DNA of 64,000 bases, from the NCBI RefSeq assembly GCF_033343995.1, contig NZ_CP137573.1, positions 2,637,001 through 2,701,000 on the forward strand. The letters run 5' to 3'. The notes beneath the pieces were generated by a model. That model was not told the DNA's origin and searched no databases. It saw only the letters and a list, made by a program, of their open reading frames with translations. This document shows positions 1-64,000 of the stretch, piece after piece. The position numbers were made by a program, and so were the translations under genes. Position 1 is the first letter of the stretch, and every line of letters begins with the position of its first letter. Source of the DNA: Streptomyces sp. HUAS YS2. Lineage in GTDB: Bacteria; Actinomycetota; Actinomycetes; Streptomycetales; Streptomycetaceae.

Positions 1-119
1 CGGGTCAGGGCCGCGTCGGTGACGTCACGCAGCACGACGTCCCAGCCCGCCTGGGCGGAGACCTGCGCGATTCCGGACCCCATGAGTCCGGCCCCGATGA
101 CGGCGAGCTTCCTGGCCAC
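1..119 (-). CDS. 3-hydroxyacyl-CoA (3-hydroxybutyryl-CoA) dehydrogenase, N-terminal part only
   Basis: The gene runs off the left edge, so only about 39 N-terminal residues are visible. Reading from the GTG at 119, the protein opens with a strand and then GAGLMGSG, the dinucleotide-binding loop of the NAD-dependent 3-hydroxyacyl-CoA dehydrogenase family, followed by IAQVSAQAGWDVVLRD, which ends in the acidic residue that normally holds the adenosine ribose. The start is supported by an AAGGGGAA Shine-Dalgarno sequence just upstream. The expected reaction is oxidation or reduction of 3-hydroxyacyl-CoA in fatty-acid or butyrate metabolism. The catalytic part lies outside the window, so a related NAD-binding oxidoreductase remains possible. 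Confidence 0.7.
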   Translation of the reverse strand, partial: MARKLAVIGAGLMGSGIAQVSAQAGWDVVLRDVTDAALT

Positions 120-258
120 GTGTTTCCCCTTAACGACTGTTCACCGATGACTCCTCGGCGGACATTAGCGGTCGCGGAGCGCCATGTGACCCGGAAGTAA
201 TGCGCGTCACGCCCGGTTTGACGGACGTCACACCGACGACACCCCGTACGGGCGGCGG

Positions 259-894
259 TCAGTCGCGCACGGCGTAGCCGAGGACCTTCTCGCCGAGCAG
301 TTCCTCGATCTCGTCGAGGAGCGCGAGCGCCTCGCGGGAGACGGTGGTGGCCTTGCGCCCGGCGGTCATCTCGCGGGTGATGTAGCCGACGACGGCGTTC
401 TCGATCCAGGCGAGCTGCCCGCCCACGAGCAGCGGCAGCGGGTCGTCGTCGGACGCCCCGGTCTCCTCGCGCAGGACGGCGACGACGGCGTCGTGGACCT
501 GGTGCTGGACGTGGAAGAGCCGGGCCTTGAGGGTGGGCGCGTCGTCGATGACCCGCATGAAGGCGTCGAAGCCGTCCATGAGTCCGTACGCGGGCGAGAC
601 GGCACCGATGTCCTGGCGCAGTTCGCGCAGCACCGCGTCGGCCGCGGACTCGCCCTTGTCGCGGCCGCGGATCATCCGGGCGAGGCGCTGGGTCACGCCG
701 TCCATCCGGTCGAGGAAGAGGTCCTCCTTGGCCGGGAAGTAGTTGTAGACGGTGTTGACGGAGACGTCCGCCGCCTCGGCGATCTCCGCGATGGTCACCG
801 CCGCGAAGCCGCGCTCCAGGAAGAGCCCGGTGGCGATGTCGGAGATCCGCTGCTTCGTCTCGCGCTTCTTGCGCTCCCTGAGTCCCTCGGCCAT
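259..894 (-). CDS. TetR-family transcriptional regulator, probable repressor of the divergent ABC exporter
   Basis: The protein has 211 residues, the usual TetR size. Residues about 10-57 form the helix-turn-helix: an Arg/Lys-rich start, then IATGLFLERGFAAVTIAEIA and VSVNTVYNYFPAKEDLF, which is the standard TetR signature. The rest is the variable ligand and dimer domain, so no ligand can be predicted. It is transcribed away from an ABC transporter operon starting at 966, with only 71 bp between the start codons. That gap contains a perfect 11-bp inverted repeat (913-943), the best candidate operator. By analogy with drug-exporter operons, it probably represses itself and the transporter until a substrate binds. 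Confidence 0.9.
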   Translation of the reverse strand: MAEGLRERKKRETKQRISDIATGLFLERGFAAVTIAEIAEAADVSVNTVYNYFPAKEDLFLDRMDGVTQRLARMIRGRDKGESAADAVLRELRQDIGAVSPAYGLMDGFDAFMRVIDDAPTLKARLFHVQHQVHDAVVAVLREETGASDDDPLPLLVGGQLAWIENAVVGYITREMTAGRKATTVSREALALLDEIEELLGEKVLGYAVRD

Positions 895-912
895 GCCCTC
901 ATCCTAGAGCCC

Positions 913-943
913 CTGAAATTTTGGTGACGTTGCAAAATTTCAG
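913..943. promoter_or_regulatory. Palindromic operator between TetR gene and ABC transporter
   Basis: CTGAAATTTTG at 913-923 and its exact reverse complement CAAAATTTCAG at 933-943 are separated by 9 bp. The AT-rich arms stand out sharply from the surrounding 70% GC DNA. The site lies between the divergent starts at 894 and 966. This is the position and size expected for a TetR dimer-pair operator acting on both promoters. Confidence 0.75.
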
Positions 944-965
944 TGACTCTGTTTTTGTGGTCGTC

Positions 966-1739
966 ATGGCAATCATCAGCACGGCCGGGCTCGCCCGGAC
1001 CTTCCGCACGAAGAACGGCGAGGTGGAGGCCGTTCGCGGCATCGACCTGACCGTCCAGCCGGGCGAGATCCTCGGCTTCCTCGGCCCCAACGGAGCGGGC
1101 AAGACCACCACGCTGCGCATGCTGACCACGCTGCTGCCGCCCACCGGCGGCGCCGCGACCGTCGCCGGGCACGACCTGGTCCGCGACCCGGCGGGAGTGC
1201 GCCGGCGGATCGGCTACGTCGCCCAGTCCGGCGGGGTCGACCCGCAGGAGACGGTGCGCTCCGAACTCGTCCTGCAGGGCCGGCTCTACCGGCTGACCGC
1301 GGCCGGGGCTGCGGCGCGCGCCGAGGAGCTCGCCCGCGAGCTCGACCTCACGGACCTCCTCGACCGCGGCACCGCCGCGCTCTCCGGCGGCCAGCGGCGC
1401 CGGCTCGACCTCGCGCTGGGACTCGTCCACCGGCCGGAGATCCTCTTCCTCGACGAGCCGACGACCGGACTCGATCCCGGCAGCCGGGCCGACCTGTGGG
1501 CGCTGGTGCGGCAGCTGCGCGACGAGCACGGCACCACCGTCTTCCTCACCACCCACTACCTCGACGAGGCCGACGCGCTCTCCGACCGGCTGGCGGTCGT
1601 GGACCGGGGCGTCGTCGTCGCGGAGGGCACCCCGGCCGGCCTCAAGGCCGCGCACGGGGCGGACACCCTCCAGGACGCCTTCCTCACCATCACCGGGCGC
1701 GGCCCGGCCCCCGTCGACACGACCCCCGTAGCCGTTTAG
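966..1739 (+). CDS. DrrA-like ABC transporter ATP-binding protein (daunorubicin-resistance type)
   Basis: This 257-residue nucleotide-binding subunit pairs with the permease that follows 8 bp later. It shows Walker A GPNGAGKTT, a Q-loop region (YVAQSGGVD), the ABC signature LSGGQRRRLD, Walker B ILFLDEPTTGLD and the switch His in TTHYLDEAD. The wording matches the DrrA/CcmA drug-export subfamily. I start it at the ATG at 966. In-frame TTG and GTG codons at 921-926 lie inside the palindromic operator and are unlikely starts. No Shine-Dalgarno sequence precedes 966, which suggests a short or leaderless transcript. The likely role is efflux of a toxic or signalling compound under control of the adjacent TetR repressor. 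Confidence 0.92.
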   Translation: MAIISTAGLARTFRTKNGEVEAVRGIDLTVQPGEILGFLGPNGAGKTTTLRMLTTLLPPTGGAATVAGHDLVRDPAGVRRRIGYVAQSGGVDPQETVRSELVLQGRLYRLTAAGAAARAEELARELDLTDLLDRGTAALSGGQRRRLDLALGLVHRPEILFLDEPTTGLDPGSRADLWALVRQLRDEHGTTVFLTTHYLDEADALSDRLAVVDRGVVVAEGTPAGLKAAHGADTLQDAFLTITGRGPAPVDTTPVAV

Positions 1740-1747
1740 GACTCACC

Positions 1748-2491
1748 GTGCTTCTCCACGACACCGCGATCGTCTTCGGGCGCTATGCCCGCCAGACCCT
1801 GCGCTCCCCGTTCCAGATCTTCTTCGGCACGCTGATGCCGCTGCTGTACCTGTTCCTCTTCGGACCGCTGCTCACCGGGCTGCCGCTCGGCCGCAGCGGC
1901 GACTCCTGGCAGATCCTCGTGCCCGGGCTGCTGCTCCAACTCGGCCTCTTCGGGGCCTCGTTCGCCGGCTTCTCGATCATCATGGAGAAGAACTGGGGCG
2001 TCCTGGAGCGGATGCGGGTCACCCCGGTCAGCCGGCTCGGCCTGCTGCTCGGCCGGCTCCTGCGCGACGCCTCGCTCTTCGTCTTCCAGGCCGTCCTGCT
2101 GGTCCTCGCGGCCCTCGCGATGGGCCTGCGGGCGCCGCTCGGCGGCATCCTGATCGGCTTCGCGTTCGTCGCGCTGCTCACCTTCTCGCTGGCCTCGCTC
2201 TCCTACGCGCTGGCGCTGAAGCTGCGCACCCCGCAGGAGTTCGGGCCGGCGATCAACACGCTGGCGATGCCCGCGATGCTGCTGTCCGGGCTGATGCTGC
2301 CGATGGCGCTCGCGCCGGGCTGGCTGGACGTGCTCTCGCACCTGATGCCGTTCCGCTACCTGGTGGACGCGGTCCGGGACGCGTACGTCGGGCAGTACAC
2401 GTCGAGCGGCATGCTGTACGGGGTGCTGGTCGCCGTCGGCCTGACGGCTCTGTCGGTGACCATCGGCACACGGACGTTCCAGAAGGCCTGA
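1748..2491 (+). CDS. ABC-2 type transporter permease (DrrB-like)
   Basis: This is a 247-residue polytopic membrane protein with about six hydrophobic segments, including LMPLLYLFLFGPLL and LLLGLMLP-type helices, and an amphipathic VTPVSRLGLLLGRLLRD coupling region typical of ABC-2 permeases. The GTG start at 1748 follows the ATPase stop by 8 bp. The reading frame stays open further upstream inside the ATPase gene, but that part looks like an antisense-style shadow rich in Arg and His. It probably forms a dimeric exporter with two copies of the ATPase at 966-1739. The substrate is not apparent. Confidence 0.9.
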   Translation: MLLHDTAIVFGRYARQTLRSPFQIFFGTLMPLLYLFLFGPLLTGLPLGRSGDSWQILVPGLLLQLGLFGASFAGFSIIMEKNWGVLERMRVTPVSRLGLLLGRLLRDASLFVFQAVLLVLAALAMGLRAPLGGILIGFAFVALLTFSLASLSYALALKLRTPQEFGPAINTLAMPAMLLSGLMLPMALAPGWLDVLSHLMPFRYLVDAVRDAYVGQYTSSGMLYGVLVAVGLTALSVTIGTRTFQKA

Positions 2492-2510
2492 CCGTAACTA
2501 CGCTGGTCGC

Positions 2511-3083
2511 ATGGTCAATCTGACGCGCATCTACACCCGCACCGGCGACCAGGGCACCACCGCCCTGGGGGACATGAGCCGGACCGCCAAGACCGATCTG
2601 CGGATCTCGGCCTACGCCGACGCCAACGAGGCCAACGCCGTCATCGGTACGGCCATCGCCCTCGGGCAGCTCGACGAGGAGGTCGTGAAGGTCCTCGTCC
2701 GCGTGCAGAACGACCTGTTCGACGTGGGCGCGGACCTCTGCACCCCGGTGGTGGAAGACCCGAAGTACCCGCCGCTGCGGGTCGAGCAGTCGTACATCGA
2801 CAAGCTGGAGGCGGACTGCGACGCCTTCCTGGAGCAGCTGGACAAGCTCCGCTCCTTCATCCTCCCCGGCGGCACCCCCGGCGCGGCCCTGCTGCACCAG
2901 GCCTGCACGGTGGTCCGCCGGGCGGAGCGCTCCACGTGGGCGGCGATCGAGGCGCACGGCGAGACCATGAACACCCTGACCGCCACCTACCTGAACCGCC
3001 TCTCAGACCTTCTCTTCATCCTGGCCAGGACGGCGAACAAGGAGGTCGGGGACGTCCTGTGGGTCCCGGGCGGGGAGCGCTAG
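2511..3083 (+). CDS. Cob(I)alamin adenosyltransferase, PduO type
   Basis: The 190-residue protein has the PduO/MMAB hallmarks. An N-terminal IYTRTGDQGTTALG binds ATP, followed by KTDLRISAYADANEANAVIG. Near the C-terminus are LHQACTVVRRAERS and LTATYLNRLSDLLFILAR, carrying the conserved Arg and Asn residues of the trimer active site. It transfers the adenosyl group of ATP to cob(I)alamin to make coenzyme B12 in the cytosol. The last 48 bases of the gene, from 3034, are repeated exactly 81 bp downstream. A convergent membrane-protein gene overlaps the final 81 bases. Confidence 0.93.
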   Translation: MVNLTRIYTRTGDQGTTALGDMSRTAKTDLRISAYADANEANAVIGTAIALGQLDEEVVKVLVRVQNDLFDVGADLCTPVVEDPKYPPLRVEQSYIDKLEADCDAFLEQLDKLRSFILPGGTPGAALLHQACTVVRRAERSTWAAIEAHGETMNTLTATYLNRLSDLLFILARTANKEVGDVLWVPGGER

Positions 3084-3710
3084 ACCGGAGGCCGGACAGG
3101 CCCCTGCCGGGGGTCGAACAAGGAGGTCGGGGACGTCCTGTGGGTCCCGGGCGGGGAGCGCTGACGGCTGCTCGGGCGTCGGGGCCTTCTTGGGCCAGAG
3201 CGCGTAGCTGAGGGCGATCAGGCCGTGGATGCCGACGGCCCGCCAGGCCCCGTACATCCACATCTTCAGCGAGGACGTGTCGCCGTCGTCCCCGACGTAC
3301 CACATCGCGCACAGCAGGAGCGCGGTCGCGACGGCGCCGCCGATCAGGGTGCCCAGCCAGATCCGGCCCTCGTGGCGGGCGCGGGCCATGCCGTACTTCG
3401 GGGGCTTCGGCGGCGGCGGGCCGCCCGCGAGGCGATGGGCGGCGTGGCCGTCGAGCCACTTCACGGTGCGGTGGCCGTGGCCGACGGTGTAGCCGATGTA
3501 CAGCGCGGCGAGCCCGTGCTTCCAGTCCGGGGCCGCGCCGTTCTTCAGGTCGATGGCCGTCACCACGAGCAGCACGACCTCCAGGAGCGGCTCGCACAGC
3601 AGCAGGGCCATGCCGAGGCGCGGCATCTTCAACAGGTAGCGGCTCGCCAGCCCGGCGGCCAGCAGCACCCAGAACCCCACCTCACAGATCACGATCAGCC
3701 AGAAGATCAC
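3003..3710 (-). CDS. Membrane protein of unknown function, four to five TM segments
   Basis: This is a 235-residue protein of a family I do not recognise by function. The N-terminus (IFWLIVICEVGFWVLLAAG) is a membrane helix. Further helices are ALLLCEPLLEVVLLVVTAID, a shorter YIGYTVGHG region, LIGGAVATALLLCAMWYV and GIHGLIALSYALW. A cytosolic loop is proline-rich (GGPPPPKPPKYG). The C-terminal tail contains the sequence ALPARDPQDVPDLLVR twice because of the 48-bp DNA duplication beneath it. The gene overlaps the end of the convergent adenosyltransferase by 81 bases. Its own 5' end has also been duplicated upstream (3687-3984), so both ends have been reshaped. The true C-terminus is therefore uncertain. 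Confidence 0.7.
   Translation of the reverse strand: MIFWLIVICEVGFWVLLAAGLASRYLLKMPRLGMALLLCEPLLEVVLLVVTAIDLKNGAAPDWKHGLAALYIGYTVGHGHRTVKWLDGHAAHRLAGGPPPPKPPKYGMARARHEGRIWLGTLIGGAVATALLLCAMWYVGDDGDTSSLKMWMYGAWRAVGIHGLIALSYALWPKKAPTPEQPSALPARDPQDVPDLLVRPPAGACPASGLALPARDPQDVPDLLVRRPGQDEEKV
3034..3162. repeat. 48-bp perfect direct repeat at the 3' end of the adenosyltransferase gene
   Basis: Bases 3034-3081 (the final codons of the adenosyltransferase) recur without mismatch at 3115-3162, with a 33-bp spacer. The first copy is followed by a TAG stop and the second by a TGA. On the minus strand the repeat encodes a duplicated ARDPQDVPDLLVR segment in the C-terminus of the membrane protein at 3003-3710. 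Confidence 0.95.
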
Positions 3711-3984
3711 GGCCGAACACCCCTCTCACTGCCCCAAGGCCCGCGCGCCCCGCGGAGGGCGCCGACCCGGACGTCGGCCACGCCCCGGCCGGCGGTCCGG
3801 GGGTTGTCTCCCGGGAAGGCACGGTCCACTTCGCAGATCACGATCAGCCGGAAGATCACGGCGGTACACCCCTTTCGGTTCCCCCGTGCCCGCGCGCCCC
3901 GTGGAGGGCGCCGACCCCGACGCGGGTCAGGCCCCGGCCGGGGGTCCGGGGGTTGTCCCCCGGGAAGGCACAGTTCTCAGCCTC
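3687..3984. repeat. Imperfect ~149-bp tandem duplication covering the 5' end of the membrane-protein gene
   Basis: Copy A (3687-3835) and copy B (3836-3984) align end to end with a constant 149-bp offset and roughly 85% identity by eye. Both contain GATCACGATCAG, a GCCCGCGCGCCCCG block and CCGGGAAGGCAC at matching positions. Copy A includes the first eight codons of the membrane protein (read on the minus strand). Copy B carries a decayed start region, with VIFRLIVICEV instead of MIFWLIVICEV, that no longer leads into a gene. The duplication occupies most of the 404 bp between 3711 and 4114. Confidence 0.85.
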
Positions 3985-4114
3985 CCGTGCCATCGGGCCC
4001 GTCTCGTCGTCGGCGGTGACGAACCTCGGCTACATCCTTCGACGGAGGCGCGCACCGGCGGGGATCGGTCCTGACGGGGACGCCGGCGCGGGGCGCAGCG
4101 TGTTGGATGGGGCT

Positions 4115-5311
4115 GTGACAATCCCCCGACCGCACCGCGTCGACCTGCTCATCGCCGCCGGCGGCCTGGCCTGCGGGTTGGTGCTGTGGGGTTTCGGCAT
4201 CGTCAACCGGACCGACGCGCTGATCGAGACGCGCTGGGCGCCCCTGGTCCCCCTCTTGGTGATCACCGCGGCGGAGACGGTGCGTCGCGTCCTGCCGCAG
4301 ACCGCCCTGGTCGCCGGCACCCTCGCCATCGTGGCGAACGAGTTCACCCACGGCACCCTCGCGACCGTCCTGATGTTCACGGACGTCGTCTACGCCGCCG
4401 TGGTGTACGGGTCCCCCGCGTCCGCCCGCCGCATCCCGTACTCGACCGGCCTGATCAGCGTCGGCGTCACGATCGGCCTTCTCGTCTGGTGGCAGAACGC
4501 CGTCGCCCTGCTGATCGGCGTGGTCACGGGCATGGTCGCGTTCCTGCCCGCCATGACCGGCGCAGTCGTGCGCAACCACCGGGAGGCCGCCGAGGCCGCC
4601 CGGCTGCGCGCCGAGCAGACCGCGCTGCTCGCGGAGATGGACCGCAGCCAGGCCGTGGTGGCCGAGCGGGCCCGGATGGCCCGGGAGCTGCACGACATGG
4701 TCGCCAACCACCTGTCCGCGATCGCCATCCACTCCACCGCCGCGCTCTCCCTGGACGACGCGGCCACCACGAACCAGGCGCTGACCGTGATCCGGGAGAA
4801 CAGCGTGGCGGGTCTTGCGGAGATGCGCCGGCTGATCGGGCTGCTGCGGGACAGCAGCGGCGACGCCGAGCCCGCCGCGGCGCCCACCCTGGCCGGCCTC
4901 GACGCGCTGGTCGAGCAGGCCAGGACGAACGGGGCCTCCAGCGGGCTGACGTTCACGATCGACGACACCCGGGGCGAGGACGACGAGCCGCTGCCGGCCC
5001 CGGTCGAGCTCGCCGCGTACCGGATCGTGCAGGAGTCGCTGACGAACGCGCTCAAGCACGCCCCGGCCGGCCCGGTCACGGTCTTCCTGGCGCGTGACGC
5101 GCGCACGCTGACCGTCCGGGTCGCCAGCCCGTTCGGGGACCGGCCGGGCCCGCGCGCGCCCGGCTCGGGGGCCGGACTGGTCGGCATGCGGGAGCGGGTC
5201 GCGCTGCTCGGCGGGGAGTTCGAGGCCGGGCCGGTCACCGCGGCGGACGGCACGAAGATCTGGCAGGTGCGGGCCGGGCTGCCCGCCGAGGAGAGGATGT
5301 CGGACGGATGA
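4115..5311 (+). CDS. Two-component sensor histidine kinase, HisKA_3 (NarL-partner) class
   Basis: The protein has 398 residues from the GTG at 4115, which is preceded by a GGATGGGG Shine-Dalgarno sequence. Residues about 10-150 form four to five membrane helices with almost no extracellular domain. A linker leads to the dimerisation box RARMARELHDMVANHLSAIA, with the phosphorylated His at about 193. The HATPase domain has YRIVQESLTNALKHA (N box) and GAGLVGMRERVALLGG (G box). It overlaps the response regulator by four bases (ATGA), so the pair is translationally coupled. Membrane-embedded sensors of this layout often detect cell-envelope or lipid-soluble signals; the actual signal is unknown. 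Confidence 0.92.
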   Translation: MTIPRPHRVDLLIAAGGLACGLVLWGFGIVNRTDALIETRWAPLVPLLVITAAETVRRVLPQTALVAGTLAIVANEFTHGTLATVLMFTDVVYAAVVYGSPASARRIPYSTGLISVGVTIGLLVWWQNAVALLIGVVTGMVAFLPAMTGAVVRNHREAAEAARLRAEQTALLAEMDRSQAVVAERARMARELHDMVANHLSAIAIHSTAALSLDDAATTNQALTVIRENSVAGLAEMRRLIGLLRDSSGDAEPAAAPTLAGLDALVEQARTNGASSGLTFTIDDTRGEDDEPLPAPVELAAYRIVQESLTNALKHAPAGPVTVFLARDARTLTVRVASPFGDRPGPRAPGSGAGLVGMRERVALLGGEFEAGPVTAADGTKIWQVRAGLPAEERMSDG

Positions 5312-5958
5312 CGATCCGGGTGCTGGTCGCGGAGGACCAGAGCGCGGTACGGGCGGGCCTGGTACTGATCCTGGGGAGCACGCCGGACATCGAGGTGGTC
5401 GGCGAGGCAGCGGACGGCGAGCGGGCCGTCGCGCTGGCCCGTGAACTGCGACCGGACCTGGTCCTGATGGACGTCCAGATGCCGCGGATGGACGGGGTGA
5501 CGGCGACCCGGCACGTGGTCTCCGAGGGGCTCGCCGACGTCCTGGTCCTGACCACCTTCGACCTGGACGAGTACGTCTTCGGGGCGCTGCGGGCCGGCGC
5601 GGCGGGCTTCCTGCTGAAGAACACCGACGCGAAGGACCTGATCGAGGCGGTACGGACGGTGGCCCGCGGCGAGGGCCTGATCGCGCCGGCGGTGACCCGC
5701 CGGCTCATCGCGGAGTTCGCCGCACCGACCCCCGTACGGGCGGCCGGTGGGCCGGATCCTTCGGTGCTCGACGTGCTGACCCCGCGGGAGCGTGAGGTGT
5801 TGTCCTGCCTCGGCCAGGGGCTGTCGAACGCGCAGATCGCCGAGTCCCTGCGGATGGCGGAGGCGACGGTGAAGACGCACGTCAGCAAGGTGCTGGGGAA
5901 GCTGGAGCTGCGCAGCCGGGTCCAAGCGGCGGTGCTCGCACAGGAGTTGGGAGTCTGA
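5308..5958 (+). CDS. NarL/LuxR-family response regulator
   Basis: The protein has 216 residues. The receiver domain (1-about 120) has the acidic pair E9/D10, the phosphoacceptor Asp55 in LVLMDVQMP, the switch Thr in LVLTTFD and Lys in GFLLKN. The C-terminal LuxR helix-turn-helix runs LTPREREVLSCLGQGLSNAQ to TVKTHVSKVLGKLELRSR. Its start overlaps the kinase stop, giving a classical two-gene system. The target genes are not evident. The chitinase directly downstream has its own strong promoter and regulatory repeats, so it is probably not a direct target. Confidence 0.95.
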   Translation: MTIRVLVAEDQSAVRAGLVLILGSTPDIEVVGEAADGERAVALARELRPDLVLMDVQMPRMDGVTATRHVVSEGLADVLVLTTFDLDEYVFGALRAGAAGFLLKNTDAKDLIEAVRTVARGEGLIAPAVTRRLIAEFAAPTPVRAAGGPDPSVLDVLTPREREVLSCLGQGLSNAQIAESLRMAEATVKTHVSKVLGKLELRSRVQAAVLAQELGV

Positions 5959-5986
5959 CCGGATCCTGAATCTCCCACTCCGACGT

Positions 5987-6028
5987 TGGTCTGGACCTCT
6001 TGACGATTGGTCCAGACCTTCCTACGCT
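5987..6028 (+). promoter_or_regulatory. Chitinase promoter with paired DasR-type/chitinase direct repeats
   Basis: Two 12-bp direct repeats, TGGTCTGGACCT (5987-5998) and TGGTCCAGACCT (6008-6019), lie 21 bp apart and flank a -35 box TTGACG (6000-6005). A -10 box TACGCT (6023-6028) follows at 17-bp spacing. Such repeats are established in Streptomyces chitinase promoters, where they mediate chitin induction and glucose repression, and they resemble the DasR-responsive element TGGTCTAGACCA. Confidence 0.85.
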
Positions 6029-6090
6029 CGCGGCGCGCGCAGTTCTACGGACCACCCCCACCTTGTCCGTCCGCAACTTGAGGAGCACCG

Positions 6091-7941
6091 TTGAGCACTC
6101 AAGCACCGCCGCGCAGAACAGGGTTCAGACACCGTGCCGCCGCCGGTCTGACCGCCCTGATCCTGCCTCTGGCCGCCATGGTCGGCCTCGCCTCCCCCGC
6201 CGAGGCGGCCACCTCCGCCACCGCCACGTACACCAAGGTCTCCGACTGGGGCACCGGCTTCGAGGGCAAGTGGACGGTGAAGAACACCGGCACCACCACG
6301 CTCTCGTCCTGGACCGTCGAGTGGGACTACCCCTCCGGCACCGCCGTCACCTCCGCCTGGGACGCCACCGTCACCAGCTCCGGCACCCACTGGACCGCCA
6401 AGAACGTCGGCTGGAACGGCACCCTCGCCCCCGGCGCGTCCGTCTCCTTCGGCTTCAACGGCACCGGCTCCGGCGCCCCCAGCGGCTGCAAGGTCAACGG
6501 AGGCTCCTGCGACGGCGGTTCGCAGCCCGGCGACGCCCCGCCGTCGGCCCCCGGCGCCCCGGCCGCCTCCAATGTCACCGACACCTCGGTCAAGCTGACC
6601 TGGACCGCCGCCACCGACGACAAGGGCATCAAGAACTACGACGTCAAGCGGGACGGCGCCACGATCGCCACGGTCACCGGACTCACGTACACCAACACCG
6701 GACTGACCGCCGGCACCGACTACAGCTACACGGTCGTCGCCCGTGACACCGCCGACCAGACCGGCCCGGCCAGCGGCGCCACCCCCGTCCGCACCACCGG
6801 CGGCGGCGGGGGCAATCCGAACCCCGGCGGCACGGTCAAGATGGGCTACTTCACCAACTGGGGCGTCTACGGCCGCAACTACCACGTGAAGAACCTGGTC
6901 ACCTCCGGTTCCGCCGCGAAGATCACGCACATCAACTACGCCTTCGGCAACGTCTCCGGCGGCAAGTGCACCATCGGCGACTCCTACGCCGACTACGACA
7001 AGGCGTACACCGCCGACCAGTCCGTCGACGGCGTCGCCGACACCTGGGACCAGCCGCTGCGCGGCAACTTCAACCAGCTGCGCAAGCTGAAGAAGGCGTA
7101 CCCGAACATCAAGGTGATCTGGTCCTTCGGCGGCTGGACCTGGTCCGGCGGCTTCGGCCAGGCCGTGGCGAACCCGGCCGCGTTCGCGCAGTCCTGCTAC
7201 GACCTCGTGGAGGACCCGCGCTGGGCCGACGTCTTCGACGGCATCGACCTGGACTGGGAGTACCCCAACGCCTGCGGTCTGTCCTGCGACACCAGCGGCC
7301 CGGCCGCGTTCAAGAACATGATGTCGGCGATGCGCGCCAAGTTCGGCAGCAGCGCCCTGGTCACCGCGGCCGTCACCGCCGACGCCTCCTCCGGCGGCAA
7401 GATCGACGCCACCGACTACGCAGGCGCCGCGCAGTACATGAACTGGTTCAACGTCATGACGTACGACTTCTTCGGCGCCTGGGCGGCGCAGGGCCCGACG
7501 GCCCCGCACTCCCCGCTGACCTCGTACACCGGCATCCCGCAGGCGGGCTTCAACTCCGCCGAGGCGATCGCCAAGTACAAGGCGAAGGGCGTCCCGTCGA
7601 ACAAGCTGCTGCTCGGCATCGGCTTCTACGGCCGCGGCTGGACCGGCGTCACCCAGGCCGCGCCCGGCGGCACGGCGACCGGCCCGGCGGCCGGCACGTA
7701 CGAGCAGGGCATCGAGGACTACAAGGTCCTCAAGAACACCTGCCCGGCCACCGGCACCGTCGCGGGCACCGCGTACGCGAAGTGCGGCAGCAACTGGTGG
7801 AGCTACGACACCCCGGCCACCGTCACGTCCAAGATGGGCTGGGCGAAGAACCAGGGCCTGGGCGGCGCGTTCTTCTGGGAGTTCAGCGGCGACACCGCCA
7901 ACGGCGAGCTGGTCGGCGCCATCAACACGGGCCTGAACTAG
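6091..7941 (+). CDS. chiC: Secreted chitinase C, CBM2-FnIII-GH18
   Basis: This 616-residue secreted enzyme hydrolyses beta-1,4 linkages in chitin. The TTG start at 6091 is set by a GAGGAG Shine-Dalgarno sequence 5 bp upstream. Residues 1-39 are a Sec signal peptide ending in ASPAEA. Residues 40-about 140 are a family 2 carbohydrate-binding module with a terminal Cys. A fibronectin type III domain spans about 155-240 (PGAPAASNVTDTSVKLTWTA). A Gly-rich linker joins a GH18 barrel from about 250 to the end. The barrel contains the DxxDxDxE catalytic motif FDGIDLDWEYP with the acid Glu at about 390. The architecture and order match ChiC/chitinase-63 of Streptomyces. Its stop shares a CTAG with the stop of the convergent transferase gene. 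Confidence 0.96.
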   Translation: MSTQAPPRRTGFRHRAAAGLTALILPLAAMVGLASPAEAATSATATYTKVSDWGTGFEGKWTVKNTGTTTLSSWTVEWDYPSGTAVTSAWDATVTSSGTHWTAKNVGWNGTLAPGASVSFGFNGTGSGAPSGCKVNGGSCDGGSQPGDAPPSAPGAPAASNVTDTSVKLTWTAATDDKGIKNYDVKRDGATIATVTGLTYTNTGLTAGTDYSYTVVARDTADQTGPASGATPVRTTGGGGGNPNPGGTVKMGYFTNWGVYGRNYHVKNLVTSGSAAKITHINYAFGNVSGGKCTIGDSYADYDKAYTADQSVDGVADTWDQPLRGNFNQLRKLKKAYPNIKVIWSFGGWTWSGGFGQAVANPAAFAQSCYDLVEDPRWADVFDGIDLDWEYPNACGLSCDTSGPAAFKNMMSAMRAKFGSSALVTAAVTADASSGGKIDATDYAGAAQYMNWFNVMTYDFFGAWAAQGPTAPHSPLTSYTGIPQAGFNSAEAIAKYKAKGVPSNKLLLGIGFYGRGWTGVTQAAPGGTATGPAAGTYEQGIEDYKVLKNTCPATGTVAGTAYAKCGSNWWSYDTPATVTSKMGWAKNQGLGGAFFWEFSGDTANGELVGAINTGLN

Positions 7942-8702
7942 GCCCCGGTGCGGCGGGGGCGGCGCAGCACGCCGTCCCCGTCGTACGCCACCTCGTGCAT
8001 GACCACCCGGCAGTCGTCGCCGAGCACGGCCACGGACACCAGGCAGTCCCCGGACACCGGGACGTCGTACAGCCGCACCGGCGGGTGCGGCTGTTCGCGT
8101 TCCGCCCAGCCGAGCAACGCGGCGGGCGCGTCCGGAGCGCTCACCGTGAGCAGGGCCGGGTCGACGCTCAGTCCGTCCCCGGTCGCCTTGAGCACCGCTT
8201 CCTTCCGCGTCCAGTACCGGGTGAAGCCGCGCGTCCGCTCGCCCTCCGGCAGCAGGTCGTACGCGGCCCGCTCCTCGGCCGAGAGCACCATGAGCGGGGC
8301 CTCGCCGGGCCGGGTGAGCTGCTCGACGTCCACGCCGACCGGTCCCGTGTACGTCAACGCCACCGCCACCCGGTCCCCCGAGTGCGACAGCGACAGATGG
8401 AGCGGGGAGTCCGGCAGCCGGGGCTTGCCGTGGCCGCCGGAGGTGCAGTGCCGGCACACGGCGGTGAAGGCCAGTTCCGCCGGGTCGCGGTCCAGCTCGG
8501 CACCGACCAGCTCGCGCAGCAGCGCGTGCGCGGTGAGGTAGAGGGCCCGCGGGTCGTCCCGCAGGAAGGCCTCGTACCGGGCCCGCTCCCCCGCGTCGAG
8601 CAGCTTCAGCAACGCCGGCGCGGCGGCGGAGCGCACGGAAACGGCCCGGGCGGTCCACACATGGCACTCACCGGGCCGTACGACGGCTAACGCTGCACTC
8701 AC
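7938..8702 (-). CDS. 4'-phosphopantetheinyl transferase (Sfp type) with a TTA codon
   Basis: The enzyme converts apo carrier proteins of polyketide, nonribosomal peptide or fatty-acid synthases to the holo form by adding phosphopantetheine from CoA. The Sfp/Gsp features are GKPRLP, FSLSHSG-like LHLSLSHSGDRVAVAL, the metal-binding GVDVEQL and FTRYWTRKEAVLKATGDGL. I start it at the GTG at 8702 (254 aa), preceded by GGGGGAGGG. An in-frame ATG at 8762 would add 20 residues read from a repeated palindromic element, which is unlikely. Codon 5 from this start is TTA (8688-8690), the rare bldA-dependent leucine codon. No synthase genes lie nearby, so the enzyme probably acts in trans. Confidence 0.9.
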   Translation of the reverse strand: MSAALAVVRPGECHVWTARAVSVRSAAAPALLKLLDAGERARYEAFLRDDPRALYLTAHALLRELVGAELDRDPAELAFTAVCRHCTSGGHGKPRLPDSPLHLSLSHSGDRVAVALTYTGPVGVDVEQLTRPGEAPLMVLSAEERAAYDLLPEGERTRGFTRYWTRKEAVLKATGDGLSVDPALLTVSAPDAPAALLGWAEREQPHPPVRLYDVPVSGDCLVSVAVLGDDCRVVMHEVAYDGDGVLRRPRRTGA

Positions 8703-8713
8703 GCGACGTTCAC

Positions 8714-8750
8714 CCTCCCCCAGACTTCGTGCAGGGGGAGAGACCCCCTT
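8714..8750. repeat. Palindromic intergenic repeat element, copy 1
   Basis: On the minus strand this reads AAGGGGGTC, CCCCCTGC, ACGAAG, then TGGGGGAGGG, able to fold into a G:C hairpin. A longer relative with the same blocks in the same order sits at 60666-60713. Here it lies between the DUF2550 gene and the phosphopantetheinyl transferase and supplies the G-rich Shine-Dalgarno region of the latter. Confidence 0.75.
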
Positions 8751-8751
8751 T

Positions 8752-9204
8752 TCAAGCGACATTGACTCGCTGTCCGGGCGGCGCGGCCTCCAGCCAGGCC
8801 AGGAATCCGGTCAGCGCGTCCTCGCTCATCGCCAGCTCCAGGCGGGTCCCCTGATGGAGACAGCCGAGCACGACGGCGTCGGACAGCAGCGCCAGCTCCT
8901 CCTCGCCCTCCGGCATCCGGCGGGCCAGCACCTCGATGGCCGAGCGCTCCAGGATCCGGCGCGGCCGGGGCGCGTACGAGAAGACACGGAACCAGGCGAT
9001 CCGGTCACCGCTGTAACGCGCGACGCCGTACACCCAGCCCTTGCCGGACAGGTCCGGCTCCTCGGGAACGTTCCAGCGCAGCGAACAGTCGAAGGTGCCG
9101 CCCGAGCGCTGGATCAGTCTCCGGCGCAAGCCGAAGACAAAGAGCCCGATCACCACCAGTGCGACGACCAGGCCGCCCACAAGCAGAGCGAGGAACATCT
9201 CCAC
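8752..9204 (-). CDS. DUF2550 family membrane protein
   Basis: This is a 150-residue protein with one N-terminal membrane helix (FLALLVGGLVVALVVIGLFVFGL) followed by RRRL and a soluble domain. That domain begins with GGTFDCSLRW and contains GKGWVYGVARYSGDRIAWFRVFS, the pattern of the DUF2550 family found next to the ATP synthase operon in many actinomycetes. The GTG start at 9204 has a GAGGAGGTC Shine-Dalgarno sequence; the ATG two codons later is possible. The function is unknown. It lies downstream of atpC but after a strong terminator (9257-9306), so it is probably transcribed separately. Confidence 0.88.
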   Translation of the reverse strand: MEMFLALLVGGLVVALVVIGLFVFGLRRRLIQRSGGTFDCSLRWNVPEEPDLSGKGWVYGVARYSGDRIAWFRVFSYAPRPRRILERSAIEVLARRMPEGEEELALLSDAVVLGCLHQGTRLELAMSEDALTGFLAWLEAAPPGQRVNVA

Positions 9205-9256
9205 CGACCTCCTCGCATCGTCCCGTAAGCGAATACAACAACCTGTATCTGCATCG

Positions 9257-9306
9257 CCTCAGCCGCGGTACGGCCCGGATCATTCCCAGGCGTACCGCGG
9301 CTGAGG
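9257..9306 (-). terminator. Intrinsic terminator of the atp operon
   Basis: A perfect 16-bp inverted repeat has arms at 9257-9272 (CCTCAGCCGCGGTACG) and 9291-9306 with an 18-base loop. It starts 22 bp after the atpC stop. No T-run follows, which is usual for Streptomyces terminators. Confidence 0.9.
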
Positions 9307-9328
9307 GCACAACTCTCGGTGCGGTCCG

Positions 9329-9703
9329 CTAGCGGACACTCACCGCGCGCAGCCGGACGTCGGCGCGACGCTCGGCGGCCGCGTCCTCGTCCGACTTGGC
9401 ACGCTCCAGCGCGCGCTCGGCGCGCTGGGCGTCGATCTCGTCCGCCAGCTCGGCGATCTCCGCGAGCAGAGACAGCTTGTCGTCGGCGAACGAGATGAAT
9501 CCGCCGTGCACGGCCGCGACGACGGTCGCGCCCTCGCTCGTACGGATGGTCACCGGGCCCGACTCCAGCACACCGAGCAGCGGCTGGTGGCCGGGCATGA
9601 CGCCGATGTCGCCGGAGGTGGTACGCGCGATGACCAGGGTGGCCTCGCCGGACCAGACACTCCGGTCCGCGGCGACCAGCTCGACGTGCAGCTCAGCAGC
9701 CAA
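9329..9703 (-). CDS. atpC: ATP synthase F1 epsilon subunit
   Basis: This 124-residue subunit sits on the central stalk and links proton flow through the c-ring to the alpha3beta3 head, while also restraining ATP hydrolysis. The N-terminal beta sandwich is recognisable (LHVELVAADRSVWSGEATLV, GDIGVMPGHQPLLGVLESGP). The C-terminal helical hairpin is rich in Ala, Glu and Arg. The TTG start at 9703 is supported by GAGGAGCC. It is the last gene of the operon, separated from atpD by 173 bp that contains a strong hairpin. Confidence 0.97.
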   Translation of the reverse strand: MAAELHVELVAADRSVWSGEATLVIARTTSGDIGVMPGHQPLLGVLESGPVTIRTSEGATVVAAVHGGFISFADDKLSLLAEIAELADEIDAQRAERALERAKSDEDAAAERRADVRLRAVSVR

Positions 9704-9832
9704 GGGTGGCTCCTCGGGTCACCACCCGGCTGTGGCGCCGGGTGTTGGGTCAAAGTCTAGTCGGGCGTCCCGCGCCGAGGCGCGGGAGCCCGCAACCCCG
9801 GGGGTGAACCCGGGGGTACCGCAGGTGGCGTT

Positions 9833-9863
9833 CCGAGGGGGCGGGGCGGACCCGCCCCCTCGG
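9833..9863 (-). promoter_or_regulatory. Strong GC hairpin between atpD and atpC
   Basis: A perfect 13-bp inverted repeat has arms at 9833-9845 (CCGAGGGGGCGGG) and 9851-9863 with a 5-base loop, located 13 bp past the atpD stop. Weaker repeats around 9766-9788 and 9794-9818 follow in the same gap. It looks like a terminator or RNA-processing signal inside the operon. Confidence 0.7.
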
Positions 9864-9876
9864 ACGAGCACGAGGC

Positions 9877-12236
<2,360 letters not shown>

Positions 12237-12256
12237 GAGTCAGGTCCCTTCCGTCG

Positions 12257-13852
12257 TCACTTCGAGACGTTGACGGCGGCAGCGTCCTCGCCGAGCAGCT
12301 TGCCGTCAGACGTCTCGAACTGCTTCTTGAACTCCGCGATGGCGTCGCCGACGGCCTGCAGCGTGTCGTCCGACATCTTGCCGCCCTCACGGATGGAGGT
12401 CATGAGACCCGAGTTGTTCTGGCGGAGGTACGCCAGCAGCTCGGCCTCGAAGCGACGGATGTCGACGACCGGGACGTCGTCCATCTTGCCGGTGGTGCCG
12501 GCCCAGATGGAGACGACCTGGTTCTCGGTCGGCATCGGCTGGTACTGAGCCTGCTTCAGCAGCTCGACCATGCGCTGACCGCGCTCCAGCTGCGCCTTCG
12601 AGGCCGCGTCCAGGTCGGAACCGAAGGCGGCGAAGGCCTCCAGCTCACGGAACTGGGCGAGGTCCACACGGAGGCGACCGGAGATCTGCTTCATCGCCTT
12701 GTGCTGGGCGGAGCCACCGACACGGGAGACGGAGATACCGACGTTCAGGGCCGGGCGCTGGCCGGCGTTGAACAGGTCGGACTCCAGGAAGCACTGGCCG
12801 TCGGTGATGGAGATGACGTTGGTCGGGATGAACGCCGAGACGTCGTTGGCCTTGGTCTCGACGATCGGCAGACCGGTCATCGAGCCGGCACCGAGGTCGT
12901 CCGACAGCTTCGCGCAACGCTCGAGGAGACGCGAGTGCAGGTAGAAGACGTCACCCGGGTAGGCCTCACGGCCCGGCGGGCGGCGCAGCAGCAGCGACAC
13001 GGCGCGGTAGGCGTCGGCCTGCTTCGACAGGTCGTCGAAGACGATCAGGACGTGCTTGCCCTGGTACATCCAGTGCTGACCGATGGCGGAACCGGTGTAC
13101 GGCGCCAGGTACTTGAAGCCGGCCGGGTCGGACGCCGGGGCGGCGACGATCGTCGTGTACTCGAGCGCACCGGCCTCCTCCAGGGCGCCGCGCACGGACG
13201 CGATGGTGGAGCCCTTCTGGCCGACGGCGACGTAGATGCAGCGGACCTGCTTCTCCGGGTCGCCCGAGCGCCAGTTGTCACGCTGGTTGATGATCGTGTC
13301 GATGCACAGCGCGGTCTTGCCGGTCTGACGGTCACCGATGATCAGCTGACGCTGACCACGGCCGACCGGGGTCATGGCGTCGACGGCCTTGTAGCCCGTC
13401 TCCATCGGCTCGTGGACCGACTTGCGCTGCATGACGCCGGGCGCCTGCAGCTCGAGGGCGCGGCGGCCCTCGGTCGCGATCTCGCCGAGACCGTCGATCG
13501 GGTTGCCGAGCGGGTCGACGACGCGACCCAGGTATCCCTCACCGACGCCGACGGAGAGGACCTCGCCGGTGCGCTGCACCGACTGCCCCTCCTCGATGCC
13601 GCTGAACTCGCCGAGGACGATCGCACCGATCTCGCGCTCCTCGAGGTTGAGGGCGAGACCGAGGGTGCCGTCCTCGAACTTCAGCAGCTCGTTCGCCATG
13701 GCCGAGGGAAGACCCTCGATCTTCGCGATACCGTCGCCGGCCAGGCTGACCGTGCCGACCTCCTCGCGCGAGGCCGCGTCCGGCTGGTACGACTGGACGA
13801 AGTTCTCCAGCGCGTCCCGGATCTCCTCCGGCCGGATCGTGAGCTCCGCCAT
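12257..13852 (-). CDS. atpA: ATP synthase F1 alpha subunit
   Basis: This is the 531-residue regulatory nucleotide-binding subunit of the F1 head. Walker A is [16 protein letters not shown], with [11 protein letters not shown] and the arginine-finger region [11 protein letters not shown] start at the ATG at 13852 ([11 protein letters not shown]), the conserved actinobacterial beginning. The open frame extends 28 codons upstream through a palindromic G/C element (13899-13916) and is not coding there. It lies between atpH and atpG in the usual order. Confidence 0.97.
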
Positions 13853-13898
13853 CTGGGTTCCCTGCTCTCCTTGTTGGGCCCGAAGTTTTCTTGGGGGT

Positions 13899-13916
13899 CT
13901 GGGGGCCGACCCCCAG
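13899..13916. repeat. Short palindrome upstream of atpA (shared with 23016-23033)
   Basis: CTGGGGG, four bases (CCGA), then CCCCCAG. The same 18-bp palindrome with a different loop occurs at 23016-23033, there inside the first codons of prmC. Here it is in the atpH-atpA gap and could form a small RNA hairpin. Confidence 0.7.
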
Positions 13917-13986
13917 GAATCTTCTGCAATGTGCACGGCCCAACCGGGCCGCTGGTGATGCTTGTTGAGTTGGGTGGCTGCTGCCG

Positions 13987-14802
13987 TCAGCCGGCCAGTC
14001 GGCGGGTCGCCTCGGCGAGGCGGTCCGCGATCGTGCCGTCGATGACCTCGTCGCCCACCCGCACCGAGATCCCGCCGAGGACCGTCGGGTCCACGTCCAG
14101 GTTCAGGTGCATCTGGCGGCCGTACAGCTTGGCGAGTACGGCGCCGAGGCGCTGCTTCTGCTGGTCGGACAGCGGCACCGCGGAGGTGACGACCGCGACC
14201 ATGCGGTCCCGGCGCGCCGCGGCCAGGTGGGACAGGGAGTCGAGTCCCTGTTCCAGGCTACGTCCACGCGGCTGGGTCACGAGTCGGACGATCAGTCGCT
14301 CGGTGGTGACGTTCGCCTTGCCGCCGAGCAGGCTGCGCAGCAGCTCGCCCTTGGCGGAGGCGGTGGCCGCCTTGTCCGTCAGCGCCGAGCGGAGCTCGGG
14401 GCTGGAGGTGACGATCCGGCCGAACCGGAACAGCTCGTCCTCGACGTCGTCCAGCGCGCCGGCCTGCTGCGCCGCGGTGAGGTCGGCGATGTTCGCCAGC
14501 TCCTCCACGGCGTCGACCAGGTCGCGGGACTGGGACCAGCGGGAACGCACCATGCCGGACACCAGGTCGACGGTCGTGCCGCCCACCTGACCGTTGAGCA
14601 GTCGCTGCGCGAGCTCGGCCTTCGCCTCGCCGGCCTGGGCCGGGTCGGTGAGGACCCGACGCAGCGACACCTCACGGTGGAGCAGCGTGGTGACGGCGGC
14701 CAGCTCGTCGGCGAGCGTCGTCGCGTTCACGGACGTGTTGTCCGTCAGCGCGTCGAGGGCCTCGCGTGCGGCGGCCAGTGCCTCGCGGCTCGCTCCATTC
14801 AT
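13987..14802 (-). CDS. atpH: ATP synthase delta subunit
   Basis: The 271-residue protein is longer than the roughly 180-residue delta of E. coli, as is usual in Streptomyces. Two alpha-helical halves precede the conserved C-terminal segment [20 protein letters not shown] and [17 protein letters not shown]. That segment is the delta/OSCP signature binding the b-stalk to the alpha subunit. The ATG overlaps the end of atpF by four bases, so translation is coupled. It acts as part of the peripheral stator. Confidence 0.97.
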
Positions 14803-15344
14803 CGGACGGCCTCGACCTTCTCCTCGAGCTCGTCGAGGAAGCGGTCGATCGTGCGGCTCTGGCGGGCGGTGTCCTCGAGGGACTCGCCGACCAGCTTGCC
14901 GGCCAGGTCGGTGGCGAGCTTGCCCACGTCCTGACGCAGCGCCGCGGACGCCGCCTTGCGGTCGGCCTCGATCTGGGCGTGACCGGCCGCGATGATCTCC
15001 TCGCGCTGCCGCTGGCCTTCCGCCTTCATCTCCTGGATGAGAGCGGTGCCCTGCTCCGTCGCCTCCTGGCGAAGACGCGCAGCCTCGTGGCGGGCCTCGG
15101 CGAGCTGGGCCTTGTACTGCTCCAGCACGCTCTGGGCCTCGATCTGGGCCGACTCGGCCTTCTCGATGCCACCCTCGATGGCCTCGCGGCGCTCGTCCAG
15201 AACCTTGTTGATGTTCGGGAGGAGCTTCTTGGCGAGGAAGCCGAAGACGATGACGAAGGCGATCAGGCCGATGACGAGCTCGTCAAGATGCGGAATCAGA
15301 GGAGGCTGGGGCTCCTCCGCCTGCGCAAGAAGCAGGGCGTTCAC
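14799..15344 (-). CDS. atpF: ATP synthase Fo subunit b
   Basis: This 181-residue stator subunit has an N-terminal membrane helix (LVIGLIAFVIVFGFLAKKLLP) followed by a long charged, Ala/Glu/Arg-rich coiled coil (about residues 45-165) that reaches up to the delta subunit. The GTG at 15344 is the start, with an upstream GGAAGG. An ATG two codons earlier is out of frame. Its position between atpE and atpH is canonical. Confidence 0.97.
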   Translation of the reverse strand: MNALLLAQAEEPQPPLIPHLDELVIGLIAFVIVFGFLAKKLLPNINKVLDERREAIEGGIEKAESAQIEAQSVLEQYKAQLAEARHEAARLRQEATEQGTALIQEMKAEGQRQREEIIAAGHAQIEADRKAASAALRQDVGKLATDLAGKLVGESLEDTARQSRTIDRFLDELEEKVEAVR

Positions 15345-15386
15345 ATCAGTGCCTTCCGTAAAAAGGTTCGGGCTGTCGGTCCGGGC

Positions 15387-15746
<360 letters not shown>

Positions 15747-16556
15747 TCAGTGGTGCTCGGCGAGCGCGCCCTGGATGTAGCTGCAGGACAGGAGGACGAA
15801 GACGTACGCCTGGACAGCCTGGATGAAGAGCTCGAACGCGGTCATGATGATGACCATCGCGAAGGAGGCGCCGGCGTAGACGAAGCCGAGGCCGTTCATC
15901 AGGTAGTACGTGGCGAGCGAGAACATCACGATGAGCAGGTGACCGGCGAACATGTTCGCGAACAGTCGGACCGCGTGCGTGAAGGGCCGGATCAGCATGT
16001 TCGAGAGGAACTCGAGAACCACGATGAGCGGCAGGATCGGGCCGAGCGACTTGTCGTAGCCGGTGATGTTCTTCCAGCCGCCCACGAAGCCGTGCTTCCG
16101 GAAGGTGAGCGAGACCCAGAGGATGTACACGATCAGGGCGAGACCGGCCGGGAAGGCGATCAGCGAGGTGACCGGGAACTGGGCGAGCGGGATGATGGAC
16201 CAGAGGTTCATGATCCACACGAAGAAGAACAGCGACACCATGAAGGGGACGTACTTCTCGCCGTCCTTCTTGCCGATGATGTCGTAGACGATGCCGCGGC
16301 GCACGAAGTCGTAACCGGCCTCGCCGACCATCTGCATCTTGCCCGGGATCAGCTTGGGCTTGTTGAAAGCGGCCCAGAAGAACCCGACGACCACGATGGA
16401 GCCGAGGACGGCGAGCAGCATCGGCTTGGTGATCTCGATGCCGGCCACCGTGCCGATGGGCTCGTACATGAACGTGTGCAGGCCCGGCGCCGGGAAGCCA
16501 CATCCAGAGAAGATGTGGCAATCCGGGTCGAAGGCAAGCGTCTGGTCAGCACTCAC
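15747..16556 (-). CDS. atpB: ATP synthase Fo subunit a
   Basis: This is the 269-residue membrane stator that holds the proton half-channels. The essential Arg lies in RPFTHAVRLFANMFAGHLL, and the C-terminal helices include AFELFIQAVQAYVFVLL. Five or six membrane helices are visible. The GTG at 16556 is preferred because AAGGAG lies about 9 bp upstream. Twelve in-frame codons further upstream lack such support. The short external N-terminal stretch contains two cysteines (CHIFSGCG). Confidence 0.96.
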   Translation of the reverse strand: MSADQTLAFDPDCHIFSGCGFPAPGLHTFMYEPIGTVAGIEITKPMLLAVLGSIVVVGFFWAAFNKPKLIPGKMQMVGEAGYDFVRRGIVYDIIGKKDGEKYVPFMVSLFFFVWIMNLWSIIPLAQFPVTSLIAFPAGLALIVYILWVSLTFRKHGFVGGWKNITGYDKSLGPILPLIVVLEFLSNMLIRPFTHAVRLFANMFAGHLLIVMFSLATYYLMNGLGFVYAGASFAMVIIMTAFELFIQAVQAYVFVLLSCSYIQGALAEHH

Positions 16557-16781
16557 CGCGGGCTCCTTCAGCGTGGCGCATAGGTACGGCAACCTCGTTG
16601 TGTCGGCGCGGCACGCAGCCGCGGGTCGGCACTGGACTGGTCTTACGGATAAGGGGGCGGCGGTTCGGCTTCGAGCCTCGCGCTGGGACAGGCGTCAGCT
16701 CGGATGCCCGCGCCCGCAGTGCCGCAGTTGGCACCGGACGATAGCAGGAAGCCGAACACGGCTTTATCCCGGCCCTACTCC

Positions 16782-17195
16782 TCACGACGACGACCCCGAG
16801 TTCTTGGGGTCGACGTAAAGGATCTTGGCCTTCATGTAGGCACGGGCCTGCGCGGCGATCCAGATGATGGTCACGCCGAGCAGGGTGAAGGCGAAAGCCT
16901 TGAAGTCGAACCACGTGGTGTTCTTGAGCAGCGCCATCACCACGAAGAGCAGCAGCAGCTGGGCCGTGTAGAGCAGCAGCCCCATGGCCTGGAACAGGTG
17001 CGGCAGCGACTTGGCCGTCTTCTGGAGCACCACCATCCCGATTCCCATGAAGAGGATGACGAGCGCGGTGCCCAGGACGGCGCCGATCGCACCCTCTCCG
17101 CCGGCGACCACTCCGCTGATGACCGTGGCGATGGCGCCGGCGGCCGCTGCGGGAATGGCGGCGGACAGAAGGATGCGTGCGTCGTTGGACGGCAT
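16782..17195 (-). CDS. atpI: ATP synthase subunit I-like membrane protein
   Basis: The 137-residue protein has four hydrophobic helices and a short charged C-terminus, at the head of the atp operon. This is the position of atpI, whose product assists c-ring assembly in some bacteria. The start is the ATG at 17195 with GGAG upstream. The frame stays open for 32 codons before it, but that part is low-complexity. A 225-bp gap separates it from atpB, so an additional internal promoter is possible, though I could not identify one convincingly. Confidence 0.88.
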   Translation of the reverse strand: MPSNDARILLSAAIPAAAAGAIATVISGVVAGGEGAIGAVLGTALVILFMGIGMVVLQKTAKSLPHLFQAMGLLLYTAQLLLLFVVMALLKNTTWFDFKAFAFTLLGVTIIWIAAQARAYMKAKILYVDPKNSGSSS

Positions 17196-17456
17196 GGCGG
17201 TGTCTCCGCTTGCTGGTGGGGGCGATGGTGTCGTCAGGGACGAGCGTAAGCCCGGTCCGAGGTGGGTCTCGGGGCCAACGAACCGTCGCACTACGGTCCT
17301 TCGGCACTGTCGCCGGGTCTCGTGAACGGTATCACAAACTATTTGATGAGGTCTTTACCCGCACGTGTGCCGACTGTCACACATGAGAGTGACCGCGCGC
17401 GTGTGTGCGCGACAGCGGGGCCCTTTGTCTGGTATTGACCCCGCCTGCGGTTTTCG

Positions 17457-18797
17457 TCAACTCGGCGTTCCGGCCTTACGCCGATCCGTGAAGCGCGAAC
17501 GGTGGCCGATGGCGGTAGCGCCGTTGACCCCGGCCGGCACCGGAACGCGCTCCTCCGCCGGAGTCTCGGCTTCCACCGGGTGGACCTCGGCGGCACCGGC
17601 GACGGCCGGAACGGCCTCCTCCGTACGGCCGCGGCGGCGGTAGCGCGGCGGCACGAACGACTCCGCCCACCGCGGGGCGCGCGGCGTGAACCGCGGCAGC
17701 AGGAGCAGCACCAGACCGATCGCGCTGAGCGCGACGATGACCATCACGATCCACCCCGACGCCGAGTGCACCGAGTACGCGAGCGTCCCGAAGGCGATCA
17801 GCCCGGACCAGAAGTACATGATCAGGACGGCCCGGCTGTGCGAGTGCCCGATCTCCAGGAGCCGGTGGTGCAGGTGGCCGCGGTCCGCCGCGAACGGCGA
17901 CTGGCCGTTCCAGGTCCGGCGGACGATCGCCAGGATCAGGTCCGCCATCGGGATCGCGATGATGGTCAGCGGCAGCACCAGCGGGATGAAGACGGGCAGC
18001 GCCGCGTGGGTGGCCTGCCGGGTCGAACCCTCGAAGATCTTCAGCGCGTCCGGGTCGACCTGACCGGTGATGGAGATCGCGGAGGCGGCGAGGATCAGGC
18101 CGATCAGCATCGAGCCGGAGTCGCCCATGAAGATCCGCGCCGGGTGCATGTTGTGCGGCAGGAAGCCAAGGCACATGCCCATGAGGATCGCGGCGAACAG
18201 CGTCGCGGGGGCGGCGGCCTCGATCGTGTAGCCGTACCAGATCCGGTACGCGTACAGGAAGAACGCGGCGGCGGCGATGCAGACCATGCCGGCGGCGAGG
18301 CCGTCCAGGCCGTCCACGAAGTTCACCGCGTTGATGGTGAGCACCACCAGGGCGACGGTCAGCAGGGTGCCCTGCCACTGCGTGAGGGCGACCGTGCCGA
18401 CGCCGGGGATGGGCAGCCACAGGATCGTCAGACCCTGCATGACCATCACGCCGGCGGAGATCATCTGCGCGCCCAGCTTGATCAGCGCGTCCAGTTCGAA
18501 CTTGTCGTCCAGGACGCCGATCAGCCAGATCAGGGCGGCGCCGGAGAGCAGCGCGCGGGGCTCGTTGGAGAGCTCGAAGACACTGCTGAGGTTCGCCAGG
18601 TGGCTCGCGACCAGCAGGCCCGCGCACAGGCCGAAGAACATGGCGATGCCACCGAGCCGCGGTGTCGGTTCTCGGTGTACGTCGCGTGCGCGGATCTCCG
18701 GCATCGCCCCGGTCGCGATGGCGAACTTCCGCACCGGACCGGTCAGCAGATAGGTCACCGCGGCCGTGACACAGAGCGTCAGCAGGTAATCACGCAC
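17457..18797 (-). CDS. Undecaprenyl-phosphate GlcNAc-1-phosphate transferase-like protein (WecA/TagO family)
   Basis: This polytopic membrane enzyme has about eleven helices and 446 residues from the GTG at 18797. It would move a sugar-1-phosphate from a UDP sugar to undecaprenyl phosphate, the first step of a cell-wall glycopolymer. Motifs are PRLGGIAMFFG, the metal-binding VNFVDGLDGLAAG, RIFMGDSGSM and the HLHHRLLEIGHS motif that separates WecA/TagO from MraY. The cytosolic C-terminal tail of about 85 residues is Pro/Ala/Glu-rich. Alternative starts at 18809 (GTG) and 18836 exist. The gene lies upstream of atpI with a 261-bp gap that likely contains the atp promoter. Confidence 0.88.
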   Translation of the reverse strand: MRDYLLTLCVTAAVTYLLTGPVRKFAIATGAMPEIRARDVHREPTPRLGGIAMFFGLCAGLLVASHLANLSSVFELSNEPRALLSGAALIWLIGVLDDKFELDALIKLGAQMISAGVMVMQGLTILWLPIPGVGTVALTQWQGTLLTVALVVLTINAVNFVDGLDGLAAGMVCIAAAAFFLYAYRIWYGYTIEAAAPATLFAAILMGMCLGFLPHNMHPARIFMGDSGSMLIGLILAASAISITGQVDPDALKIFEGSTRQATHAALPVFIPLVLPLTIIAIPMADLILAIVRRTWNGQSPFAADRGHLHHRLLEIGHSHSRAVLIMYFWSGLIAFGTLAYSVHSASGWIVMVIVALSAIGLVLLLLPRFTPRAPRWAESFVPPRYRRRGRTEEAVPAVAGAAEVHPVEAETPAEERVPVPAGVNGATAIGHRSRFTDRRKAGTPS

Positions 18798-18914
18798 GGG
18801 CTGCCCCACAGGAATCGCTGGCCATCTCAGCCCCACACCCTAGCCGTGCCACCCATGTGGTTGAGGACATACGGTCCGCGCGAACGGTTCCCGGGGGGTG
18901 CCGAAGACGGCCGA

Positions 18915-20186
18915 CTACCGGCCATACGGGGGAAATCGACCGGCCAGATCGCGTACTTCCGCACGTACCCGAGCCGTACGTTCCGGATCTTCGTCGAGGG
19001 CGAGCGTGAACAACATCGCGATCCGCGCCATCTCGGCCGGGCCCATGCCCTGGGTGGTGACGGCGGCGGTGCCGAGCCGGATGCCGCGGCCGTCGCCGTA
19101 CGGCAGGGCGCAGGTGTCCAGGACCAGACCGGCGGCGGCGAGACGGGCCCGCGCGGTGGGGCCGTCGACGCCCAGCGGCGCCGGGTCGGCGGTGATGAGG
19201 TGGGTGTCGGTGCCGCCCGTGGTGACCGCGAAGCCCTCCGCGGCGAGCGCGGCGGCGAGCACCTGGGCGTGTTCCACCACCTGATGGGCGTACGCGGTGA
19301 ACGCCGGCGTTGCCGCCTCCCCGAAGGCGACGGCCTTGGCCGCGATCGTGTGCATCTGCGCGCCGCCCTGGGTGAACGGGAAGACGGCCCGGTCGATCCG
19401 CTCGGCGAGCTCGGAGCCGCACAGGATCATCCCGCCGCGCGGTCCGCGCAGCACCTTGTGCGTGGTGGCGCAGACCACGTCGGCGTACGGCACGGGGCTC
19501 GGCGCCGCGCCCCCGGCGACCAGGCCCATGGGGTGGGCCGCGTCGGCGATGAGGTACGCCCCGACCTCGTCGGCGATCTCCCGGAACAGCGCGTAGTCGA
19601 CGTGCCGGGGGTAGGAGATCGAGCCGCAGACGATCGCCTTCGGGCGGCGGCCGCGGGCGAGCTCGCGGACCTGCTCGTAGTCGATGAGCCCGCTGTCGGG
19701 TTCGACGCCGTACGGCACGAAGTCGAACCAGCGGCCGGAGAAGTTCGCCGGTGAGCCGTGGGTGAGGTGGCCGCCGTACGGCAGCCCCATGGCGAGCACG
19801 GTGTCGCCGGGGCGCAGCAGGGCAGCGTACGCGGCGAGCACGGCGGAGGAGCCGGAGTGCGGCTGCACGTTGGCGTGCTCGGCGCCGAAGAGCGCGGTGG
19901 CGCGGTCCACGGCGATCCGCTCGGCGGCGTCGACGTACTCGCAGCCGCCGTGGTGGCGGGCGCCGGGGTAGCCCTCGGCGTACTTGTTGGCCAGCGGGGA
20001 GCCGAGCGCGGCGAGGACGGCGGGCGAGGTGAAGTTCTCGGCGGCGATCAGCTGCAGCGAGTCCTGCTGCCGGCGGACCTCCCCGAGCATCACGTCGGCG
20101 ATCTCCGGGTCCTGCCTGCGCAGGACGTCGAGATCCGGACCGTACGAGGAAACAGGCACGTCTGCGGGGAGGGCGGTGACCGGCAT
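18915..20186 (-). CDS. glyA: Serine hydroxymethyltransferase paralogue (PLP-dependent)
   Basis: The 423-residue fold-type I PLP enzyme starts at the ATG at 20186. Conserved SHMT features are LQLIAAENFTSPAVL, NKYAEGYPGARHHGG, THGSPANFSG and the Schiff-base Lys at about 244 in ATTHKVLRGPRGG. Several positions differ from housekeeping SHMT: the substrate loop is QPHSGSSAVLAAYAALLRPG and the PLP-ring region reads DAAHPMGLVAGG rather than the usual DMAHxAGLVA. It probably interconverts serine and glycine with tetrahydrofolate, but these changes leave room for a specialised aldolase-type activity. A second, canonical copy would be expected elsewhere in the genome. Confidence 0.85.
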   Translation of the reverse strand: MPVTALPADVPVSSYGPDLDVLRRQDPEIADVMLGEVRRQQDSLQLIAAENFTSPAVLAALGSPLANKYAEGYPGARHHGGCEYVDAAERIAVDRATALFGAEHANVQPHSGSSAVLAAYAALLRPGDTVLAMGLPYGGHLTHGSPANFSGRWFDFVPYGVEPDSGLIDYEQVRELARGRRPKAIVCGSISYPRHVDYALFREIADEVGAYLIADAAHPMGLVAGGAAPSPVPYADVVCATTHKVLRGPRGGMILCGSELAERIDRAVFPFTQGGAQMHTIAAKAVAFGEAATPAFTAYAHQVVEHAQVLAAALAAEGFAVTTGGTDTHLITADPAPLGVDGPTARARLAAAGLVLDTCALPYGDGRGIRLGTAAVTTQGMGPAEMARIAMLFTLALDEDPERTARVRAEVRDLAGRFPPYGR

Positions 20187-20310
20187 CTGTGGCTCCAGGC
20201 GTGGGCTGGGCTTCAGATCCAATGTAGGCACGTACGGACGTGTTTGCCCGATGTTCCCCCCGATTTCTCCGCCGTCCGTGGCCCACCCTGACCCACACGG
20301 GCCACCCGGC

Positions 20311-20952
20311 TCACCGCTTGGCGGACACCCCGGTCAGCGCCGTCACCACCGGGTCCCGATCCCCGACGCGCCCCTCGCACCGCTCGGCCCCGAGGGGCCT
20401 CCCAGGCTTCGAGCCGCTGCGCCGGCCTCCGGCCGCCGAGCCGGGCTCAGCGCTTCGCCGCAACGCCCGTCAGCGCCGTCACGACCGGGTCCAAGGCGTC
20501 ATTGATCTCCTCGCCCACCGAGCGGAAGAACGTGATCGGGGCCCCGTACGGGTCCCGATCCCCGACGCGCCCCTCGCACCGCTCGGCCCCGAGGGGCCTC
20601 CCAGGCTTCGAGCCGCTGCGCCGGCCTCCGGCCGCCGAGCCGGGCTCAGCGCTTCGCCGCAACGCCCGTCAGCGCCGTCACGACCGGGTCCAAAGCGTCA
20701 TTGATCTCCTCGCCCACCGAGCGGAAGAACGTGATCGGGGCCCCGTACGGGTCCCGATCCCCGACGCGCCCCTCGCACCGCTCGGCCCCGAGGGGCCTCC
20801 CAGGCTTCGAGCCGCTGCGCCGGCCTCCGGCCGCCGAGTCGGGCTCAGCGCTTCGCCGCAACGCCCGTCAGCGCCGTCACGACCGGGTCCAAAGCGTCAT
20901 TGATCTCCTCACCCACCGAGCGGAAGAACGTGATCGGGGCCCCGTACGGGTC
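20311..20952. repeat. Tandem array of the phosphatase gene 3' end (199-bp period, four copies)
   Basis: Two complete 199-bp units (20447-20645 and 20646-20844) are nearly identical to each other and to the 3' end of the phosphatase gene (20845-20952). A fourth, outer copy (20311-20446) lacks 63 bp between two GGGTCC hexamers and has diverged in its last codons. Each unit carries the final codons (ending GVAAKR or GVSAKR), the TGA stop and a GC-rich palindrome (CGGCCtccGGCCG). The array fills most of the gap between the SHMT and phosphatase genes. Confidence 0.95.
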
Positions 20953-21489
20953 GTTGACCTCGTCGGCCTCGGGGTTGGGGGCCAGGAGCCACCCGCGTAG
21001 AGCGGCGGCGGCGCGGACCAGGGCGCGTGCGCGTTCGACCATGCCGTCGCCCAGCGGGTCCGGCAGCGTTGCCGGGTCTATGGCGCGGACGAGGCGGGTG
21101 AACTCCTTCAGGGTGAAGGTGCGCAGGCCCGCCGAGTGGCCCATGGAGATGACCTGGGCGCGGTGGTCGCGGGTGGCCGTGAGGACCAGGTCCGCGCGGA
21201 TGACGTGCTCGTCGAGGAGCTCGCGGCCCACGAAGCCCGTCGCGTCCGCGCCGAAGTCGGCGAGGACCAGCTCCGCGTTGGCCTCCATCGGGGCGCCCTC
21301 GTGGCCCCAGGTACCCGCGCTCTCCACGATCAGGCCGCCGCCCCGCGGGTCGCCGAGCCGGTCGCACAGGGCATGCCGGGTCAGCCGCTCGGTGATCGGC
21401 GAGCGGCAGACGTTGCCGGTGCTGACGTGGAGGATGCGGAAGGAACTGCTCTCGGGTCCCGCTATGCCACGCCCCTCAGGGGCGGTCAA
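20845..21489 (-). CDS. Low-molecular-weight protein-tyrosine-phosphatase-like protein
   Basis: This is a 214-residue protein of the LMW-PTP/arsenate reductase fold. The P-loop is VSTGNVCRSPITERL near the N-terminus (Cys followed by Arg). The aspartate-containing loop near the end is LPDPLGDG. The TTG at 21489 is the best start because it overlaps the stop of the upstream tsaC-like gene (TTGA). It contains no further Cys pair typical of arsenate reductase, so phosphatase activity is favoured. The last codons and downstream region have been tandemly amplified (20311-20952). Actinobacterial homologues sit in the same tsaC-prmC neighbourhood. Confidence 0.88.
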   Translation of the reverse strand: MTAPEGRGIAGPESSSFRILHVSTGNVCRSPITERLTRHALCDRLGDPRGGGLIVESAGTWGHEGAPMEANAELVLADFGADATGFVGRELLDEHVIRADLVLTATRDHRAQVISMGHSAGLRTFTLKEFTRLVRAIDPATLPDPLGDGMVERARALVRAAAALRGWLLAPNPEADEVNDPYGAPITFFRSVGEEINDALDPVVTALTGVAAKR

Positions 21490-22133
21490 CTGGCCACCTC
21501 GAGGTCGGGTACGACCTTGCGCAGCTCGTCCGCGTCGAGCGCGCCGGCCCGCAGCAGCACCGGGACGTTGCCGGTGACGTCGACGATCGACGACGGCACG
21601 ATGCCGGGCGTCGGACCGCCGTCCAGGTACACGGAGACGGAGTCGCCGAGCATCTCCTGGGCCGCGTCGCAGTCCTCGGGCGACGGGTGCCCCGTCAGGT
21701 TCGCGGAGGAGACCGCCATCGGGCCGACCTCGGTGAGCAGCTCGATCGCGACCGGGTGCAGCGGCATCCGGATCGCGACGGTGCCGCGGGTGTCGCCGAG
21801 GTCCCACTGGAGCGACGGCTGGTGCCGCGCGACGAGCGTCAGCGCACCCGGCCAGAACGCGTCGACGAGCTCCCAGGCCTGCTCGGAGAAGTCCGTGACG
21901 AGGCCGTGGAGCGTGTTCGGGGAGCCGATGAGCACGGGCGTGGGCATGTTGCGGCCGCGCCCCTTCGCCGCGAGCAGGTCGGCGACCGCCTCCGAGCTGA
22001 AGGCGTCCGCGCCGATGCCGTACACGGTGTCGGTAGGCAGCACGACCAGCTCGCCCCGGCGGACGGCGGACGCGGCCTCGCGCAGCCCGGTCGCACGGTC
22101 GGTCGCCTCGTTGCAGTCGTATCGCCGTGCCAT
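21486..22133 (-). CDS. tsaC: L-threonylcarbamoyladenylate synthase (Sua5/YciO/YrdC family)
   Basis: The 215-residue protein condenses threonine, bicarbonate and ATP to threonylcarbamoyl-AMP for the t6A37 modification of ANN-decoding tRNAs. Visible features are GELVVLPTDTVYGIGADAFS, the Lys/Arg-rich AAKGRGRNMPTPVLIG, ALTLVARHQPSLQWDLGDTRGTVAIRMP-type sequence and SSANLTGHPSPEDC. It has the short single-domain form without the Sua5 C-terminal domain. It is coupled to the phosphatase gene by a four-base overlap and lies 31 bp downstream of prmC. Confidence 0.94.
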   Translation of the reverse strand: MARRYDCNEATDRATGLREAASAVRRGELVVLPTDTVYGIGADAFSSEAVADLLAAKGRGRNMPTPVLIGSPNTLHGLVTDFSEQAWELVDAFWPGALTLVARHQPSLQWDLGDTRGTVAIRMPLHPVAIELLTEVGPMAVSSANLTGHPSPEDCDAAQEMLGDSVSVYLDGGPTPGIVPSSIVDVTGNVPVLLRAGALDADELRKVVPDLEVAS

Positions 22134-22164
22134 CAGTCGTGGGCCCCTTCGTACACGTGCTTGG

Positions 22165-23046
22165 TCATGGCATTGCCTTGCGTGCGGTCGCGAAGCGCGG
22201 CCGGTTGTTCAGGTCGGGGTGGTCGGCGGCGTCGACCCAGCCGGCCTCCTCGTTGAAGATCCACGGCACCTGGCCGCCCTGGGTGTCGGCGTGCTCGACG
22301 ACGACCAGTCCCCCGGGCCGCAGCAGCCGGTGCGCGGTGCGCTCCAGGCCGCGGATGAAGTCGAGGCCGTCCTCGCCGGAGAAGAGCGCCATCTCCGGGT
22401 CGTGGTCGCGGGCCTCGGGCGCGACGTACTCCCACTCGGTGAGCGGGATGTACGGCGGGTTGGAGACGACCAGGTCGACCTGGCCGTCGAGCTCCGGAAG
22501 CGCGGCCAGGGCGTCGCCCTCGTGCAGCTCGACGCGGGAGCCCTCGACGTTCTTCCTGGTCCACGCCAGCGCGTCCTCGGACAGCTCCACGGCGTGCACG
22601 CGCGAGCGCGGCACCTCCTGCGCAAGCGCGAGCGCGATCGCGCCGGAACCGGTGCACAGGTCGACGATCAGCGGTTCGACGACGTCCATGGCGCGTACGG
22701 CGTCTATGGCCCAGCCGACGACCGACTCGGTCTCGGGACGGGGCACGAAGACGCCGGGCCCGACCTGGAGCTCCAGGTACCGGAAGAAGGCCCGCCCGGT
22801 GATGTGCTGGAGGGGTTCGCGCGCCTCGCGGCGGGCGATCGCCTCCCAGTACCGGGCGTCGAAGTCGGCGTCCTTGACCGTGTGCAGCTCCCCCCGCTTG
22901 ACGCCGTGCACGAACGCGGCGAGTTCCTCCGCGTCGAAACGCGGCGAGGGGACGCCGGCGTCGGCCAGCCGCTGGGTGGCCTGGGCCACTTCGGCAAGCA
23001 GCAGACTGCGGGGGCCTGGGGGTCGCCCCCCAGAAGGTGACTGCAC
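22165..23046 (-). CDS. prmC: Peptide chain release factor N5-glutamine methyltransferase
   Basis: The 293-residue protein methylates the Gln of the GGQ motif in release factors using S-adenosylmethionine. It has an N-terminal helical domain, FVPRPETESVVGWA, the SAM loop VDLCTGSGAIALALA and the catalytic VVSNPPYIP. The GTG start at 23046 has an ideal GGAGGAC Shine-Dalgarno sequence. The first codons cover the palindrome at 23016-23033, giving a low-complexity N-terminus (SPSGGRPPGPRS). Its substrate gene prfA lies directly upstream in the same operon, 35 bp away. Confidence 0.95.
   Translation of the reverse strand: MQSPSGGRPPGPRSLLLAEVAQATQRLADAGVPSPRFDAEELAAFVHGVKRGELHTVKDADFDARYWEAIARREAREPLQHITGRAFFRYLELQVGPGVFVPRPETESVVGWAIDAVRAMDVVEPLIVDLCTGSGAIALALAQEVPRSRVHAVELSEDALAWTRKNVEGSRVELHEGDALAALPELDGQVDLVVSNPPYIPLTEWEYVAPEARDHDPEMALFSGEDGLDFIRGLERTAHRLLRPGGLVVVEHADTQGGQVPWIFNEEAGWVDAADHPDLNNRPRFATARKAMP
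23016..23033. repeat. Short palindrome inside the 5' end of prmC (shared with 13899-13916)
   Basis: CTGGGGG, TCGC, CCCCCAG: the same 18-bp palindrome found upstream of atpA, differing only in the loop. It is translated here as part of codons 5-11 of prmC. Confidence 0.65.
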
Positions 23047-23081
23047 GCTGGTCCTCCGGGCTGGGTGGTACGAAGCGGGGC

Positions 23082-24158
23082 TCAGGCCGCGGCCAGCTTG
23101 GCCGCCGAGTCGGCGTCGACGCAGGCCTGGATGACGGCGTCCAGCTCTCCGTCGAGCACCTGGTCCAAGTTGTACGCCTTGAAGCCGACGCGGTGGTCCG
23201 AGATGCGGTTCTCCGGGAAGTTGTACGTCCGGATCTTCTCGGAGCGGTCGACGGTGCGCACCTGGCTGCGGCGCGCGTCCGCGGCCTCGGCCTCGGCCTT
23301 CTCCTGCGCCGCGGCGAGCAGCCGGGAGCGGAGGATGCGCATGGCCTGCTCCTTGTTCTGGAGCTGGCTCTTCTCGTTCTGGCAGGAGGCGACGATGCCG
23401 GTCGGCAGGTGCGTGATGCGGACCGCGGAGTCGGTGGTGTTGACGGACTGGCCGCCGGGACCGGACGAGCGGTACACGTCGATGCGCAGGTCGTTGGCGT
23501 GGATCTCGACGTCGATCTCCTCGGCCTCCGGGGTCACGAGGACACCGGCGGCGGAGGTGTGGATGCGGCCCTGCGACTCGGTGGCCGGCACGCGCTGCAC
23601 GCGGTGCACGCCGCCCTCGTACTTCAGCCGGGCCCAGACGCCCTGGCCGGGCTCGGTCGCGCCGTTGCCGCCCTTGGTCTTGACGGCGACCTGGACGTCC
23701 TTGTAGCCGCCGAGCTCGGACTCCGTGGAGTCGATGATCTCGGTCTTCCAGCCGATCCGCTCGGCGTAGCGCAGGTACATCCGCAGCAGGTCGCCGGCGA
23801 ACAGAGCGGACTCGTCGCCGCCCGCGCCCGCCTTGATCTCCAGGATGACGTCCTTGTCGTCGCTGGGGTCGCGCGGGACCAGGAGCAGCCGCAGCTTGTC
23901 GGTCAGCTCCTCGCGCTGCTTCTCCAGCTCCTTCACCTCGGCGGCGAAGTCGGGGTCGTCGTGCGCCAGCTCGCGGGCGGTCTCGATGTCGTCACCGGTC
24001 TGCTTCCAGGAGCGGTAGGTGCCGACGATCGGGGTCAGCTCGGCGTAGCGCTTGTTCAGCTTGCGCGCGTTGGCCTGATCTGCGTGGACCGAAGGGTCGG
24101 CGAGCTTCTTCTCGAGGTCGGCGTGCTCGCCGACCAGTTCCTCGACCGCCTCGAACAT
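23082..24158 (-). CDS. prfA: Peptide chain release factor 1
   Basis: The 358-residue factor terminates translation at UAA and UAG. The GGQ motif is in [19 protein letters not shown], the site methylated by PrmC. The anticodon-like recognition loop contains the PxT-type triplet region before it. The N-terminal coiled domain is present and the C-terminal [16 protein letters not shown] is typical. It is followed on the same strand by prmC, tsaC and the phosphatase, and preceded by rpmE, forming a translation-related cluster. Confidence 0.98.
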
Positions 24159-24256
24159 CGGGGGCTCCTGGGTTTTCGTAAGTTGCTACGGGGACGGCAA
24201 AGCGCCGGTCCCGGCCGCCCCACGCCGGGGCAGCCGAGGACCGGCGCAGTGGCTCG

Positions 24257-24481
24257 CTACTTCTTGGCGGAGCCGGCAGCCTTGCCGAAGCGGGCCTCGA
24301 AGCGGGCCACACGGCCGCCGGTGTCGAGGATCTTCTGCTTGCCCGTGTAGAACGGGTGGCACTCGGAGCAGACCTCGGCACGGATGGTGCCCTCGGTGAG
24401 GGTGCTACGGGTGGTGAACGACGCGCCGCAGGTGCAGCTGACCTGGGTCTCGACGTACTCGGGGTGGATGTCGCGCTTCAA
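24257..24481 (-). CDS. rpmE: 50S ribosomal protein L31, zinc-binding (C+) form
   Basis: This is a 74-residue L31 starting at a TTG (24481) behind GGAGAC. It has the four zinc ligands Cys16, Cys18, Cys38 and Cys41 (SCTCGASF and [11 protein letters not shown]). A longer open frame upstream lacks conservation and contains the promoter region. Zinc-containing L31 is replaced by a zinc-free paralogue under zinc starvation in Streptomyces. The upstream GGAAT-N18-GTT element fits control by the thiol-stress factor SigR, as established for rpmE in S. coelicolor. Confidence 0.97.
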
Positions 24482-24584
24482 GGTGTCTCCTAGTTTCGGG
24501 AGGGCTCCGGGTCGCAGGCGCGGGGTGCGCATGCGTGAACCGGGGCCGACGTACCAGTCTGCCAGGACCGGCCGCATCTCCCAA

Positions 24585-24610
24585 AACCGGGGGGTGGCCG
24601 AATCTATTCC
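24585..24610 (-). promoter_or_regulatory. SigR-type promoter of rpmE
   Basis: Read on the minus strand, GGAAT (24610-24606) is followed after exactly 18 bp by GTT (24587-24585). This matches the SigR consensus GGAAT-N18-GTT and lies about 105 bp before the rpmE start. Disulphide-stress induction of rpmE by SigR is established in S. coelicolor. Confidence 0.85.
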
Positions 24611-24622
24611 GTACCGACCCGG

Positions 24623-25714
24623 CTACCGCACCACGCCGTCGGCCTGCCCCTTCGCGGCGTCCTTCGTCGCGGAGGCGGGGATCGGAAGGTCGGCCCTGAG
24701 GGCCGTCCAGACCTGCTGTCCGGCCTGTTCCAGCGGGACGACGCGGTTCGGGTCCGTCCTGTCGTACTCGACCGGCAGCGTGATCATCTGGACGTCCTCG
24801 GCACCGAGCTTGCTCAGCCCCTTGGCGAAGCCCATGAGCTCGTCCACGGAGTCCAGCTCGGAGTCCGGCGTGATCGCCTTGGTGGCGGTGTCGGCGAGGT
24901 CGACGAGCTTCTTCGGGTTGGTGAGGACGCCGACGTCCTTGACCTGGTCGATGAAGGCCTTGATGAACGCCTGCTGGAGCTGGATCCGGCCCAGGTCGCT
25001 GCCGTCGCCGACGCTCTTGCGGGTGCGGACCAGGCCGAGCGACTGCTCGCCGTCGAGGGTGTGCGTGCCGGGCTCCAGGTCGAGGTGACTCTTGCTGTCC
25101 CTGATGGCCTTGGTGGTGGTGATCTCCACGCCGCCGAGCTCGTCGATCAGTTTCTTGAAGCCGGTGAAGTCGACCTCGATGTAGTGGTCCATGCGGATGC
25201 CGGACAGCGACTCGACGGTCTTCACCGCGCAGGCCGGGCCGCCGACCTCGTACGCGGTGTTGAACATGGCCCGGTCCTCACCGGCCACGCGCTTCCCTTT
25301 GGCGTCGGTGCAGTCGGGGCGCTCGACGAGGGTGTCGCGCGGGACGGAGACCACGGAGGCGGTCCTGTGGCCCTCGTAGACGTGGACGACCATCGCGGTG
25401 TCCGAGCGGGCGGTGCCCTCGTCGCGGCCGTAGTCGCCGTTGTCGCCGGAGCGGGAGTCCGAGCCGAGGACGAGGATGTCCATGGAGCCGTTGTCGACGT
25501 TCTCGGGGCGGTCGGTGCCGAGCTGGGCGTTGATGTCGACGCCCTGCAGGTTGCCGTTGAGCTTGAAGTAGACGTAGCCGAGTCCGGTGCCGCCGAGCGC
25601 GACGAGCGCGGCCGCGCCCCAGGCGACGGCGGTCACCGCGCGGCGGCCCTTGGTGGGCTGCCTGCGGCGGCGCCCGGAGCCGGATATTCGGCCGCTCTTG
25701 CTCTGCTCGGTCAT
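24623..25714 (-). CDS. LytR-CpsA-Psr (LCP) family cell-wall glycopolymer ligase
   Basis: This 363-residue membrane protein starts at the ATG at 25714 behind GAGGAAG. A basic cytosolic N-terminus (SGRRRRQPTKGRR) precedes one membrane helix (VTAVAWGAAALVALGGTGLGYVYF). The extracellular LCP domain contains MDILVLGSDSRSGDN, SDTAMVVHV, ASVVSVPRDTLVERP, VDFTGFKKLIDELGGVEI and LVRTRKSVGDGSDLGR. These hold the Asp and Arg residues that bind the lipid pyrophosphate. Such proteins attach teichoic-acid-like polymers to peptidoglycan. A SigE-type promoter 43 bp upstream fits cell-envelope-stress control. Confidence 0.93.
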   Translation of the reverse strand: MTEQSKSGRISGSGRRRRQPTKGRRAVTAVAWGAAALVALGGTGLGYVYFKLNGNLQGVDINAQLGTDRPENVDNGSMDILVLGSDSRSGDNGDYGRDEGTARSDTAMVVHVYEGHRTASVVSVPRDTLVERPDCTDAKGKRVAGEDRAMFNTAYEVGGPACAVKTVESLSGIRMDHYIEVDFTGFKKLIDELGGVEITTTKAIRDSKSHLDLEPGTHTLDGEQSLGLVRTRKSVGDGSDLGRIQLQQAFIKAFIDQVKDVGVLTNPKKLVDLADTATKAITPDSELDSVDELMGFAKGLSKLGAEDVQMITLPVEYDRTDPNRVVPLEQAGQQVWTALRADLPIPASATKDAAKGQADGVVR

Positions 25715-25756
25715 GGTCTTCCTCGGGACGATGGAGCCCTGCACGTCACCTTCTGT

Positions 25757-25782
25757 GACGGCAAGGCACCCAAAAGGGTTGC
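25757..25782 (-). promoter_or_regulatory. SigE-type (ECF) promoter of the LCP gene
   Basis: On the minus strand GCAACC (25782-25777), a 16-bp spacer, then CGTC (25760-25757). This is the AAC / CGTC pattern of ECF promoters read by Streptomyces SigE, the cell-envelope stress factor. The -10 lies 43 bp before the start codon at 25714. Confidence 0.75.
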
Positions 25783-25834
25783 ATGTGTCCCTGTGAGGTT
25801 TCGGTGAGCGACCGATGTGAAAGCGCCGGAGACG

Positions 25835-25871
25835 CACTGTGCCCACCGTGCGATGCACGGTGGGCACAGTG
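25835..25871 (-). terminator. Terminator of the secreted protease gene
   Basis: A perfect 17-bp inverted repeat (CACTGTGCCCACCGTGC at 25835-25851, its complement at 25855-25871) has a 3-base loop. It lies about 90 bp after the protease stop and upstream of the LCP promoter, insulating the two genes. Confidence 0.88.
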
Positions 25872-25956
25872 GTCTTTCCGCAGGTCACGGGCTGATCACG
25901 GGGATTGAAGACCGTGATCGTCCGGTTGTGACCAAGATCTCCGGAATCTGTCGGAT

Positions 25957-27726
25957 CTAGCCGAAGAGGGTGTACGACTTCCAGCCGGTGCCGACACGGA
26001 CCCGGTTGGCCGTCACGAACGGGGTCGTCGCCGAGCCGGAGCTCTTGTACGCCCAGAGGTAACCGTTCGCGTCGCGGACGAGGAAGTCGGCGTGACCGTC
26101 ACCCGTGATGTCACCGGTGGTGGCGTACGCGGTGAAGTTCCAGCCGCTGCCGACCTGGACGCGGGCCGAGAACGGCCAGCTCGGGTTGCCGGTGCCCTTG
26201 TAGACCCAGAGCCGGGCCGAGCTGTCGCGGGCCAGCAGGTCCGGACGGCCGTCGCCGGTGAAGTCGCCCTTGCCGTAGACCTGGTAGCTGCCCCAGCCGA
26301 CACCGATCTTGACCTTGGTGCCGAAGGTGCCGTTGCCGCGGCCCGGCCACAGGTAGAGCGTGCCGCCCGAGTCGCTGGCCGTCAGGTCGGGGTGACCGTC
26401 GGCGGTCAGGTCGCCGGCGACCGCGAGGTTGCGGTAGCCGGACCAGCCGGTGCCGACGCGGCGGTCGAGCCACTGCTCGGTCGCGACGTCGTAGCTGAAG
26501 ACCCAGAGCTCTCCGTTGGTCTTCCGGTAGAGGAAGTCCTGGAAGTCGTCCCGGTTCAGGTCCGACTGGCGCACCAGGTTGGCGTCCCGCCAGTCGCCCC
26601 ACGAGGCGGGGTTGGTGAGCGAGGTGCCGGTCGAGTGGTAGCCGAAGCCTTCGCCCAGCGAGTTGCGGGCGAACAGGTCCGCCTTGTCGTCGAAGTTGAG
26701 GTTGGCGTCGTCGATCCGGTGGTTGATCGGACCGGCGTACGTCGCCGTCTTCGCGAACACGCTGCGCGCGCCGGTGGCGACGCAGTCCTTCACGCCCCAC
26801 GACACGACACCCGCGATGCGCCCGTTGACGACGAGCGGGCCGCCCGAGTCGCCGTTGCACGGCGAGACCGTGCCGGCGTCCTGGCCGGTGGCCGCGTTGC
26901 CCGCGCAGAGCATCGCGCCCGGAACGAACTCGGAGCCGTACGCGCCGGTGCACGTCGCGTCCGACTGGACCGGGATGGTCGCCTTCTTCAGCGTCGGCGA
27001 GATGTCCTCGTTGAGCGAGGTGGTGCGGCCCCAGCCGTACACGGTGCCGGGCGTGCCCGCCGCGTACGAGGCGCCGTACTGGGCCGGCTGGATCGGCTTG
27101 TACGGCAGCGGCGACCCGAGGGTGAGCACCGCGACATCGCCCTTGAGGGTGGTGTCCGAGTACCCGGGGTTGCGCCACTGGCGCCAGACGCCGACGGTCG
27201 TGCCCTCACCGCTGGTGAAGAGCTTCGAGGTGCCGCCGGTGACGGTGCCGTTCTTGTTCCAGTCGAGGCCGTCCACGCAGTGCGCGGCGGTCAGGACCTT
27301 GGCCGGCGAGACGAGCGTGCCGCCGCAGAAGAAGCCGATGTCATCGGCCGAGTCCGCGGTGCCACGGTCGTCGAAGTAGTACAGCTGCACCATCCACGGG
27401 GCCTCCGTGATGGTGGCGTCGACGCCCCCGATGATCTTCGGGTCGATCGTCGACGAGCCCGGGGCGGACGACTCCGCCGCCTTCGGGGACTCCTGGGTGC
27501 CGGCCTCGGCGCCCTCCTTCTCGGCCTTGGCCTTGAGGACGGCCTTCGCGCCGTCGACCCGGGCCTGCAGCTCGGCGGCCGAATCCTGGGCCGGGCGCTC
27601 GACACCGGTGTGCCGCGGCGCCTCGTCCGCCTGGGCCGGTACGGCCGTCAGGCCCGCGCCACCCAGCGCGAGCGCGGCCGCGGCCGCTGGAAGGGCCACG
27701 CGGGCCCTCCGGTGAGCAGAAGTCAC
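25957..27726 (-). CDS. Secreted S1 (chymotrypsin-like) serine protease with C-terminal VCBS/FG-GAP repeats
   Basis: The protein has 589 residues. A signal peptide (1-about 33, ending VPAQA) and an acidic/Ala-rich pro-region lead to the activation site KIIGG at about 97-101. The protease domain (about 99-325) has His149 in TAAHC, Asp197 in GDVAVLTL and Ser294 in CNGDSGGP. The specificity-pocket residue six before the Ser is Ser, not Asp. Trypsin-like cleavage after Lys/Arg is therefore less likely than cleavage after larger hydrophobic residues. Residues 340-589 form tandem FG-GAP/VCBS modules such as GDFTGDGRPDLLARDSS and GDITGDGHADFLVRDAN, which resemble beta-propeller calcium-binding repeats. 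It acts extracellularly and is transcribed on its own. Confidence 0.93.
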   Translation of the reverse strand: MTSAHRRARVALPAAAAALALGGAGLTAVPAQADEAPRHTGVERPAQDSAAELQARVDGAKAVLKAKAEKEGAEAGTQESPKAAESSAPGSSTIDPKIIGGVDATITEAPWMVQLYYFDDRGTADSADDIGFFCGGTLVSPAKVLTAAHCVDGLDWNKNGTVTGGTSKLFTSGEGTTVGVWRQWRNPGYSDTTLKGDVAVLTLGSPLPYKPIQPAQYGASYAAGTPGTVYGWGRTTSLNEDISPTLKKATIPVQSDATCTGAYGSEFVPGAMLCAGNAATGQDAGTVSPCNGDSGGPLVVNGRIAGVVSWGVKDCVATGARSVFAKTATYAGPINHRIDDANLNFDDKADLFARNSLGEGFGYHSTGTSLTNPASWGDWRDANLVRQSDLNRDDFQDFLYRKTNGELWVFSYDVATEQWLDRRVGTGWSGYRNLAVAGDLTADGHPDLTASDSGGTLYLWPGRGNGTFGTKVKIGVGWGSYQVYGKGDFTGDGRPDLLARDSSARLWVYKGTGNPSWPFSARVQVGSGWNFTAYATTGDITGDGHADFLVRDANGYLWAYKSSGSATTPFVTANRVRVGTGWKSYTLFG

Positions 27727-27889
27727 GCAGTTCTCCTATCGATGTGTCGCACACGTCAGGAGAGAAGAATCGAGTGACCCCACTGCGTCGGGGCATGACG
27801 GTGTCAGGGCATGACGGCGTGATGCCTCAATGGGCACATCCGGAAATGTGTTCCCCCCCCACGTGCGACCCGCCGATCGTACAATGCTG

Positions 27890-27923
27890 GACCGCCCCCG
27901 TCACCGGAGTAACGGGGGCGGTC
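27890..27923 (-). terminator. Intrinsic terminator of rho
   Basis: GACCGCCCCCGT (27890-27901) and its exact complement (27912-27923) surround a 10-base loop, 56 bp after the rho stop. It is followed by CTCATACC rather than a T-run. Confidence 0.85.
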
Positions 27924-27978
27924 TCATACCTCGTCAGAACGGCCCGAAAGGGCGTCCGAGGCGCTGTCGGGCGACGCG

Positions 27979-29970
27979 TCAGTCGTTGTTGCCGGCCGAC
28001 GGGGTCGTCTTCTGGATCTGCAGCAGGAACTCGGCGTTCGACTTCGTCTGCTTCATCTTGTCGAGCAGCAGCTCGATCGCCTGCTGCTGGTCGAGCGCGT
28101 GCAGCACCCGGCGCAGCTTCCAGACGATGGCGAGCTCCTCGCTGCCGAGCAGGATCTCCTCCTTGCGCGTACCCGAGGCGTCGACGTCGACGGCCGGGAA
28201 GATGCGCTTGTCGGCGAGCTTCCGGTCGAGCTTGAGCTCCATGTTGCCGGTGCCCTTGAACTCCTCGAAGATCACCTCGTCCATGCGCGAGCCGGTGTCG
28301 ACCAGCGCGGTGGCCAGGATGGTCAGCGAGCCGCCGTCCTCGATGTTGCGCGCCGCACCGAAGAAGCGCTTCGGCGGGTAGAGCGCGGTCGAGTCGACAC
28401 CACCGGACAGGATGCGGCCGGAGGCGGGCGCCGCGAGGTTGTACGCGCGGCCCAGGCGGGTGATCGAGTCGAGCAGGACGACCACGTCGTGACCCAGCTC
28501 CACGAGGCGCTTGGCGCGCTCGATGGCCAGCTCGGCGACGGTGGTGTGGTCCTCGGCCGGACGGTCGAAGGTCGAGGAGATGACCTCGCCCTTGACCGAC
28601 CGCTGCATGTCGGTGACCTCTTCCGGACGCTCGTCGACCAGGACGACCATCAGGTGGCACTCGGGGTTGTTGTGGGTGATCGCGTTGGCGATCGCCTGCA
28701 TGATCATGGTCTTGCCGGTCTTCGGCGGGGCCACGATCAGGCCTCGCTGGCCCTTGCCGATCGGCGACACGAGGTCGATGATCCGCGTGGTCAGCACACC
28801 CGGGTCGGTCTCCAGACGGAGGCGGTCCTGCGGGTAGAGCGGGGTCAGCTTGTTGAACTCCGGGCGGCCACGGCCGGAATCGGCGGCCATGCCGTTCGAG
28901 GAGTCCAGGCGGACCAGCGCGTTGAACTTCTCGCGGCGCTCGCCCTCCTTCGGCTGACGCACGGCGCCGGTGACGTGGTCACCCTTGCGCAGGCCGTTCT
29001 TGCGGACCTGGGCGAGGGAGACGTACACGTCGTTCGGGCCGGGCAGGTAGCCGGAGGTCCGGATGAACGCGTAGTTGTCGAGGATGTCCAGGATGCCCGC
29101 GACGGGGATCAGGACGTCGTCGTCGGAGACCTGCGGCTCGCCGGCGGCGAACTCGTCACGGCCACGACGGCCACGACGGTCGCGGTAGCGGCCGCGACGG
29201 CCACGGCGGCCGCCCTCGTCGTCGAAGTCGTCCTGCGGTCCGCTCTGCTGACCGCCCTGCTGGCCCTGACGCTGCTGGCGCTGGCCACCCTGGCCACCGC
29301 CCTGCTGGTCGTCGCCCTTGCCACGGTCGCGGCGGTCGCGCTGACGGTCGCGGCGGTCACCGCGCTCGCCCCGCTCCCCGCGGTCGCGGCGGCCACGGCC
29401 CTCGGCGCCCTCGACGGCGGCCTCGGCCTTCGCCTCCGGCTGCGCGTCGGTACGGGTCTCGGCCTTGACCTCGGCCTTGACGTCGCCCTCGGGGCTGCCG
29501 GCCGGGGCGGTGGCGCGGCGGCGACGGCGCTCACCCGCGGGCTGCTCGTCACCGGCGGCCTCGGCGGAGGCGGCGGGCTTCGGCTGGCCCGGGATGTCGA
29601 TCTGCTGCTGCGCGGCCTTCTCGGCCTTGGGCGCGGCCGACTCGGCGGCGTCCTCGCCCGTACGGGCCTTGGAGGTGGCGCGGCGCTTCGGCTTGGTCTC
29701 CGCGGTGTCGGCGGACTTCGCGGGGGCCTGGCCGCCTCCGGCCTGCGCCTCCTTGATGACCTCGATCAGCTGGCTCTTGCGCATCCGCGCGGTGCCCCTG
29801 ATGCCGAGGCCGGACGCGACCTGCTGCAGCTCGGCCAGGACCATGCCCTCGAGGCCGGTGCCGGAGCGGCGGCGCCGTGCGGTGGTGCCAGTGGCAGCAC
29901 CTGCGGCGGGCGCGGCGTTGTCGACACTGCTGTCGGCAGTCACGCCCATCAGATCGGTGGTGTCGCTCAC
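27979..29970 (-). CDS. rho: Transcription termination factor Rho with long actinobacterial N-terminal insertion
   Basis: This is a 663-residue hexameric RNA helicase. The GTG at 29970 ([10 protein letters not shown]) follows AAGGACC. Residues about 35-75 are the Rho N-terminal helical domain ([18 protein letters not shown]). Residues about 80-290 form a low-complexity region, first Ala/Glu/Lys-rich and then Arg/Asp/Gly/Gln-rich, as in other high-GC actinobacteria. The RNA-binding fold ([20 protein letters not shown]) and RecA-type ATPase follow, with Walker [12 protein letters not shown], the R-loop and [15 protein letters not shown]. The gene has its own leader of about 330 bp and an intrinsic terminator. 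Confidence 0.97.
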
Positions 29971-30295
29971 GAAGGGTCCTTCCCTGGAGCGGACGTCGGC
30001 CATCTGGCTCGGCGACCGGTTGTGCTGTCCGGCAGCGGTCCTGGCTTGTGGACCGTGTCCGGGGCGGTGGTCCCGCCGGGTACGGCGGAAGAAGAAACGT
30101 GCTGGGGTCCGGCCCGAGCCCCCTGCTCGGCCCTCACGCGGAAAGAGCGAGGGGTGTCGTGCCGGTTCCGGAGCGTGCTCGAAACTGCTCAGGCAGGCTG
30201 CTCAGGCAGTTGGGGAGGCTCCCGGAAGAATTGGTGGTCCCTGATGGGGACACTCAGCACCGCGCCACAAAGGCGCCGGGTGCTGACTTGAGGTT

Positions 30296-30322
30296 AACAC
30301 TACCGGCTCCAACAAACATTCC
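30296..30322 (-). promoter_or_regulatory. Candidate rho promoter, SigR-like
   Basis: On the minus strand GGAAT (30322-30318), 19 bp, then GTT (30298-30296), one base longer than the ideal SigR spacing. An overlapping TAGTGT could serve as a vegetative -10. It lies about 325 bp before the rho start, which leaves a long untranslated leader in the 447-bp gap 29971-30417. I found no other gene in that gap. Confidence 0.45.
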
Positions 30323-30417
30323 CCCTCTCCGTCACCGGCAATCTCGTGTCCGCGGACCGCGCCGTTCGGAGCGGCCGCCCGAAGGCCGCTGCCGACGCGG
30401 ATCCGCGGAGCCCTCGT

Positions 30418-31335
30418 CTACGGGGCGAGCGGCAGGACGCTCGCTCCCGACATGTCGAGGGCCAGTCGGTTCGCGGCCCAGCCGTCGCCGGCCAGCAGCG
30501 CGACCTTGTCGGCGGTGCCGGGCTCGGCCAGCGCGAGCACCGTGGGACCGGCGCCGGAGATGACGGCGGGCACGCCGTCGGCGCGCAGCCGGTTCACCAG
30601 ATCGATGCTCTGCGGCATGGCGGGGGCGCGGTACTCCTGGTGCAGCCGGTCCTCGGTGGCCGCGAGCAGCAGCTCGGGGCGGCGGGTCAGGGCCTCGACG
30701 AGGAGGGCGGCGCGGCCGGCGTTGGCCGCGGCGTCCACGTGCGGGACGGTGCGCGGCAGCAGGCCGCGGGCGGTCTCCGTCAGCACCGGCTTCCCGGGGA
30801 CGAAAACCACCGGAACGATGGAATCGGCGGGCTTCATGGTGATCGCCCGCGCGGCGCCGGACTCCATCCAGGCGAGGGTGAAACCGCCGAGCAGACAGGC
30901 GGCCACGTTGTCGGGGTGCCCCTCGATCTCGGTGGCGAGCTCGAGCAGGGCGGCGTCGTCGAGCCGGGCGTCCCCGCCTATGGTCACGGCGCGGGCGGCG
31001 ACGATGCCGGCGCAGATGGCGGCGGAGGATGAGCCGAGGCCGCGGCCGTGCGGGATGCGGTTGGCGCAGACGACCTCGAGGCCGCGGGGCTGGCCGCCGA
31101 GCAGGTCGAAGGCCGTGCGCAGGGAGCGTACGAGCAGGTGGCTCTCGTCGCGCGGGAGCGTCTCGGCGCCCTCGCCGGCGATGTCGACGTGCAGACCGGA
31201 ATCGGCGACCCGGACGACGATGTCGTCGTAGAGCCCCAGCGACAGGCCGAGGGCGTCGAAGCCCGGCCCGAGGTTGGCGCTGGTGGCGGGGACGCGCACC
31301 CGGACGGCGGCGGCGCGGAACGCGGGACCGGCCAT
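30418..31335 (-). CDS. thrB: Homoserine kinase
   Basis: The 305-residue GHMP kinase phosphorylates homoserine, the fourth step of threonine synthesis from aspartate. It opens with VRVPATSANLGPGFDALGLSLGLYD. The ATP loop is IPHGRGLGSSSAAICAGI. The C-terminal motif AVISGAGPTVLAL is also present. It is the last gene of the hom-thrC-thrB block, but a strong hairpin (31509-31566) lies between thrC and thrB, so thrB probably has its own promoter in the 270-bp gap. Confidence 0.97.
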   Translation of the reverse strand: MAGPAFRAAAVRVRVPATSANLGPGFDALGLSLGLYDDIVVRVADSGLHVDIAGEGAETLPRDESHLLVRSLRTAFDLLGGQPRGLEVVCANRIPHGRGLGSSSAAICAGIVAARAVTIGGDARLDDAALLELATEIEGHPDNVAACLLGGFTLAWMESGAARAITMKPADSIVPVVFVPGKPVLTETARGLLPRTVPHVDAAANAGRAALLVEALTRRPELLLAATEDRLHQEYRAPAMPQSIDLVNRLRADGVPAVISGAGPTVLALAEPGTADKVALLAGDGWAANRLALDMSGASVLPLAP

Positions 31336-31508
31336 CGCTCGATGACTCTCCTTGACTTGCGACTACATGGGTCTGTGCGGGGGTTCGAGAGAAGTACCTG
31401 AGACACCCGGGGGCCGCGTCGGCCCGGAGGCGGCGACAACGGCAACGACACCGCGCATATGCAACGGGGCGGGTTGGGTACAGCCTATCGAAGGAAGGTT
31501 CTGTGGCG

Positions 31509-31566
31509 ACATAGGGCGCACAGGAGGCGCACGATGCGTGTCGCGAGCCTTCCTGTGCGCCTATGT
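31509..31566. terminator. Hairpin terminator or attenuator between thrC and thrB
   Basis: Arms ACATAGGGCGCACAGGAGGC (31509-31528) and GCCTTCCTGTGCGCCTATGT (31547-31566) pair over 18-19 positions with a single bulge and an 18-base loop. The hairpin is 40 bp downstream of the thrC stop and about 170 bp upstream of thrB. Confidence 0.8.
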
Positions 31567-31605
31567 ACGTTCCTGGGGGGTTTGACGCCCTGTCAGGAGC
31601 AGATG

Positions 31606-32676
31606 TTACGCCAGCCCGAGCCGCTGGGCCGCGGTGGCGGCGTCGACCGGGACGGTGACCGGCTGCGGCGCGCCGGCGACGGCCCAGTCGGGGTCCTTGA
31701 GGCCGTTGCCGGTGACCGTGCAGACGATGGTCTGGCCCGGGTCGACCTTGCCCTGCGCGGCGGCCTTCAGCAGACCGGCGACCGAAGCGGCCGAGGCGGG
31801 CTCCACGAAGACGCCCTCCTGGGAGGCCAACAGGCGGTAAGCCTGCAGGATCTCACGGTCCGTCACCTCGTCGATGAAGCCGCCCGACTCGTCGCGCGCG
31901 GCGATCGCGTAGTCCCAGGAGGCCGGGTTGCCGATGCGGATCGCGGTGGCGATGGTCGACGGGTCCTTGACGACCTCGCCGCGCACCAGCGGGGCGGAAC
32001 CGGAGGCCTGGAAACCCCACATGCGCGGGGTGCGGGTGGCGAGGCCGTCGGCCGCGTACTCCCGGTACCCCTTCCAGTAGGCCGTGATGTTGCCCGCGTT
32101 GCCGACCGGCAGGACGTGGATGTCGGGCGCCTCGCCCAGCATGTCCACGATCTCGAAGGCGGCGGTCTTCTGCCCCTCGATGCGCACCGGGTTGACGGAA
32201 TTGACCAGCGCGACGGGGTAGTTGTCGGACAGCGCGCGGGCGAGGTCCAGACAGTCGTCGAAGTTGCCGTCGACCTGGAGGATCTTCGCGCCGTGCACGA
32301 GGGCCTGGCCCATCTTGCCGAGCGCGATCTTGCCCTGCGGCACGAGCACCGCGGACACCATGCCGGCGCGCACCGCGTACGCGGCGGCGGAGGCGGAGGT
32401 GTTGCCGGTGGAGGCGCAGATGACGGCCTTCGCGCCGTCCTCCTTGGCCTTGGAGATGGCCATGGTCATGCCGCGGTCCTTGAAGGAACCGGTGGGGTTG
32501 GCGCCCTCGACCTTGAGATGCACCTCGCAGCCCGTGCGCTCGGAGAGGACCTGAGCGGGGACGAGCGGCGTGCCGCCCTCACGAAGCGTGACGACCGGCG
32601 TCGTGTCCGTGACCGGAAGGCGGTCCCGGTACTCCTCGATGATGCCGCGCCACTGGTGGGTGCCCTTGGTGGTCAT
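31606..32676 (-). CDS. thrC: Threonine synthase
   Basis: This is a 356-residue fold-type II PLP enzyme converting O-phosphohomoserine to threonine. The PLP Lys is in [14 protein letters not shown], and the phosphate-binding glycine loop is [34 protein letters not shown] is typical of the short bacterial class. It starts 6 bp after hom, so the two are co-transcribed. A hairpin follows its stop. Confidence 0.97.
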
Positions 32677-32682
32677 GGGTCC

Positions 32683-33975
32683 TTACTCCCCTTCAACACG
32701 CATGATGCTGGCGACACCGCGCACGGTGTCGAGCTTGCGCAGCGCCTCGACGGTCCCGGAGAGGGCGGCGTCGGGCGCGCGGTGGGTGACGACGACGAGG
32801 CTTGCCTCGCCGTCCTTGCCCTGCTGGCGCACCGTATCGATGGATACGCCGTGCTCGGCGAAGACCGTCGCGACCTGGGCGAGGACACCCGGCTTGTCGG
32901 CCACGTCGAGACTGATGTGGTACCGCGTCACGACCTCGCCCATGGGGCTCACGGGCAGCTGCGTGTACGCGGACTCGCCGGGGCCCGTCGCCTCGTTGAG
33001 ACGGTTGCGGCAGACGGCGACGAGGTCGCCGAGTACGGCCGAAGCGGTCGGCGAGCCGCCGGCGCCGGGGCCGTAGAACATGAGCCGCCCGGCGGCCTCC
33101 GCCTCGACGAAGACGGCGTTGTACGCCTCGCGGACGGAGGCGAGCGGGTGGCTGAGCGGAATCATCGCGGGGTGCACGCGCGCGGTGACGGACTCGCCGT
33201 CGGCGGCCCGCTCGCAGATCGCGAGCAGCTTGATGGTGCAGCCCATGCGCTTGGCGGAGGCGAAGTCCGCGGCGGTGACCTCGGTCATGCCCTCGCGGTA
33301 GACGTCGTCGAGGCGGACCCGGGTGTGGAAGGCGATACCGGCGAGGATGGCGGCCTTGGCGGCGGCGTCGAAGCCCTCGACGTCGGCGGTCGGGTCGGCC
33401 TCGGCGTACCCGAGGGCGGTGGCCTCGTCGAGCGCCTCGGAGTACCCGGCGCCGGAGGTGTCCATGGCGTCGAGGATGAAGTTGGTGGTCCCGTTGACGA
33501 TGCCCATGACCCGGTTGATCTTGTCGCCGGCGAGGGACTCGCGCAGCGGCCGGATCAGCGGGATGGCGCCGGCGACGGCGGCCTCGAAGTACAGGTCCCG
33601 CCCGTGCTGGTCGGCGGCCTCGTAGAGGGTCGCGCCGTCCTGGGCGAGCAGCGCCTTGTTCGCGGAGACGACGGACGCGCCGTGCTCGAAGGCGGTGGTG
33701 ATGAGGGTGCGGGCCGGCTCGACCCCGCCGATGACCTCGACGATGACGTCGATGTCGCCCCGTTTGACCAGGGCGGTCGCGTCGGTGGTGATGAGCTCGC
33801 CGGGAATGCCCTCGCGGACCTTGTCCGGGCGGCGGACCGCCACGCCGGCGAGCTCGACCGGGGCGCCGATGCGCGCGGCGAGGTCGTCGGCGTGCGTCGT
33901 CATGATGCGCGCCACCTCTGAGCCGACCACACCACAGCCCAGCAGCGCCACCTTCAGCGGACGCGTACGCATCAT
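32683..33975 (-). CDS. hom: Homoserine dehydrogenase
   Basis: The 430-residue enzyme reduces aspartate semialdehyde to homoserine. The N-terminal Rossmann motif is VALLGCGVVGSEVARIM. The catalytic region includes GAIPLIRPLRESLAGDKINRV and GIVNGTTNFILDAM. The C-terminal ACT domain starts near SLDVADKPGVLAQVATVF and probably mediates threonine feedback inhibition. It heads the threonine genes directly downstream of lysA, from which it is separated by a terminator hairpin. Confidence 0.97.
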   Translation of the reverse strand: MMRTRPLKVALLGCGVVGSEVARIMTTHADDLAARIGAPVELAGVAVRRPDKVREGIPGELITTDATALVKRGDIDVIVEVIGGVEPARTLITTAFEHGASVVSANKALLAQDGATLYEAADQHGRDLYFEAAVAGAIPLIRPLRESLAGDKINRVMGIVNGTTNFILDAMDTSGAGYSEALDEATALGYAEADPTADVEGFDAAAKAAILAGIAFHTRVRLDDVYREGMTEVTAADFASAKRMGCTIKLLAICERAADGESVTARVHPAMIPLSHPLASVREAYNAVFVEAEAAGRLMFYGPGAGGSPTASAVLGDLVAVCRNRLNEATGPGESAYTQLPVSPMGEVVTRYHISLDVADKPGVLAQVATVFAEHGVSIDTVRQQGKDGEASLVVVTHRAPDAALSGTVEALRKLDTVRGVASIMRVEGE

Positions 33976-34031
33976 CCGACCTCGTTTCTCGTACTACTTC
34001 GTATCTCTACGGTGGGAACCAGTCTCACTCA

Positions 34032-34060
34032 CCGGACGGGGCTTTCTGCGCCCCGTCCGG
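34032..34060 (-). terminator. Terminator between lysA and hom
   Basis: CCGGACGGGGC (34032-34042) pairs perfectly with GCCCCGTCCGG (34050-34060) across a 7-base loop. It lies 21 bp after the lysA stop in the 105-bp gap before hom. Confidence 0.85.
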
Positions 34061-34080
34061 ATCCTGAGACAGTTATTTCA

Positions 34081-35472
34081 TCACCCGACATCGAGACGCA
34101 GGAGATCCTCCTCCGTCTCACGCCGGACGATCACCCGGGCCTCGCCGTCGCGGACGGCGACGACCGGCGGGCGAAGTGCGTGGTTGTAGTTGTTGGCCAT
34201 GGAGCGGCAGTACGCCCCGGTCGCGGGCACGGCGATCAGGTCGCCGGGCGCGACGTCGGCCGGCAGGAAGGCGTCCCGTACGACGATGTCGCCGCTCTCG
34301 CAGTGCTTGCCGACGACGCGGACGAGCATCGGCTCGGCGTCGGAGGTGCGGGACACGAGGGAGACGCTGTACTCGGCGTCGTAGAGCGCGGTGCGGATGT
34401 TGTCCGACATGCCGCCGTCGACGGAGACGTACGTGCGCAGCCCTTCGAGCGGCTTGACGGTGCCGACCTCGTACAGGGTGAAGGCGGTCGGGCCCACGAT
34501 GGCCCGCCCGGGCTCGACGGAGATGCGCGGCGTGCGCAGCCCCGCGGCCTCGCACTCTCTCCCGACGATCTCGTTGAGGGCCTTGGCGATGTCGTGCGGC
34601 TCGCGCGGGTCGTCGGCGGAGGTGTACGCGATGCCGAGACCGCCGCCGAGGTCGATCTCGGGCAGCTCGACGCCGTGCTCGTCGCGGACCTCGGCGAGCA
34701 GCTGGACGACGCGGCGCGCGGACACCTCGAAGCCGGCCATGTCGAAGATCTGGGACCCGATGTGCGAGTGGATGCCGATGAGCTCGAGCCCGTCGAGCTT
34801 GAGCGCCCGCCGCACGGCCTCGGCGGCCTGCCCGCCCGCCAGCGCGATGCCGAACTTCTGGTCCTCGTGCGCGGTGGCGATGAACTCGTGGGTGTGCGCC
34901 TCGACGCCGACGGTCACGCGGATCTGCACGCGCTGCCGCTTGCCGAGGGACTGGGCGATGTGCGCGACGCGCACGATCTCCTGGAAGGAGTCGAGCACGA
35001 TCCGTCCGACACCGGCGGTGACGGCTCGGCGGATCTCCTCCTCGCTCTTGTTGTTGCCGTGGAAGGCGATGCGCTCCGCCGGCATGCCGGCGGAGAGGGC
35101 GGTGGCGAGCTCGCCGCCGGAGCAGACGTCGAGGTTCAGCCCCTCTTCCTTGAGCCACCGCACGACGGCCCGGGAGAGGAACGCCTTGCCGGCGTAGAAG
35201 ACGTCGGCGTCCGCGCCGAACGCGTCGGCCCAGGCGCGGCAACGGGCCCGGAAGTCGGCCTCGTCGAGGATGTAGGCGGGCGTGCCGACCTGCTCGGCGA
35301 GCTGGGCGACGGTCAGCCCGCCGACGGTGACGACGCCCTCGTCGTCACGCCCGACGGTCCGGGACCAGACCTTGGGGTCGAGCGCGTTGAGGTCGGCGGG
35401 CGGCCCGGAGTAGTGCCCCTCGGGGAGGACGTCGGCGTGGCGGGGCCCGGCGGGGTGGGCGGAACGGCTCAT
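34081..35472 (-). CDS. lysA: Diaminopimelate decarboxylase
   Basis: This is a 463-residue fold-type III PLP enzyme that makes lysine from meso-diaminopimelate. The PLP Lys is in DVFYAGKAFLSRA. HSHIGSQIFDMAGF, GGGLGIAYTS, EPGRAIVGP and the C-terminal VDGGMSDN and AYCRSMANNYN complete the active site. The first 40 residues are an actinobacterial extension. It begins 11 bp after the NrtL gene, reproducing the argS-lysA gene pair known from corynebacteria but with a degenerate ArgS partner. Confidence 0.97.
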   Translation of the reverse strand: MSRSAHPAGPRHADVLPEGHYSGPPADLNALDPKVWSRTVGRDDEGVVTVGGLTVAQLAEQVGTPAYILDEADFRARCRAWADAFGADADVFYAGKAFLSRAVVRWLKEEGLNLDVCSGGELATALSAGMPAERIAFHGNNKSEEEIRRAVTAGVGRIVLDSFQEIVRVAHIAQSLGKRQRVQIRVTVGVEAHTHEFIATAHEDQKFGIALAGGQAAEAVRRALKLDGLELIGIHSHIGSQIFDMAGFEVSARRVVQLLAEVRDEHGVELPEIDLGGGLGIAYTSADDPREPHDIAKALNEIVGRECEAAGLRTPRISVEPGRAIVGPTAFTLYEVGTVKPLEGLRTYVSVDGGMSDNIRTALYDAEYSVSLVSRTSDAEPMLVRVVGKHCESGDIVVRDAFLPADVAPGDLIAVPATGAYCRSMANNYNHALRPPVVAVRDGEARVIVRRETEEDLLRLDVG

Positions 35473-35483
35473 GGCTGCATCTT

Positions 35484-36533
35484 TCAGATCTGTTCGGGTG
35501 CGCTGATGCCGAGCAGGGCGAGGCCACCGGCGAGCACCGTCCCGGCGGCTTCGGCGAGCGCGAGCCGGGATCGATGGGCGGCCGAGGGTTTCTCGTCGCC
35601 GAGGGGCAGGACCGTGTGCTGGAAGGCGAGCAGCGCGTCGGCGGTGGCTTCGAGGTGCCGGGCGACCCGGTCGGGGGCGCGGAGGCGGGCGGCCGAGGCG
35701 AGGACGGCGGGGTGGTCGCGGAGCAGCCCGGTGAGCACGGGCGCGTCGACGGCCCGCGTCGGCTCGCCCTCGGTGCCGAAGCCCAGCTGCTCGGCGTTGC
35801 GGAGCAGGGCGCGGGTACGGGAGTAGGCGTACCGCACCCGGAAGAGGGGGTTGCCCTCGTGCTGGTGGAGCAGCTCGTCGGTGAGCTTGGCGTGGTCGTG
35901 CGAGGCGGCGGAGAGGAGCCCCCAGCGGGCGGCGTCGACGCCGAAGCGATCGAGGAGCTCGCGGGCGGTGTACGGCACCGGCAGCGGGGTGATGTCGGTC
36001 GGCAGATGCGACCGGGAGTGCTCGGCCTCGATCCGCACGCCGAGCAGAGCCCAGTCGGGGTCGGCGGCGTCCTCGGCGGCGGTCCGCAGGAGCACACCCT
36101 GGGAGTGGAGGAGCCGCCGGACGGCGTCGGCGGTGACGGCGGCCCGGACGTCGGAGCGGTAGCAGGGCTGGGCGATCTCGCCGGTGTCGGGCCGATGCCC
36201 GTACCGGAGTCCGTACCGCTGGATGGCCCGCACGAGGTCCTGCTGCGTGTCGAGGCGCAGGGTGAAGTTGAGGAACCCGGGCCCGGTGATGTCGATGCGG
36301 CCGAGGTCGGGGTGCGGGAGGAGCCGCTCGATGAGCAGCTCGGCGACGTGCCGCGGCGTCGCGTCGGCGGCGCGGGCGAGCACGAGCGCGACGTTGCTGG
36401 CGTAGTCCCCGCTGCCGCCGGGCCGGGTCCGCTCGACGCGGACGACCTCGGGCACGTCGACGGACAGCACACCCTCGTCAACCGCACGGCGCACGGCGCG
36501 CCGGAGGGTGAGGGAGAGGTCCGCGGGGGTCAC
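35484..36533 (-). CDS. nrtL: ArgS-related anticodon-binding protein (NrtL), non-catalytic
   Basis: The 349-residue protein corresponds to the N- and C-terminal parts of arginyl-tRNA synthetase with the catalytic Rossmann domain missing. The N-terminus (LRRAVRRAVDEGVL, GDYASNVALVLARAA, ITGPGFLNFTL) is the ArgS additional domain. The C-terminal half (NPLFRVRYAYSRTRALLRNA, LGDEKPSAAHRSRLALAEAAG) is the DALR anticodon-binding domain. I see no HIGH or KMSKS-type motif. It lies directly upstream of lysA, the place held by argS in other actinobacteria, so it looks like a duplicated and decayed synthetase kept for another role, perhaps tRNA binding. That role is unknown. Confidence 0.85.
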   Translation of the reverse strand: MTPADLSLTLRRAVRRAVDEGVLSVDVPEVVRVERTRPGGSGDYASNVALVLARAADATPRHVAELLIERLLPHPDLGRIDITGPGFLNFTLRLDTQQDLVRAIQRYGLRYGHRPDTGEIAQPCYRSDVRAAVTADAVRRLLHSQGVLLRTAAEDAADPDWALLGVRIEAEHSRSHLPTDITPLPVPYTARELLDRFGVDAARWGLLSAASHDHAKLTDELLHQHEGNPLFRVRYAYSRTRALLRNAEQLGFGTEGEPTRAVDAPVLTGLLRDHPAVLASAARLRAPDRVARHLEATADALLAFQHTVLPLGDEKPSAAHRSRLALAEAAGTVLAGGLALLGISAPEQI

Positions 36534-36655
36534 GGGACAAGCGTATGGGAGGAGGGGGGTGGGAATGCGAACGGGTTTCGCGATGCGGTCATGAGGGCCG
36601 GTCGGGATGGGCCGAACGGAGGCCGACGCCCCCGACGCGAAGGCCCGGACACGAG

Positions 36656-36828
36656 CTCACGCACGGGACGGGCCCGGTACGACTCACGCACGGGACGGGC
36701 TCGTACGGCTCACGCACGGGCTCACGCACAGGACGGTCTCGGTACGGCTCACGCACGGGATGGTCTCGGTACGGCTCACGCACGGGACGAACTCACGCAG
36801 GGGCGCAGCTACGGGCTCACGTACGGGG
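36656..36828. repeat. Degenerate ~27-bp tandem repeat at the 3' end of the response regulator gene
   Basis: CTCACGCACGGG recurs about eight times with variations between 36656 and 36828, usually followed by ACGG and then TCGGTACGG. The last member (CTCACGTACGGGG, 36816-36828) contains the stop codon of the response regulator. The array fills most of the 283-bp gap before nrtL, in which I see no gene. Confidence 0.88.
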
Positions 36829-37284
36829 AGTGCCGGCCCGCCCGGCCCCGCGTCTGCTGCCGTCGACGGACGGCGGCCCCTCCGTTTCCTGCGACGGCCC
36901 CTGCCGCCGCCCCCCGTGCACGAGCTGCCGCACGACGCGCACGAGCTCGGCAGGCTCGAAGGGCTTGGCGAGAAACGCGTCGACACCCGCGGCGAACCCG
37001 CTCTCGACCTCGTACGGAGTGCAGGCACTGATGATGGCGACGGGCACCCCGCTGGTCTGCGGATCGTCCCGCAGCCGCGCAGCGGTCCGCAGCCCGTCGA
37101 GCCGCGGCATGACGACGTCGAGAGTGACGACATCAGGACATACCTGATGCACCACATCAAGACACTCGGCACCATCGGCCGCGGTCACCACCTCGAACCC
37201 CTCGAGCTCGAGATTGACCCTGATCAACTGACGGATCACCCGGTTGTCATCGACAACGAGCACTCGCCCGGACACGCCTGACAC
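36817..37284 (-). CDS. Single-domain response regulator (CheY-like)
   Basis: The 155-residue protein consists of a receiver domain with no DNA-binding output. The acidic pair is VVDDNR, the phosphoacceptor is Asp56 in VVTLDVVMP, then IISACTP (Ser in place of the switch Thr) and FLAKPFEPAEL with the conserved Lys. The last 30 residues are Arg/Gly/Pro-rich and probably disordered. Starts at 37284 and 37275 (both GTG) are possible. No kinase gene is adjacent, so it is an orphan. It may act through protein contacts in a phosphorelay. Confidence 0.9.
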   Translation of the reverse strand: MSGVSGRVLVVDDNRVIRQLIRVNLELEGFEVVTAADGAECLDVVHQVCPDVVTLDVVMPRLDGLRTAARLRDDPQTSGVPVAIISACTPYEVESGFAAGVDAFLAKPFEPAELVRVVRQLVHGGRRQGPSQETEGPPSVDGSRRGAGRAGTPRT

Positions 37285-37383
37285 AACTCGAGAGTAGGCG
37301 TCCGGTCACGGCTGCGTCCCGGTTTTCCCCACTTCCGACCCGTGCGGGGGAACGAGGGGTCGGTGACGCCCCGGAAATACCTG

Positions 37384-37414
37384 TTCACAGCCACCCCTCG
37401 GAGCCTGGTAGGGT
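37384..37414 (+). promoter_or_regulatory. Probable promoter of tRNA-Arg
   Basis: TTCACA at 37384-37389 and TAGGGT at 37409-37414 are separated by 19 bp and lie about 29 bp upstream of the tRNA, the usual arrangement for a vegetative tRNA promoter in Streptomyces. The spacing is slightly long. Confidence 0.5.
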
Positions 37415-37442
37415 TCTACCCGTCGCCGCCGAACGCGGCAAC

Positions 37443-37514
37443 GCCCCCGTAGCTCAGGGGATAGAGCAACGGCCTCCGGAGCCGTGTGCGCAGGTTCGAA
37501 TCCTGCCGGGGGCA
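37443..37514 (+). tRNA. tRNA-Arg (anticodon CCG)
   Basis: The 72-base sequence folds into a full cloverleaf. The acceptor stem is GCCCCCG / CGGGGGC with discriminator A. The D arm is GCTC-GAGC and the anticodon arm ACGGC-CTCCGGA-GCCGT, giving anticodon CCG for CGG codons. The T arm is GCAGG-TTCGAAT-CCTGC. CCA is not encoded. A strong terminator follows. Its 3' end borders the accessory patch that extends to about 41.5 kb. Confidence 0.97.
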
Positions 37515-37532
37515 CTTCGCAGGAAGTGCCTA

Positions 37533-37572
37533 AAGACCCCGCCATCAGCGAGAACGCTGAGGACGGGGTCTT
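37533..37572 (+). terminator. Terminator downstream of tRNA-Arg
   Basis: AAGACCCCG (37533-37541) pairs with CGGGGTCTT (37564-37572), and an inner TCAGCG / CGCTGA stem extends the hairpin. TTGTC follows. A smaller GCACTT / AAGTGC hairpin (about 37512-37529) precedes it. Confidence 0.85.
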
Positions 37573-37659
37573 GTCGTATGTGCAGCCGTATGTCGAGGCC
37601 TGCGGACGAGGCGTGGACGGGATCTTGGCGCAACGCCCAAGGTGGGAACGGCAAAGCGA

Positions 37660-37835
37660 CAGGAACGGTCCAGTAGACCGAGTGCACCGTGCTGACGGTC
37701 GCGGTTGACCCATTTCGACGCGCACGCGCGGGAGATGCCCATCTCGGCCGCCACGTGGGCGATCGCAGCGGTGCCGGCAACGCTGCACGAGTCGCAGCCG
37801 CCCCTCGGGGGCAGCGGAGCATTGCGGTGAAGCAC
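37660..37835 (-). pseudogene. IS481-family transposase remnant (N-terminal HTH fragment, frameshifted)
   Basis: Three pieces in two reading frames line up with the start of IS481-type transposases. They are MLHRNAPL in one frame, PEGRLRLVQRC in another, and IAHVAAEMGISRACASKWVNR back in the first, ending at GLLDRS. At least two compensating indels are therefore needed, and the DDE catalytic part is absent. It lies about 90 bp beyond the tRNA terminator. It is a dead insertion-sequence scar, not a gene, and marks the region as a site of past insertion. The 329-bp gap 37515-37843 otherwise holds only the tRNA terminator. Confidence 0.75.
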
Positions 37836-37843
37836 CGGCGTTC

Positions 37844-38860
37844 CTAACGCCAGGGGTCGAGGGCGAGCTTGCCCCGGGTCTGGCCCGCTTCGAGTTGCTC
37901 CAGCACCTTGGCCCCCTCGGCCAGGGGGTGAACCTGGGGGGTGCCGGGCGGGTACGTGCCGTGGGCGATGAGGGCCTCGATCTCGACGAGCAACGACTGG
38001 TAGAGGGACGGGGCCGCGACCGCCAGTGCACCGATGTGCAGCCCCTTGACCTGGACCTGGTGGGTGAAGACCAGGTCGTGCGTGGTCAGGGTGGCGTCGC
38101 CGGAAGCGGCACCGAACACGACGATGCGTCCGGTGAAGGGTTTGGTGACCGACAGGCTGATCTTGAACGTGGCCTGTCCCACTGACTCCAGGACCAGATC
38201 GACACCGCCGGTCAGGCGGGTGATCTCCTCTGCGAGATCCGGGCGTCGGCTGTCCAGGACCTCGTCGGCGCCGAGCGCTTTGACGGTGTCGTGCTTCGCT
38301 GGTGACGCCGTGGCGATCACGCGGGCACCGTAGTGGCGGGCGAGGCGGACGGCGGCCTGCCCCACGCCTCCGGCCGCGGCATGGACGAGGACTGTCTCAC
38401 CCGTCTTGATCTCGCCCAGCGGCTTCAGTGCAGCCAAGGCGGTGGCCCAGTTCAGCACCAGGCCGAGGGCTGCGGCGTCGCTCCAGCCGGACGGCACGGG
38501 CAGCACGCCCGCGGCCGGCATCGTCATGTACTGCGCGAAGGCTCCCGGGCCGGCGCCGACGACGTGGGTGCCGAGGCGCAGCGGACTCTCGACCTCCAGG
38601 CCGACCCCCACGATCTCGCCTGCGGCCTCGAAGCCCGCCACATAGGGTGCCTGCGGGCCTCCTCCATAAGTTCCATGGGCCTGCATGACGTCTGCGAAGT
38701 TGACCCCGGCGGCGCCGACACGGATCAGGTACTCGCCGGGCCCCGGGGTGGGGCGGCGGTGATCGGTCGTGAGGGTCAGGTCCTTCGGTCCCCGATGCGA
38801 CCGCTGGACCAGTGCTCGTACCGTCTGCTCAGCGGTGTGCTGCTGCTCGTTGATCTCCAT
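37844..38860 (-). CDS. NADPH:quinone oxidoreductase-like protein (zinc-independent MDR family)
   Basis: This 338-residue medium-chain reductase starts at the ATG at 38860 (MEINEQQHT). It has the quinone-oxidoreductase features: GAAGVNFADVMQAHGTYGG near the N-terminus, VLVHAAAGGVGQAAVRLA as the NADPH loop, and no structural-zinc cysteine cluster. It probably reduces quinones or enones with NADPH, protecting against electrophiles. The upstream MerR regulator and the operator between them suggest induced expression. A GTG or upstream start near 38884 would overlap the operator and is disfavoured. Confidence 0.9.
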   Translation of the reverse strand: MEINEQQHTAEQTVRALVQRSHRGPKDLTLTTDHRRPTPGPGEYLIRVGAAGVNFADVMQAHGTYGGGPQAPYVAGFEAAGEIVGVGLEVESPLRLGTHVVGAGPGAFAQYMTMPAAGVLPVPSGWSDAAALGLVLNWATALAALKPLGEIKTGETVLVHAAAGGVGQAAVRLARHYGARVIATASPAKHDTVKALGADEVLDSRRPDLAEEITRLTGGVDLVLESVGQATFKISLSVTKPFTGRIVVFGAASGDATLTTHDLVFTHQVQVKGLHIGALAVAAPSLYQSLLVEIEALIAHGTYPPGTPQVHPLAEGAKVLEQLEAGQTRGKLALDPWR

Positions 38861-38879
38861 GCACCGAACGTAGGAGTCT

Positions 38880-38897
38880 GACACTTACGTCAAGGTC
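38880..38897 (-). promoter_or_regulatory. Probable MerR operator upstream of the oxidoreductase
   Basis: GACACTTACGTCAAGGTC is an imperfect 18-bp palindrome placed between the merR stop (38907) and the oxidoreductase start (38860). On the coding strand TTGACC and TACGTT flank it at 21 bp, the over-long spacing that MerR-type activators correct by DNA distortion. Confidence 0.6.
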
Positions 38898-38906
38898 AAG
38901 TGGCAG

Positions 38907-39272
38907 CTATAGATCAGCACGGCGGGCCTCTCGCAGGTAGGTGTCGAGTGCCGCCTGCTGATCGCTGAGAACGGCGATGCGAGCAGCGAGCCGATCGCGA
39001 TAGCTCTGCACCTCGTGCAGAAACTCCGCGCACACTGCGTCGGTGCCGGCTTCGGAACCGTCAGTGAGGCGGGGCAGGAGCTCCCTGATCAACCGCACGG
39101 GCAGCCCAGACTCCAGCAGCGAGCGGATGACGAGCACCCGGTCGATCGTGGACTGGCAGTAGTCGCGGAACCCATTGCTGAAACGGCCAGGGACGATCAA
39201 GCCCTCATCCTCGTAGTGCCGCAACGATCTCGCACTCACGCCGCTGACTCTGGAAGCTTCGCTGATCTTCAT
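38907..39272 (-). CDS. MerR-family transcriptional regulator
   Basis: The 121-residue protein starts at the ATG at 39272 (MKISEASRVSGVSARSLRHY). The winged helix-turn-helix occupies residues 1-70 (RHYEDEGLIVPGRFSNGFRDY). The C-terminal dimerisation coiled coil runs to the end. It carries no Cys/His effector cluster, so a metal sensor is unlikely; it belongs with small MerR proteins that control adjacent oxidoreductases. It is transcribed in the same direction as the oxidoreductase, 46 bp upstream. Confidence 0.9.
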   Translation of the reverse strand: MKISEASRVSGVSARSLRHYEDEGLIVPGRFSNGFRDYCQSTIDRVLVIRSLLESGLPVRLIRELLPRLTDGSEAGTDAVCAEFLHEVQSYRDRLAARIAVLSDQQAALDTYLREARRADL

Positions 39273-39379
39273 ACCTGGAGGCAACGTCCAGGAACACCAC
39301 GATCTTCCAGCACCATCGCTACAACGAAGAGAAGACCTGCCCAAGCGTCAACAACCTCATGTCCCGCAACAACTAACGG

Positions 39380-39529
39380 CTATCTGCCGCCCGCGCGTCT
39401 GCACCGCCCGAATACCAATGCTCCAACCCTGCGACTCGGCGTGAAAGCGTCTGACGGGTGGTTCCAGTCGGTTGCCGGGAGGCAATAGACGACACCATCG
39501 CGCCAGATGGGGTCCTTGGCGCTGATCAT
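39380..39529 (-). CDS. Possible small protein of 49 residues, coupled to the lipoprotein gene
   Basis: An ATG at 39529 overlaps the lipoprotein stop as ATGA, the usual sign of translational coupling. It opens a 49-codon frame (MISAKDPIWRDGVVYCLPAT then DWNHPSDAF and a basic end) that stops at 39380. I do not recognise the sequence. Evidence is limited to the overlap and a reasonable amino-acid mix, so it may be a chance frame or the decayed start of a longer gene. The remaining bases 39273-39379 show no gene. Confidence 0.3.
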   Translation of the reverse strand: MISAKDPIWRDGVVYCLPATDWNHPSDAFTPSRRVGALVFGRCRRAGGR

Positions 39530-39966
39530 AGGTCGCAGGAAATCTCAGCCAACCATTCCGGGGTGTAGCACTCGGCGAACGACCATTCCTGGTCCGAGTA
39601 GTGATCGTCTGTGCTGTCGGTGTACACCTCAAGCCTGCCTTGCGGCGTCAAGCGGTAGTACTCGCGAATCGGGTCACCCTCCACGGTGGGACAGGTCACC
39701 TTCAGTTCCGCGCTCTCGCCGTTCTTGAGGGCTCGCTGAAGGCAGACGATTTCCCGCGCCGCCTGTTTCTGCATCTCCTCACGCTGATCCAGGCTCACCT
39801 CGCCACAACTTGAAAACTCGGTTCTAGACTCCCAGCGTTCCTTGACCGGATCGTTCAGCATGCCGCAACCGGCAGCCAGCAAGGACGTCAGCGCTACCGC
39901 GACGAGCCGCGCGCGAATCGAAACAGCCGCCCCGCAGCGAGGACGGGCCCTGCCTTGAGCTATCAC
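39526..39966 (-). CDS. Putative secreted lipoprotein of unknown function
   Basis: This is a 146-residue protein. A basic N-terminus and hydrophobic stretch (LVAVALTSLLAAGC) end in a clear lipobox, with the lipidated Cys at about residue 34. The mature part is small and acidic and has four further cysteines (SSCGEVS, EIVCLQ, VTCPTV, ECYTP), possibly disulphide-linked. The GTG start at 39966 follows GGAAGGGGG. The function is not recognised. Base composition is visibly lower in GC than in flanking core genes, consistent with the accessory patch. Confidence 0.65.
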   Translation of the reverse strand: MIAQGRARPRCGAAVSIRARLVAVALTSLLAAGCGMLNDPVKERWESRTEFSSCGEVSLDQREEMQKQAAREIVCLQRALKNGESAELKVTCPTVEGDPIREYYRLTPQGRLEVYTDSTDDHYSDQEWSFAECYTPEWLAEISCDL

Positions 39967-40029
39967 GCCGCCCCCTTCCTGAAGTCCACAGCCGACCAGA
40001 GCAACAGTCCCTCGGACGTTTCTGAGGCC

Positions 40030-40893
40030 TCAGGGAAGCATGTCTCCCCGGTTCACGCAGGTGTACGAGCCGTCGTCATTGCGCCCCACGCTGTCGTACG
40101 ACCAGCAGTGGAGCGCCGGCGCGAGCGTCCACATCCGCAGTGCCATGAGGGCACCGATGCAAGCGACAGCAGCCCATCCCCCGTAGGACCGCCAGCCAGA
40201 GAGCGCCAGTCCGCCGATGCCCACCAGGGCTGCGAACACCTGCATGTAGACGATCAGCGGTCCCCTGTTCTCCCGCAGCCCGGGAAACGACTCCATCTCG
40301 ATGGTCCCCCCGAAGCTGAACAACACCACGAGTAGGGCAAAGGCGAAAACGAGGGCGGCCACGCAACCACGGGCTGCGCGCGCGTACGGCTCGGTCGTGC
40401 GCTCGCCCCGCTTGTCAGAGTGCTCCTCGTCCACGGCACCTCTTCCGCCACTCTGGATCAACTCCAGCGCCATCGTCTTGGCAGGACCGGACTGCAGGGC
40501 ATGTACCTCCCTCTCCACCGGCTCCGTCGCGGCTTGGACGACGTAACCACCGCCGAATACGGTCAGTAGCAGGGCGGAGACCATCACGCTCGCGCGATCG
40601 CTCAGCAGCAACTGCGTACCAAGGGACATCGTCGTCACTGCTGCCGCCCATAGGGCAGTGATGGCCGCCACCACGAGGACGAACGCCCCGGCCTTCTTCC
40701 TGGCGGCCACCGGCCTGCTGGTGACAGGGGTCGTAAGAGAGAAGCCAACAGACAGTGTTCCGGGTAGGTGGAGCAGAATCGCCGCGCCCAGAGCCACGAG
40801 CACACCTGCCGCAAGGGCCGCCCACGGCTTTACCTCATCGCTGTACGGGGCGATGGCGCAGCCGCTTGAGGAGGTCGACCTGCTCTGGTTCAA
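40030..40893 (-). CDS. Membrane protein of unknown function
   Basis: The protein has about 287 residues and several hydrophobic segments: ALAAGVLVALGAAILLHLPG, GAFVLVVAAITALWAAAV, VMVSALLLTVFGGGYVV, GCVAALVFAFALLVVLFSFGG, VYMQVFAALVGIGGLALSGW and WAAVACIGALMALRMW. The start is uncertain. No ATG or GTG fits well, and I chose the TTG at 40893 because GGAG lies upstream. The open frame further upstream is a shadow of the Beta-family gene, which this start overlaps by about 59 bases. The function is not recognised. Confidence 0.6.
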   Translation of the reverse strand: MNQSRSTSSSGCAIAPYSDEVKPWAALAAGVLVALGAAILLHLPGTLSVGFSLTTPVTSRPVAARKKAGAFVLVVAAITALWAAAVTTMSLGTQLLLSDRASVMVSALLLTVFGGGYVVQAATEPVEREVHALQSGPAKTMALELIQSGGRGAVDEEHSDKRGERTTEPYARAARGCVAALVFAFALLVVLFSFGGTIEMESFPGLRENRGPLIVYMQVFAALVGIGGLALSGWRSYGGWAAVACIGALMALRMWTLAPALHCWSYDSVGRNDDGSYTCVNRGDMLP

Positions 40894-41482
40894 GGCGTAG
40901 CACTCCGAGGAGTCCGCGGATCTGTGAGTGATTCGGAAAGCACGGAGGCGAGTCGGCGGTAACAGAGACGCGTAGGCAGGCCCCGTGCTGATGCGCGTTG
41001 ATCGCGCGTGCTGCCTCAGCCAGGACCTCATCTTTGTCCGTGTGCCGGACCACCGGGGACATGGCAACGCCCCGGAGGCCCAGGGACTCGCTGAGGCGGG
41101 CCATGGGGCCGCCGGCATCGCCCGCGAGGACTTGCGCTGACGGCAGGGCGCCGCTGTCGACGGTGAGAACCGTGCCTTGGGGCACGGCGTCCATCGCGCG
41201 GTCGCAGAAGGTCTCCAGAACATCCCGGACGTCCGGGTCCGGGACCAACTCCATGACAGGGCGGATGCTGGAGCGGACAGCCGGCGTGACGTGCTCGAGG
41301 GCCGAGAACTCCCCCGCTTTGCCCTTGAGTATCGGAACATAAGCCAACGGATCCCCCAGCGCACTCCGCATCAAGCCAATGGTGTCGCGCTCACTCCCAT
41401 CAGAGTGTGACGAGAACCAGCCGTGCCGGGTAAGGGCACGAATCAGCCGCACGGCGGGTTCGGGAATGCCGTGCTTCGGCAA
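40835..41482 (-). CDS. Truncated Beta-family (phage/plasmid-type) protein
   Basis: The 215-residue protein has the opening of the Beta_protein family: AYVPILKGKAGEFSALEHVT, then RPVMELVPDPDVRDVLETF and TVLTVDSGALP. Family members are usually about 350 residues long and occur in prophages and mobile regions with poorly known roles. Here the protein stops soon after VDLLKRL, so the C-terminal half is missing. The start is also unclear: the TTG at 41482 adds about 37 residues ahead of the conserved domain, and the ATG at 41371 (MRSALGDPLAYVP) is an alternative. It is probably a decayed accessory gene. Confidence 0.55.
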   Translation of the reverse strand: MPKHGIPEPAVRLIRALTRHGWFSSHSDGSERDTIGLMRSALGDPLAYVPILKGKAGEFSALEHVTPAVRSSIRPVMELVPDPDVRDVLETFCDRAMDAVPQGTVLTVDSGALPSAQVLAGDAGGPMARLSESLGLRGVAMSPVVRHTDKDEVLAEAARAINAHQHGACLRVSVTADSPPCFPNHSQIRGLLGVLRLEPEQVDLLKRLRHRPVQR

Positions 41483-41493
41483 GGGGTGTGGAG

Positions 41494-42168
41494 TCAGGTG
41501 GGGAAGCCGGGTTCTGCGTGGTTGGTTTCGTAGGCGATGATGGCCAGTTGGGTGCGGTCTCTGGCTTGGAGTTTGGTCAGGAGGGTGCTGACGTGGGTTT
41601 TTACCGTCGGCAGGGTGATCTGGAGGGTTGCCGCGATTTCTGCGTTCGAGAGGCCGTTGGCTATCTGGACCAGGACCTCGGTCTCGCGGGTCGTGAGGCC
41701 CGGTAGGGGGGTTGGTCGGGGGCGGGGAGTGGGGGGCGGGGTGAGGGTGGATATCAGGCGGGTTGTGGTGGTGGCGGCCAGGACCGATTCGCCGGCGGCG
41801 ACGATGCGGATGCCGGTGATCAGTTCGTTCGGGGTGGCGTCCTTCAGGAGGAAGCCGCTCGCGCCGGCGCGGAGCGCCGGGTAGGCGTACTCGTCCGTGT
41901 CGAACATCGTCAGGGCGAGGACGCGGACCCCCCGGAGGGTCTCGTCGGCGCGGATCGCGCGGGTCGCCTCGATGCCGTCCATGACGGGCATGCGGAGGTC
42001 CATCAGGACCACGTCCGGTCGCAGGGTGCGGGCCAACTCCACGGTCCTCGCGCCGTCTTCCGCCTCTCCCACCACCGTCATCCCCGGTGTCGCGTCGATG
42101 AGGACGCGGAAGCTACCGCGGAGCAGCGCCTGATCGTCTGCGATCAGTACCCGGACCGGTTCGGTCAT
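41494..42168 (-). CDS. NarL/LuxR-family response regulator of the HK-ABC operon
   Basis: This is a 224-residue regulator. The receiver has the acidic pair D11/D12, Asp57 in VVLMDLRMP, Thr in LALTMFD and Lys in GFLLKD. A Thr/Pro/Arg-rich linker (TPPPTPRPRPTPLPG) leads to the LuxR helix-turn-helix (LTTRETEVLVQIANGLSNAE to TVKTHVSTLLTKLQARDR). It is the last gene of a minus-strand operon of kinase (43988-45361), ATPase, permease and this regulator, with 9 bp to the permease. It probably activates the operon in response to the compound that the transporter handles. Confidence 0.95.
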   Translation of the reverse strand: MTEPVRVLIADDQALLRGSFRVLIDATPGMTVVGEAEDGARTVELARTLRPDVVLMDLRMPVMDGIEATRAIRADETLRGVRVLALTMFDTDEYAYPALRAGASGFLLKDATPNELITGIRIVAAGESVLAATTTTRLISTLTPPPTPRPRPTPLPGLTTRETEVLVQIANGLSNAEIAATLQITLPTVKTHVSTLLTKLQARDRTQLAIIAYETNHAEPGFPT

Positions 42169-42177
42169 TCCGCGATC

Positions 42178-42930
42178 CTATTCCCAGCGGCTGTGGCGCA
42201 CGTAGCCGCAGGCGAGGGCCGCGGCCGTCCAGGTCACGAGGACCGCGAGGCCGGTCGGGGCGTCCGACGAGGCGACCGTCAGCAGTTCCGCGCCCGCGCG
42301 GTCGGGGAAGTAGCGGACCAGGTCCTTCGTCGCGCCCAGGAGGGAGAGCAGGTGGGTGCCCACCAGGACCATCGGGAGCAGGATCGCCAGCGGGACGACC
42401 GCGTTGCGGGCGGTCATCGCGATGCCCGCCGCGAACAGGGCCATCAGCGTCAGGTAGACGACCGCTCCCGCCAGGGCGCCCGGGACGCCCGGGGCGTCGA
42501 TCGGGGCGCCGTGGGGGCCCAGGGCCCGTTGGGTCGTCAGGTACGAGAGCGCCGTCACCGGGGCCGCCACCGCGATCGTCGCCGCGCCGGTGACCAGCGT
42601 CTTCGCCGCGAAGAGCCGGCCGCGACGGGGGACGGCGAGCAGTGAGACGCGCATCAGGCCACCCGAGCCGTACTCACCCGCCACCATCAGGACGCCGAAG
42701 GCGATCAGTGCCGGCTGGCCGTAGAGGACGGCGTCGAAGCCCGCCTGTTCGGGTGTGAAGTCCGCGCGGAGCAGCGGGCTCTCCGACTCGATCGCGGCCC
42801 TCGTCGACCGGCCCGCCAGCGCCGCCAGCAGCACGCTCACGACGGCGAAGAGCAGCAGCGTCACCCATGTGCCGCGGACGCAGCGCAGCTTGGTCCATTC
42901 GCCGCGCACCGCCGCCCAGGTCTCGGTCAT
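42178..42930 (-). CDS. ABC transporter permease (ABC-2 type)
   Basis: The 250-residue membrane protein starts at the ATG at 42930, which overlaps the stop of the ATPase gene by four bases. The N-terminus (MTETWAAVRGEWTKLRCVRG) is typical of permeases in which a cytosolic helix precedes the first membrane span. About six spans follow, with an extracytoplasmic loop after the first. It forms a transporter with the adjacent ATPase. Its linkage to a two-component system suggests resistance to, or sensing of, an envelope-active compound. Confidence 0.92.
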   Translation of the reverse strand: MTETWAAVRGEWTKLRCVRGTWVTLLLFAVVSVLLAALAGRSTRAAIESESPLLRADFTPEQAGFDAVLYGQPALIAFGVLMVAGEYGSGGLMRVSLLAVPRRGRLFAAKTLVTGAATIAVAAPVTALSYLTTQRALGPHGAPIDAPGVPGALAGAVVYLTLMALFAAGIAMTARNAVVPLAILLPMVLVGTHLLSLLGATKDLVRYFPDRAGAELLTVASSDAPTGLAVLVTWTAAALACGYVRHSRWE

Positions 42931-43823
42931 CGTCCACTCTCCCCTGCTCCGATCAGGTCGAGGAACGTGTCCTCCAACGAAGCCGAGTGCGTGCTCAGTT
43001 CGTCCAGTGGCAGTCCGCAGACCGCCGCCCTGTGGCTGATGTCCGCTGCCGGTAGACCCTCGACCGCCAGGCTTCCGTCGGCCGTGCGTGTCACCGCCGC
43101 CCCGTGCCGTTCCAGCTCCCTCGCCAGGCGCCCCGGGTCCGGCGTGCGGACGCGGACGTGGCTCCGGCCGTGCCGGCGGAGGAACTCCCCCATGCCGGTG
43201 TCCGCCACCAGACGCCCCCGGTGGATCACGATCAGGTGGTCCGCGACCAGCGACATCTCCGTCATCAGGTGGCTGGAGATCAGGACCGTACGGCCCTCGG
43301 CGGCCATCGCGCGGAGCGTGCCGCGCAGCCGGCGGATGCCCTCCGCGTCGAGGCCGTTGACCGGCTCGTCGAGCACCAGTACGGGCGGGTCGCCGAGCAG
43401 GGCCGCCGCCAGGCCCAGCCGCTGCGCCATGCCCAGCGAGTACGTGCCGATCCGTCGCCGGGCCGCGCCCGCCAGGTCCACCGCCTCCAGGACCTCCGCG
43501 ATCCGCCGCCGGGGGACGCGATTGGCCCGCGCCAGCCACAGCAGGTGGCCGGCGGCGGTCATGCCGCGATGCGGGGCCGCGGTTTCCAGTACGGCGCCGA
43601 CGTGCCGGGCCGGGTGGCGGAGTTCGCGGTACGCGCGGCCGCCGATGCGCGCGGAGCCGTCGTCCGGTCGGGTCAGGCCGAGCATCATGCGCATCGTCGT
43701 GGACTTCCCGGCCCCGTTCGGGCCCAGGAATCCGGTCACGGCGCCTGGCCGTACCGTGAAGGACAGGCCGTGCACGGCGGTGTTCGGCCCGTAGCGCTTG
43801 GTCAGGTTCTGGACGTCGATCAC
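42927..43823 (-). CDS. ABC transporter ATP-binding protein
   Basis: The 298-residue ATPase starts at the GTG at 43823 (VIDVQNLTKRYGPNTAVHG). Walker A is GPNGAGKSTT, the ABC signature region is TYSLGMAQRLGLA, Walker B is VLVLDEPVNGLD and the switch His is in ISSHLMTEM. The sequence resembles the BcrA/NatA group that drives export of peptide antibiotics. A C-terminal extension of about 80 residues is present. The gene is coupled to the permease by an ATGA overlap. Confidence 0.94.
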   Translation of the reverse strand: MIDVQNLTKRYGPNTAVHGLSFTVRPGAVTGFLGPNGAGKSTTMRMMLGLTRPDDGSARIGGRAYRELRHPARHVGAVLETAAPHRGMTAAGHLLWLARANRVPRRRIAEVLEAVDLAGAARRRIGTYSLGMAQRLGLAAALLGDPPVLVLDEPVNGLDAEGIRRLRGTLRAMAAEGRTVLISSHLMTEMSLVADHLIVIHRGRLVADTGMGEFLRRHGRSHVRVRTPDPGRLARELERHGAAVTRTADGSLAVEGLPAADISHRAAVCGLPLDELSTHSASLEDTFLDLIGAGESGR

Positions 43824-43934
43824 GTCGTCAGTCTTGCCGCGGCCCGGCGCGCGCACATCGGTCGCGGGATCGGACTCCTCGCCCTTTCGCCGCGGGCGGG
43901 GCTCATCCCTGCGGATGAGTTCCCCGCCCGCCCC

Positions 43935-44012
43935 CTCAGTACGGCAGCCTCGCCCGCCCCCTCAGTACGGCAGCCTCGCCCGCCCCCTCAGTACGGCAGC
44001 CTCGCCCGCACC
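43935..44012. repeat. Three tandem 26-bp copies of the histidine kinase 3' end
   Basis: CTCAGTACGGCAGCCTCGCC starts at 43935, 43961 and 43987. The third copy contains the last codons (ARLPY) and TGA stop of the kinase gene, and two more copies, each with its own in-phase ending, follow downstream. They fill most of the gap before the ABC ATPase gene. Confidence 0.93.
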
Positions 44013-45361
44013 CCGAAGCCGCCGTCCTCCCCCGGTCCCGCCGTCAGCGTGCCGCCGTGCGCCGCGGCCCGCTCCCGCATGCCGACCAGGCCCAGTCCGC
44101 CGCCGGGTACGACCGGCCGGTGCCCGTCACCGGGGCCGTCGTCCTCCACGGCGATCTCCACCACCCCGCCCCGCGCGGTGACTTCGACGCTGCACCGGAC
44201 GCCCGCGCCCGCGTGCTTCACCGTGTTGTTCAGGGCCTCCTGGACGATGCGGTACGCGGACAGCCCCACGGCGTCCGGGGGTTCCTCCGGCCCGTGCGTG
44301 CGCAACTCGACCCGTACGCCCGCCGCCTCGGCTGCCCCGACCAGCTCGGGCAGATCGGCGAGGCCCCGGACCGGACGCAGTTCCCCCTCGTCCCCGCGCA
44401 GCACCGTGAGCGTCGCCCGCATGTCGCGCAGTGCCCTGCGGCTGACGTCCTCGATCACGGTCAGCGCCTCGTGCGCCTCCTCCGGGTGCGTGGCGATCAC
44501 ATGGTTGGCGACGCCGGCCTTCACCGCGATCAGGCCCACGCTGTGCGTGACGACGTCATGGATGTCGCGGGCGATCCGCAGGCGTTCCTCGACCTTCGCC
44601 CGCTCGGCGGCCTCCTCGACCGCCCGCCGCGCGCTCTCCCGGCGCTCCCGGACCGCCGACGCCGTGGCCCAGGTGGCGCCCAGGACGAGCAGGCCGAGGA
44701 CGAGTTGTACGGCTCGCGTCCCGCCCTCGTACTGCCGTGCCCCGGTCGTCGTCAGCGCGGCCGCGGCCACCGCGCTCACCACGCCGACGGCGACAGCGGC
44801 GGGCGGCCGGGGCCACCGAACCGGCGGCCGAGGTCGCCGGGACTGCCCGGGGCGCCCCGCCCCCGCCGTCCGCGCCGACCTCCCCAGCACCACCGCATAC
44901 AGCCCGTACGCCGCGCCCAGGAACGGCGTCGGGCCGAGCCCGGCCACCAGCGCCGCGCACGCGCCGGCCAGGGAGCACGCGAAGACCGGTACGGGCCGGA
45001 GCCGGCGGACGGCGAGCGGCAGGGCCGTGATCGCCGCCAGCAGCCAGGCGGTCGTGGCGTCCAGCGCGTCGGCGGACGGCGGGCGCAGGACGGACACCTG
45101 CGGGAGCAGGACGAAGCCGAGCGCGGCGAGCGCGTCGAGTGCGACCGGGCGGCGAAGAGTGTGGGGTGTGACCGGGCGGCGACGAGCCTCGGGCGTGACC
45201 GGGCGGCGACGAGCATCGGACGTGACCGGGCGGCCACGAGCATCGGACGTGACCGGGCGGCCACGAGCATCGGACGTGACCGGGCGGCCACGAGCATCGG
45301 ACGTGACCGCATTGCGGCGAGCGTCGAGCGTGATCGGGCGGCCTCGTTCCTCTTCCCCCAT
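43988..45361 (-). CDS. Sensor histidine kinase (HisKA_3) with N-terminal nonapeptide repeats
   Basis: This is a 457-residue kinase. Residues about 5-73 are a basic tandem repeat of nine residues (consensus SDARGRPVT), encoded by eight 27-bp DNA repeats. Four to five membrane helices lie between about 74 and 235. The dimerisation box is RLRIARDIHDVVTHSVGLIA with His268. The ATPase domain has YRIVQEALNNTVKHA and GGGLGLVGMRERAAAHGG. The ATG at 45361 is the only convincing start, so the repeats are probably translated. It heads the operon with the ABC pair and the response regulator. Confidence 0.9.
   Translation of the reverse strand: MGEEERGRPITLDARRNAVTSDARGRPVTSDARGRPVTSDARGRPVTSDARRRPVTPEARRRPVTPHTLRRPVALDALAALGFVLLPQVSVLRPPSADALDATTAWLLAAITALPLAVRRLRPVPVFACSLAGACAALVAGLGPTPFLGAAYGLYAVVLGRSARTAGAGRPGQSRRPRPPVRWPRPPAAVAVGVVSAVAAAALTTTGARQYEGGTRAVQLVLGLLVLGATWATASAVRERRESARRAVEEAAERAKVEERLRIARDIHDVVTHSVGLIAVKAGVANHVIATHPEEAHEALTVIEDVSRRALRDMRATLTVLRGDEGELRPVRGLADLPELVGAAEAAGVRVELRTHGPEEPPDAVGLSAYRIVQEALNNTVKHAGAGVRCSVEVTARGGVVEIAVEDDGPGDGHRPVVPGGGLGLVGMRERAAAHGGTLTAGPGEDGGFGVRARLPY
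45143..45344. repeat. 27-bp tandem repeat encoding the kinase N-terminus
   Basis: GACCGGGCGG or a close variant recurs at 45143, 45170, 45197, 45224, 45251, 45278, 45305 and 45332, a strict 27-bp period. The central four units (45197-45304) are almost identical, while the outer ones have diverged. The period is a multiple of three, so the repeat stays in frame. Confidence 0.95.
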
Positions 45362-45486
45362 TCCCCGAACGTACGTCGGCCGACTCCCGCCGGTCCACCG
45401 CGTCTTGGCCCTCCGAGCGCGTCGCTCCGCCGGTACCGTGATCAGACAACGACAGGGAGTGGTCGGACGACCGGGGCGGGGGCACA

Positions 45487-47223
45487 GTGTCGGGATCGTC
45501 GGTCTCGTGGCACGCGGCCAGGAAGTGCGAGCGGCTGTGGGTCGAGGGGATGATGCTGCTGCGGCAGGGGCGGGACGCCGAGGCCGCCGGGCGGTTCCAG
45601 CAGGCCGTGGAGCAGGATCCGACCGCCGCGGACGCGTGGTTGGGGCTGCACGCGACGGGGCGGCGGCAGGCGGAGGCGCTGGCGGCGATGTCGCTGCATC
45701 ACCGCTCGTTCGGGGTCCTGCGGAACAAGAACACGATGCAGCTCCAGTCCCGTTTCGATCTCGGCCACTACGCCACCTTCCGCCTGGAGAGCGCGCGCGA
45801 CCTGTGGCTGGCCGGCCTGGTGTCGATGCTCGACGACAAGCGGTTCGACGAGGTCGAGCCGGTGCTCATGAGTGCGCACCGCGACTGCGACGAGACCCGG
45901 TTCCTCTACTGCCGGTTCGCCTTCCTGAAGAAGGACTGGCCCAGGGTCCTGGAGTGGTCACGCGACATCTCGGACGGGTTCCAGAACGACGAGGCGCGGC
46001 TGTACGTGGCGTACGCGCTCGTCCACGACCACATGTTCCACGAGGTCCTGAACACCCTGTCCGGGCTCCCCCGCAGCATGCGCAAGGGCGCGCGGTTCGA
46101 GGGCGAGGTCTCCTACCTGCGCGGTCTCGCCCACGAGGGGCTCGGGCGGCCCGACGAGGCGCTACGGCACTTCCAGTTCTCGTACCGCTGCTTCCCCACC
46201 TTCGGCGACGTCGCCGAACGGGCGAAGCAGCGTACGGCTCCACCCGCCCCACCGTCGGCGCCCCCGCCCGCGCCGCCGTCGACGCCTCCGGCCGCCCCCG
46301 CCCAGCCCGCGCGGCCCACCCGGTCCGCCACCCCCGCCGGCTCCGCGGCCCCCACCACTCCTGATCCTGCCGCCGCTCCGGCCGACGACGGTGGCCGCGA
46401 GGCGCAGCTCGCCGAGGCGATGGCCATGCTGGACGGGATGGTCGGACTGGACTCGGTCAAGCGCCAACTGCGCACGATGATCGCGCAGTTGCGGATGGCC
46501 GTGGTGCGCAGGGAGCAGGGGCTGCCGTCGACCGCCGGGCCGCAGCACTTCGTCTTCGCGGGCCCGCCCGGTACCGGCAAGACGACGGTAGCCCGGATCG
46601 TCGGCAAGGTATTCGCTGGGCTCGGGCTGCTGGAGAGCGGGCACGTCGTCGAGACGCAGCGCGTCGACCTGGTCGGCCAGTACCTCGGTGCGACGGCCAT
46701 CAAGACCACCGCGGTGATCGACTCCGCCCTCGGCGGCGTCCTGTTCATCGACGAGGCGTACGCGCTTCACAACACCGGCTACTCCGGCGGCGACGCGTTC
46801 GGGAAGGAGGCCCTCCAGGTGCTGCTCAAGCGCGCCGAGGACGACCGGGAGCGGCTCGTCGTGATCCTCGCGGGGTACCCGGACGAGATGTCCCAGCTGC
46901 TGTCGACCAACCCGGGCCTCGCCTCCCGGTTCACCACACGGGTGGACTTCCCCTCGTACTCCACGTCCGAACTGGAGCAGATCGCCCGCGGCATCCTGGA
47001 CGGGCAGGGCGACACGCTGGACGACGACTCGGCCACCGCCCTCGGCGCCTGCTTCCGCCGCGCCGCCGAGGACGGGCTCGTGGAGCGGCTCGGCAACGGC
47101 CGGTTCGCACGCGAGCTGTGCCGCAAGGCCGCCGCGCTGCGCGATCTTCGGGTGTACGAGGTCCACGGCGGCTCGGGCATGCCGAGCCGCGAGGAGCTGA
47201 CGGCGTCCGGGTCGCGGACATGA
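45487..47223 (+). CDS. EccA-like AAA+ ATPase with N-terminal TPR domain (CbxX/CfqX family)
   Basis: The 578-residue protein has the architecture of EccA, the cytosolic chaperone-ATPase of actinobacterial type VII secretion. Residues about 10-250 are helical TPR-like repeats (LLRQGRDAEAAGRFQQAVEQ DPTAADAWLG and later units). A Pro/Ala-rich linker spans about 255-310. The AAA domain has Walker A GPPGTGKTT at about 359-367, Walker B GGVLFIDEAYAL, LVVILAGYPDEM and the arginine-finger region NPGLASRFTTRVDF. No esx, eccB, eccC or PE/WXG100-like gene is visible nearby, so it is an orphan. It may serve a secretion system elsewhere or have another role. Confidence 0.85.
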   Translation: MSGSSVSWHAARKCERLWVEGMMLLRQGRDAEAAGRFQQAVEQDPTAADAWLGLHATGRRQAEALAAMSLHHRSFGVLRNKNTMQLQSRFDLGHYATFRLESARDLWLAGLVSMLDDKRFDEVEPVLMSAHRDCDETRFLYCRFAFLKKDWPRVLEWSRDISDGFQNDEARLYVAYALVHDHMFHEVLNTLSGLPRSMRKGARFEGEVSYLRGLAHEGLGRPDEALRHFQFSYRCFPTFGDVAERAKQRTAPPAPPSAPPPAPPSTPPAAPAQPARPTRSATPAGSAAPTTPDPAAAPADDGGREAQLAEAMAMLDGMVGLDSVKRQLRTMIAQLRMAVVRREQGLPSTAGPQHFVFAGPPGTGKTTVARIVGKVFAGLGLLESGHVVETQRVDLVGQYLGATAIKTTAVIDSALGGVLFIDEAYALHNTGYSGGDAFGKEALQVLLKRAEDDRERLVVILAGYPDEMSQLLSTNPGLASRFTTRVDFPSYSTSELEQIARGILDGQGDTLDDDSATALGACFRRAAEDGLVERLGNGRFARELCRKAAALRDLRVYEVHGGSGMPSREELTASGSRT

Positions 47224-47273
47224 CCACGGCCTTCGAGGAGCTTCGGGCGGGCGTCGCCGACACGTGAGGGTGC

Positions 47274-47420
47274 CAGTCGCCGGGAACCGGTCCCACGGCT
47301 CCCACGTCCCCGGTCCGCCGGGGAACGGGCCCACCGCCCCCGCACCCCCGGTCGCCGGGAACCGGGCCCACCGCCCCCGCGCCCCCGGACCGCCGGGGAA
47401 CCGGGCCCGCGGCCCCCGCG
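47274..47420. repeat. Four degenerate ~38-bp tandem repeats downstream of the AAA gene
   Basis: Units built on CGCCGGGGAACCGGGCCCAC followed by a C-rich stretch (CCGCCCCCGCACCCC) begin near 47274, 47311, 47350 and 47387. They occupy the 228-bp gap between the AAA gene and the next gene, in which I see no other feature. Confidence 0.8.
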
Positions 47421-47451
47421 TCGTCCCACCCGGCGACGGGAGGGAACTGCT

Positions 47452-48420
47452 GTGCGGTGGCGGGCGGGATGGTCGGTGTTCGGGCGGCGGTGGGGGCGAC
47501 GATCGGCGACAACGGCCGTCGGGGTCGCCCTCGTGCTCGGCGGGCACGGGTTCGTGCCGCAGACGCCCGCGCGCCTCGGCAGCCTGCTGGAGACGTTCCT
47601 GCCGTGGGCCGGGCTCGCGGTGCCGTTCCTGGTGGTCGTCGCGGTGCTCGTCCGGTCCACGGCCGCACTGGCTGCGGCGCTGCTGCCGGCCGTGACGTGG
47701 GCCGTGCTGTTCGGGCCGCTGCTCCTGCCGCCGCGGGGCGAGGCAGCGCACCCCGACCTCGTCGTCGCGCAGCACAATGTGAGCGACGTGAACCCCGACC
47801 CGGCCGGGACCGCGCGGGCCCTGCGCGCGGCCGGGGCCGATCTCGTCGCGCTGGAGGAACTGACGCCCGCCGCCCTGCCCGCGTACGCGACCGGGCTCGC
47901 GGGCGCGTACCCGCATCACGCCACGTACGGGTCCGTCGGGCTGTGGTCCCGCCACCCGCTGCGGGACGTACGGCCGGTGGACATCAGGCCAGCCGGCCTC
48001 GCCGACCCCGGCTGGCGACGCGGTCTGCGGGCCACCGCGGCCACGCCGCACGGCGACGTCGCCGTGTACGTCGCCCACCTGCCGTCCGTACGGATCGGGG
48101 CGAGCGGGTTCCGGTCCGCGTGGCGCGACGACAGTGCCCGGAAGCTCGGGCGGGCCCTCGCGGACGAACCGCTGGAGCGCGTCGTCCTCGCCGGGGACCT
48201 CAACAGCACCCTTGCCGACCGCGCCCTCTCCCCCGTCACCCACCGCCTCGCCGGCCCCCACTCCGGCCCCCGCTCCGGCCTCGCCTTCAGCTGGCCGGCC
48301 TCCGCGCCCCTGGCGCGCATCGACCAGGTGCTCGTCCGCGGGGCCATGATGCCCCGCGTCCGTACGCTCCCGGCGACGGGGAGCGACCACCTGCCCGTCC
48401 TCGCGCACGTCGTGTTCTGA
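47452..48420 (+). CDS. Membrane-anchored endonuclease/exonuclease/phosphatase-family protein
   Basis: The 322-residue protein begins with three hydrophobic helices (VGVALVLGGHGFV, LAVPFLVVVAVLV, LAAALLPAVTWAVLFGPLLL). An EEP fold follows. Conserved metal and phosphate residues are QHNVSDVN, LEELTPAAL, YVAHLPSVR, AGDLNSTL and the final GSDHLPVLAHV. Such proteins are predicted to hydrolyse phosphodiesters outside the membrane, in substrates such as nucleic acids or phospholipids; the substrate is not determined. The GTG start at 47452 follows GGGAGGG. Confidence 0.88.
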   Translation: MRWRAGWSVFGRRWGRRSATTAVGVALVLGGHGFVPQTPARLGSLLETFLPWAGLAVPFLVVVAVLVRSTAALAAALLPAVTWAVLFGPLLLPPRGEAAHPDLVVAQHNVSDVNPDPAGTARALRAAGADLVALEELTPAALPAYATGLAGAYPHHATYGSVGLWSRHPLRDVRPVDIRPAGLADPGWRRGLRATAATPHGDVAVYVAHLPSVRIGASGFRSAWRDDSARKLGRALADEPLERVVLAGDLNSTLADRALSPVTHRLAGPHSGPRSGLAFSWPASAPLARIDQVLVRGAMMPRVRTLPATGSDHLPVLAHVVF

Positions 48421-48467
48421 ATCCGTGACGTTCATACAGGTGCGTCCGGCCTGACACTCCTGACAAG

Positions 48468-49316
48468 ATGCCCCGCATGGGCGCACACACGAACGACGGA
48501 TCGATCCTCTACGTCACCGACCTCGGCTACGAGGCGCGCGGGCGGCGGTACTGCGACGAGGACATCTGGCTGAGCGGGCGACTGCGGGAGACGTTCGACC
48601 TCGCGCTCTGCCACCCGCGCGACGCCGCCGCGCTCATGGGGCGGTTCGACGCCGTCGTGGTGCGCAACAGCGGGCCCGTCATCCACTACCGGGAGGCGTA
48701 CGAGGCGTTCCGCGCCGCCGCACGCGACGACGGCGTCCGGATGTTCAACTCGCTGAGCGGCAAGGGGGACATGAGCGGGAAGGAGTACCTGCTCGAGCTC
48801 TTCCGGGAGGGATACCCGGTCATACCGACCGTCGCTCGCCGCGAGGACTTCGACGCGCTGCCCGAGGCCGACGAGTACGTGGTGAAGCCGTTGCTCGGCG
48901 CGGACTCGGTCGGGCTGCGGTTCGTCGGGCGGGACGAGCTCGCGGGCGTCGACCCCGCCGGGATGCTCGTGCAGCCGCGGATCCCGTTCGCGTACGAGGT
49001 GTCGTTCTACTTCGTCGGGCGGAGCTTCCAGTACGCCCTGTACGCGCCGCACCCCGAGGCGCGCTGGGTGCTGGAGCCGTACGAGCCGACGGCAGCGGAT
49101 CTGGAGTTCGCGCAGCGCTTCGTGGACTGGAACGACCTCCCGTACGGCATCCAGCGCGTCGACGCCTGCCGGGCGCCGGGCGGCGAGCTGCTGTTGGTGG
49201 AGCTGGAGGACCTCAATCCGTATCTGTCGCTCGACCTGGTCGGCGAGCGGGAGCGGGAGGGATTCGTGGCGGCGATGCGTGCCTCGCTCGGGGAGCTGCT
49301 GCTCGAGCGCCGCTGA
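48468..49316 (+). CDS. ATP-grasp-like protein (glutathione-synthetase type fold)
   Basis: This 282-residue protein has an ATP-grasp layout. The N-terminal domain ends in FDAVVVRNSGPVIHY. The central segment (SLSGKGDMSGKEYLLELFREG YPVIPTV) leads to the nucleotide-binding DEYVVKPLLGADSVGLRFV. The end contains GIQRVDACR and VELEDLNPYLSLDLV, with the Glu/Asn residues that hold magnesium. It probably ligates an amine to a carboxylate with ATP. The substrate is unknown and no peptide precursor gene is apparent. ATG at 48468 or 48477 could be the start. Confidence 0.75.
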   Translation: MPRMGAHTNDGSILYVTDLGYEARGRRYCDEDIWLSGRLRETFDLALCHPRDAAALMGRFDAVVVRNSGPVIHYREAYEAFRAAARDDGVRMFNSLSGKGDMSGKEYLLELFREGYPVIPTVARREDFDALPEADEYVVKPLLGADSVGLRFVGRDELAGVDPAGMLVQPRIPFAYEVSFYFVGRSFQYALYAPHPEARWVLEPYEPTAADLEFAQRFVDWNDLPYGIQRVDACRAPGGELLLVELEDLNPYLSLDLVGEREREGFVAAMRASLGELLLERR

Positions 49317-49385
49317 GGCGTCTTCGCAGGCCAGGGCCTGTCCGGCGGGATGGTTCGCCGGACAGGCTCCCTGGAGGCCCGCGCC

Positions 49386-50483
49386 TCACGCGCTGCGCTT
49401 GCGCGGGGTGGCCTTCTTCGTCGTGGCCTTCTTGGCCGTCGCCTTCTTCGCGGTCGATTTCGTCGTCGAGGTCGATTTCGTCGTCGCGGTCGACTTGGTC
49501 GCGGTCGATTTCGTCGCCGTCCTCTTCGCGGCCGAGCCCGTACGCGCCGTGGTCTTCTTCGGCTGCGTCGTCTTCTTCGCCGCCGCCCCGGCCCGGCCAC
49601 CGGTCGCCGTGGACTTCTTCGCGCCGGTCTCCTTCGGCGTGCTCCGCGACGTCGCGGCCCGCTTGCGGCCGGCCAGCTCCGTGACCGACGCCGGCTCCTC
49701 GCCGCGGGCCTCCTTCGCCGCACGGACACTGCTTTCCAGGGCAGCCATCAGGTCGATGACCCGGCCGCCGCCCTCCTCCGCCGGCGCGGCCGGCACGACC
49801 GCCTCGCCGCCCTCGGCCTTCGCGGCGATCATCTCCTCGACGGCCTCGCGGTAGTCGTCGTGCAGCGAGTCGAGATCGACCTCGCCCAGCGTCGCCATCA
49901 GCGCGTCCGCCAGGTCGAGTTCGGCCTCCCGTACCGACACCGGCGCCTCCGGCGCCACGCCCTCCGGCTCGCGGACCTCGTCCGGCCAGAGCAGACCGTG
50001 CATGGCGATCACGTCGCCGACCACCCGGAGCATCCCGAGCCGCTCCCGCCCCCGCAGCGCGTACTTCGCCACCGCGACCCGGTCGCTGCGCTTCAGTGCC
50101 TCGCGCAGCAAGGTGTACGGCTTGGCGGCCGGCACGCCGTTGGCGGAGAGGTAGTACGCCGCGTCCATCTGGAGCGGGTCGATCTCGTCGGCCGCCACGA
50201 ACGCGACGATCTCGATCGTCTTGGCGGTCGGCAGCGGCAGCGAGGCCAGGTCCTCGTCCGTGATCGGAATCATGGAGCCGTCGGCGTCCTCGTAGGCCTT
50301 GCCGATGTCCGCCGTCGCCACCTCCTCGCCGTCCAGCTCGCAGACCTTCTTGTAGCGGATCCGGCCGCCGTCCTCGGTGTGGATCTGCCGGAAGGAGACG
50401 GACCGGCTCTCGGTGGCGTTCACGAGCTTGATCGGGATGCTGACCAGCCCGAAGGAGATGGCGCCGTTCCATATGGATCGCAC
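49386..50483 (-). CDS. ku: Non-homologous end-joining protein Ku with histone-like tail
   Basis: The 365-residue homodimeric Ku threads onto DNA ends and recruits the ligase. The core (1-about 255) begins MRSIWNGAISFGLVSIPIKL and includes RIRYKKVCELDGEEV and the bridge region ALLREALKRSDRVAVAKYALRGRERLG-like sequence. The C-terminus (about 275-365) is an extended Lys/Thr/Ala-rich tail with repeated KKAT and KST units, which probably binds DNA. Such basic tails occur in several Streptomyces Ku proteins. It is divergent from the polymerase and ligase genes of the same pathway, 49 bp apart. Confidence 0.96.
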   Translation of the reverse strand: MRSIWNGAISFGLVSIPIKLVNATESRSVSFRQIHTEDGGRIRYKKVCELDGEEVATADIGKAYEDADGSMIPITDEDLASLPLPTAKTIEIVAFVAADEIDPLQMDAAYYLSANGVPAAKPYTLLREALKRSDRVAVAKYALRGRERLGMLRVVGDVIAMHGLLWPDEVREPEGVAPEAPVSVREAELDLADALMATLGEVDLDSLHDDYREAVEEMIAAKAEGGEAVVPAAPAEEGGGRVIDLMAALESSVRAAKEARGEEPASVTELAGRKRAATSRSTPKETGAKKSTATGGRAGAAAKKTTQPKKTTARTGSAAKRTATKSTATKSTATTKSTSTTKSTAKKATAKKATTKKATPRKRSA

Positions 50484-50532
50484 GTTTCATCCCTTTCGTA
50501 CGGGATTGCCGGATTCGTGGGATTCTCATCGT

Positions 50533-51426
50533 ATGACGCCGATCACAGAGGTGGAGGGGCGTCGACTGGCCCTGAGCAATCTGGACAAGGTCCTCCACCC
50601 CGCCACCGGCACCACCAAGGGCGAGCTGCTGCACTACTACGCGACCACGGCCGCCGCGATGCTCCCGCACCTGCGCGACCGGGCGGTCTCCTTCCTGCGC
50701 TATCCGGACGGCCCGGACGGGCAGCTCTTCTTCACCAAGAACCCGCCGCCCGGCACACCCGCCTGGGTGACGACCGCCCCCGTACCCCGCTCCGAGGACC
50801 CGCGGGCCCGGCAGCCGGTGATCCAAGACCTCGCCTCGCTCGTCTGGGCGGCGAACCTCGTCGTGGAGTTCCACACCCACCAATGGCGGATGGAGACCCC
50901 CGCCGTCGCCGACCGGCTCGTCCTCGACCTCGACCCCGGGCCGCCCGCGACGATCGTGGAGTGCTGCGGGGTGGCCCTGTGGCTGCGTGAGCGGCTGGCC
51001 GCGGACGGCCTGACCGCGTACGCCAAGACCTCCGGCGCGAAGGGGCTCCATCTGCTCGTACCGCTGGAGCCCACGCCGTCGGAGCGCGTCTCGGCGTACG
51101 CGCGGGCGCTCGCGGTCGAGGCGGAGGCGGAACTTCCGGCGCACGTCGTGCACCGGATGGCCAAGGCGCTGCGGCGCGGCAAGGTCTTCGTCGACCACAG
51201 CCAGAACGCGGCCGCCAAGACCACGGCGACCCCGTACACCCTGCGGGCGCAGCCCCGGCCGACCGTATCGGCGCCGGTTACCTGGGACGAGGTCGAGGAG
51301 ACGGCGGACTTCGGGGATCCGGAGCGGCTGGTCCTTCTGATGGACGACATCGCGCCACGTCTGGAGCGGTACGGGGATCTGCTCGGGCCGCTGAACGACC
51401 CGGACGCGGCGGGGAGCCTGCCGTGA
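50533..51426 (+). CDS. LigD-type polymerase domain protein (archaeo-eukaryotic primase superfamily)
   Basis: The 297-residue stand-alone PolDom of bacterial NHEJ fills gaps at DNA ends with ribonucleotides preferred. The ATG at 50533 opens MTPITEVEGRRLALSNLDKV. The catalytic aspartates are Asp132 and Asp134 in LVLDLDPGP. FFTKNPPPGTPAWV, WAANLVVEFHTHQWR, TSGAKGLHLLVPL and SQNAAAKTTATPYTLRAQP are family motifs. In mycobacteria this domain is fused to ligase and nuclease; here it is separate and followed by the ligase. Its end (GSLP) and stop codon are part of a threefold DNA repeat. Confidence 0.94.
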   Translation: MTPITEVEGRRLALSNLDKVLHPATGTTKGELLHYYATTAAAMLPHLRDRAVSFLRYPDGPDGQLFFTKNPPPGTPAWVTTAPVPRSEDPRARQPVIQDLASLVWAANLVVEFHTHQWRMETPAVADRLVLDLDPGPPATIVECCGVALWLRERLAADGLTAYAKTSGAKGLHLLVPLEPTPSERVSAYARALAVEAEAELPAHVVHRMAKALRRGKVFVDHSQNAAAKTTATPYTLRAQPRPTVSAPVTWDEVEETADFGDPERLVLLMDDIAPRLERYGDLLGPLNDPDAAGSLP

Positions 51427-51486
51427 GGACCGCCGACGCGGGGAGCCTGCCCGTGAGCCCGGTGCCGAGCGGGAGCCTGCCGTGAG
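51412..51486 (+). repeat. Threefold repeat of a stop/Shine-Dalgarno/start module between polymerase and ligase genes
   Basis: GGGAGCCTGCCGTGAG occurs at 51412-51427, with one extra C at 51441-51457, and again at 51471-51486. The first copy contains the polymerase stop (TGA at 51424) overlapping a GTG. The third contains the ligase GTG start (51482). Each copy carries a GGGAG Shine-Dalgarno-like sequence the right distance before its GTG. Confidence 0.93.
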
Positions 51487-52438
51487 TCCCGCCGGGCGGC
51501 CCGGGTCCACCGGGCTCCCCGCCGGTCTCGATCCCCCGGTGCGGGTGGCGCTCGCGCGGTCGGTGGGGTCGCTGCCGCGCGGGGCGGGGCTCGCGTACGA
51601 GCCGAAGTTCGACGGTCACCGGATGGTGGTCCTCCGGTACCCCGGGGACAAGGTGCTGCTGCAGGCGCGATCCGGCCGTATCGTCACGGCCGCGTTCCCC
51701 GATCTGGCGGAGGCGGCACGGGAGTTGCCGGCCGGCACGGTGCTGGACGGCGAGGTCGTCGTGTGGCGGGAGGGACGCACCGACTTCGCCGCAGTACAGG
51801 CGCGCGCGGCGGCCACGCCCGCGCGGGCGCCCGCCCTCGCGCGCCGGCTGCCCGCCTCGTACGCCGCCTTCGACGTCCTCGCGGAGGGCGGCACGGATCT
51901 GCGGGCGAAACGGTACGAGGTACGGCGCGAACGGCTCGTCGCGCTCCTCGGACCGCTCGGGCCACCCCTCCAGCCGGTGCCGATGACGACGGACCCGGAG
52001 CTGGCCGTGACCTGGTACGAGACGCTGCCGGAGGCCGGGGTCGAGGGCCTGGTCGTGAAGCGGCTCGACTCGACGTACCGGGGCGGCGCGCGACTGTGGG
52101 AGAAGCTCCGGCACACCGACACCCGGGACGCCGTGGTCGTCGGGTACACCGGACCCGCGCAGCGGCCTTCCGCGCTGGTCCTGGTGGTGCCCGACGACGA
52201 CACCCCGGCGCTCTCCAGCCCTCTCGCGCCCGCGCTGCGCATCCAGGCGGGCCGGGCGCTGGGCGTGCCGGCGGCGGGTGCGGAGGACCTCGCCGACGAC
52301 GACTCGACAGTGACCGCCGTCGGCGTCGGCGAGGTCCCGTACCGGCGCGTTCCTCCCGAGCTGACCGCCGAGGTGGCCCGGGGAACCACCCGGCAGCACA
52401 ACCTGATCACCGTCCTGCGCCTGCGCACCACGGAGTGA
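51482..52438 (+). CDS. ATP-dependent DNA ligase
   Basis: The 318-residue ligase seals nicks in NHEJ. The adenylated Lys42 is in motif I (YEPKFDGHRM). Other motifs are QARSGRIVT, VLDGEVVVW (motif III), EGLVVKRLDSTY (motif IV) and LWEKLRHTDTRD (motif V). The C-terminal OB domain ends in GTTRQHNLITVLRLR. The GTG start at 51482 is preceded by GGGAG and overlaps the stop of a 20-codon frame created by the repeat. Together with Ku and the polymerase it completes a three-protein end-joining set. Confidence 0.95.
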   Translation: MSPAGRPGSTGLPAGLDPPVRVALARSVGSLPRGAGLAYEPKFDGHRMVVLRYPGDKVLLQARSGRIVTAAFPDLAEAARELPAGTVLDGEVVVWREGRTDFAAVQARAAATPARAPALARRLPASYAAFDVLAEGGTDLRAKRYEVRRERLVALLGPLGPPLQPVPMTTDPELAVTWYETLPEAGVEGLVVKRLDSTYRGGARLWEKLRHTDTRDAVVVGYTGPAQRPSALVLVVPDDDTPALSSPLAPALRIQAGRALGVPAAGAEDLADDDSTVTAVGVGEVPYRRVPPELTAEVARGTTRQHNLITVLRLRTTE

Positions 52439-52580
52439 CGCGCCCGCGGTGAACACCCGCGTGGCGCAAAGCGAGCGCCCCGCGGGCCCGCCGGGAACCA
52501 CGGCTCGCCGTCGGGTCCTCCTTGCCGTCCGGGTGGTGCACACTTGCCCCCTAGCACAGCGCTCATGGGGAGGTGGGGGC

Positions 52581-55154
52581 ATGTTGGCCGGGATCGATGA
52601 GGTCGACTGGGCCTCGTTGGGACACGCGTACGGCCCGGCCGACGACGTACCGGCACTGCTGCGCGGACTCGCCTCGGACGACCCCGACGCACGGGAGACC
52701 GCCCTCGACGGGCTGTACGGAGCGGTGCACCATCAGGGCGACGTGTACGACTCCACGCTCGCCTGCATCCCCTTCCTGCTCGAACTCGTCGCCGACCCGG
52801 AGGTCCAGGACCGGGGCGGCATCGTCGAGTTGCTCACCAGCATCGGCGGGATCGATCTCGACGGCGACGACGAGCTCGACGAACTCGACCTGGACGAGGA
52901 CGAGTTCGAGGACGCGGCGAACTACGCGATGGCGGCGGCCGGGGTCGCCGCCGGCGCGGAGGTGTTCTTCGGCCTGGTCTTCGACCCCGACCCGGAGGTA
53001 CGGCTCGCCGCGCCGTGCGCCCTCGCCTCGCTCCATCCGGAACCGGCGCGGGTGCTGACCCTGCTGCGCGAGCGGCTGACCGTCGAGAACGACACGCAGG
53101 TCCGGCTCGCGCTGGTCGAGGCGGTCGGGCGGATCGCGCTGCGGCACGAGTCGCTGCACGAGGAGACGGTGGACTGGCTGGCCTTGGTCTCCCGGGCGGC
53201 GCGCGCGCCCGGACTGCGCCTCGCGGCGCTCGCACAGCTCGCGCGCTGCGCGCCGGACCGGCTGCCGGCGGACGTGGTGGTGACGGTGACCGGACTCCTG
53301 GAGGAGGTCCGCCGCGAGGGGCGGTCGCAGACCGCCCAGGCGCCCGCCGACCGCGACCCGCTCGGCACGTGGGGCGACCCCACCGCCCCTTACGGCCTCG
53401 CGGACCCCGCCGGTCCGGCGGCCGGATTCCCCGAACACTCCGGCCGAGCCGTCCCGGAGACCTCCGGTCCGACGACCGGGCTACCGGAGCACCACCCCGA
53501 TCTGGCCGATCTCGCGGACCTGTCCGCACACCCCGACCTCGCCGGGCACCCCGAGCTGTCCGGGCACCCCGACCTCGCCGGGCGCCCCGAACCGTCCGGC
53601 CACACCGACCCGACCGAGCACCCCGAACTCTCCGGGCACCCCGACCCGTCCGGGCAGCCCGCTCCCCCCGGGCCGCACGACCCCTCGGACCCTGCCCAAC
53701 TCCCCAAGCACACCGAGCACACCGAGCACTCCGAACTCCCCGACCTGCCCGACCTCCAGGCGCTCGGCGACCTCACCGATGTCGACGACCTGACCGGCCT
53801 CTCCGACCTCGCCGACCTCGCCGACCTGGCCGATGGCGCCGACGGCGCCGCCCCGCACCCCACCCTCCTCGGGTACCTACGGGAGTTCGACGACGAGCGG
53901 CGGCGGGATCGGACCACCCCGTGGACCGACGAGCTGCTCCGCACCCTGCACACCGCGCTCGACGACCGGGTCGACGACCGGATCGCGCTGATCGTCGCCC
54001 AGTTGCAGAGCCCCGACTGGGGACAGCGGGCCGACGCGATCTGGATGTGCGGCGGGCTGATCCGGGTGTGGCGCGGCCGGTACGAGGAGGTCGTGCGGCT
54101 GGTCGGCGAGCAGCTCGCCGACCCCGAGCCGCGGGTGCGGGAGGCCGCCGCCTCCTGGCTGAAGGACCTGTTCGAGCTGGCCGGCCCCGCCACGGACGCC
54201 CTCGCGGCGCGGGTGGCCACCGAGGCGCGGCCCTGGATGCGGGAGCGGATCGGTCCCGACGGGGCGCTGCTCGCGCTGGCCCGGGCGGGCGACGCCCGTG
54301 CCGTACCGGTGCTGGCCCGGGCGCTGGAACGGCCCGAGCCGTGCGACGACCTGCTGTACACCGTGCCGTTGCTCGGCCCGGCCGCGGCGCCGCTCGCCCC
54401 GGTGCTGCGGCGCAGGCTGGGCCAGGTGGAACTGGACGACGCCCTGTTCGACCACGCGGGCCCGCTGCTCTTCGCGCTGACCGGCCTGCGGGCCGGGCAG
54501 GCGGTGCCGGAGGTGCTGCGGGTGCTGCGCGGTGCGCCCGCGTACCGGCGGGACTGGGTGCACGAGTCGGCGCTGCGCGCGCTGGCCGCCTTCGGGCCCG
54601 CCGCGCACGAGGCGGTGCCGGACCTGCGCCGGCTCCTGGACTGCGGCACGGCCGCGGTGGCCACCGGGGCCGCGCGCGCCCTGTGGGCGGTGACCGGCGA
54701 GACCGGGCTCGCCCTGCCGGTGCTGGAGCGCTGGCTGGGGACGGACCGCGAGACGGGCGAGCGGCGCTCGGCCGCCGCCGCGCTCGGCGCGATCGGACCG
54801 GCGGCGGCCTCGGTCGCGCCCGCGCTGCGCCGCTGCCTGAGCGCGCAGGACCTGTGGCTGCGGGTCGAGGGCGCGATGGCGCTGTGGCAGGTCTCCGGCG
54901 ACACCGAGGCCGCTCTTCCGGTACTGCTCGCCGGCTGGGAGGAGAACCGTCACACCAGGGTCAGGATCGCGGAGTGCCTGGCGGAGATGGGCCCGGCGGC
55001 GGCGGGCGCGGAGCCGGTGATCCGTACGGAACTGGCCCGCCGGCGCCGTCACAACGTGGTGGCCGGCGGCTACAGCGGACACGACGTGCGGGAGGACGAG
55101 AAGCTGCTGACGCTGTGCCGGGCAGCACTGGCCCGGATGGAGCGGGACGCCTGA
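52581..55154 (+). CDS. Large HEAT-repeat protein with an internal hexapeptide array
   Basis: The 857-residue protein starts at the ATG at 52581, preceded by GGGGAGGTGGG. Helical HEAT/PBS-lyase-type repeats occupy about 20-260 and 440-850 (for example AAPCALASLHPEPARVLTLL and AAAALGAIGPAAASVAPALR). They form a solenoid suited to protein binding. Between them is a non-conserved Pro/Asp/His-rich stretch that includes eight hexapeptides of the type HPDLAG (residues about 317-364) and a later Leu/Asp-rich run. No catalytic motif is seen. Similar proteins are common in Streptomyces and lack a known role. It is transcribed from a promoter after the NHEJ genes. Confidence 0.8.
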   Translation: MLAGIDEVDWASLGHAYGPADDVPALLRGLASDDPDARETALDGLYGAVHHQGDVYDSTLACIPFLLELVADPEVQDRGGIVELLTSIGGIDLDGDDELDELDLDEDEFEDAANYAMAAAGVAAGAEVFFGLVFDPDPEVRLAAPCALASLHPEPARVLTLLRERLTVENDTQVRLALVEAVGRIALRHESLHEETVDWLALVSRAARAPGLRLAALAQLARCAPDRLPADVVVTVTGLLEEVRREGRSQTAQAPADRDPLGTWGDPTAPYGLADPAGPAAGFPEHSGRAVPETSGPTTGLPEHHPDLADLADLSAHPDLAGHPELSGHPDLAGRPEPSGHTDPTEHPELSGHPDPSGQPAPPGPHDPSDPAQLPKHTEHTEHSELPDLPDLQALGDLTDVDDLTGLSDLADLADLADGADGAAPHPTLLGYLREFDDERRRDRTTPWTDELLRTLHTALDDRVDDRIALIVAQLQSPDWGQRADAIWMCGGLIRVWRGRYEEVVRLVGEQLADPEPRVREAAASWLKDLFELAGPATDALAARVATEARPWMRERIGPDGALLALARAGDARAVPVLARALERPEPCDDLLYTVPLLGPAAAPLAPVLRRRLGQVELDDALFDHAGPLLFALTGLRAGQAVPEVLRVLRGAPAYRRDWVHESALRALAAFGPAAHEAVPDLRRLLDCGTAAVATGAARALWAVTGETGLALPVLERWLGTDRETGERRSAAAALGAIGPAAASVAPALRRCLSAQDLWLRVEGAMALWQVSGDTEAALPVLLAGWEENRHTRVRIAECLAEMGPAAAGAEPVIRTELARRRRHNVVAGGYSGHDVREDEKLLTLCRAALARMERDA
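53529..53672. repeat. 18-bp coding minisatellite in the HEAT-repeat gene
   Basis: Eight consecutive 18-bp units encode HPDLAG, HPELSG, HPDLAG, RPEPSG, HTDPTE, HPELSG, HPDPSG and QPAPPG. The period keeps the reading frame. It lies in a proline-rich linker between HEAT blocks. Confidence 0.9.
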
Positions 55155-55275
55155 GGGAGAGCGTGACGACCCACGGCAGAAACGGTTCCCCGCCACCCCT
55201 CGGGTCCGCCACGCCCTGACGGCACACCGTCACACAAAAGGGACATAAGGCTTACCGGTTGCTACGTTGCGATCC

Positions 55276-56655
55276 ATGACCGCAACGACGACGGACCGGC
55301 CCCCGCCCGGGGTACGCGTCCCGAAGCGCCGCGGCGTGGAACTCTCGCTCCTCGTCGGGGCCGTGCTGCTGTCCGTCTTCGGCTACATGGACGTCGGCCT
55401 GGCGCGGAACGGCGCCGTCCCGCCCGACGCCGCGCGCTACGGCGCGGGGCTCGGGCTGCTCGCGCTCGTCGCCCATCTCGCCGTCCGGTTCCGCGCGCCC
55501 TTCGCCGACCCGCTGCTGCTGCCGATCGCGGTCCTGCTCAACGGCCTCGGCCTGGTACTGATCTACCGGCTCGACCTGGAGACGCCCCGGGACCAGGCCG
55601 CGACCACCCAACTGGTCTGGTCGACCCTGGGCGTGGGGCTGTTCATCGCCGTCGTGGTGCTGCTGCGCGACCACCGCACGCTGCAGCGGTACGCGTACCT
55701 CTCCATGGCCGCCGCGCTCGCGCTGATGATCGTGCCGATCTTCTTCCCCGCAGTGAACGGGGCGAAGATCTGGATCCGGATCGGCGGACTGTCCTTCCAG
55801 CCCGGGGAGTTCGCCAAGATCCTGCTCGCGGTGTTCTTCGCCGCGTACCTGGCCGCGAACCGCAACGCGCTGGCGTACACCGGCCGCCGGATCTGGCGGC
55901 TCCAGCTGCCCACCGGCCGGGTGCTCGGGCCGATCGTCGCGATCTGGCTGCTGAGCGTCGGGGTGCTGATCCTGGAACGGGACCTCGGGACCTCGCTGCT
56001 CTTCTTCGGGCTCTTCGTGATCATGCTGTACGTGGCGACCGGCCGGACCGGCTGGATCGCCGTCGGTCTGCTGCTCGCCGGACTCGGGGCGTTCGCGGTC
56101 GGCTCCCTCGAACCGCACGTGCACAGCAGGGTGGAGGACTGGCTGAACCCGTACGCGTCCATCGAGGCGGGCGACGGGCCGGGGCAGCTCGCCCAGTCGC
56201 TGTTCGCCTTCGCGGCCGGCGGGATGTTCGGCACCGGGCTCGGGCTCGGCCACTCCGTCCTCATCGGCTTCGCCGCCAAGTCGGACTTCATCCTGGCGAC
56301 GGCCGGGGAGGAACTCGGCCTGGCGGGACTGACCGCGCTGTTCCTGCTGTACGCGCTGCTCGTCGCGCGCGGCTACCGGGCCGGGCTCGCGCTGCGCGAC
56401 CCTTTCGGCCGGCTGCTCGCGATCGGGCTCGCGTCGATCCTGGCGCTCCAGGTGTTCGTGATCGCGGGAGGGGTGACCGGGCTGATCCCGCTGACCGGCA
56501 TGGCGATGCCGTTCCTGGCGCAGGGCGGTTCGTCGGTCGTCACCAACTGGGTCATCGTGGCGCTGCTGATCCGGGTCAGCGACTCGGCGCGGATGCCGCG
56601 CCCGGAGACGGTGGAGGCGGGCACGATCGCCCCGCTCGTACCGGACGCCCGATGA
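55276..56655 (+). CDS. FtsW/RodA/SpoVE-family peptidoglycan glycosyltransferase (SEDS)
   Basis: The 459-residue membrane protein has about ten spans. It starts at the ATG at 55276 (MTATTTDRPPPG). SEDS features are ARYGAGLGLLAL, GAKIWIRIGGLSFQPGEFAKI, LILERDLGTSLLFFGLF, the large external loop after GRTGW, KSDFILATAGEELGLAG and GMAMPFLAQGGSSVVTNW. It polymerises lipid II with a partner class B PBP, encoded 19 bp downstream. Streptomyces have several SEDS-PBP pairs; I cannot say whether this one serves growth or sporulation. Confidence 0.93.
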   Translation: MTATTTDRPPPGVRVPKRRGVELSLLVGAVLLSVFGYMDVGLARNGAVPPDAARYGAGLGLLALVAHLAVRFRAPFADPLLLPIAVLLNGLGLVLIYRLDLETPRDQAATTQLVWSTLGVGLFIAVVVLLRDHRTLQRYAYLSMAAALALMIVPIFFPAVNGAKIWIRIGGLSFQPGEFAKILLAVFFAAYLAANRNALAYTGRRIWRLQLPTGRVLGPIVAIWLLSVGVLILERDLGTSLLFFGLFVIMLYVATGRTGWIAVGLLLAGLGAFAVGSLEPHVHSRVEDWLNPYASIEAGDGPGQLAQSLFAFAAGGMFGTGLGLGHSVLIGFAAKSDFILATAGEELGLAGLTALFLLYALLVARGYRAGLALRDPFGRLLAIGLASILALQVFVIAGGVTGLIPLTGMAMPFLAQGGSSVVTNWVIVALLIRVSDSARMPRPETVEAGTIAPLVPDAR

Positions 56656-56674
56656 GCGACGGGGAGGCGGCGGA

Positions 56675-58147
56675 ATGATCCCGTACATCCGGCGGGCGGC
56701 CGCGCTGCTGCTCGTCCTGCTCGCCGCGCTGCTGGTGAACGCGGCGCGGGTGCAGCTGTGGGAGGCTGCGGCGCTGGACGAGAACCCGGCCAACCGGCGG
56801 GTGGCGATCGCCCGTTACGAGCAGCCGCGCGGGAACATCCTGGTGGACGGCAAGCCGGTGACCGGCTCGCGGGACAGCGGCGAGCAGCTGCGCTACGAGC
56901 GCACGTACAAGCGCGGGCCGGTGTACGCGCCGGTGACCGGGTACTCGTCCCAGACGTACGGCACGACCCTGGTGGAGAACGCGGAGGACGGGATCCTGGC
57001 GGGCACGGACCCGATGCTCGCGCCGCTGCCGTTCTGGAACGACATCAGCCGGGCGCGGGAGCCGGGCGGCGACGCGGTGACGACGATCCGGGCGGCCGTG
57101 CAGGAGGCGGCGTACCGGGGGCTCGGCGGGAAGCGGGGCGCGGTCGCCGCGATCGAGCCGTCCAGCGGGCGGATCCTGGCGCTGGTGAGCAGCCCCTCGT
57201 ACGACCCGGGGGTGCTGTCCGGGACGGGGAGACCGGTCAAGGAGGCGTGGGCGCGGCTGAACGGCTCGCCGAACCAGCCGATGCTGAACCGGGCGATCCG
57301 GCAGACGTATCCGCCCGGCTCCACGTTCAAGATCGTGACGGCCGCGGCGGCGCTGGACGCGGGGGTGGTGACGGACGTCGACGCGGCGACCGACACCCCC
57401 GAGCCGTACGTCCTGCCGGGGACCCGGACGGTGCTGCCGAACGCGGCGAGCGGCTGCGCGGACGCGTCGCTCGCGGACGCGATCCGCTGGTCGTGCAACA
57501 CGGTGATGGCCGAGCTGGGGGTGCGGGTCGGGCTGGACGGGATGGTGGAGGCGGCGGAGCGGTTCGGCTTCGACGACCCGGGGCTGCGGATCCCGTCCGG
57601 GGTGGCCGCGTCCAACTTCGACCGGGACATGAGCGTGGACCAGCTGGCGCTGTCGTCGATCGGGCAGTTCGACACGACGGCGACACCGCTGCAGATGGCG
57701 ATGGTGGCGGCGGCGGTCGCGAACAACGGGGAGATCGCCTACCCGTACCTGGTGGAGCGGACGACGGCGGGGGGCGGTCGGACGGTGGACCGGACGGGGC
57801 GGCGGAGCTACCGGCAGGCGATGCGGCCGGGGACGGCACTGCGGCTGCAGCAGATGATGACCGAGGTGGTGACGGAGGGGACCGGCACGAACGCGGCGAT
57901 CCCGGGGGCGCGGGTGGGCGGCAAGACGGGCACGGCGCAGCACGGGGTGGGCAACGCGGGGACGCCGTACGCCTGGTTCATCGCCTTCGCGCAGGCGGAC
58001 GGCGCACCGCAGCCGGGGGTCGCGGTCGCCGTGGTCGTCGAGGACGCGGAGGCACGCCGGACGGAGATCAGCGGGAACGGGATCGCGGCGCCGATCGCGA
58101 AGGCGGTCATGGAGGAGGCGCTGCGGGCGGAGCCGCAGCGCCCCTGA
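56675..58147 (+). CDS. Class B penicillin-binding protein (transpeptidase)
   Basis: This is a 490-residue PBP with one N-terminal membrane helix (AAALLLVLLAALLVNAARVQ). A dimerisation domain precedes the transpeptidase domain. The active-site motifs are S216TFK (PPGSTFKIVT), S273CN (RWSCNTVM) and K417TG (GGKTGTAQH). No PASTA domain is present. It cross-links peptidoglycan outside the membrane together with the SEDS protein encoded immediately upstream. The pair is widely conserved in actinobacteria, where such PBPs are often called PbpA. It ends 16 bp from the convergent gene at 58163. Confidence 0.95.
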   Translation: MIPYIRRAAALLLVLLAALLVNAARVQLWEAAALDENPANRRVAIARYEQPRGNILVDGKPVTGSRDSGEQLRYERTYKRGPVYAPVTGYSSQTYGTTLVENAEDGILAGTDPMLAPLPFWNDISRAREPGGDAVTTIRAAVQEAAYRGLGGKRGAVAAIEPSSGRILALVSSPSYDPGVLSGTGRPVKEAWARLNGSPNQPMLNRAIRQTYPPGSTFKIVTAAAALDAGVVTDVDAATDTPEPYVLPGTRTVLPNAASGCADASLADAIRWSCNTVMAELGVRVGLDGMVEAAERFGFDDPGLRIPSGVAASNFDRDMSVDQLALSSIGQFDTTATPLQMAMVAAAVANNGEIAYPYLVERTTAGGGRTVDRTGRRSYRQAMRPGTALRLQQMMTEVVTEGTGTNAAIPGARVGGKTGTAQHGVGNAGTPYAWFIAFAQADGAPQPGVAVAVVVEDAEARRTEISGNGIAAPIAKAVMEEALRAEPQRP

Positions 58148-58162
58148 CGTCGCGTCGGCGGG

Positions 58163-59029
58163 TCAGCCGATCGGCTTGCGCATCTCCGCGCGGACCTTGG
58201 CGGTGGTCTCGGCGATCGCGGCGAGGTCGACCTTCTCGGGGGCCATCAGCGCGGTCTCGGCGGTGACGACGGCGACGAAGGAGGCGGTGTTGTCGTCGCC
58301 CCAGGCGCACATCGGCAGGGTGGAGGTCACGCCGCCCTCGGTGGAGCGGGCGACCTGGCAGCTGATCGTGATGTCGTGGCCGGCCGGGGTGAAGTTCTTG
58401 GCGGGCACGGCGATCTTCGTGTTCGGGTCGTCGGCGGCGCCCTTGAGGATGAGCGCGCGGGTGCCCTCGGGGTCGGACAGGCGGCCGTGGAAGCCCGAGA
58501 CGACGAGGACCGCGGCGTTCTTGCCCTCGTACTGGGCGATGGCGGCCTTGGCGTCCCGGACGGTGGGGTCGATGGTGTCCTCGACCTCCTTGCCCTCCGT
58601 CTTGGACGAGTCGGTGAGCAGCTTGTACTCGCCGGCGAGGAGGGTCTTGGGGACGGTGAGCTTGTACTCGGCCTCCGGGAACGACGACTCGGCCGCCGCG
58701 AACAGGGACCTGCCGAGGAAGGCGAGGCCCACGACGACGAGGACGCCGACGAGCAGGACGCCGCCGACGATCCCGAGGACCAGCCCGGTCCGGCTCTTCC
58801 TCGGCGGCTGCGGCTGGCCGAACGGGGGCTGCGGCGGGCCGTACGGCGCCGGCGGCTGTCCCCAGCCGCCCTGCGCGGGCCCGGGCCCGGGGTACTGAGG
58901 CGGAACGCCCTGCGGCGCGCCCTGCGCGGGGGCGCCGTAGGGGCCCGGCTGCTGGGGCCCGCCCGCGTACGGGTTGGGGGGCTGCTGGGGACCGGGACCG
59001 TACGGCGGCGGCTGCGGCGGCGTGCTCAT
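58163..59029 (-). CDS. Pro-rich single-pass membrane protein of unknown function
   Basis: The 288-residue protein starts at the ATG at 59029 (MSTPPQPPPYGPGPQQPP). The first 90 residues are a cytosolic Pro/Gly/Gln/Tyr-rich domain. One membrane helix (TGLVLGIVGGVLLVGVLVVVGLAFLG) follows, then an exported domain of about 165 residues with a conserved-looking FPEAEYKLTVPKTLLAGEYKL. Two cysteines (TISCQVARS and LPMCAWGDD) may pair. This layout is common in Streptomyces, where the exported domain is of unknown role. It is convergent with the PBP gene. Confidence 0.75.
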   Translation of the reverse strand: MSTPPQPPPYGPGPQQPPNPYAGGPQQPGPYGAPAQGAPQGVPPQYPGPGPAQGGWGQPPAPYGPPQPPFGQPQPPRKSRTGLVLGIVGGVLLVGVLVVVGLAFLGRSLFAAAESSFPEAEYKLTVPKTLLAGEYKLLTDSSKTEGKEVEDTIDPTVRDAKAAIAQYEGKNAAVLVVSGFHGRLSDPEGTRALILKGAADDPNTKIAVPAKNFTPAGHDITISCQVARSTEGGVTSTLPMCAWGDDNTASFVAVVTAETALMAPEKVDLAAIAETTAKVRAEMRKPIG

Positions 59030-59099
59030 GCGGGGAACCGTACGGCACCACGCCGACATCGGACCCCGTGGGGGCGCGCGCTCCGGGCGACCCGGGCGC

Positions 59100-59999
59100 T
59101 CACGCCCAGCTCGCCCCGGGCGACTCGCGCCGCCGCAGCCACGCCGCCGGCACCCCCTCGACCCCGGTCGCCGCACCGACGATCCCGCCGGTGATCGCGC
59201 AGGTGGTGTCGACGTCGCCGAGTCCCTCGGCGGTCGCCCAGAGCGCGGCGACGAGGTCGTCCGCGTGCCGGACCGCCGTCCAGACGGCGAACGGGACGGT
59301 GTCGTCGGCGCGGATCCGCTGCCCGTTGCCGAGCAGGTCCGCGGCGCGCCACGGCGCGGTGTCGAGGGGCACGTCGGCGGCCTTCAGGAGGCCGTCGTGG
59401 ACGGCTCCGGCCGGGGTACGGGCGGCCACCTCGGCGAGGCCGAGCCCGCCACGCACGGACAGGGCGGCGGCGACCGCCACGGCGACCGCGCCCGCGATGC
59501 CCTCCGGGTGGGCGTGGGTGACCTCGGCGGACAGCCGCGCCTGCTCGACGACCAGGTCGAGATCCGCGGAGAACCAGGCCCCCAGCGGCGCGACGCGCAT
59601 CGCGGCCCCGTTGCCCAGGCTGCCGCCCTCGAAGAGGGTCGGCGCGAGGGTCCGCCAGTCGCCGGGCGCGGTGAGCAGCGGCGGCAGCAGCATGTGCATG
59701 CCGTGCCCGTAGCCGCGCGCCTGGTCGGCGTCGTAAGTGAGCGCGAAGCAGGCCGCGAGCCGGTCCTGCTCGATCGTGCCGTGCTCGACGAGCACACGGA
59801 GGACGGCCAGCGCCATGGCCGTGTCGTCGGTCCAGTGCCACTCCGCCTCGGTCGGCACGACCCGGTCACGGATCTCCCGGGCGGCCCGGGCAGGTTCACG
59901 GAAGAGCGGAAACCACCGCTCCCCGAAGGCGTCCCCGAGACTGAGCCCCTGGACACTGCGACGAGCGGCTTCACGATCGGCGGTACGGGTGGCGGTCAT
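59100..59999 (-). CDS. ADP-ribosylglycohydrolase-family protein (DraG-like)
   Basis: The 299-residue protein begins at the ATG at 59999. It has the two-metal ADP-ribosylglycohydrolase signatures. These are GLSLGDAFGERWF near the start, EWHWTDDTAMALAVL with the first Asp cluster, NGAAMRVAPLG, and DVDTTCAITGGIVGAATG with the second cluster. It should remove ADP-ribose from a protein, nucleic acid or small molecule. No matching ADP-ribosyltransferase is seen in the window, so the target is open. Twelve upstream in-frame codons are less likely to be translated. Confidence 0.88.
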   Translation of the reverse strand: MTATRTADREAARRSVQGLSLGDAFGERWFPLFREPARAAREIRDRVVPTEAEWHWTDDTAMALAVLRVLVEHGTIEQDRLAACFALTYDADQARGYGHGMHMLLPPLLTAPGDWRTLAPTLFEGGSLGNGAAMRVAPLGAWFSADLDLVVEQARLSAEVTHAHPEGIAGAVAVAVAAALSVRGGLGLAEVAARTPAGAVHDGLLKAADVPLDTAPWRAADLLGNGQRIRADDTVPFAVWTAVRHADDLVAALWATAEGLGDVDTTCAITGGIVGAATGVEGVPAAWLRRRESPGASWA

Positions 60000-60049
60000 G
60001 CGCCCATCCTGACGAAGAACCGCCGGGAGGGACACGGGGTTTCCCTCGC

Positions 60050-60652
60050 TCAGGCGCGGCGCCGACCCACGGCCGTGAGGTCGATGTCGATGGGGAAAGG
60101 TACGGAGACCTTGAGCCGGTCGTGGAAGATGCCGGTCGGAACGTACGAGCTGGTACCAGGCTCCAGCTCGAAGACGTAGACGACCGGCAGACCCACGTTC
60201 TCCTCGACCCGCCAGAAGTGCGGAATGTCAGCCTCCGCGTACTTGCGGGGCTTGACCTCACGGTCACGATCCTCCGAGTCGGCGGAGACGACCTCGATGG
60301 CCAGAACAACGTCCTCGGGGAGAAAGAACGTTTGGTGCGGGCCCCTGTACGCGTCCGACCGGAACACCAGAATGTCGGGCTCCGGCCTGTTACGGCCATC
60401 AAGTCGAACACTCATCTCTCGGATGACGTTCACGCTGTCCGGCGCGAGCGCCAGCAGCGCGTTCTCCAGAAGCCGCATGGTCAGCGCGTGGAACGCAGTC
60501 TGCGGACTCATCAGGACAAGGCTCCCGTCGATCAGCTCCGTGTGCGGAGGCAGGTTCGGAAGCCGGTCCAGGTCGTCCGCCGTCCAGCCGCCTTCCGGCG
60601 GGCGGGGCCACTCGAACTGGTCGTCCAGCCCGTACTCGCGTGCGGCGCTCAT
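60050..60652 (-). CDS. Uma2-family restriction-endonuclease-fold protein (DUF820)
   Basis: This is a 200-residue protein with the PD-(D/E)XK-like Uma2 pattern: TADDLDRLPNLPPHTELIDG, then RNRPEPDILVF and VVLAIEVVSADSEDRDREVKPRKYAEADI carrying the acidic residues and Lys. The C-terminal beta-rich part ends in ...FPIDIDLTAV. The ATG at 60652 follows GGAGC. A longer frame would be read through the repeat element at 60666-60713 and is unlikely. Uma2 proteins are numerous in Streptomyces and their biological role is unclear. Confidence 0.88.
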   Translation of the reverse strand: MSAAREYGLDDQFEWPRPPEGGWTADDLDRLPNLPPHTELIDGSLVLMSPQTAFHALTMRLLENALLALAPDSVNVIREMSVRLDGRNRPEPDILVFRSDAYRGPHQTFFLPEDVVLAIEVVSADSEDRDREVKPRKYAEADIPHFWRVEENVGLPVVYVFELEPGTSSYVPTGIFHDRLKVSVPFPIDIDLTAVGRRRA

Positions 60653-60665
60653 GATTGCTCCCATG

Positions 60666-60713
60666 AAGGGGGTCCCCCCTGCTCGAACGAAGCTGAGAGC
60701 TTGGGGGAGGAGT
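60666..60713. repeat. Palindromic intergenic repeat element, copy 2
   Basis: AAGGGGGTCCCCCCTGC, TCGAACGAAGCTGAGAGC, then TTGGGGGAGGAG. The outer blocks and central CGAAG match the element at 8714-8750. It lies just upstream of the Uma2 gene and can form a GC hairpin. Confidence 0.8.
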
Positions 60714-60814
60714 CTGCCTGGCACAGCCAGGCTACCCAGGGGGAACGACGATGCGCCCCTCTGACGAGCGAAGGGCGTTCGCGAGATTGACGGGGACATA
60801 TGCCAGCCCTCGCA

Positions 60815-61930
60815 TCACCCCTCCGCCCCCTCCGCGATCGCCCCCGTCACCTCCGCGACCCGCTCCCGCTCCTCCGTCGCGAAGCGTTCGCGGTCCAGGG
60901 CTTCGGCGATCTCCTCGTCCTGGGTCATCAGGAGGTCGAGGCTGGAGTCGCCGAGGTCGAAGACGCCCATGTCGAGGTAGGCCTTCTGGAGGCGTTCGCC
61001 CCACAGGCCGATGTCCTTCACGCAGGGCACGATGCGGCTGAACAGCAGTTTGCGGAACAGGTGCAGGAACTCGGACTGCTCCGAGTACTCCTCCGCCTCC
61101 TTCTTCGGGATGCCGAAGTTCTCCAGGACCTCGATGCCGCGCAGCCGGTCCCGCATCAGGTAGCAGCCCTCGATCACGAACTCCTCGCGTTCGCGCAGTT
61201 CCGCGTCCGTGAGCTGCTTGTAGTAGTCCCGCAGCGCCATCCGCCCGAAGGCCACGTGCCGGGCCTCGTCCTGCATCACGTACGCGAGGATCTGCTTGGG
61301 CAGCGGCTTGTCGGTGGTGTCGCGGATCATGCCGAACGCGGCGAGCGCCAGACCCTCGATCAGTACCTGCATGCCGAGGTACGGCATGTCCCAGCGGGAG
61401 TCCCGCAGGGTGTCGCCGAGCAGCGACTGCAGGTTGTCGTTGATGGGGTAGAGCATCCCGATCTTCTCGTGCAGGAACCGGCCGTAGATCTCGGCGTGCC
61501 GGGCCTCGTCCATGGTCTGGGTGGCCGAGTAGAACTTGGCGTCCAGGTCCGGCACCGACTCCACGATGCGGGCCGCGCAGATCATCGCGCCCTGCTCGCC
61601 GTGCAGGAACTGGCTGAACTGCCAGGCGGCGTAGTGCCGGCGCAGGGTGCCCTTGTCCTTCTCGGTCATCTTCGCCCAGTGGCGGGTGCCGTGGAGCGTC
61701 AGCACCTCGTCGGGGGTGCCGAGCGGGTCGTACGGGTCGACCTCGAGGTCCCAGTCGATGCGCTTCGCGCCGTCCCACTGCTTGTCCTTGCCCTTCTGGT
61801 ACAGGGCGAGGAGCCGGTCACGGCCGGCTGAATTCAGATCGTATTCCCAGTTGAAGCGGGCCGAGCCGGCGGCCGGCACCTGCCAGACCTGGTCTCCCGG
61901 GGCGTTCGCGTACAGGTCGTGCGTCGACAC
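60815..61930 (-). CDS. Ferritin-like di-iron protein (RNR R2/oxygenase-like)
   Basis: This 371-residue protein starts at the GTG at 61930 behind GAGGAGG. It contains the complete di-iron ligand set of the ferritin-like superfamily: Glu112 (LHGEQG), Glu142/His145 (MDEARHAEIYG), Glu192 and Glu222/His225 (QDEARHVAFGR). The surrounding helices resemble ribonucleotide reductase R2-like oxygenases, but no radical Tyr position can be assigned by eye. It probably activates oxygen for hydroxylation or N-oxygenation. It is transcribed away from a second di-iron gene (62111-63082) with a 180-bp intergenic region between them. Confidence 0.85.
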   Translation of the reverse strand: MSTHDLYANAPGDQVWQVPAAGSARFNWEYDLNSAGRDRLLALYQKGKDKQWDGAKRIDWDLEVDPYDPLGTPDEVLTLHGTRHWAKMTEKDKGTLRRHYAAWQFSQFLHGEQGAMICAARIVESVPDLDAKFYSATQTMDEARHAEIYGRFLHEKIGMLYPINDNLQSLLGDTLRDSRWDMPYLGMQVLIEGLALAAFGMIRDTTDKPLPKQILAYVMQDEARHVAFGRMALRDYYKQLTDAELREREEFVIEGCYLMRDRLRGIEVLENFGIPKKEAEEYSEQSEFLHLFRKLLFSRIVPCVKDIGLWGERLQKAYLDMGVFDLGDSSLDLLMTQDEEIAEALDRERFATEERERVAEVTGAIAEGAEG

Positions 61931-62110
61931 CGACGCCTCCTCACACCGTTGGACGGACCTTGCACGGGGCGGACTTCGAGCAGGCTCACACGCGGGTAGA
62001 CACAGAGTCAACAAGTCGTGCGCGAGGGATTGACGCACTTGCTGACGGGCAGTCTCATAACCGATGACCCCCGGTAACGCGACGGCTTGCACAGCGAGGT
62101 GCGCACGGTC

Positions 62111-63082
62111 ATGACGACATCCACCGAACGGGACTTCACACTGCTGCGCGACGCGCTCGGTCCGCTGCGCGACCGCGAGCAGCTCGCCGAGCGCCTGCTC
62201 GACGCCTCCCGTCAGCACTCCTTCGACCCGGAGACGGAACTCGACTGGGACGCCCCCTTCGAGGACGGAAAGTGGTTCTGGCCGCCGGAGCTGGTCTCCC
62301 TCTACGACACGCCCCTGTGGCGGCGGATGGGCGAGGAGCAGCGGCTCGACCTGGCCCGCCACGAGGCCGCCTCGCTGGCCTCGCTCGGGATCTGGTTCGA
62401 GATCATCCTGATGCAGCTGCTCGTCCGGCACATCTACGACAAGTCCCTGACCAGCAACCACGTCCGCTACGCGCTGACCGAGATCGCCGACGAGTGCCGG
62501 CACTCGATGATGTTCGCCCGGATGATCCGCAGGAGCGGTGCCCCGGACTACCCGGTCCCGCGGATCTACCACCACCTCGCCCGCGTCCTGAAGACCGTCT
62601 CCACCACCCCCGGCTCCTTCGCCGCGACCCTGCTCGGCGAGGAGATCCTCGACTGGATGCAGCGGCTGACCTTCCCGGACGAGCGGGTCCAGCCGCTGGT
62701 GCGCGGCGTGACCCGGATCCACGTGATCGAGGAGGCCCGGCACGTCCGGTACGCCCGCGAGGAGCTGCGCCGCCAGATGGCGACCGCGCCCCGCTGGGAG
62801 CAGGAGTTGACCCGCCTCAGCTGCGGCGAGGCGGCGCGGGTGTTCTCGGTCTGCTTCGTCAGCCCGAAGGTGTACGAGCAGGTGGGCCTGGACCGTCGCG
62901 AGGCCGTCGCCCAGGTCCGCGCGAGCGGCCACCGCCGCGAGGTCATGCAGTCCGGTGCGAAGCGCCTGACGGACTTCCTCGACGACATAGGCCTCCTGCG
63001 GGGGCCGGGGCGAGCACTCTGGAGGTCGTCCGGCCTGCTGGCCCAGGCGACGACCGGGCGGGCGCTCCGGAGGTCGTCCTGA
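62111..63082 (+). CDS. AurF-like di-iron oxygenase
   Basis: The 323-residue protein has the AurF/CmlI N-oxygenase di-iron pattern: Glu97 (WFEIIL), Glu128/His131 (ADECRHSMMFARM), Glu177 or Glu178 (LLGEEIL) and Glu208/His211 (HVIEEARHVRYAR). I chose the ATG at 62111 (MTTSTERDFTLL), as eight earlier in-frame codons lack conservation. Known family members oxidise aromatic amines, but this one is not in an antibiotic cluster. The last 24 residues contain a 16-residue duplication (GRALWRSS and GRALRRSS) from a 48-bp DNA repeat that includes the stop. A TetR regulator gene follows by 42 bp. Confidence 0.85.
   Translation: MTTSTERDFTLLRDALGPLRDREQLAERLLDASRQHSFDPETELDWDAPFEDGKWFWPPELVSLYDTPLWRRMGEEQRLDLARHEAASLASLGIWFEIILMQLLVRHIYDKSLTSNHVRYALTEIADECRHSMMFARMIRRSGAPDYPVPRIYHHLARVLKTVSTTPGSFAATLLGEEILDWMQRLTFPDERVQPLVRGVTRIHVIEEARHVRYAREELRRQMATAPRWEQELTRLSCGEAARVFSVCFVSPKVYEQVGLDRREAVAQVRASGHRREVMQSGAKRLTDFLDDIGLLRGPGRALWRSSGLLAQATTGRALRRSS
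63010..63082 (+). repeat. 48-bp period duplication at the 3' end of the AurF-like gene
   Basis: GCGAGCACTCTGGAGGTCGTCC (63010-63031, written here in two halves: GCGAGCACTCT and GGAGGTCGTCC) recurs with three changes at 63058-63079, immediately before the TGA stop. The 48-bp period equals 16 codons, so the coding frame is kept and the C-terminus is lengthened. Confidence 0.8.
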
Positions 63083-63124
63083 CTCCTCGCCTGAACGGCG
63101 TACGACCGGGTTACGCTGCGTGGC

Positions 63125-63874
63125 ATGACCAGTGCCGCCTCGCCCGCGTACCGCAGGCTCAGCGTGGAGGAGCGCCGTACCCAGCTGCTCGGCGCCGCGC
63201 TCACGCTCTTCGCGCACCGCACCCCGGACGAGGTCTCGCTCGACGACGTCGCCGAGGCGGCGGGCGTCTCCCGGCCGCTCGTCTACCGGTACTTCCCGGG
63301 CGGCAAGCAGCAGCTGTACGAGGCCGCGCTGCGCTCCGCGGCCGACCGGCTGGAGGAGTGCTTCGGCGAGCCGACCGACGGCCCGCCGACCGAGCGGCTC
63401 ACCCGCGTCCTCGACCGCTACCTGACCTTCGTCGACGAGCACGACGCCGGATTCAGCGCCCTGCTGCGCGGCGGCAGCGTCGTGGAGACCTCCCGGACGA
63501 CCGCGATCGTGGACGAGGTGCGGCGGGCCGCCGCCGAGCAGATCCAGCTGCACCTGGGGGTGCCGGCGCCGGGCGCGCGGCTGCGGATGATGATCCGGAC
63601 CTGGATCGCGGCCGTCGAGGCGGCCTCGCTGATCTGGCTGGACCAGGGCAAGCAGCCGGCCGCCGCCGAGCTGAGGGACTGGCAGGTCGACCACCTCGTC
63701 GCGCTGCTCACGGCGACCGCGGCGACGGACCCGGAGACCGCGGCGGTCGTCGAGGAGCTGCTGACGCGGGAGACCGCGTCGGGGCCGGTGGGAAAGCTGG
63801 CGCGCCGGGTCGTACCCGTCGTCGGCCACGCGGCGCACCTGCTCGCGGACGCGCCCGACGAGACGACTGGGTGA
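63125..63874 (+). CDS. TetR-family regulator, possibly controlling the di-iron genes
   Basis: The 249-residue protein has a TetR helix-turn-helix in residues about 14-62 ([20 protein letters not shown], then [21 protein letters not shown]). The C-terminal domain resembles TetR_C members that bind fatty-acid or lipid-like ligands. It lies 42 bp after the AurF-like gene in the same direction, so it may be co-transcribed and regulate the divergent di-iron pair. No clear palindromic operator was found in 61931-62110. The N-terminal ATG at 63125 is well placed. Confidence 0.9.
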
Positions 63875-63884
63875 CACTGGTCCC

Positions 63885-64000
63885 GTGCGAAGCGAGTACA
63901 CCCGATTTCACGGCGGCCCCCTGGACGGCGAGGTCCTGCCGGTCCTCGTCGGCCCGACCGGCCACCCGCCCAAGTGGTACGAGGTCCCGGTGCCGGACGA
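63885..64000 (+). CDS. Hypothetical protein, N-terminal part only
   Basis: A GTG at 63885, 10 bp after the TetR stop, opens a frame that runs off the window. The 38 visible residues ([20 protein letters not shown] and onward to [11 protein letters not shown]) resemble short Streptomyces proteins beginning with a FHGGPLDG motif. I do not know their function. Confidence 0.6.

Follow-up and report, generated by a model that had tools for sequence, protein, structure and literature searches.

A probable translational relay between the NHEJ polymerase and ligase genes of Streptomyces sp. HUAS YS2

Mycobacterial interspersed repetitive units (MIRU) were reportedly described by Supply et al. in 1997. 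In a MIRU a small ORF sits at the start codon, and the downstream gene is coupled to it at a spacing of -4 nt (PMC12548453). The units are found in tandem with variable copy number, at 41 places in H37Rv (PMC2734929). Coupling by termination and reinitiation at a -4 overlap of the type ATGA or GTGA is known for pairs of genes (PMC6728339, PMC10666635). Using reporters in E. coli and Haloferax, reinitiation was found nearly abolished at an intergenic distance of about 20 nt, and in the discussion for E. coli, the final 15 nt of the gene upstream are said to be enough for reinitiation (PMC10666635). In the axe-txe operon, a minigene of two codons raises the translation of the next gene; frame and distance matter there, and protection of the mRNA was proposed (PMC8708949). 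For Streptomyces, a core NHEJ locus of kuA and polK was described, with ligD nearby in S. cattleya; the passages of that paper yielded no account of the junction between polymerase and ligase, and "overlap" refers there to protein fragments (PMC5124664).

Here, we analyzed such a locus in a stretch of 64,000 nucleotides from Streptomyces sp. HUAS YS2 (contig NZ_CP137573.1, positions 2,637,001 to 2,701,000 of the forward strand), called the window. Coordinates are summarized in Table 1. As judged from the profiles PF02735, PF21686 and PF01068, Ku, a LigD-type polymerase domain and an ATP-dependent ligase adjoin in the window. The query for the polymerase profiles comprised positions 50539-51423, and ATG 50533 was taken as the start within the ORF 50377-51426. 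With the NHEJ ligase models of NCBIfam, the ligase scored under the curated thresholds. The locus corresponds to the Streptomyces kuA-polK core with an added ligase, as reported for S. cattleya, the name polK resting on position rather than on a tree. It shares Ku and separate genes for the polymerase domain and the ligase with the published locus (PMC5124664). The stop codon of the ligase also lies within a GTGA (52435-52452), which opens a 5-codon frame with a TGA overlapping GTG 52449. This GTG belongs to the frame of the following ORF (52449-55154). A likelier start for the next gene is ATG 52581 behind GGGGAGGTGGGGG, and the 5-codon frame may be chance.

Table 1. Features at the polymerase-ligase junction of the window and its neighbouring genes.
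Feature	Position	Strand	Remarks
Ku (kuA-like), divergent neighbour	49386..50483	-	PF02735; TIGR02772 above cut-off
LigD-type primase-polymerase (polK-like), upstream gene	50533..51426	+	PF21686, E 3.7e-79; TIGR02778 above cut-off; TGA 51424-51426 inside GTGA
Tandem array	51409..51494	+	Tandem Repeats Finder: 29-bp unit, 2.9 copies, score 105
Repeat copy 1, GGGAGCCTGCCGTGAG, exact	51412..51427	+	SD-like GGGGAG 51411-51416, polymerase TGA, overlapping GTG 51423
Putative relay mini-ORF, 20 codons	51423..51485	+	NTGA overlap at both ends
Repeat copy 2, 17-bp GGGAGCCTGCCCGTGAG, one extra C	51441..51457	+	GTG 51453 in frame with GTG 51423
Repeat copy 3, GGGAGCCTGCCGTGAG, exact	51471..51486	+	SD-like GGGAG 6 nt before ligase GTG 51482; TGA 51483-51485 closes the mini-frame
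Stand-alone ATP-dependent DNA ligase (adenylation domain), downstream gene	51482..52438	+	PF01068, E 8.2e-25

Polymerase TGA and ligase GTG are separated by 55 nt (59 nt from GTG to GTG). The original prediction had seen a 16-bp unit three times at this junction. All three sites were recovered, but the middle copy is inexact, so that two copies are exact and one carries an insertion. The assignment of the polymerase TGA with its overlapping GTG to copy 1 and of the ligase GTG to copy 3 was borne out by the sequence and the list of ORFs. GTGA sites start at 51423, 51453 and 51482, with a spacing of 30 and 29. The mini-frame from GTG 51423 translates to VRTADAGSLPVSPVPSGSLP and ends with the TGA that overlaps the ligase start; the GTG of copy 2 lies inside it. 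Sequence and frame thus confirmed a mini-frame with GTGA overlap at both ends: the -4 overlap (shared NTGA) is present at 51423 and 51482 and absent between polymerase and ligase directly. The extra C of copy 2 had been credited with opening this 20-codon frame. The frame itself stood, but the C is not the origin of the coupling, because units of 29 bp (2 mod 3) chain anyway. In a pure repeat the GTG of copy 1 leads to the TGA of copy 2 and the GTG of copy 2 to the TGA of copy 3, giving two chaining 10-codon frames. By the inserted C one unit becomes 30 bp, the GTG of copy 2 falls in frame and both short frames fuse into 20 codons. A like fusion was found in a related junction (L144), with units of 24 and 23 within a 23-bp array. 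The phase thus survives the insertion of the C.

From the sequence and its relatives, we read the junction as a translational relay for termination-reinitiation coupling, with a probability of roughly 0.75. The direct 4-nt NTGA overlap, which prevails among the Streptomyces junctions compared, would let the ribosome terminating on the polymerase reinitiate on the ligase. Local tandem duplication of the segment with SD and TGA/GTG would then have moved the ligase GTG away to the present distance, the GTG at the polymerase stop would have opened a mini-ORF ending on the ligase start, and coupling would have survived since the unit length is 2 mod 3. Accordingly arranged ribosome traffic would stop at the polymerase, restart at 51423, produce a 20-residue throw-away peptide, stop at 51483 and restart on the ligase. 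Junction duplications would in general persist when they are 2 mod 3, giving a relay, or 0 mod 3, giving a longer ligase or a longer relay ORF. As reinitiation was nearly lost at about 20 nt in the reporters (PMC10666635), a gap of 55 nt without a relay should uncouple the genes, and the relay would restore -4 overlaps. Ribosomes presumably use the relay, selection on coupling would remove out-of-phase duplications, and the peptide of the mini-ORF probably has no function. We think that selection acts to keep the coupling, with in-phase duplications being tolerated. The mini-frame might instead be read by frameshifting ribosomes and yield a polymerase-ligase fusion as in one-piece LigD, and LigD of other bacteria does fuse both domains (PMC5124664). 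Such a programmed frameshift would, however, need two frame changes in the window and five in one relative (L037), and every chain still ends on a start codon of the ligase. We consider it extremely improbable.

For comparison within Streptomyces, 266 records (the window slice and 265 loci, numbered L) were used, which yielded 135 distinct polymerase-ligase junctions. The sources of the loci include the best 80 of 288 stretches and 95 further regions. The polymerase was found in 356 of 392 genomes, and 30 of the best places among these were taken as loci; L266-L270 stand outside the counts. Left out of the 266 records were 46 with identical junction DNA, one without a usable polymerase match and 84 Streptomyces polymerase loci in which no ligase match adjoined the polymerase. 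Using identity to the ligase of the window as cutoff, ligases were grouped into type A (at least 54.8%) and type B or "distant" (below 50%; 38-48% in 39 junctions), of which the latter may comprise more than one family. The commonest arrangement was a ligase start overlapping the polymerase stop directly as NTGA, found in 108 of the 135 junctions (85 with type A, 23 with type B ligase). In 19 junctions the ligase starts 16-229 nt past the polymerase stop, and a chain of small ORFs joined by NTGA leads in phase to the ligase. Chains were followed from the NTG overlapping the stop to the next stop, and this was repeated until the ligase frame was reached. Type A relays were observed in 11 cases (window, L026, L053, L055, L094, L104, L122, L251, L252, L260, L261), type B relays in eight (L035, L037, L039, L041, L144, L047, L048, L158). 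The other eight junctions were neither direct nor relay. On rechecking, the ligase frames of all 127 direct and relay junctions were found to start with ATG, GTG or TTG and to stay open for at least 200 codons, except two ending with the record; the starts are predictions, uncertain in some distant-type ligases with long low-complexity N-termini. The ligases of L035, L037, L039, L041 and L144 carry Gly/Pro/Arg-rich low-complexity N-terminal extensions of about 80-125 residues ahead of the first aligned part.

Among the displaced junctions, NTGA chains were thus found in 11 of 11 with type A and in 8 of 16 with type B ligase, the 16 including one (L049) whose N-masked sequence allows no verdict. 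Two points of the original prediction gain from this comparison. Its coupling interpretation is supported, as the 135 junctions do not share the triplication, displaced relatives carry other repeats or spacers, and their frames chain in the proportions just given. Its description of the junction as a natural experiment in operon spacing fits, with 0, 1, 2 or 4 relay ORFs occurring.

Origins were counted on a quickly built maximum-likelihood tree of the polymerase gene, with 135 rows and 846 columns and without bootstrap. Leaving out the eight non-relay junctions and L026, which sits beside relay L261 and adds no origin, parsimony gave 14 changes between relay and direct. Type A relays form 10 separate rows and type B relays four groups; starred branches force at least nine and at least four, respectively, and L094 and L104, placed together in an open fork, might go back to a single origin. 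As many relay rows group with direct rows, the state changed repeatedly, the parsimony being without direction.

The chance background was estimated from 1.26 Mb of four genomes, with genes called by a home-made codon-usage gene finder and not taken from annotation. Among 707 neighbours on the same strand, 138 showed a direct NTGA overlap and 481 were displaced. Three polymerase-ligase relays flagged by the gene finder were removed, which left 478 displaced pairs. A fourth relay (G161) was missed, the ligase being called too late and more than 300 nt away, and the background rate may therefore be somewhat too low. A chain to the next gene was found for 23 of the 478 displaced pairs, or 23 of the 82 with NTGA at the upstream stop and a gap of 5-300 nt. 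As control, 41 of 235 displaced pairs with the non-start CTGA formed a chain (versus 23/82, Fisher p 0.054); relays elsewhere in these genomes are a weak hint at most. For the polymerase-ligase junction, 14 of 20 inferred displacement origins are relays (versus 23/478, Fisher p 3e-13, with the masked L049 among the six failures). The 14 relay origins alone against 23/82 gave p 2.6e-7, in a kinder test that omits the non-chaining cases. Taking frame alone at one half, values of 6e-5 for 14/14 and 0.015 for 14/18 were obtained, the latter modest once NTGA-bearing failures enter. Each of the long relay ORFs of 32-78 codons (L048, L158, L122, L260, L053, L104) could be chance, given a background of 17-28%.

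These numbers bear on a neutral explanation, by which slippage duplicated a GC-rich patch as a minisatellite, the ligase is initiated de novo at the SD/GTG of copy 3, or translated from a separate transcript, and the mini-frame has no meaning. A single duplication lands in relay phase one time in three, chains occur in the background at the frequencies given above, and an SD is kept 6 nt before the GTG of copy 3, which makes de novo initiation of the ligase possible. On the other hand, every displaced type A junction is in phase, relays at this gene pair occur far above background, and the exact overlap is kept in 108 of the 135 junctions. We hold neutrality to be unlikely.

The displaced junctions that fail to chain (L028, L070, L064, L088, L207, L240, L249, L049) encode ligases 38-44% identical to that of the window. 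In L028 and L070 the polymerase stop lies outside an NTGA, and the ligase frames of L028, L064, L070, L088 and L207 hold their own MDE-type leader. Polymerase and ligase can therefore adjoin without a relay, as in these eight cases, and do so only with distant ligases. By eye, L064 shows what looks like the broken remains of a type A ligase immediately behind the polymerase stop; a distant-type ligase, which brings its own leader, comes next. In the starred set of 32 polymerase rows that holds the window, 30 of the 31 relatives possess a distant-type ligase, while the window and S. lateritius (L032) possess type A. In the clade of the window, the ligase seems to have been exchanged, as far as the sequences tell, with NTGA overlap or relay kept except for the masked L049.

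In total, 25 relay ORFs of 7-78 codons were counted in the 19 relay junctions, one in each of 15 junctions, two in three and four in one. They restart at GTG (14) or ATG (11), and the permitted TTG was found in none. The repeats differ between lineages and measure 29/30 bp (window), 23 bp (L035 clade), 20 bp (L047) or 66 bp (L158); L122 holds 15-bp repeats within a 77-codon relay. Several units resemble the local 3' end of the polymerase gene. Main array periods were 29, 23 and 20 (2 mod 3) or 24, 66, 15 and 9 (0 mod 3, within one longer relay ORF); L053 has a period of 31 (1 mod 3), with the total still in phase. The output of the repeat program also holds multiples of the main periods and short low-scoring units. 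Period arithmetic was discarded as a stand-alone proof, the arrays being too few to exclude chance, and the weight rests on the chain test. Aligning the multi-unit arrays (L037, L035, L144, window), the TGA was invariant and the first base of NTGA only A or G, and 5-12 of 20 flanking columns varied. In the window, L035, L037, L039, L041, L144, L047, L158, L055 and L251, the 20 nt before the first NTGA and before a later one were so alike that no more than 2.5% of 200 shuffles did as well; this involved 25 comparisons, unadjusted, and the remaining junctions were not clearly alike. With the likeness confined to those junctions, self-duplication of the junction is supported for six of the 14 origins only.

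Within one clade the number of relay ORFs is 1, 1, 2, 2 and 4 (L039, L041, L035, L144, L037), with the phase kept throughout and the variation seen between species only. The relay reading could be extended in this direction: the number of steps might itself be selected, with each restart passing on part of the ribosomes and so setting the ratio of ligase to polymerase. Besides these close relatives, a longer rnc-fpg1 tandem array of M. tuberculosis, which went with modestly higher fpg1 mRNA (PMC2734929), speaks for such a rheostat. Tolerance explains the pattern equally well, however, and 108 of the 135 junctions have no relay at all. We regard this extension as rather unlikely.

Signals for ribosome binding were compared with shuffled sequences. 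Of the 25 internal restart sites, 52% had an SD match of at least 4 nt, versus 24% in shuffles, and 22 of the 25 paired better with the anti-SD than their own shuffles. The first NTG of the relay junctions, at the polymerase stop, showed no SD excess by motif count (26% versus 28% shuffled); by duplex energy 16 of these 19 sites beat their shuffles. A perfect 12-nt inverted repeat connects the SD region of copy 1 (51407-51418) with ligase codons 11-15 (51513-51524). Folding of 51390-51545 gave -93.2 kcal/mol, compared with a mean of -85.8 for shuffled sequences (z -1.65), and 14 of the 200 shuffles folded at least as stably. These two arms could hide an SD, but the signal is weak and an RNA structural switch is not proposed. 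A simple consensus scan of 50400-52600 found no promoter- or terminator-like sites, and such a scan expects almost none in such DNA.

We also considered that a MIRU-like mobile element was inserted at the NTGA site. The anatomy is the same, a small ORF with coupling by a 4-nt overlap (PMC12548453), and tandem copies vary in number in both. In the whole genome, the 16-mer GGGAGCCTGCCGTGAG has two exact matches, both at the junction. Allowing up to two mismatches, 10 matches were found in the genome, including both junction copies, versus 12 for the reversed control. With the 91-bp array as query, 41 matches had an E of at most 10; next to itself, the strongest of them reached 41.9 bits, 81% identity and E 1.7e-4. 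For the 23-bp unit of the L035 clade, the search of four genomes gave five junction matches and eight others, all with three mismatches, versus three in the control. A dispersed MIRU-like element is not supported, as no close copy was found elsewhere in the genome of the window, nor one of the 23-bp unit in those four genomes. Unlike the dispersed MIRU, the junction units differ between lineages, several in likeness to the local polymerase gene, and about six of the 14 origins look duplicated from the junction. Insertion of a mobile element is thus very unlikely. The junction works like a MIRU but is classed as a locally born relay, a variant of stop-start coupling.

Compared with -4 overlap pairs (PMC6728339, PMC10666635), each link of the chain is likewise a 4-nt NTGA, often with an SD. 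The overlap partner differs, being a relay ORF of 7-78 codons, with the genes 16-229 nt apart. The axe-txe minigene (PMC8708949) is similar as a tiny ORF acting on the next gene; it differs in its two codons and in the proposed mRNA protection, and the abstract of that paper does not mention a bridging of two genes at both ends. Among the papers listed from the open-access literature, no title or opening of an abstract told of relay ORFs at this junction or of locally born relays.

One might go further and regard locally born, self-expanding relays as a general, unannotated form of coupling in high-GC bacteria as the spacer grows, with the number of steps serving as a heritable ligase:polymerase rheostat; we put this forward as a doubtful possibility. 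In that case arrays might also give the operon some protection against frameshifts, as one base inserted into a unit just joins two relay ORFs. If the relay reading is true, the Streptomyces junctions would amount to about 14 natural experiments, largely independent of one another: the spacing grew and the chain of stops and starts was kept, as in all displaced type A junctions. Such a comparison would argue for selection on the overlap itself and not simply on proximity, in agreement with the reporters (PMC10666635). The junctions with 0, 1, 2 and 4 steps would form a dose series for the reinitiation per step in an actinomycete. MIRU-like anatomy could then be born on the spot, with no mobile element involved, and the role of very short ORFs may be confined to carrying ribosomes.
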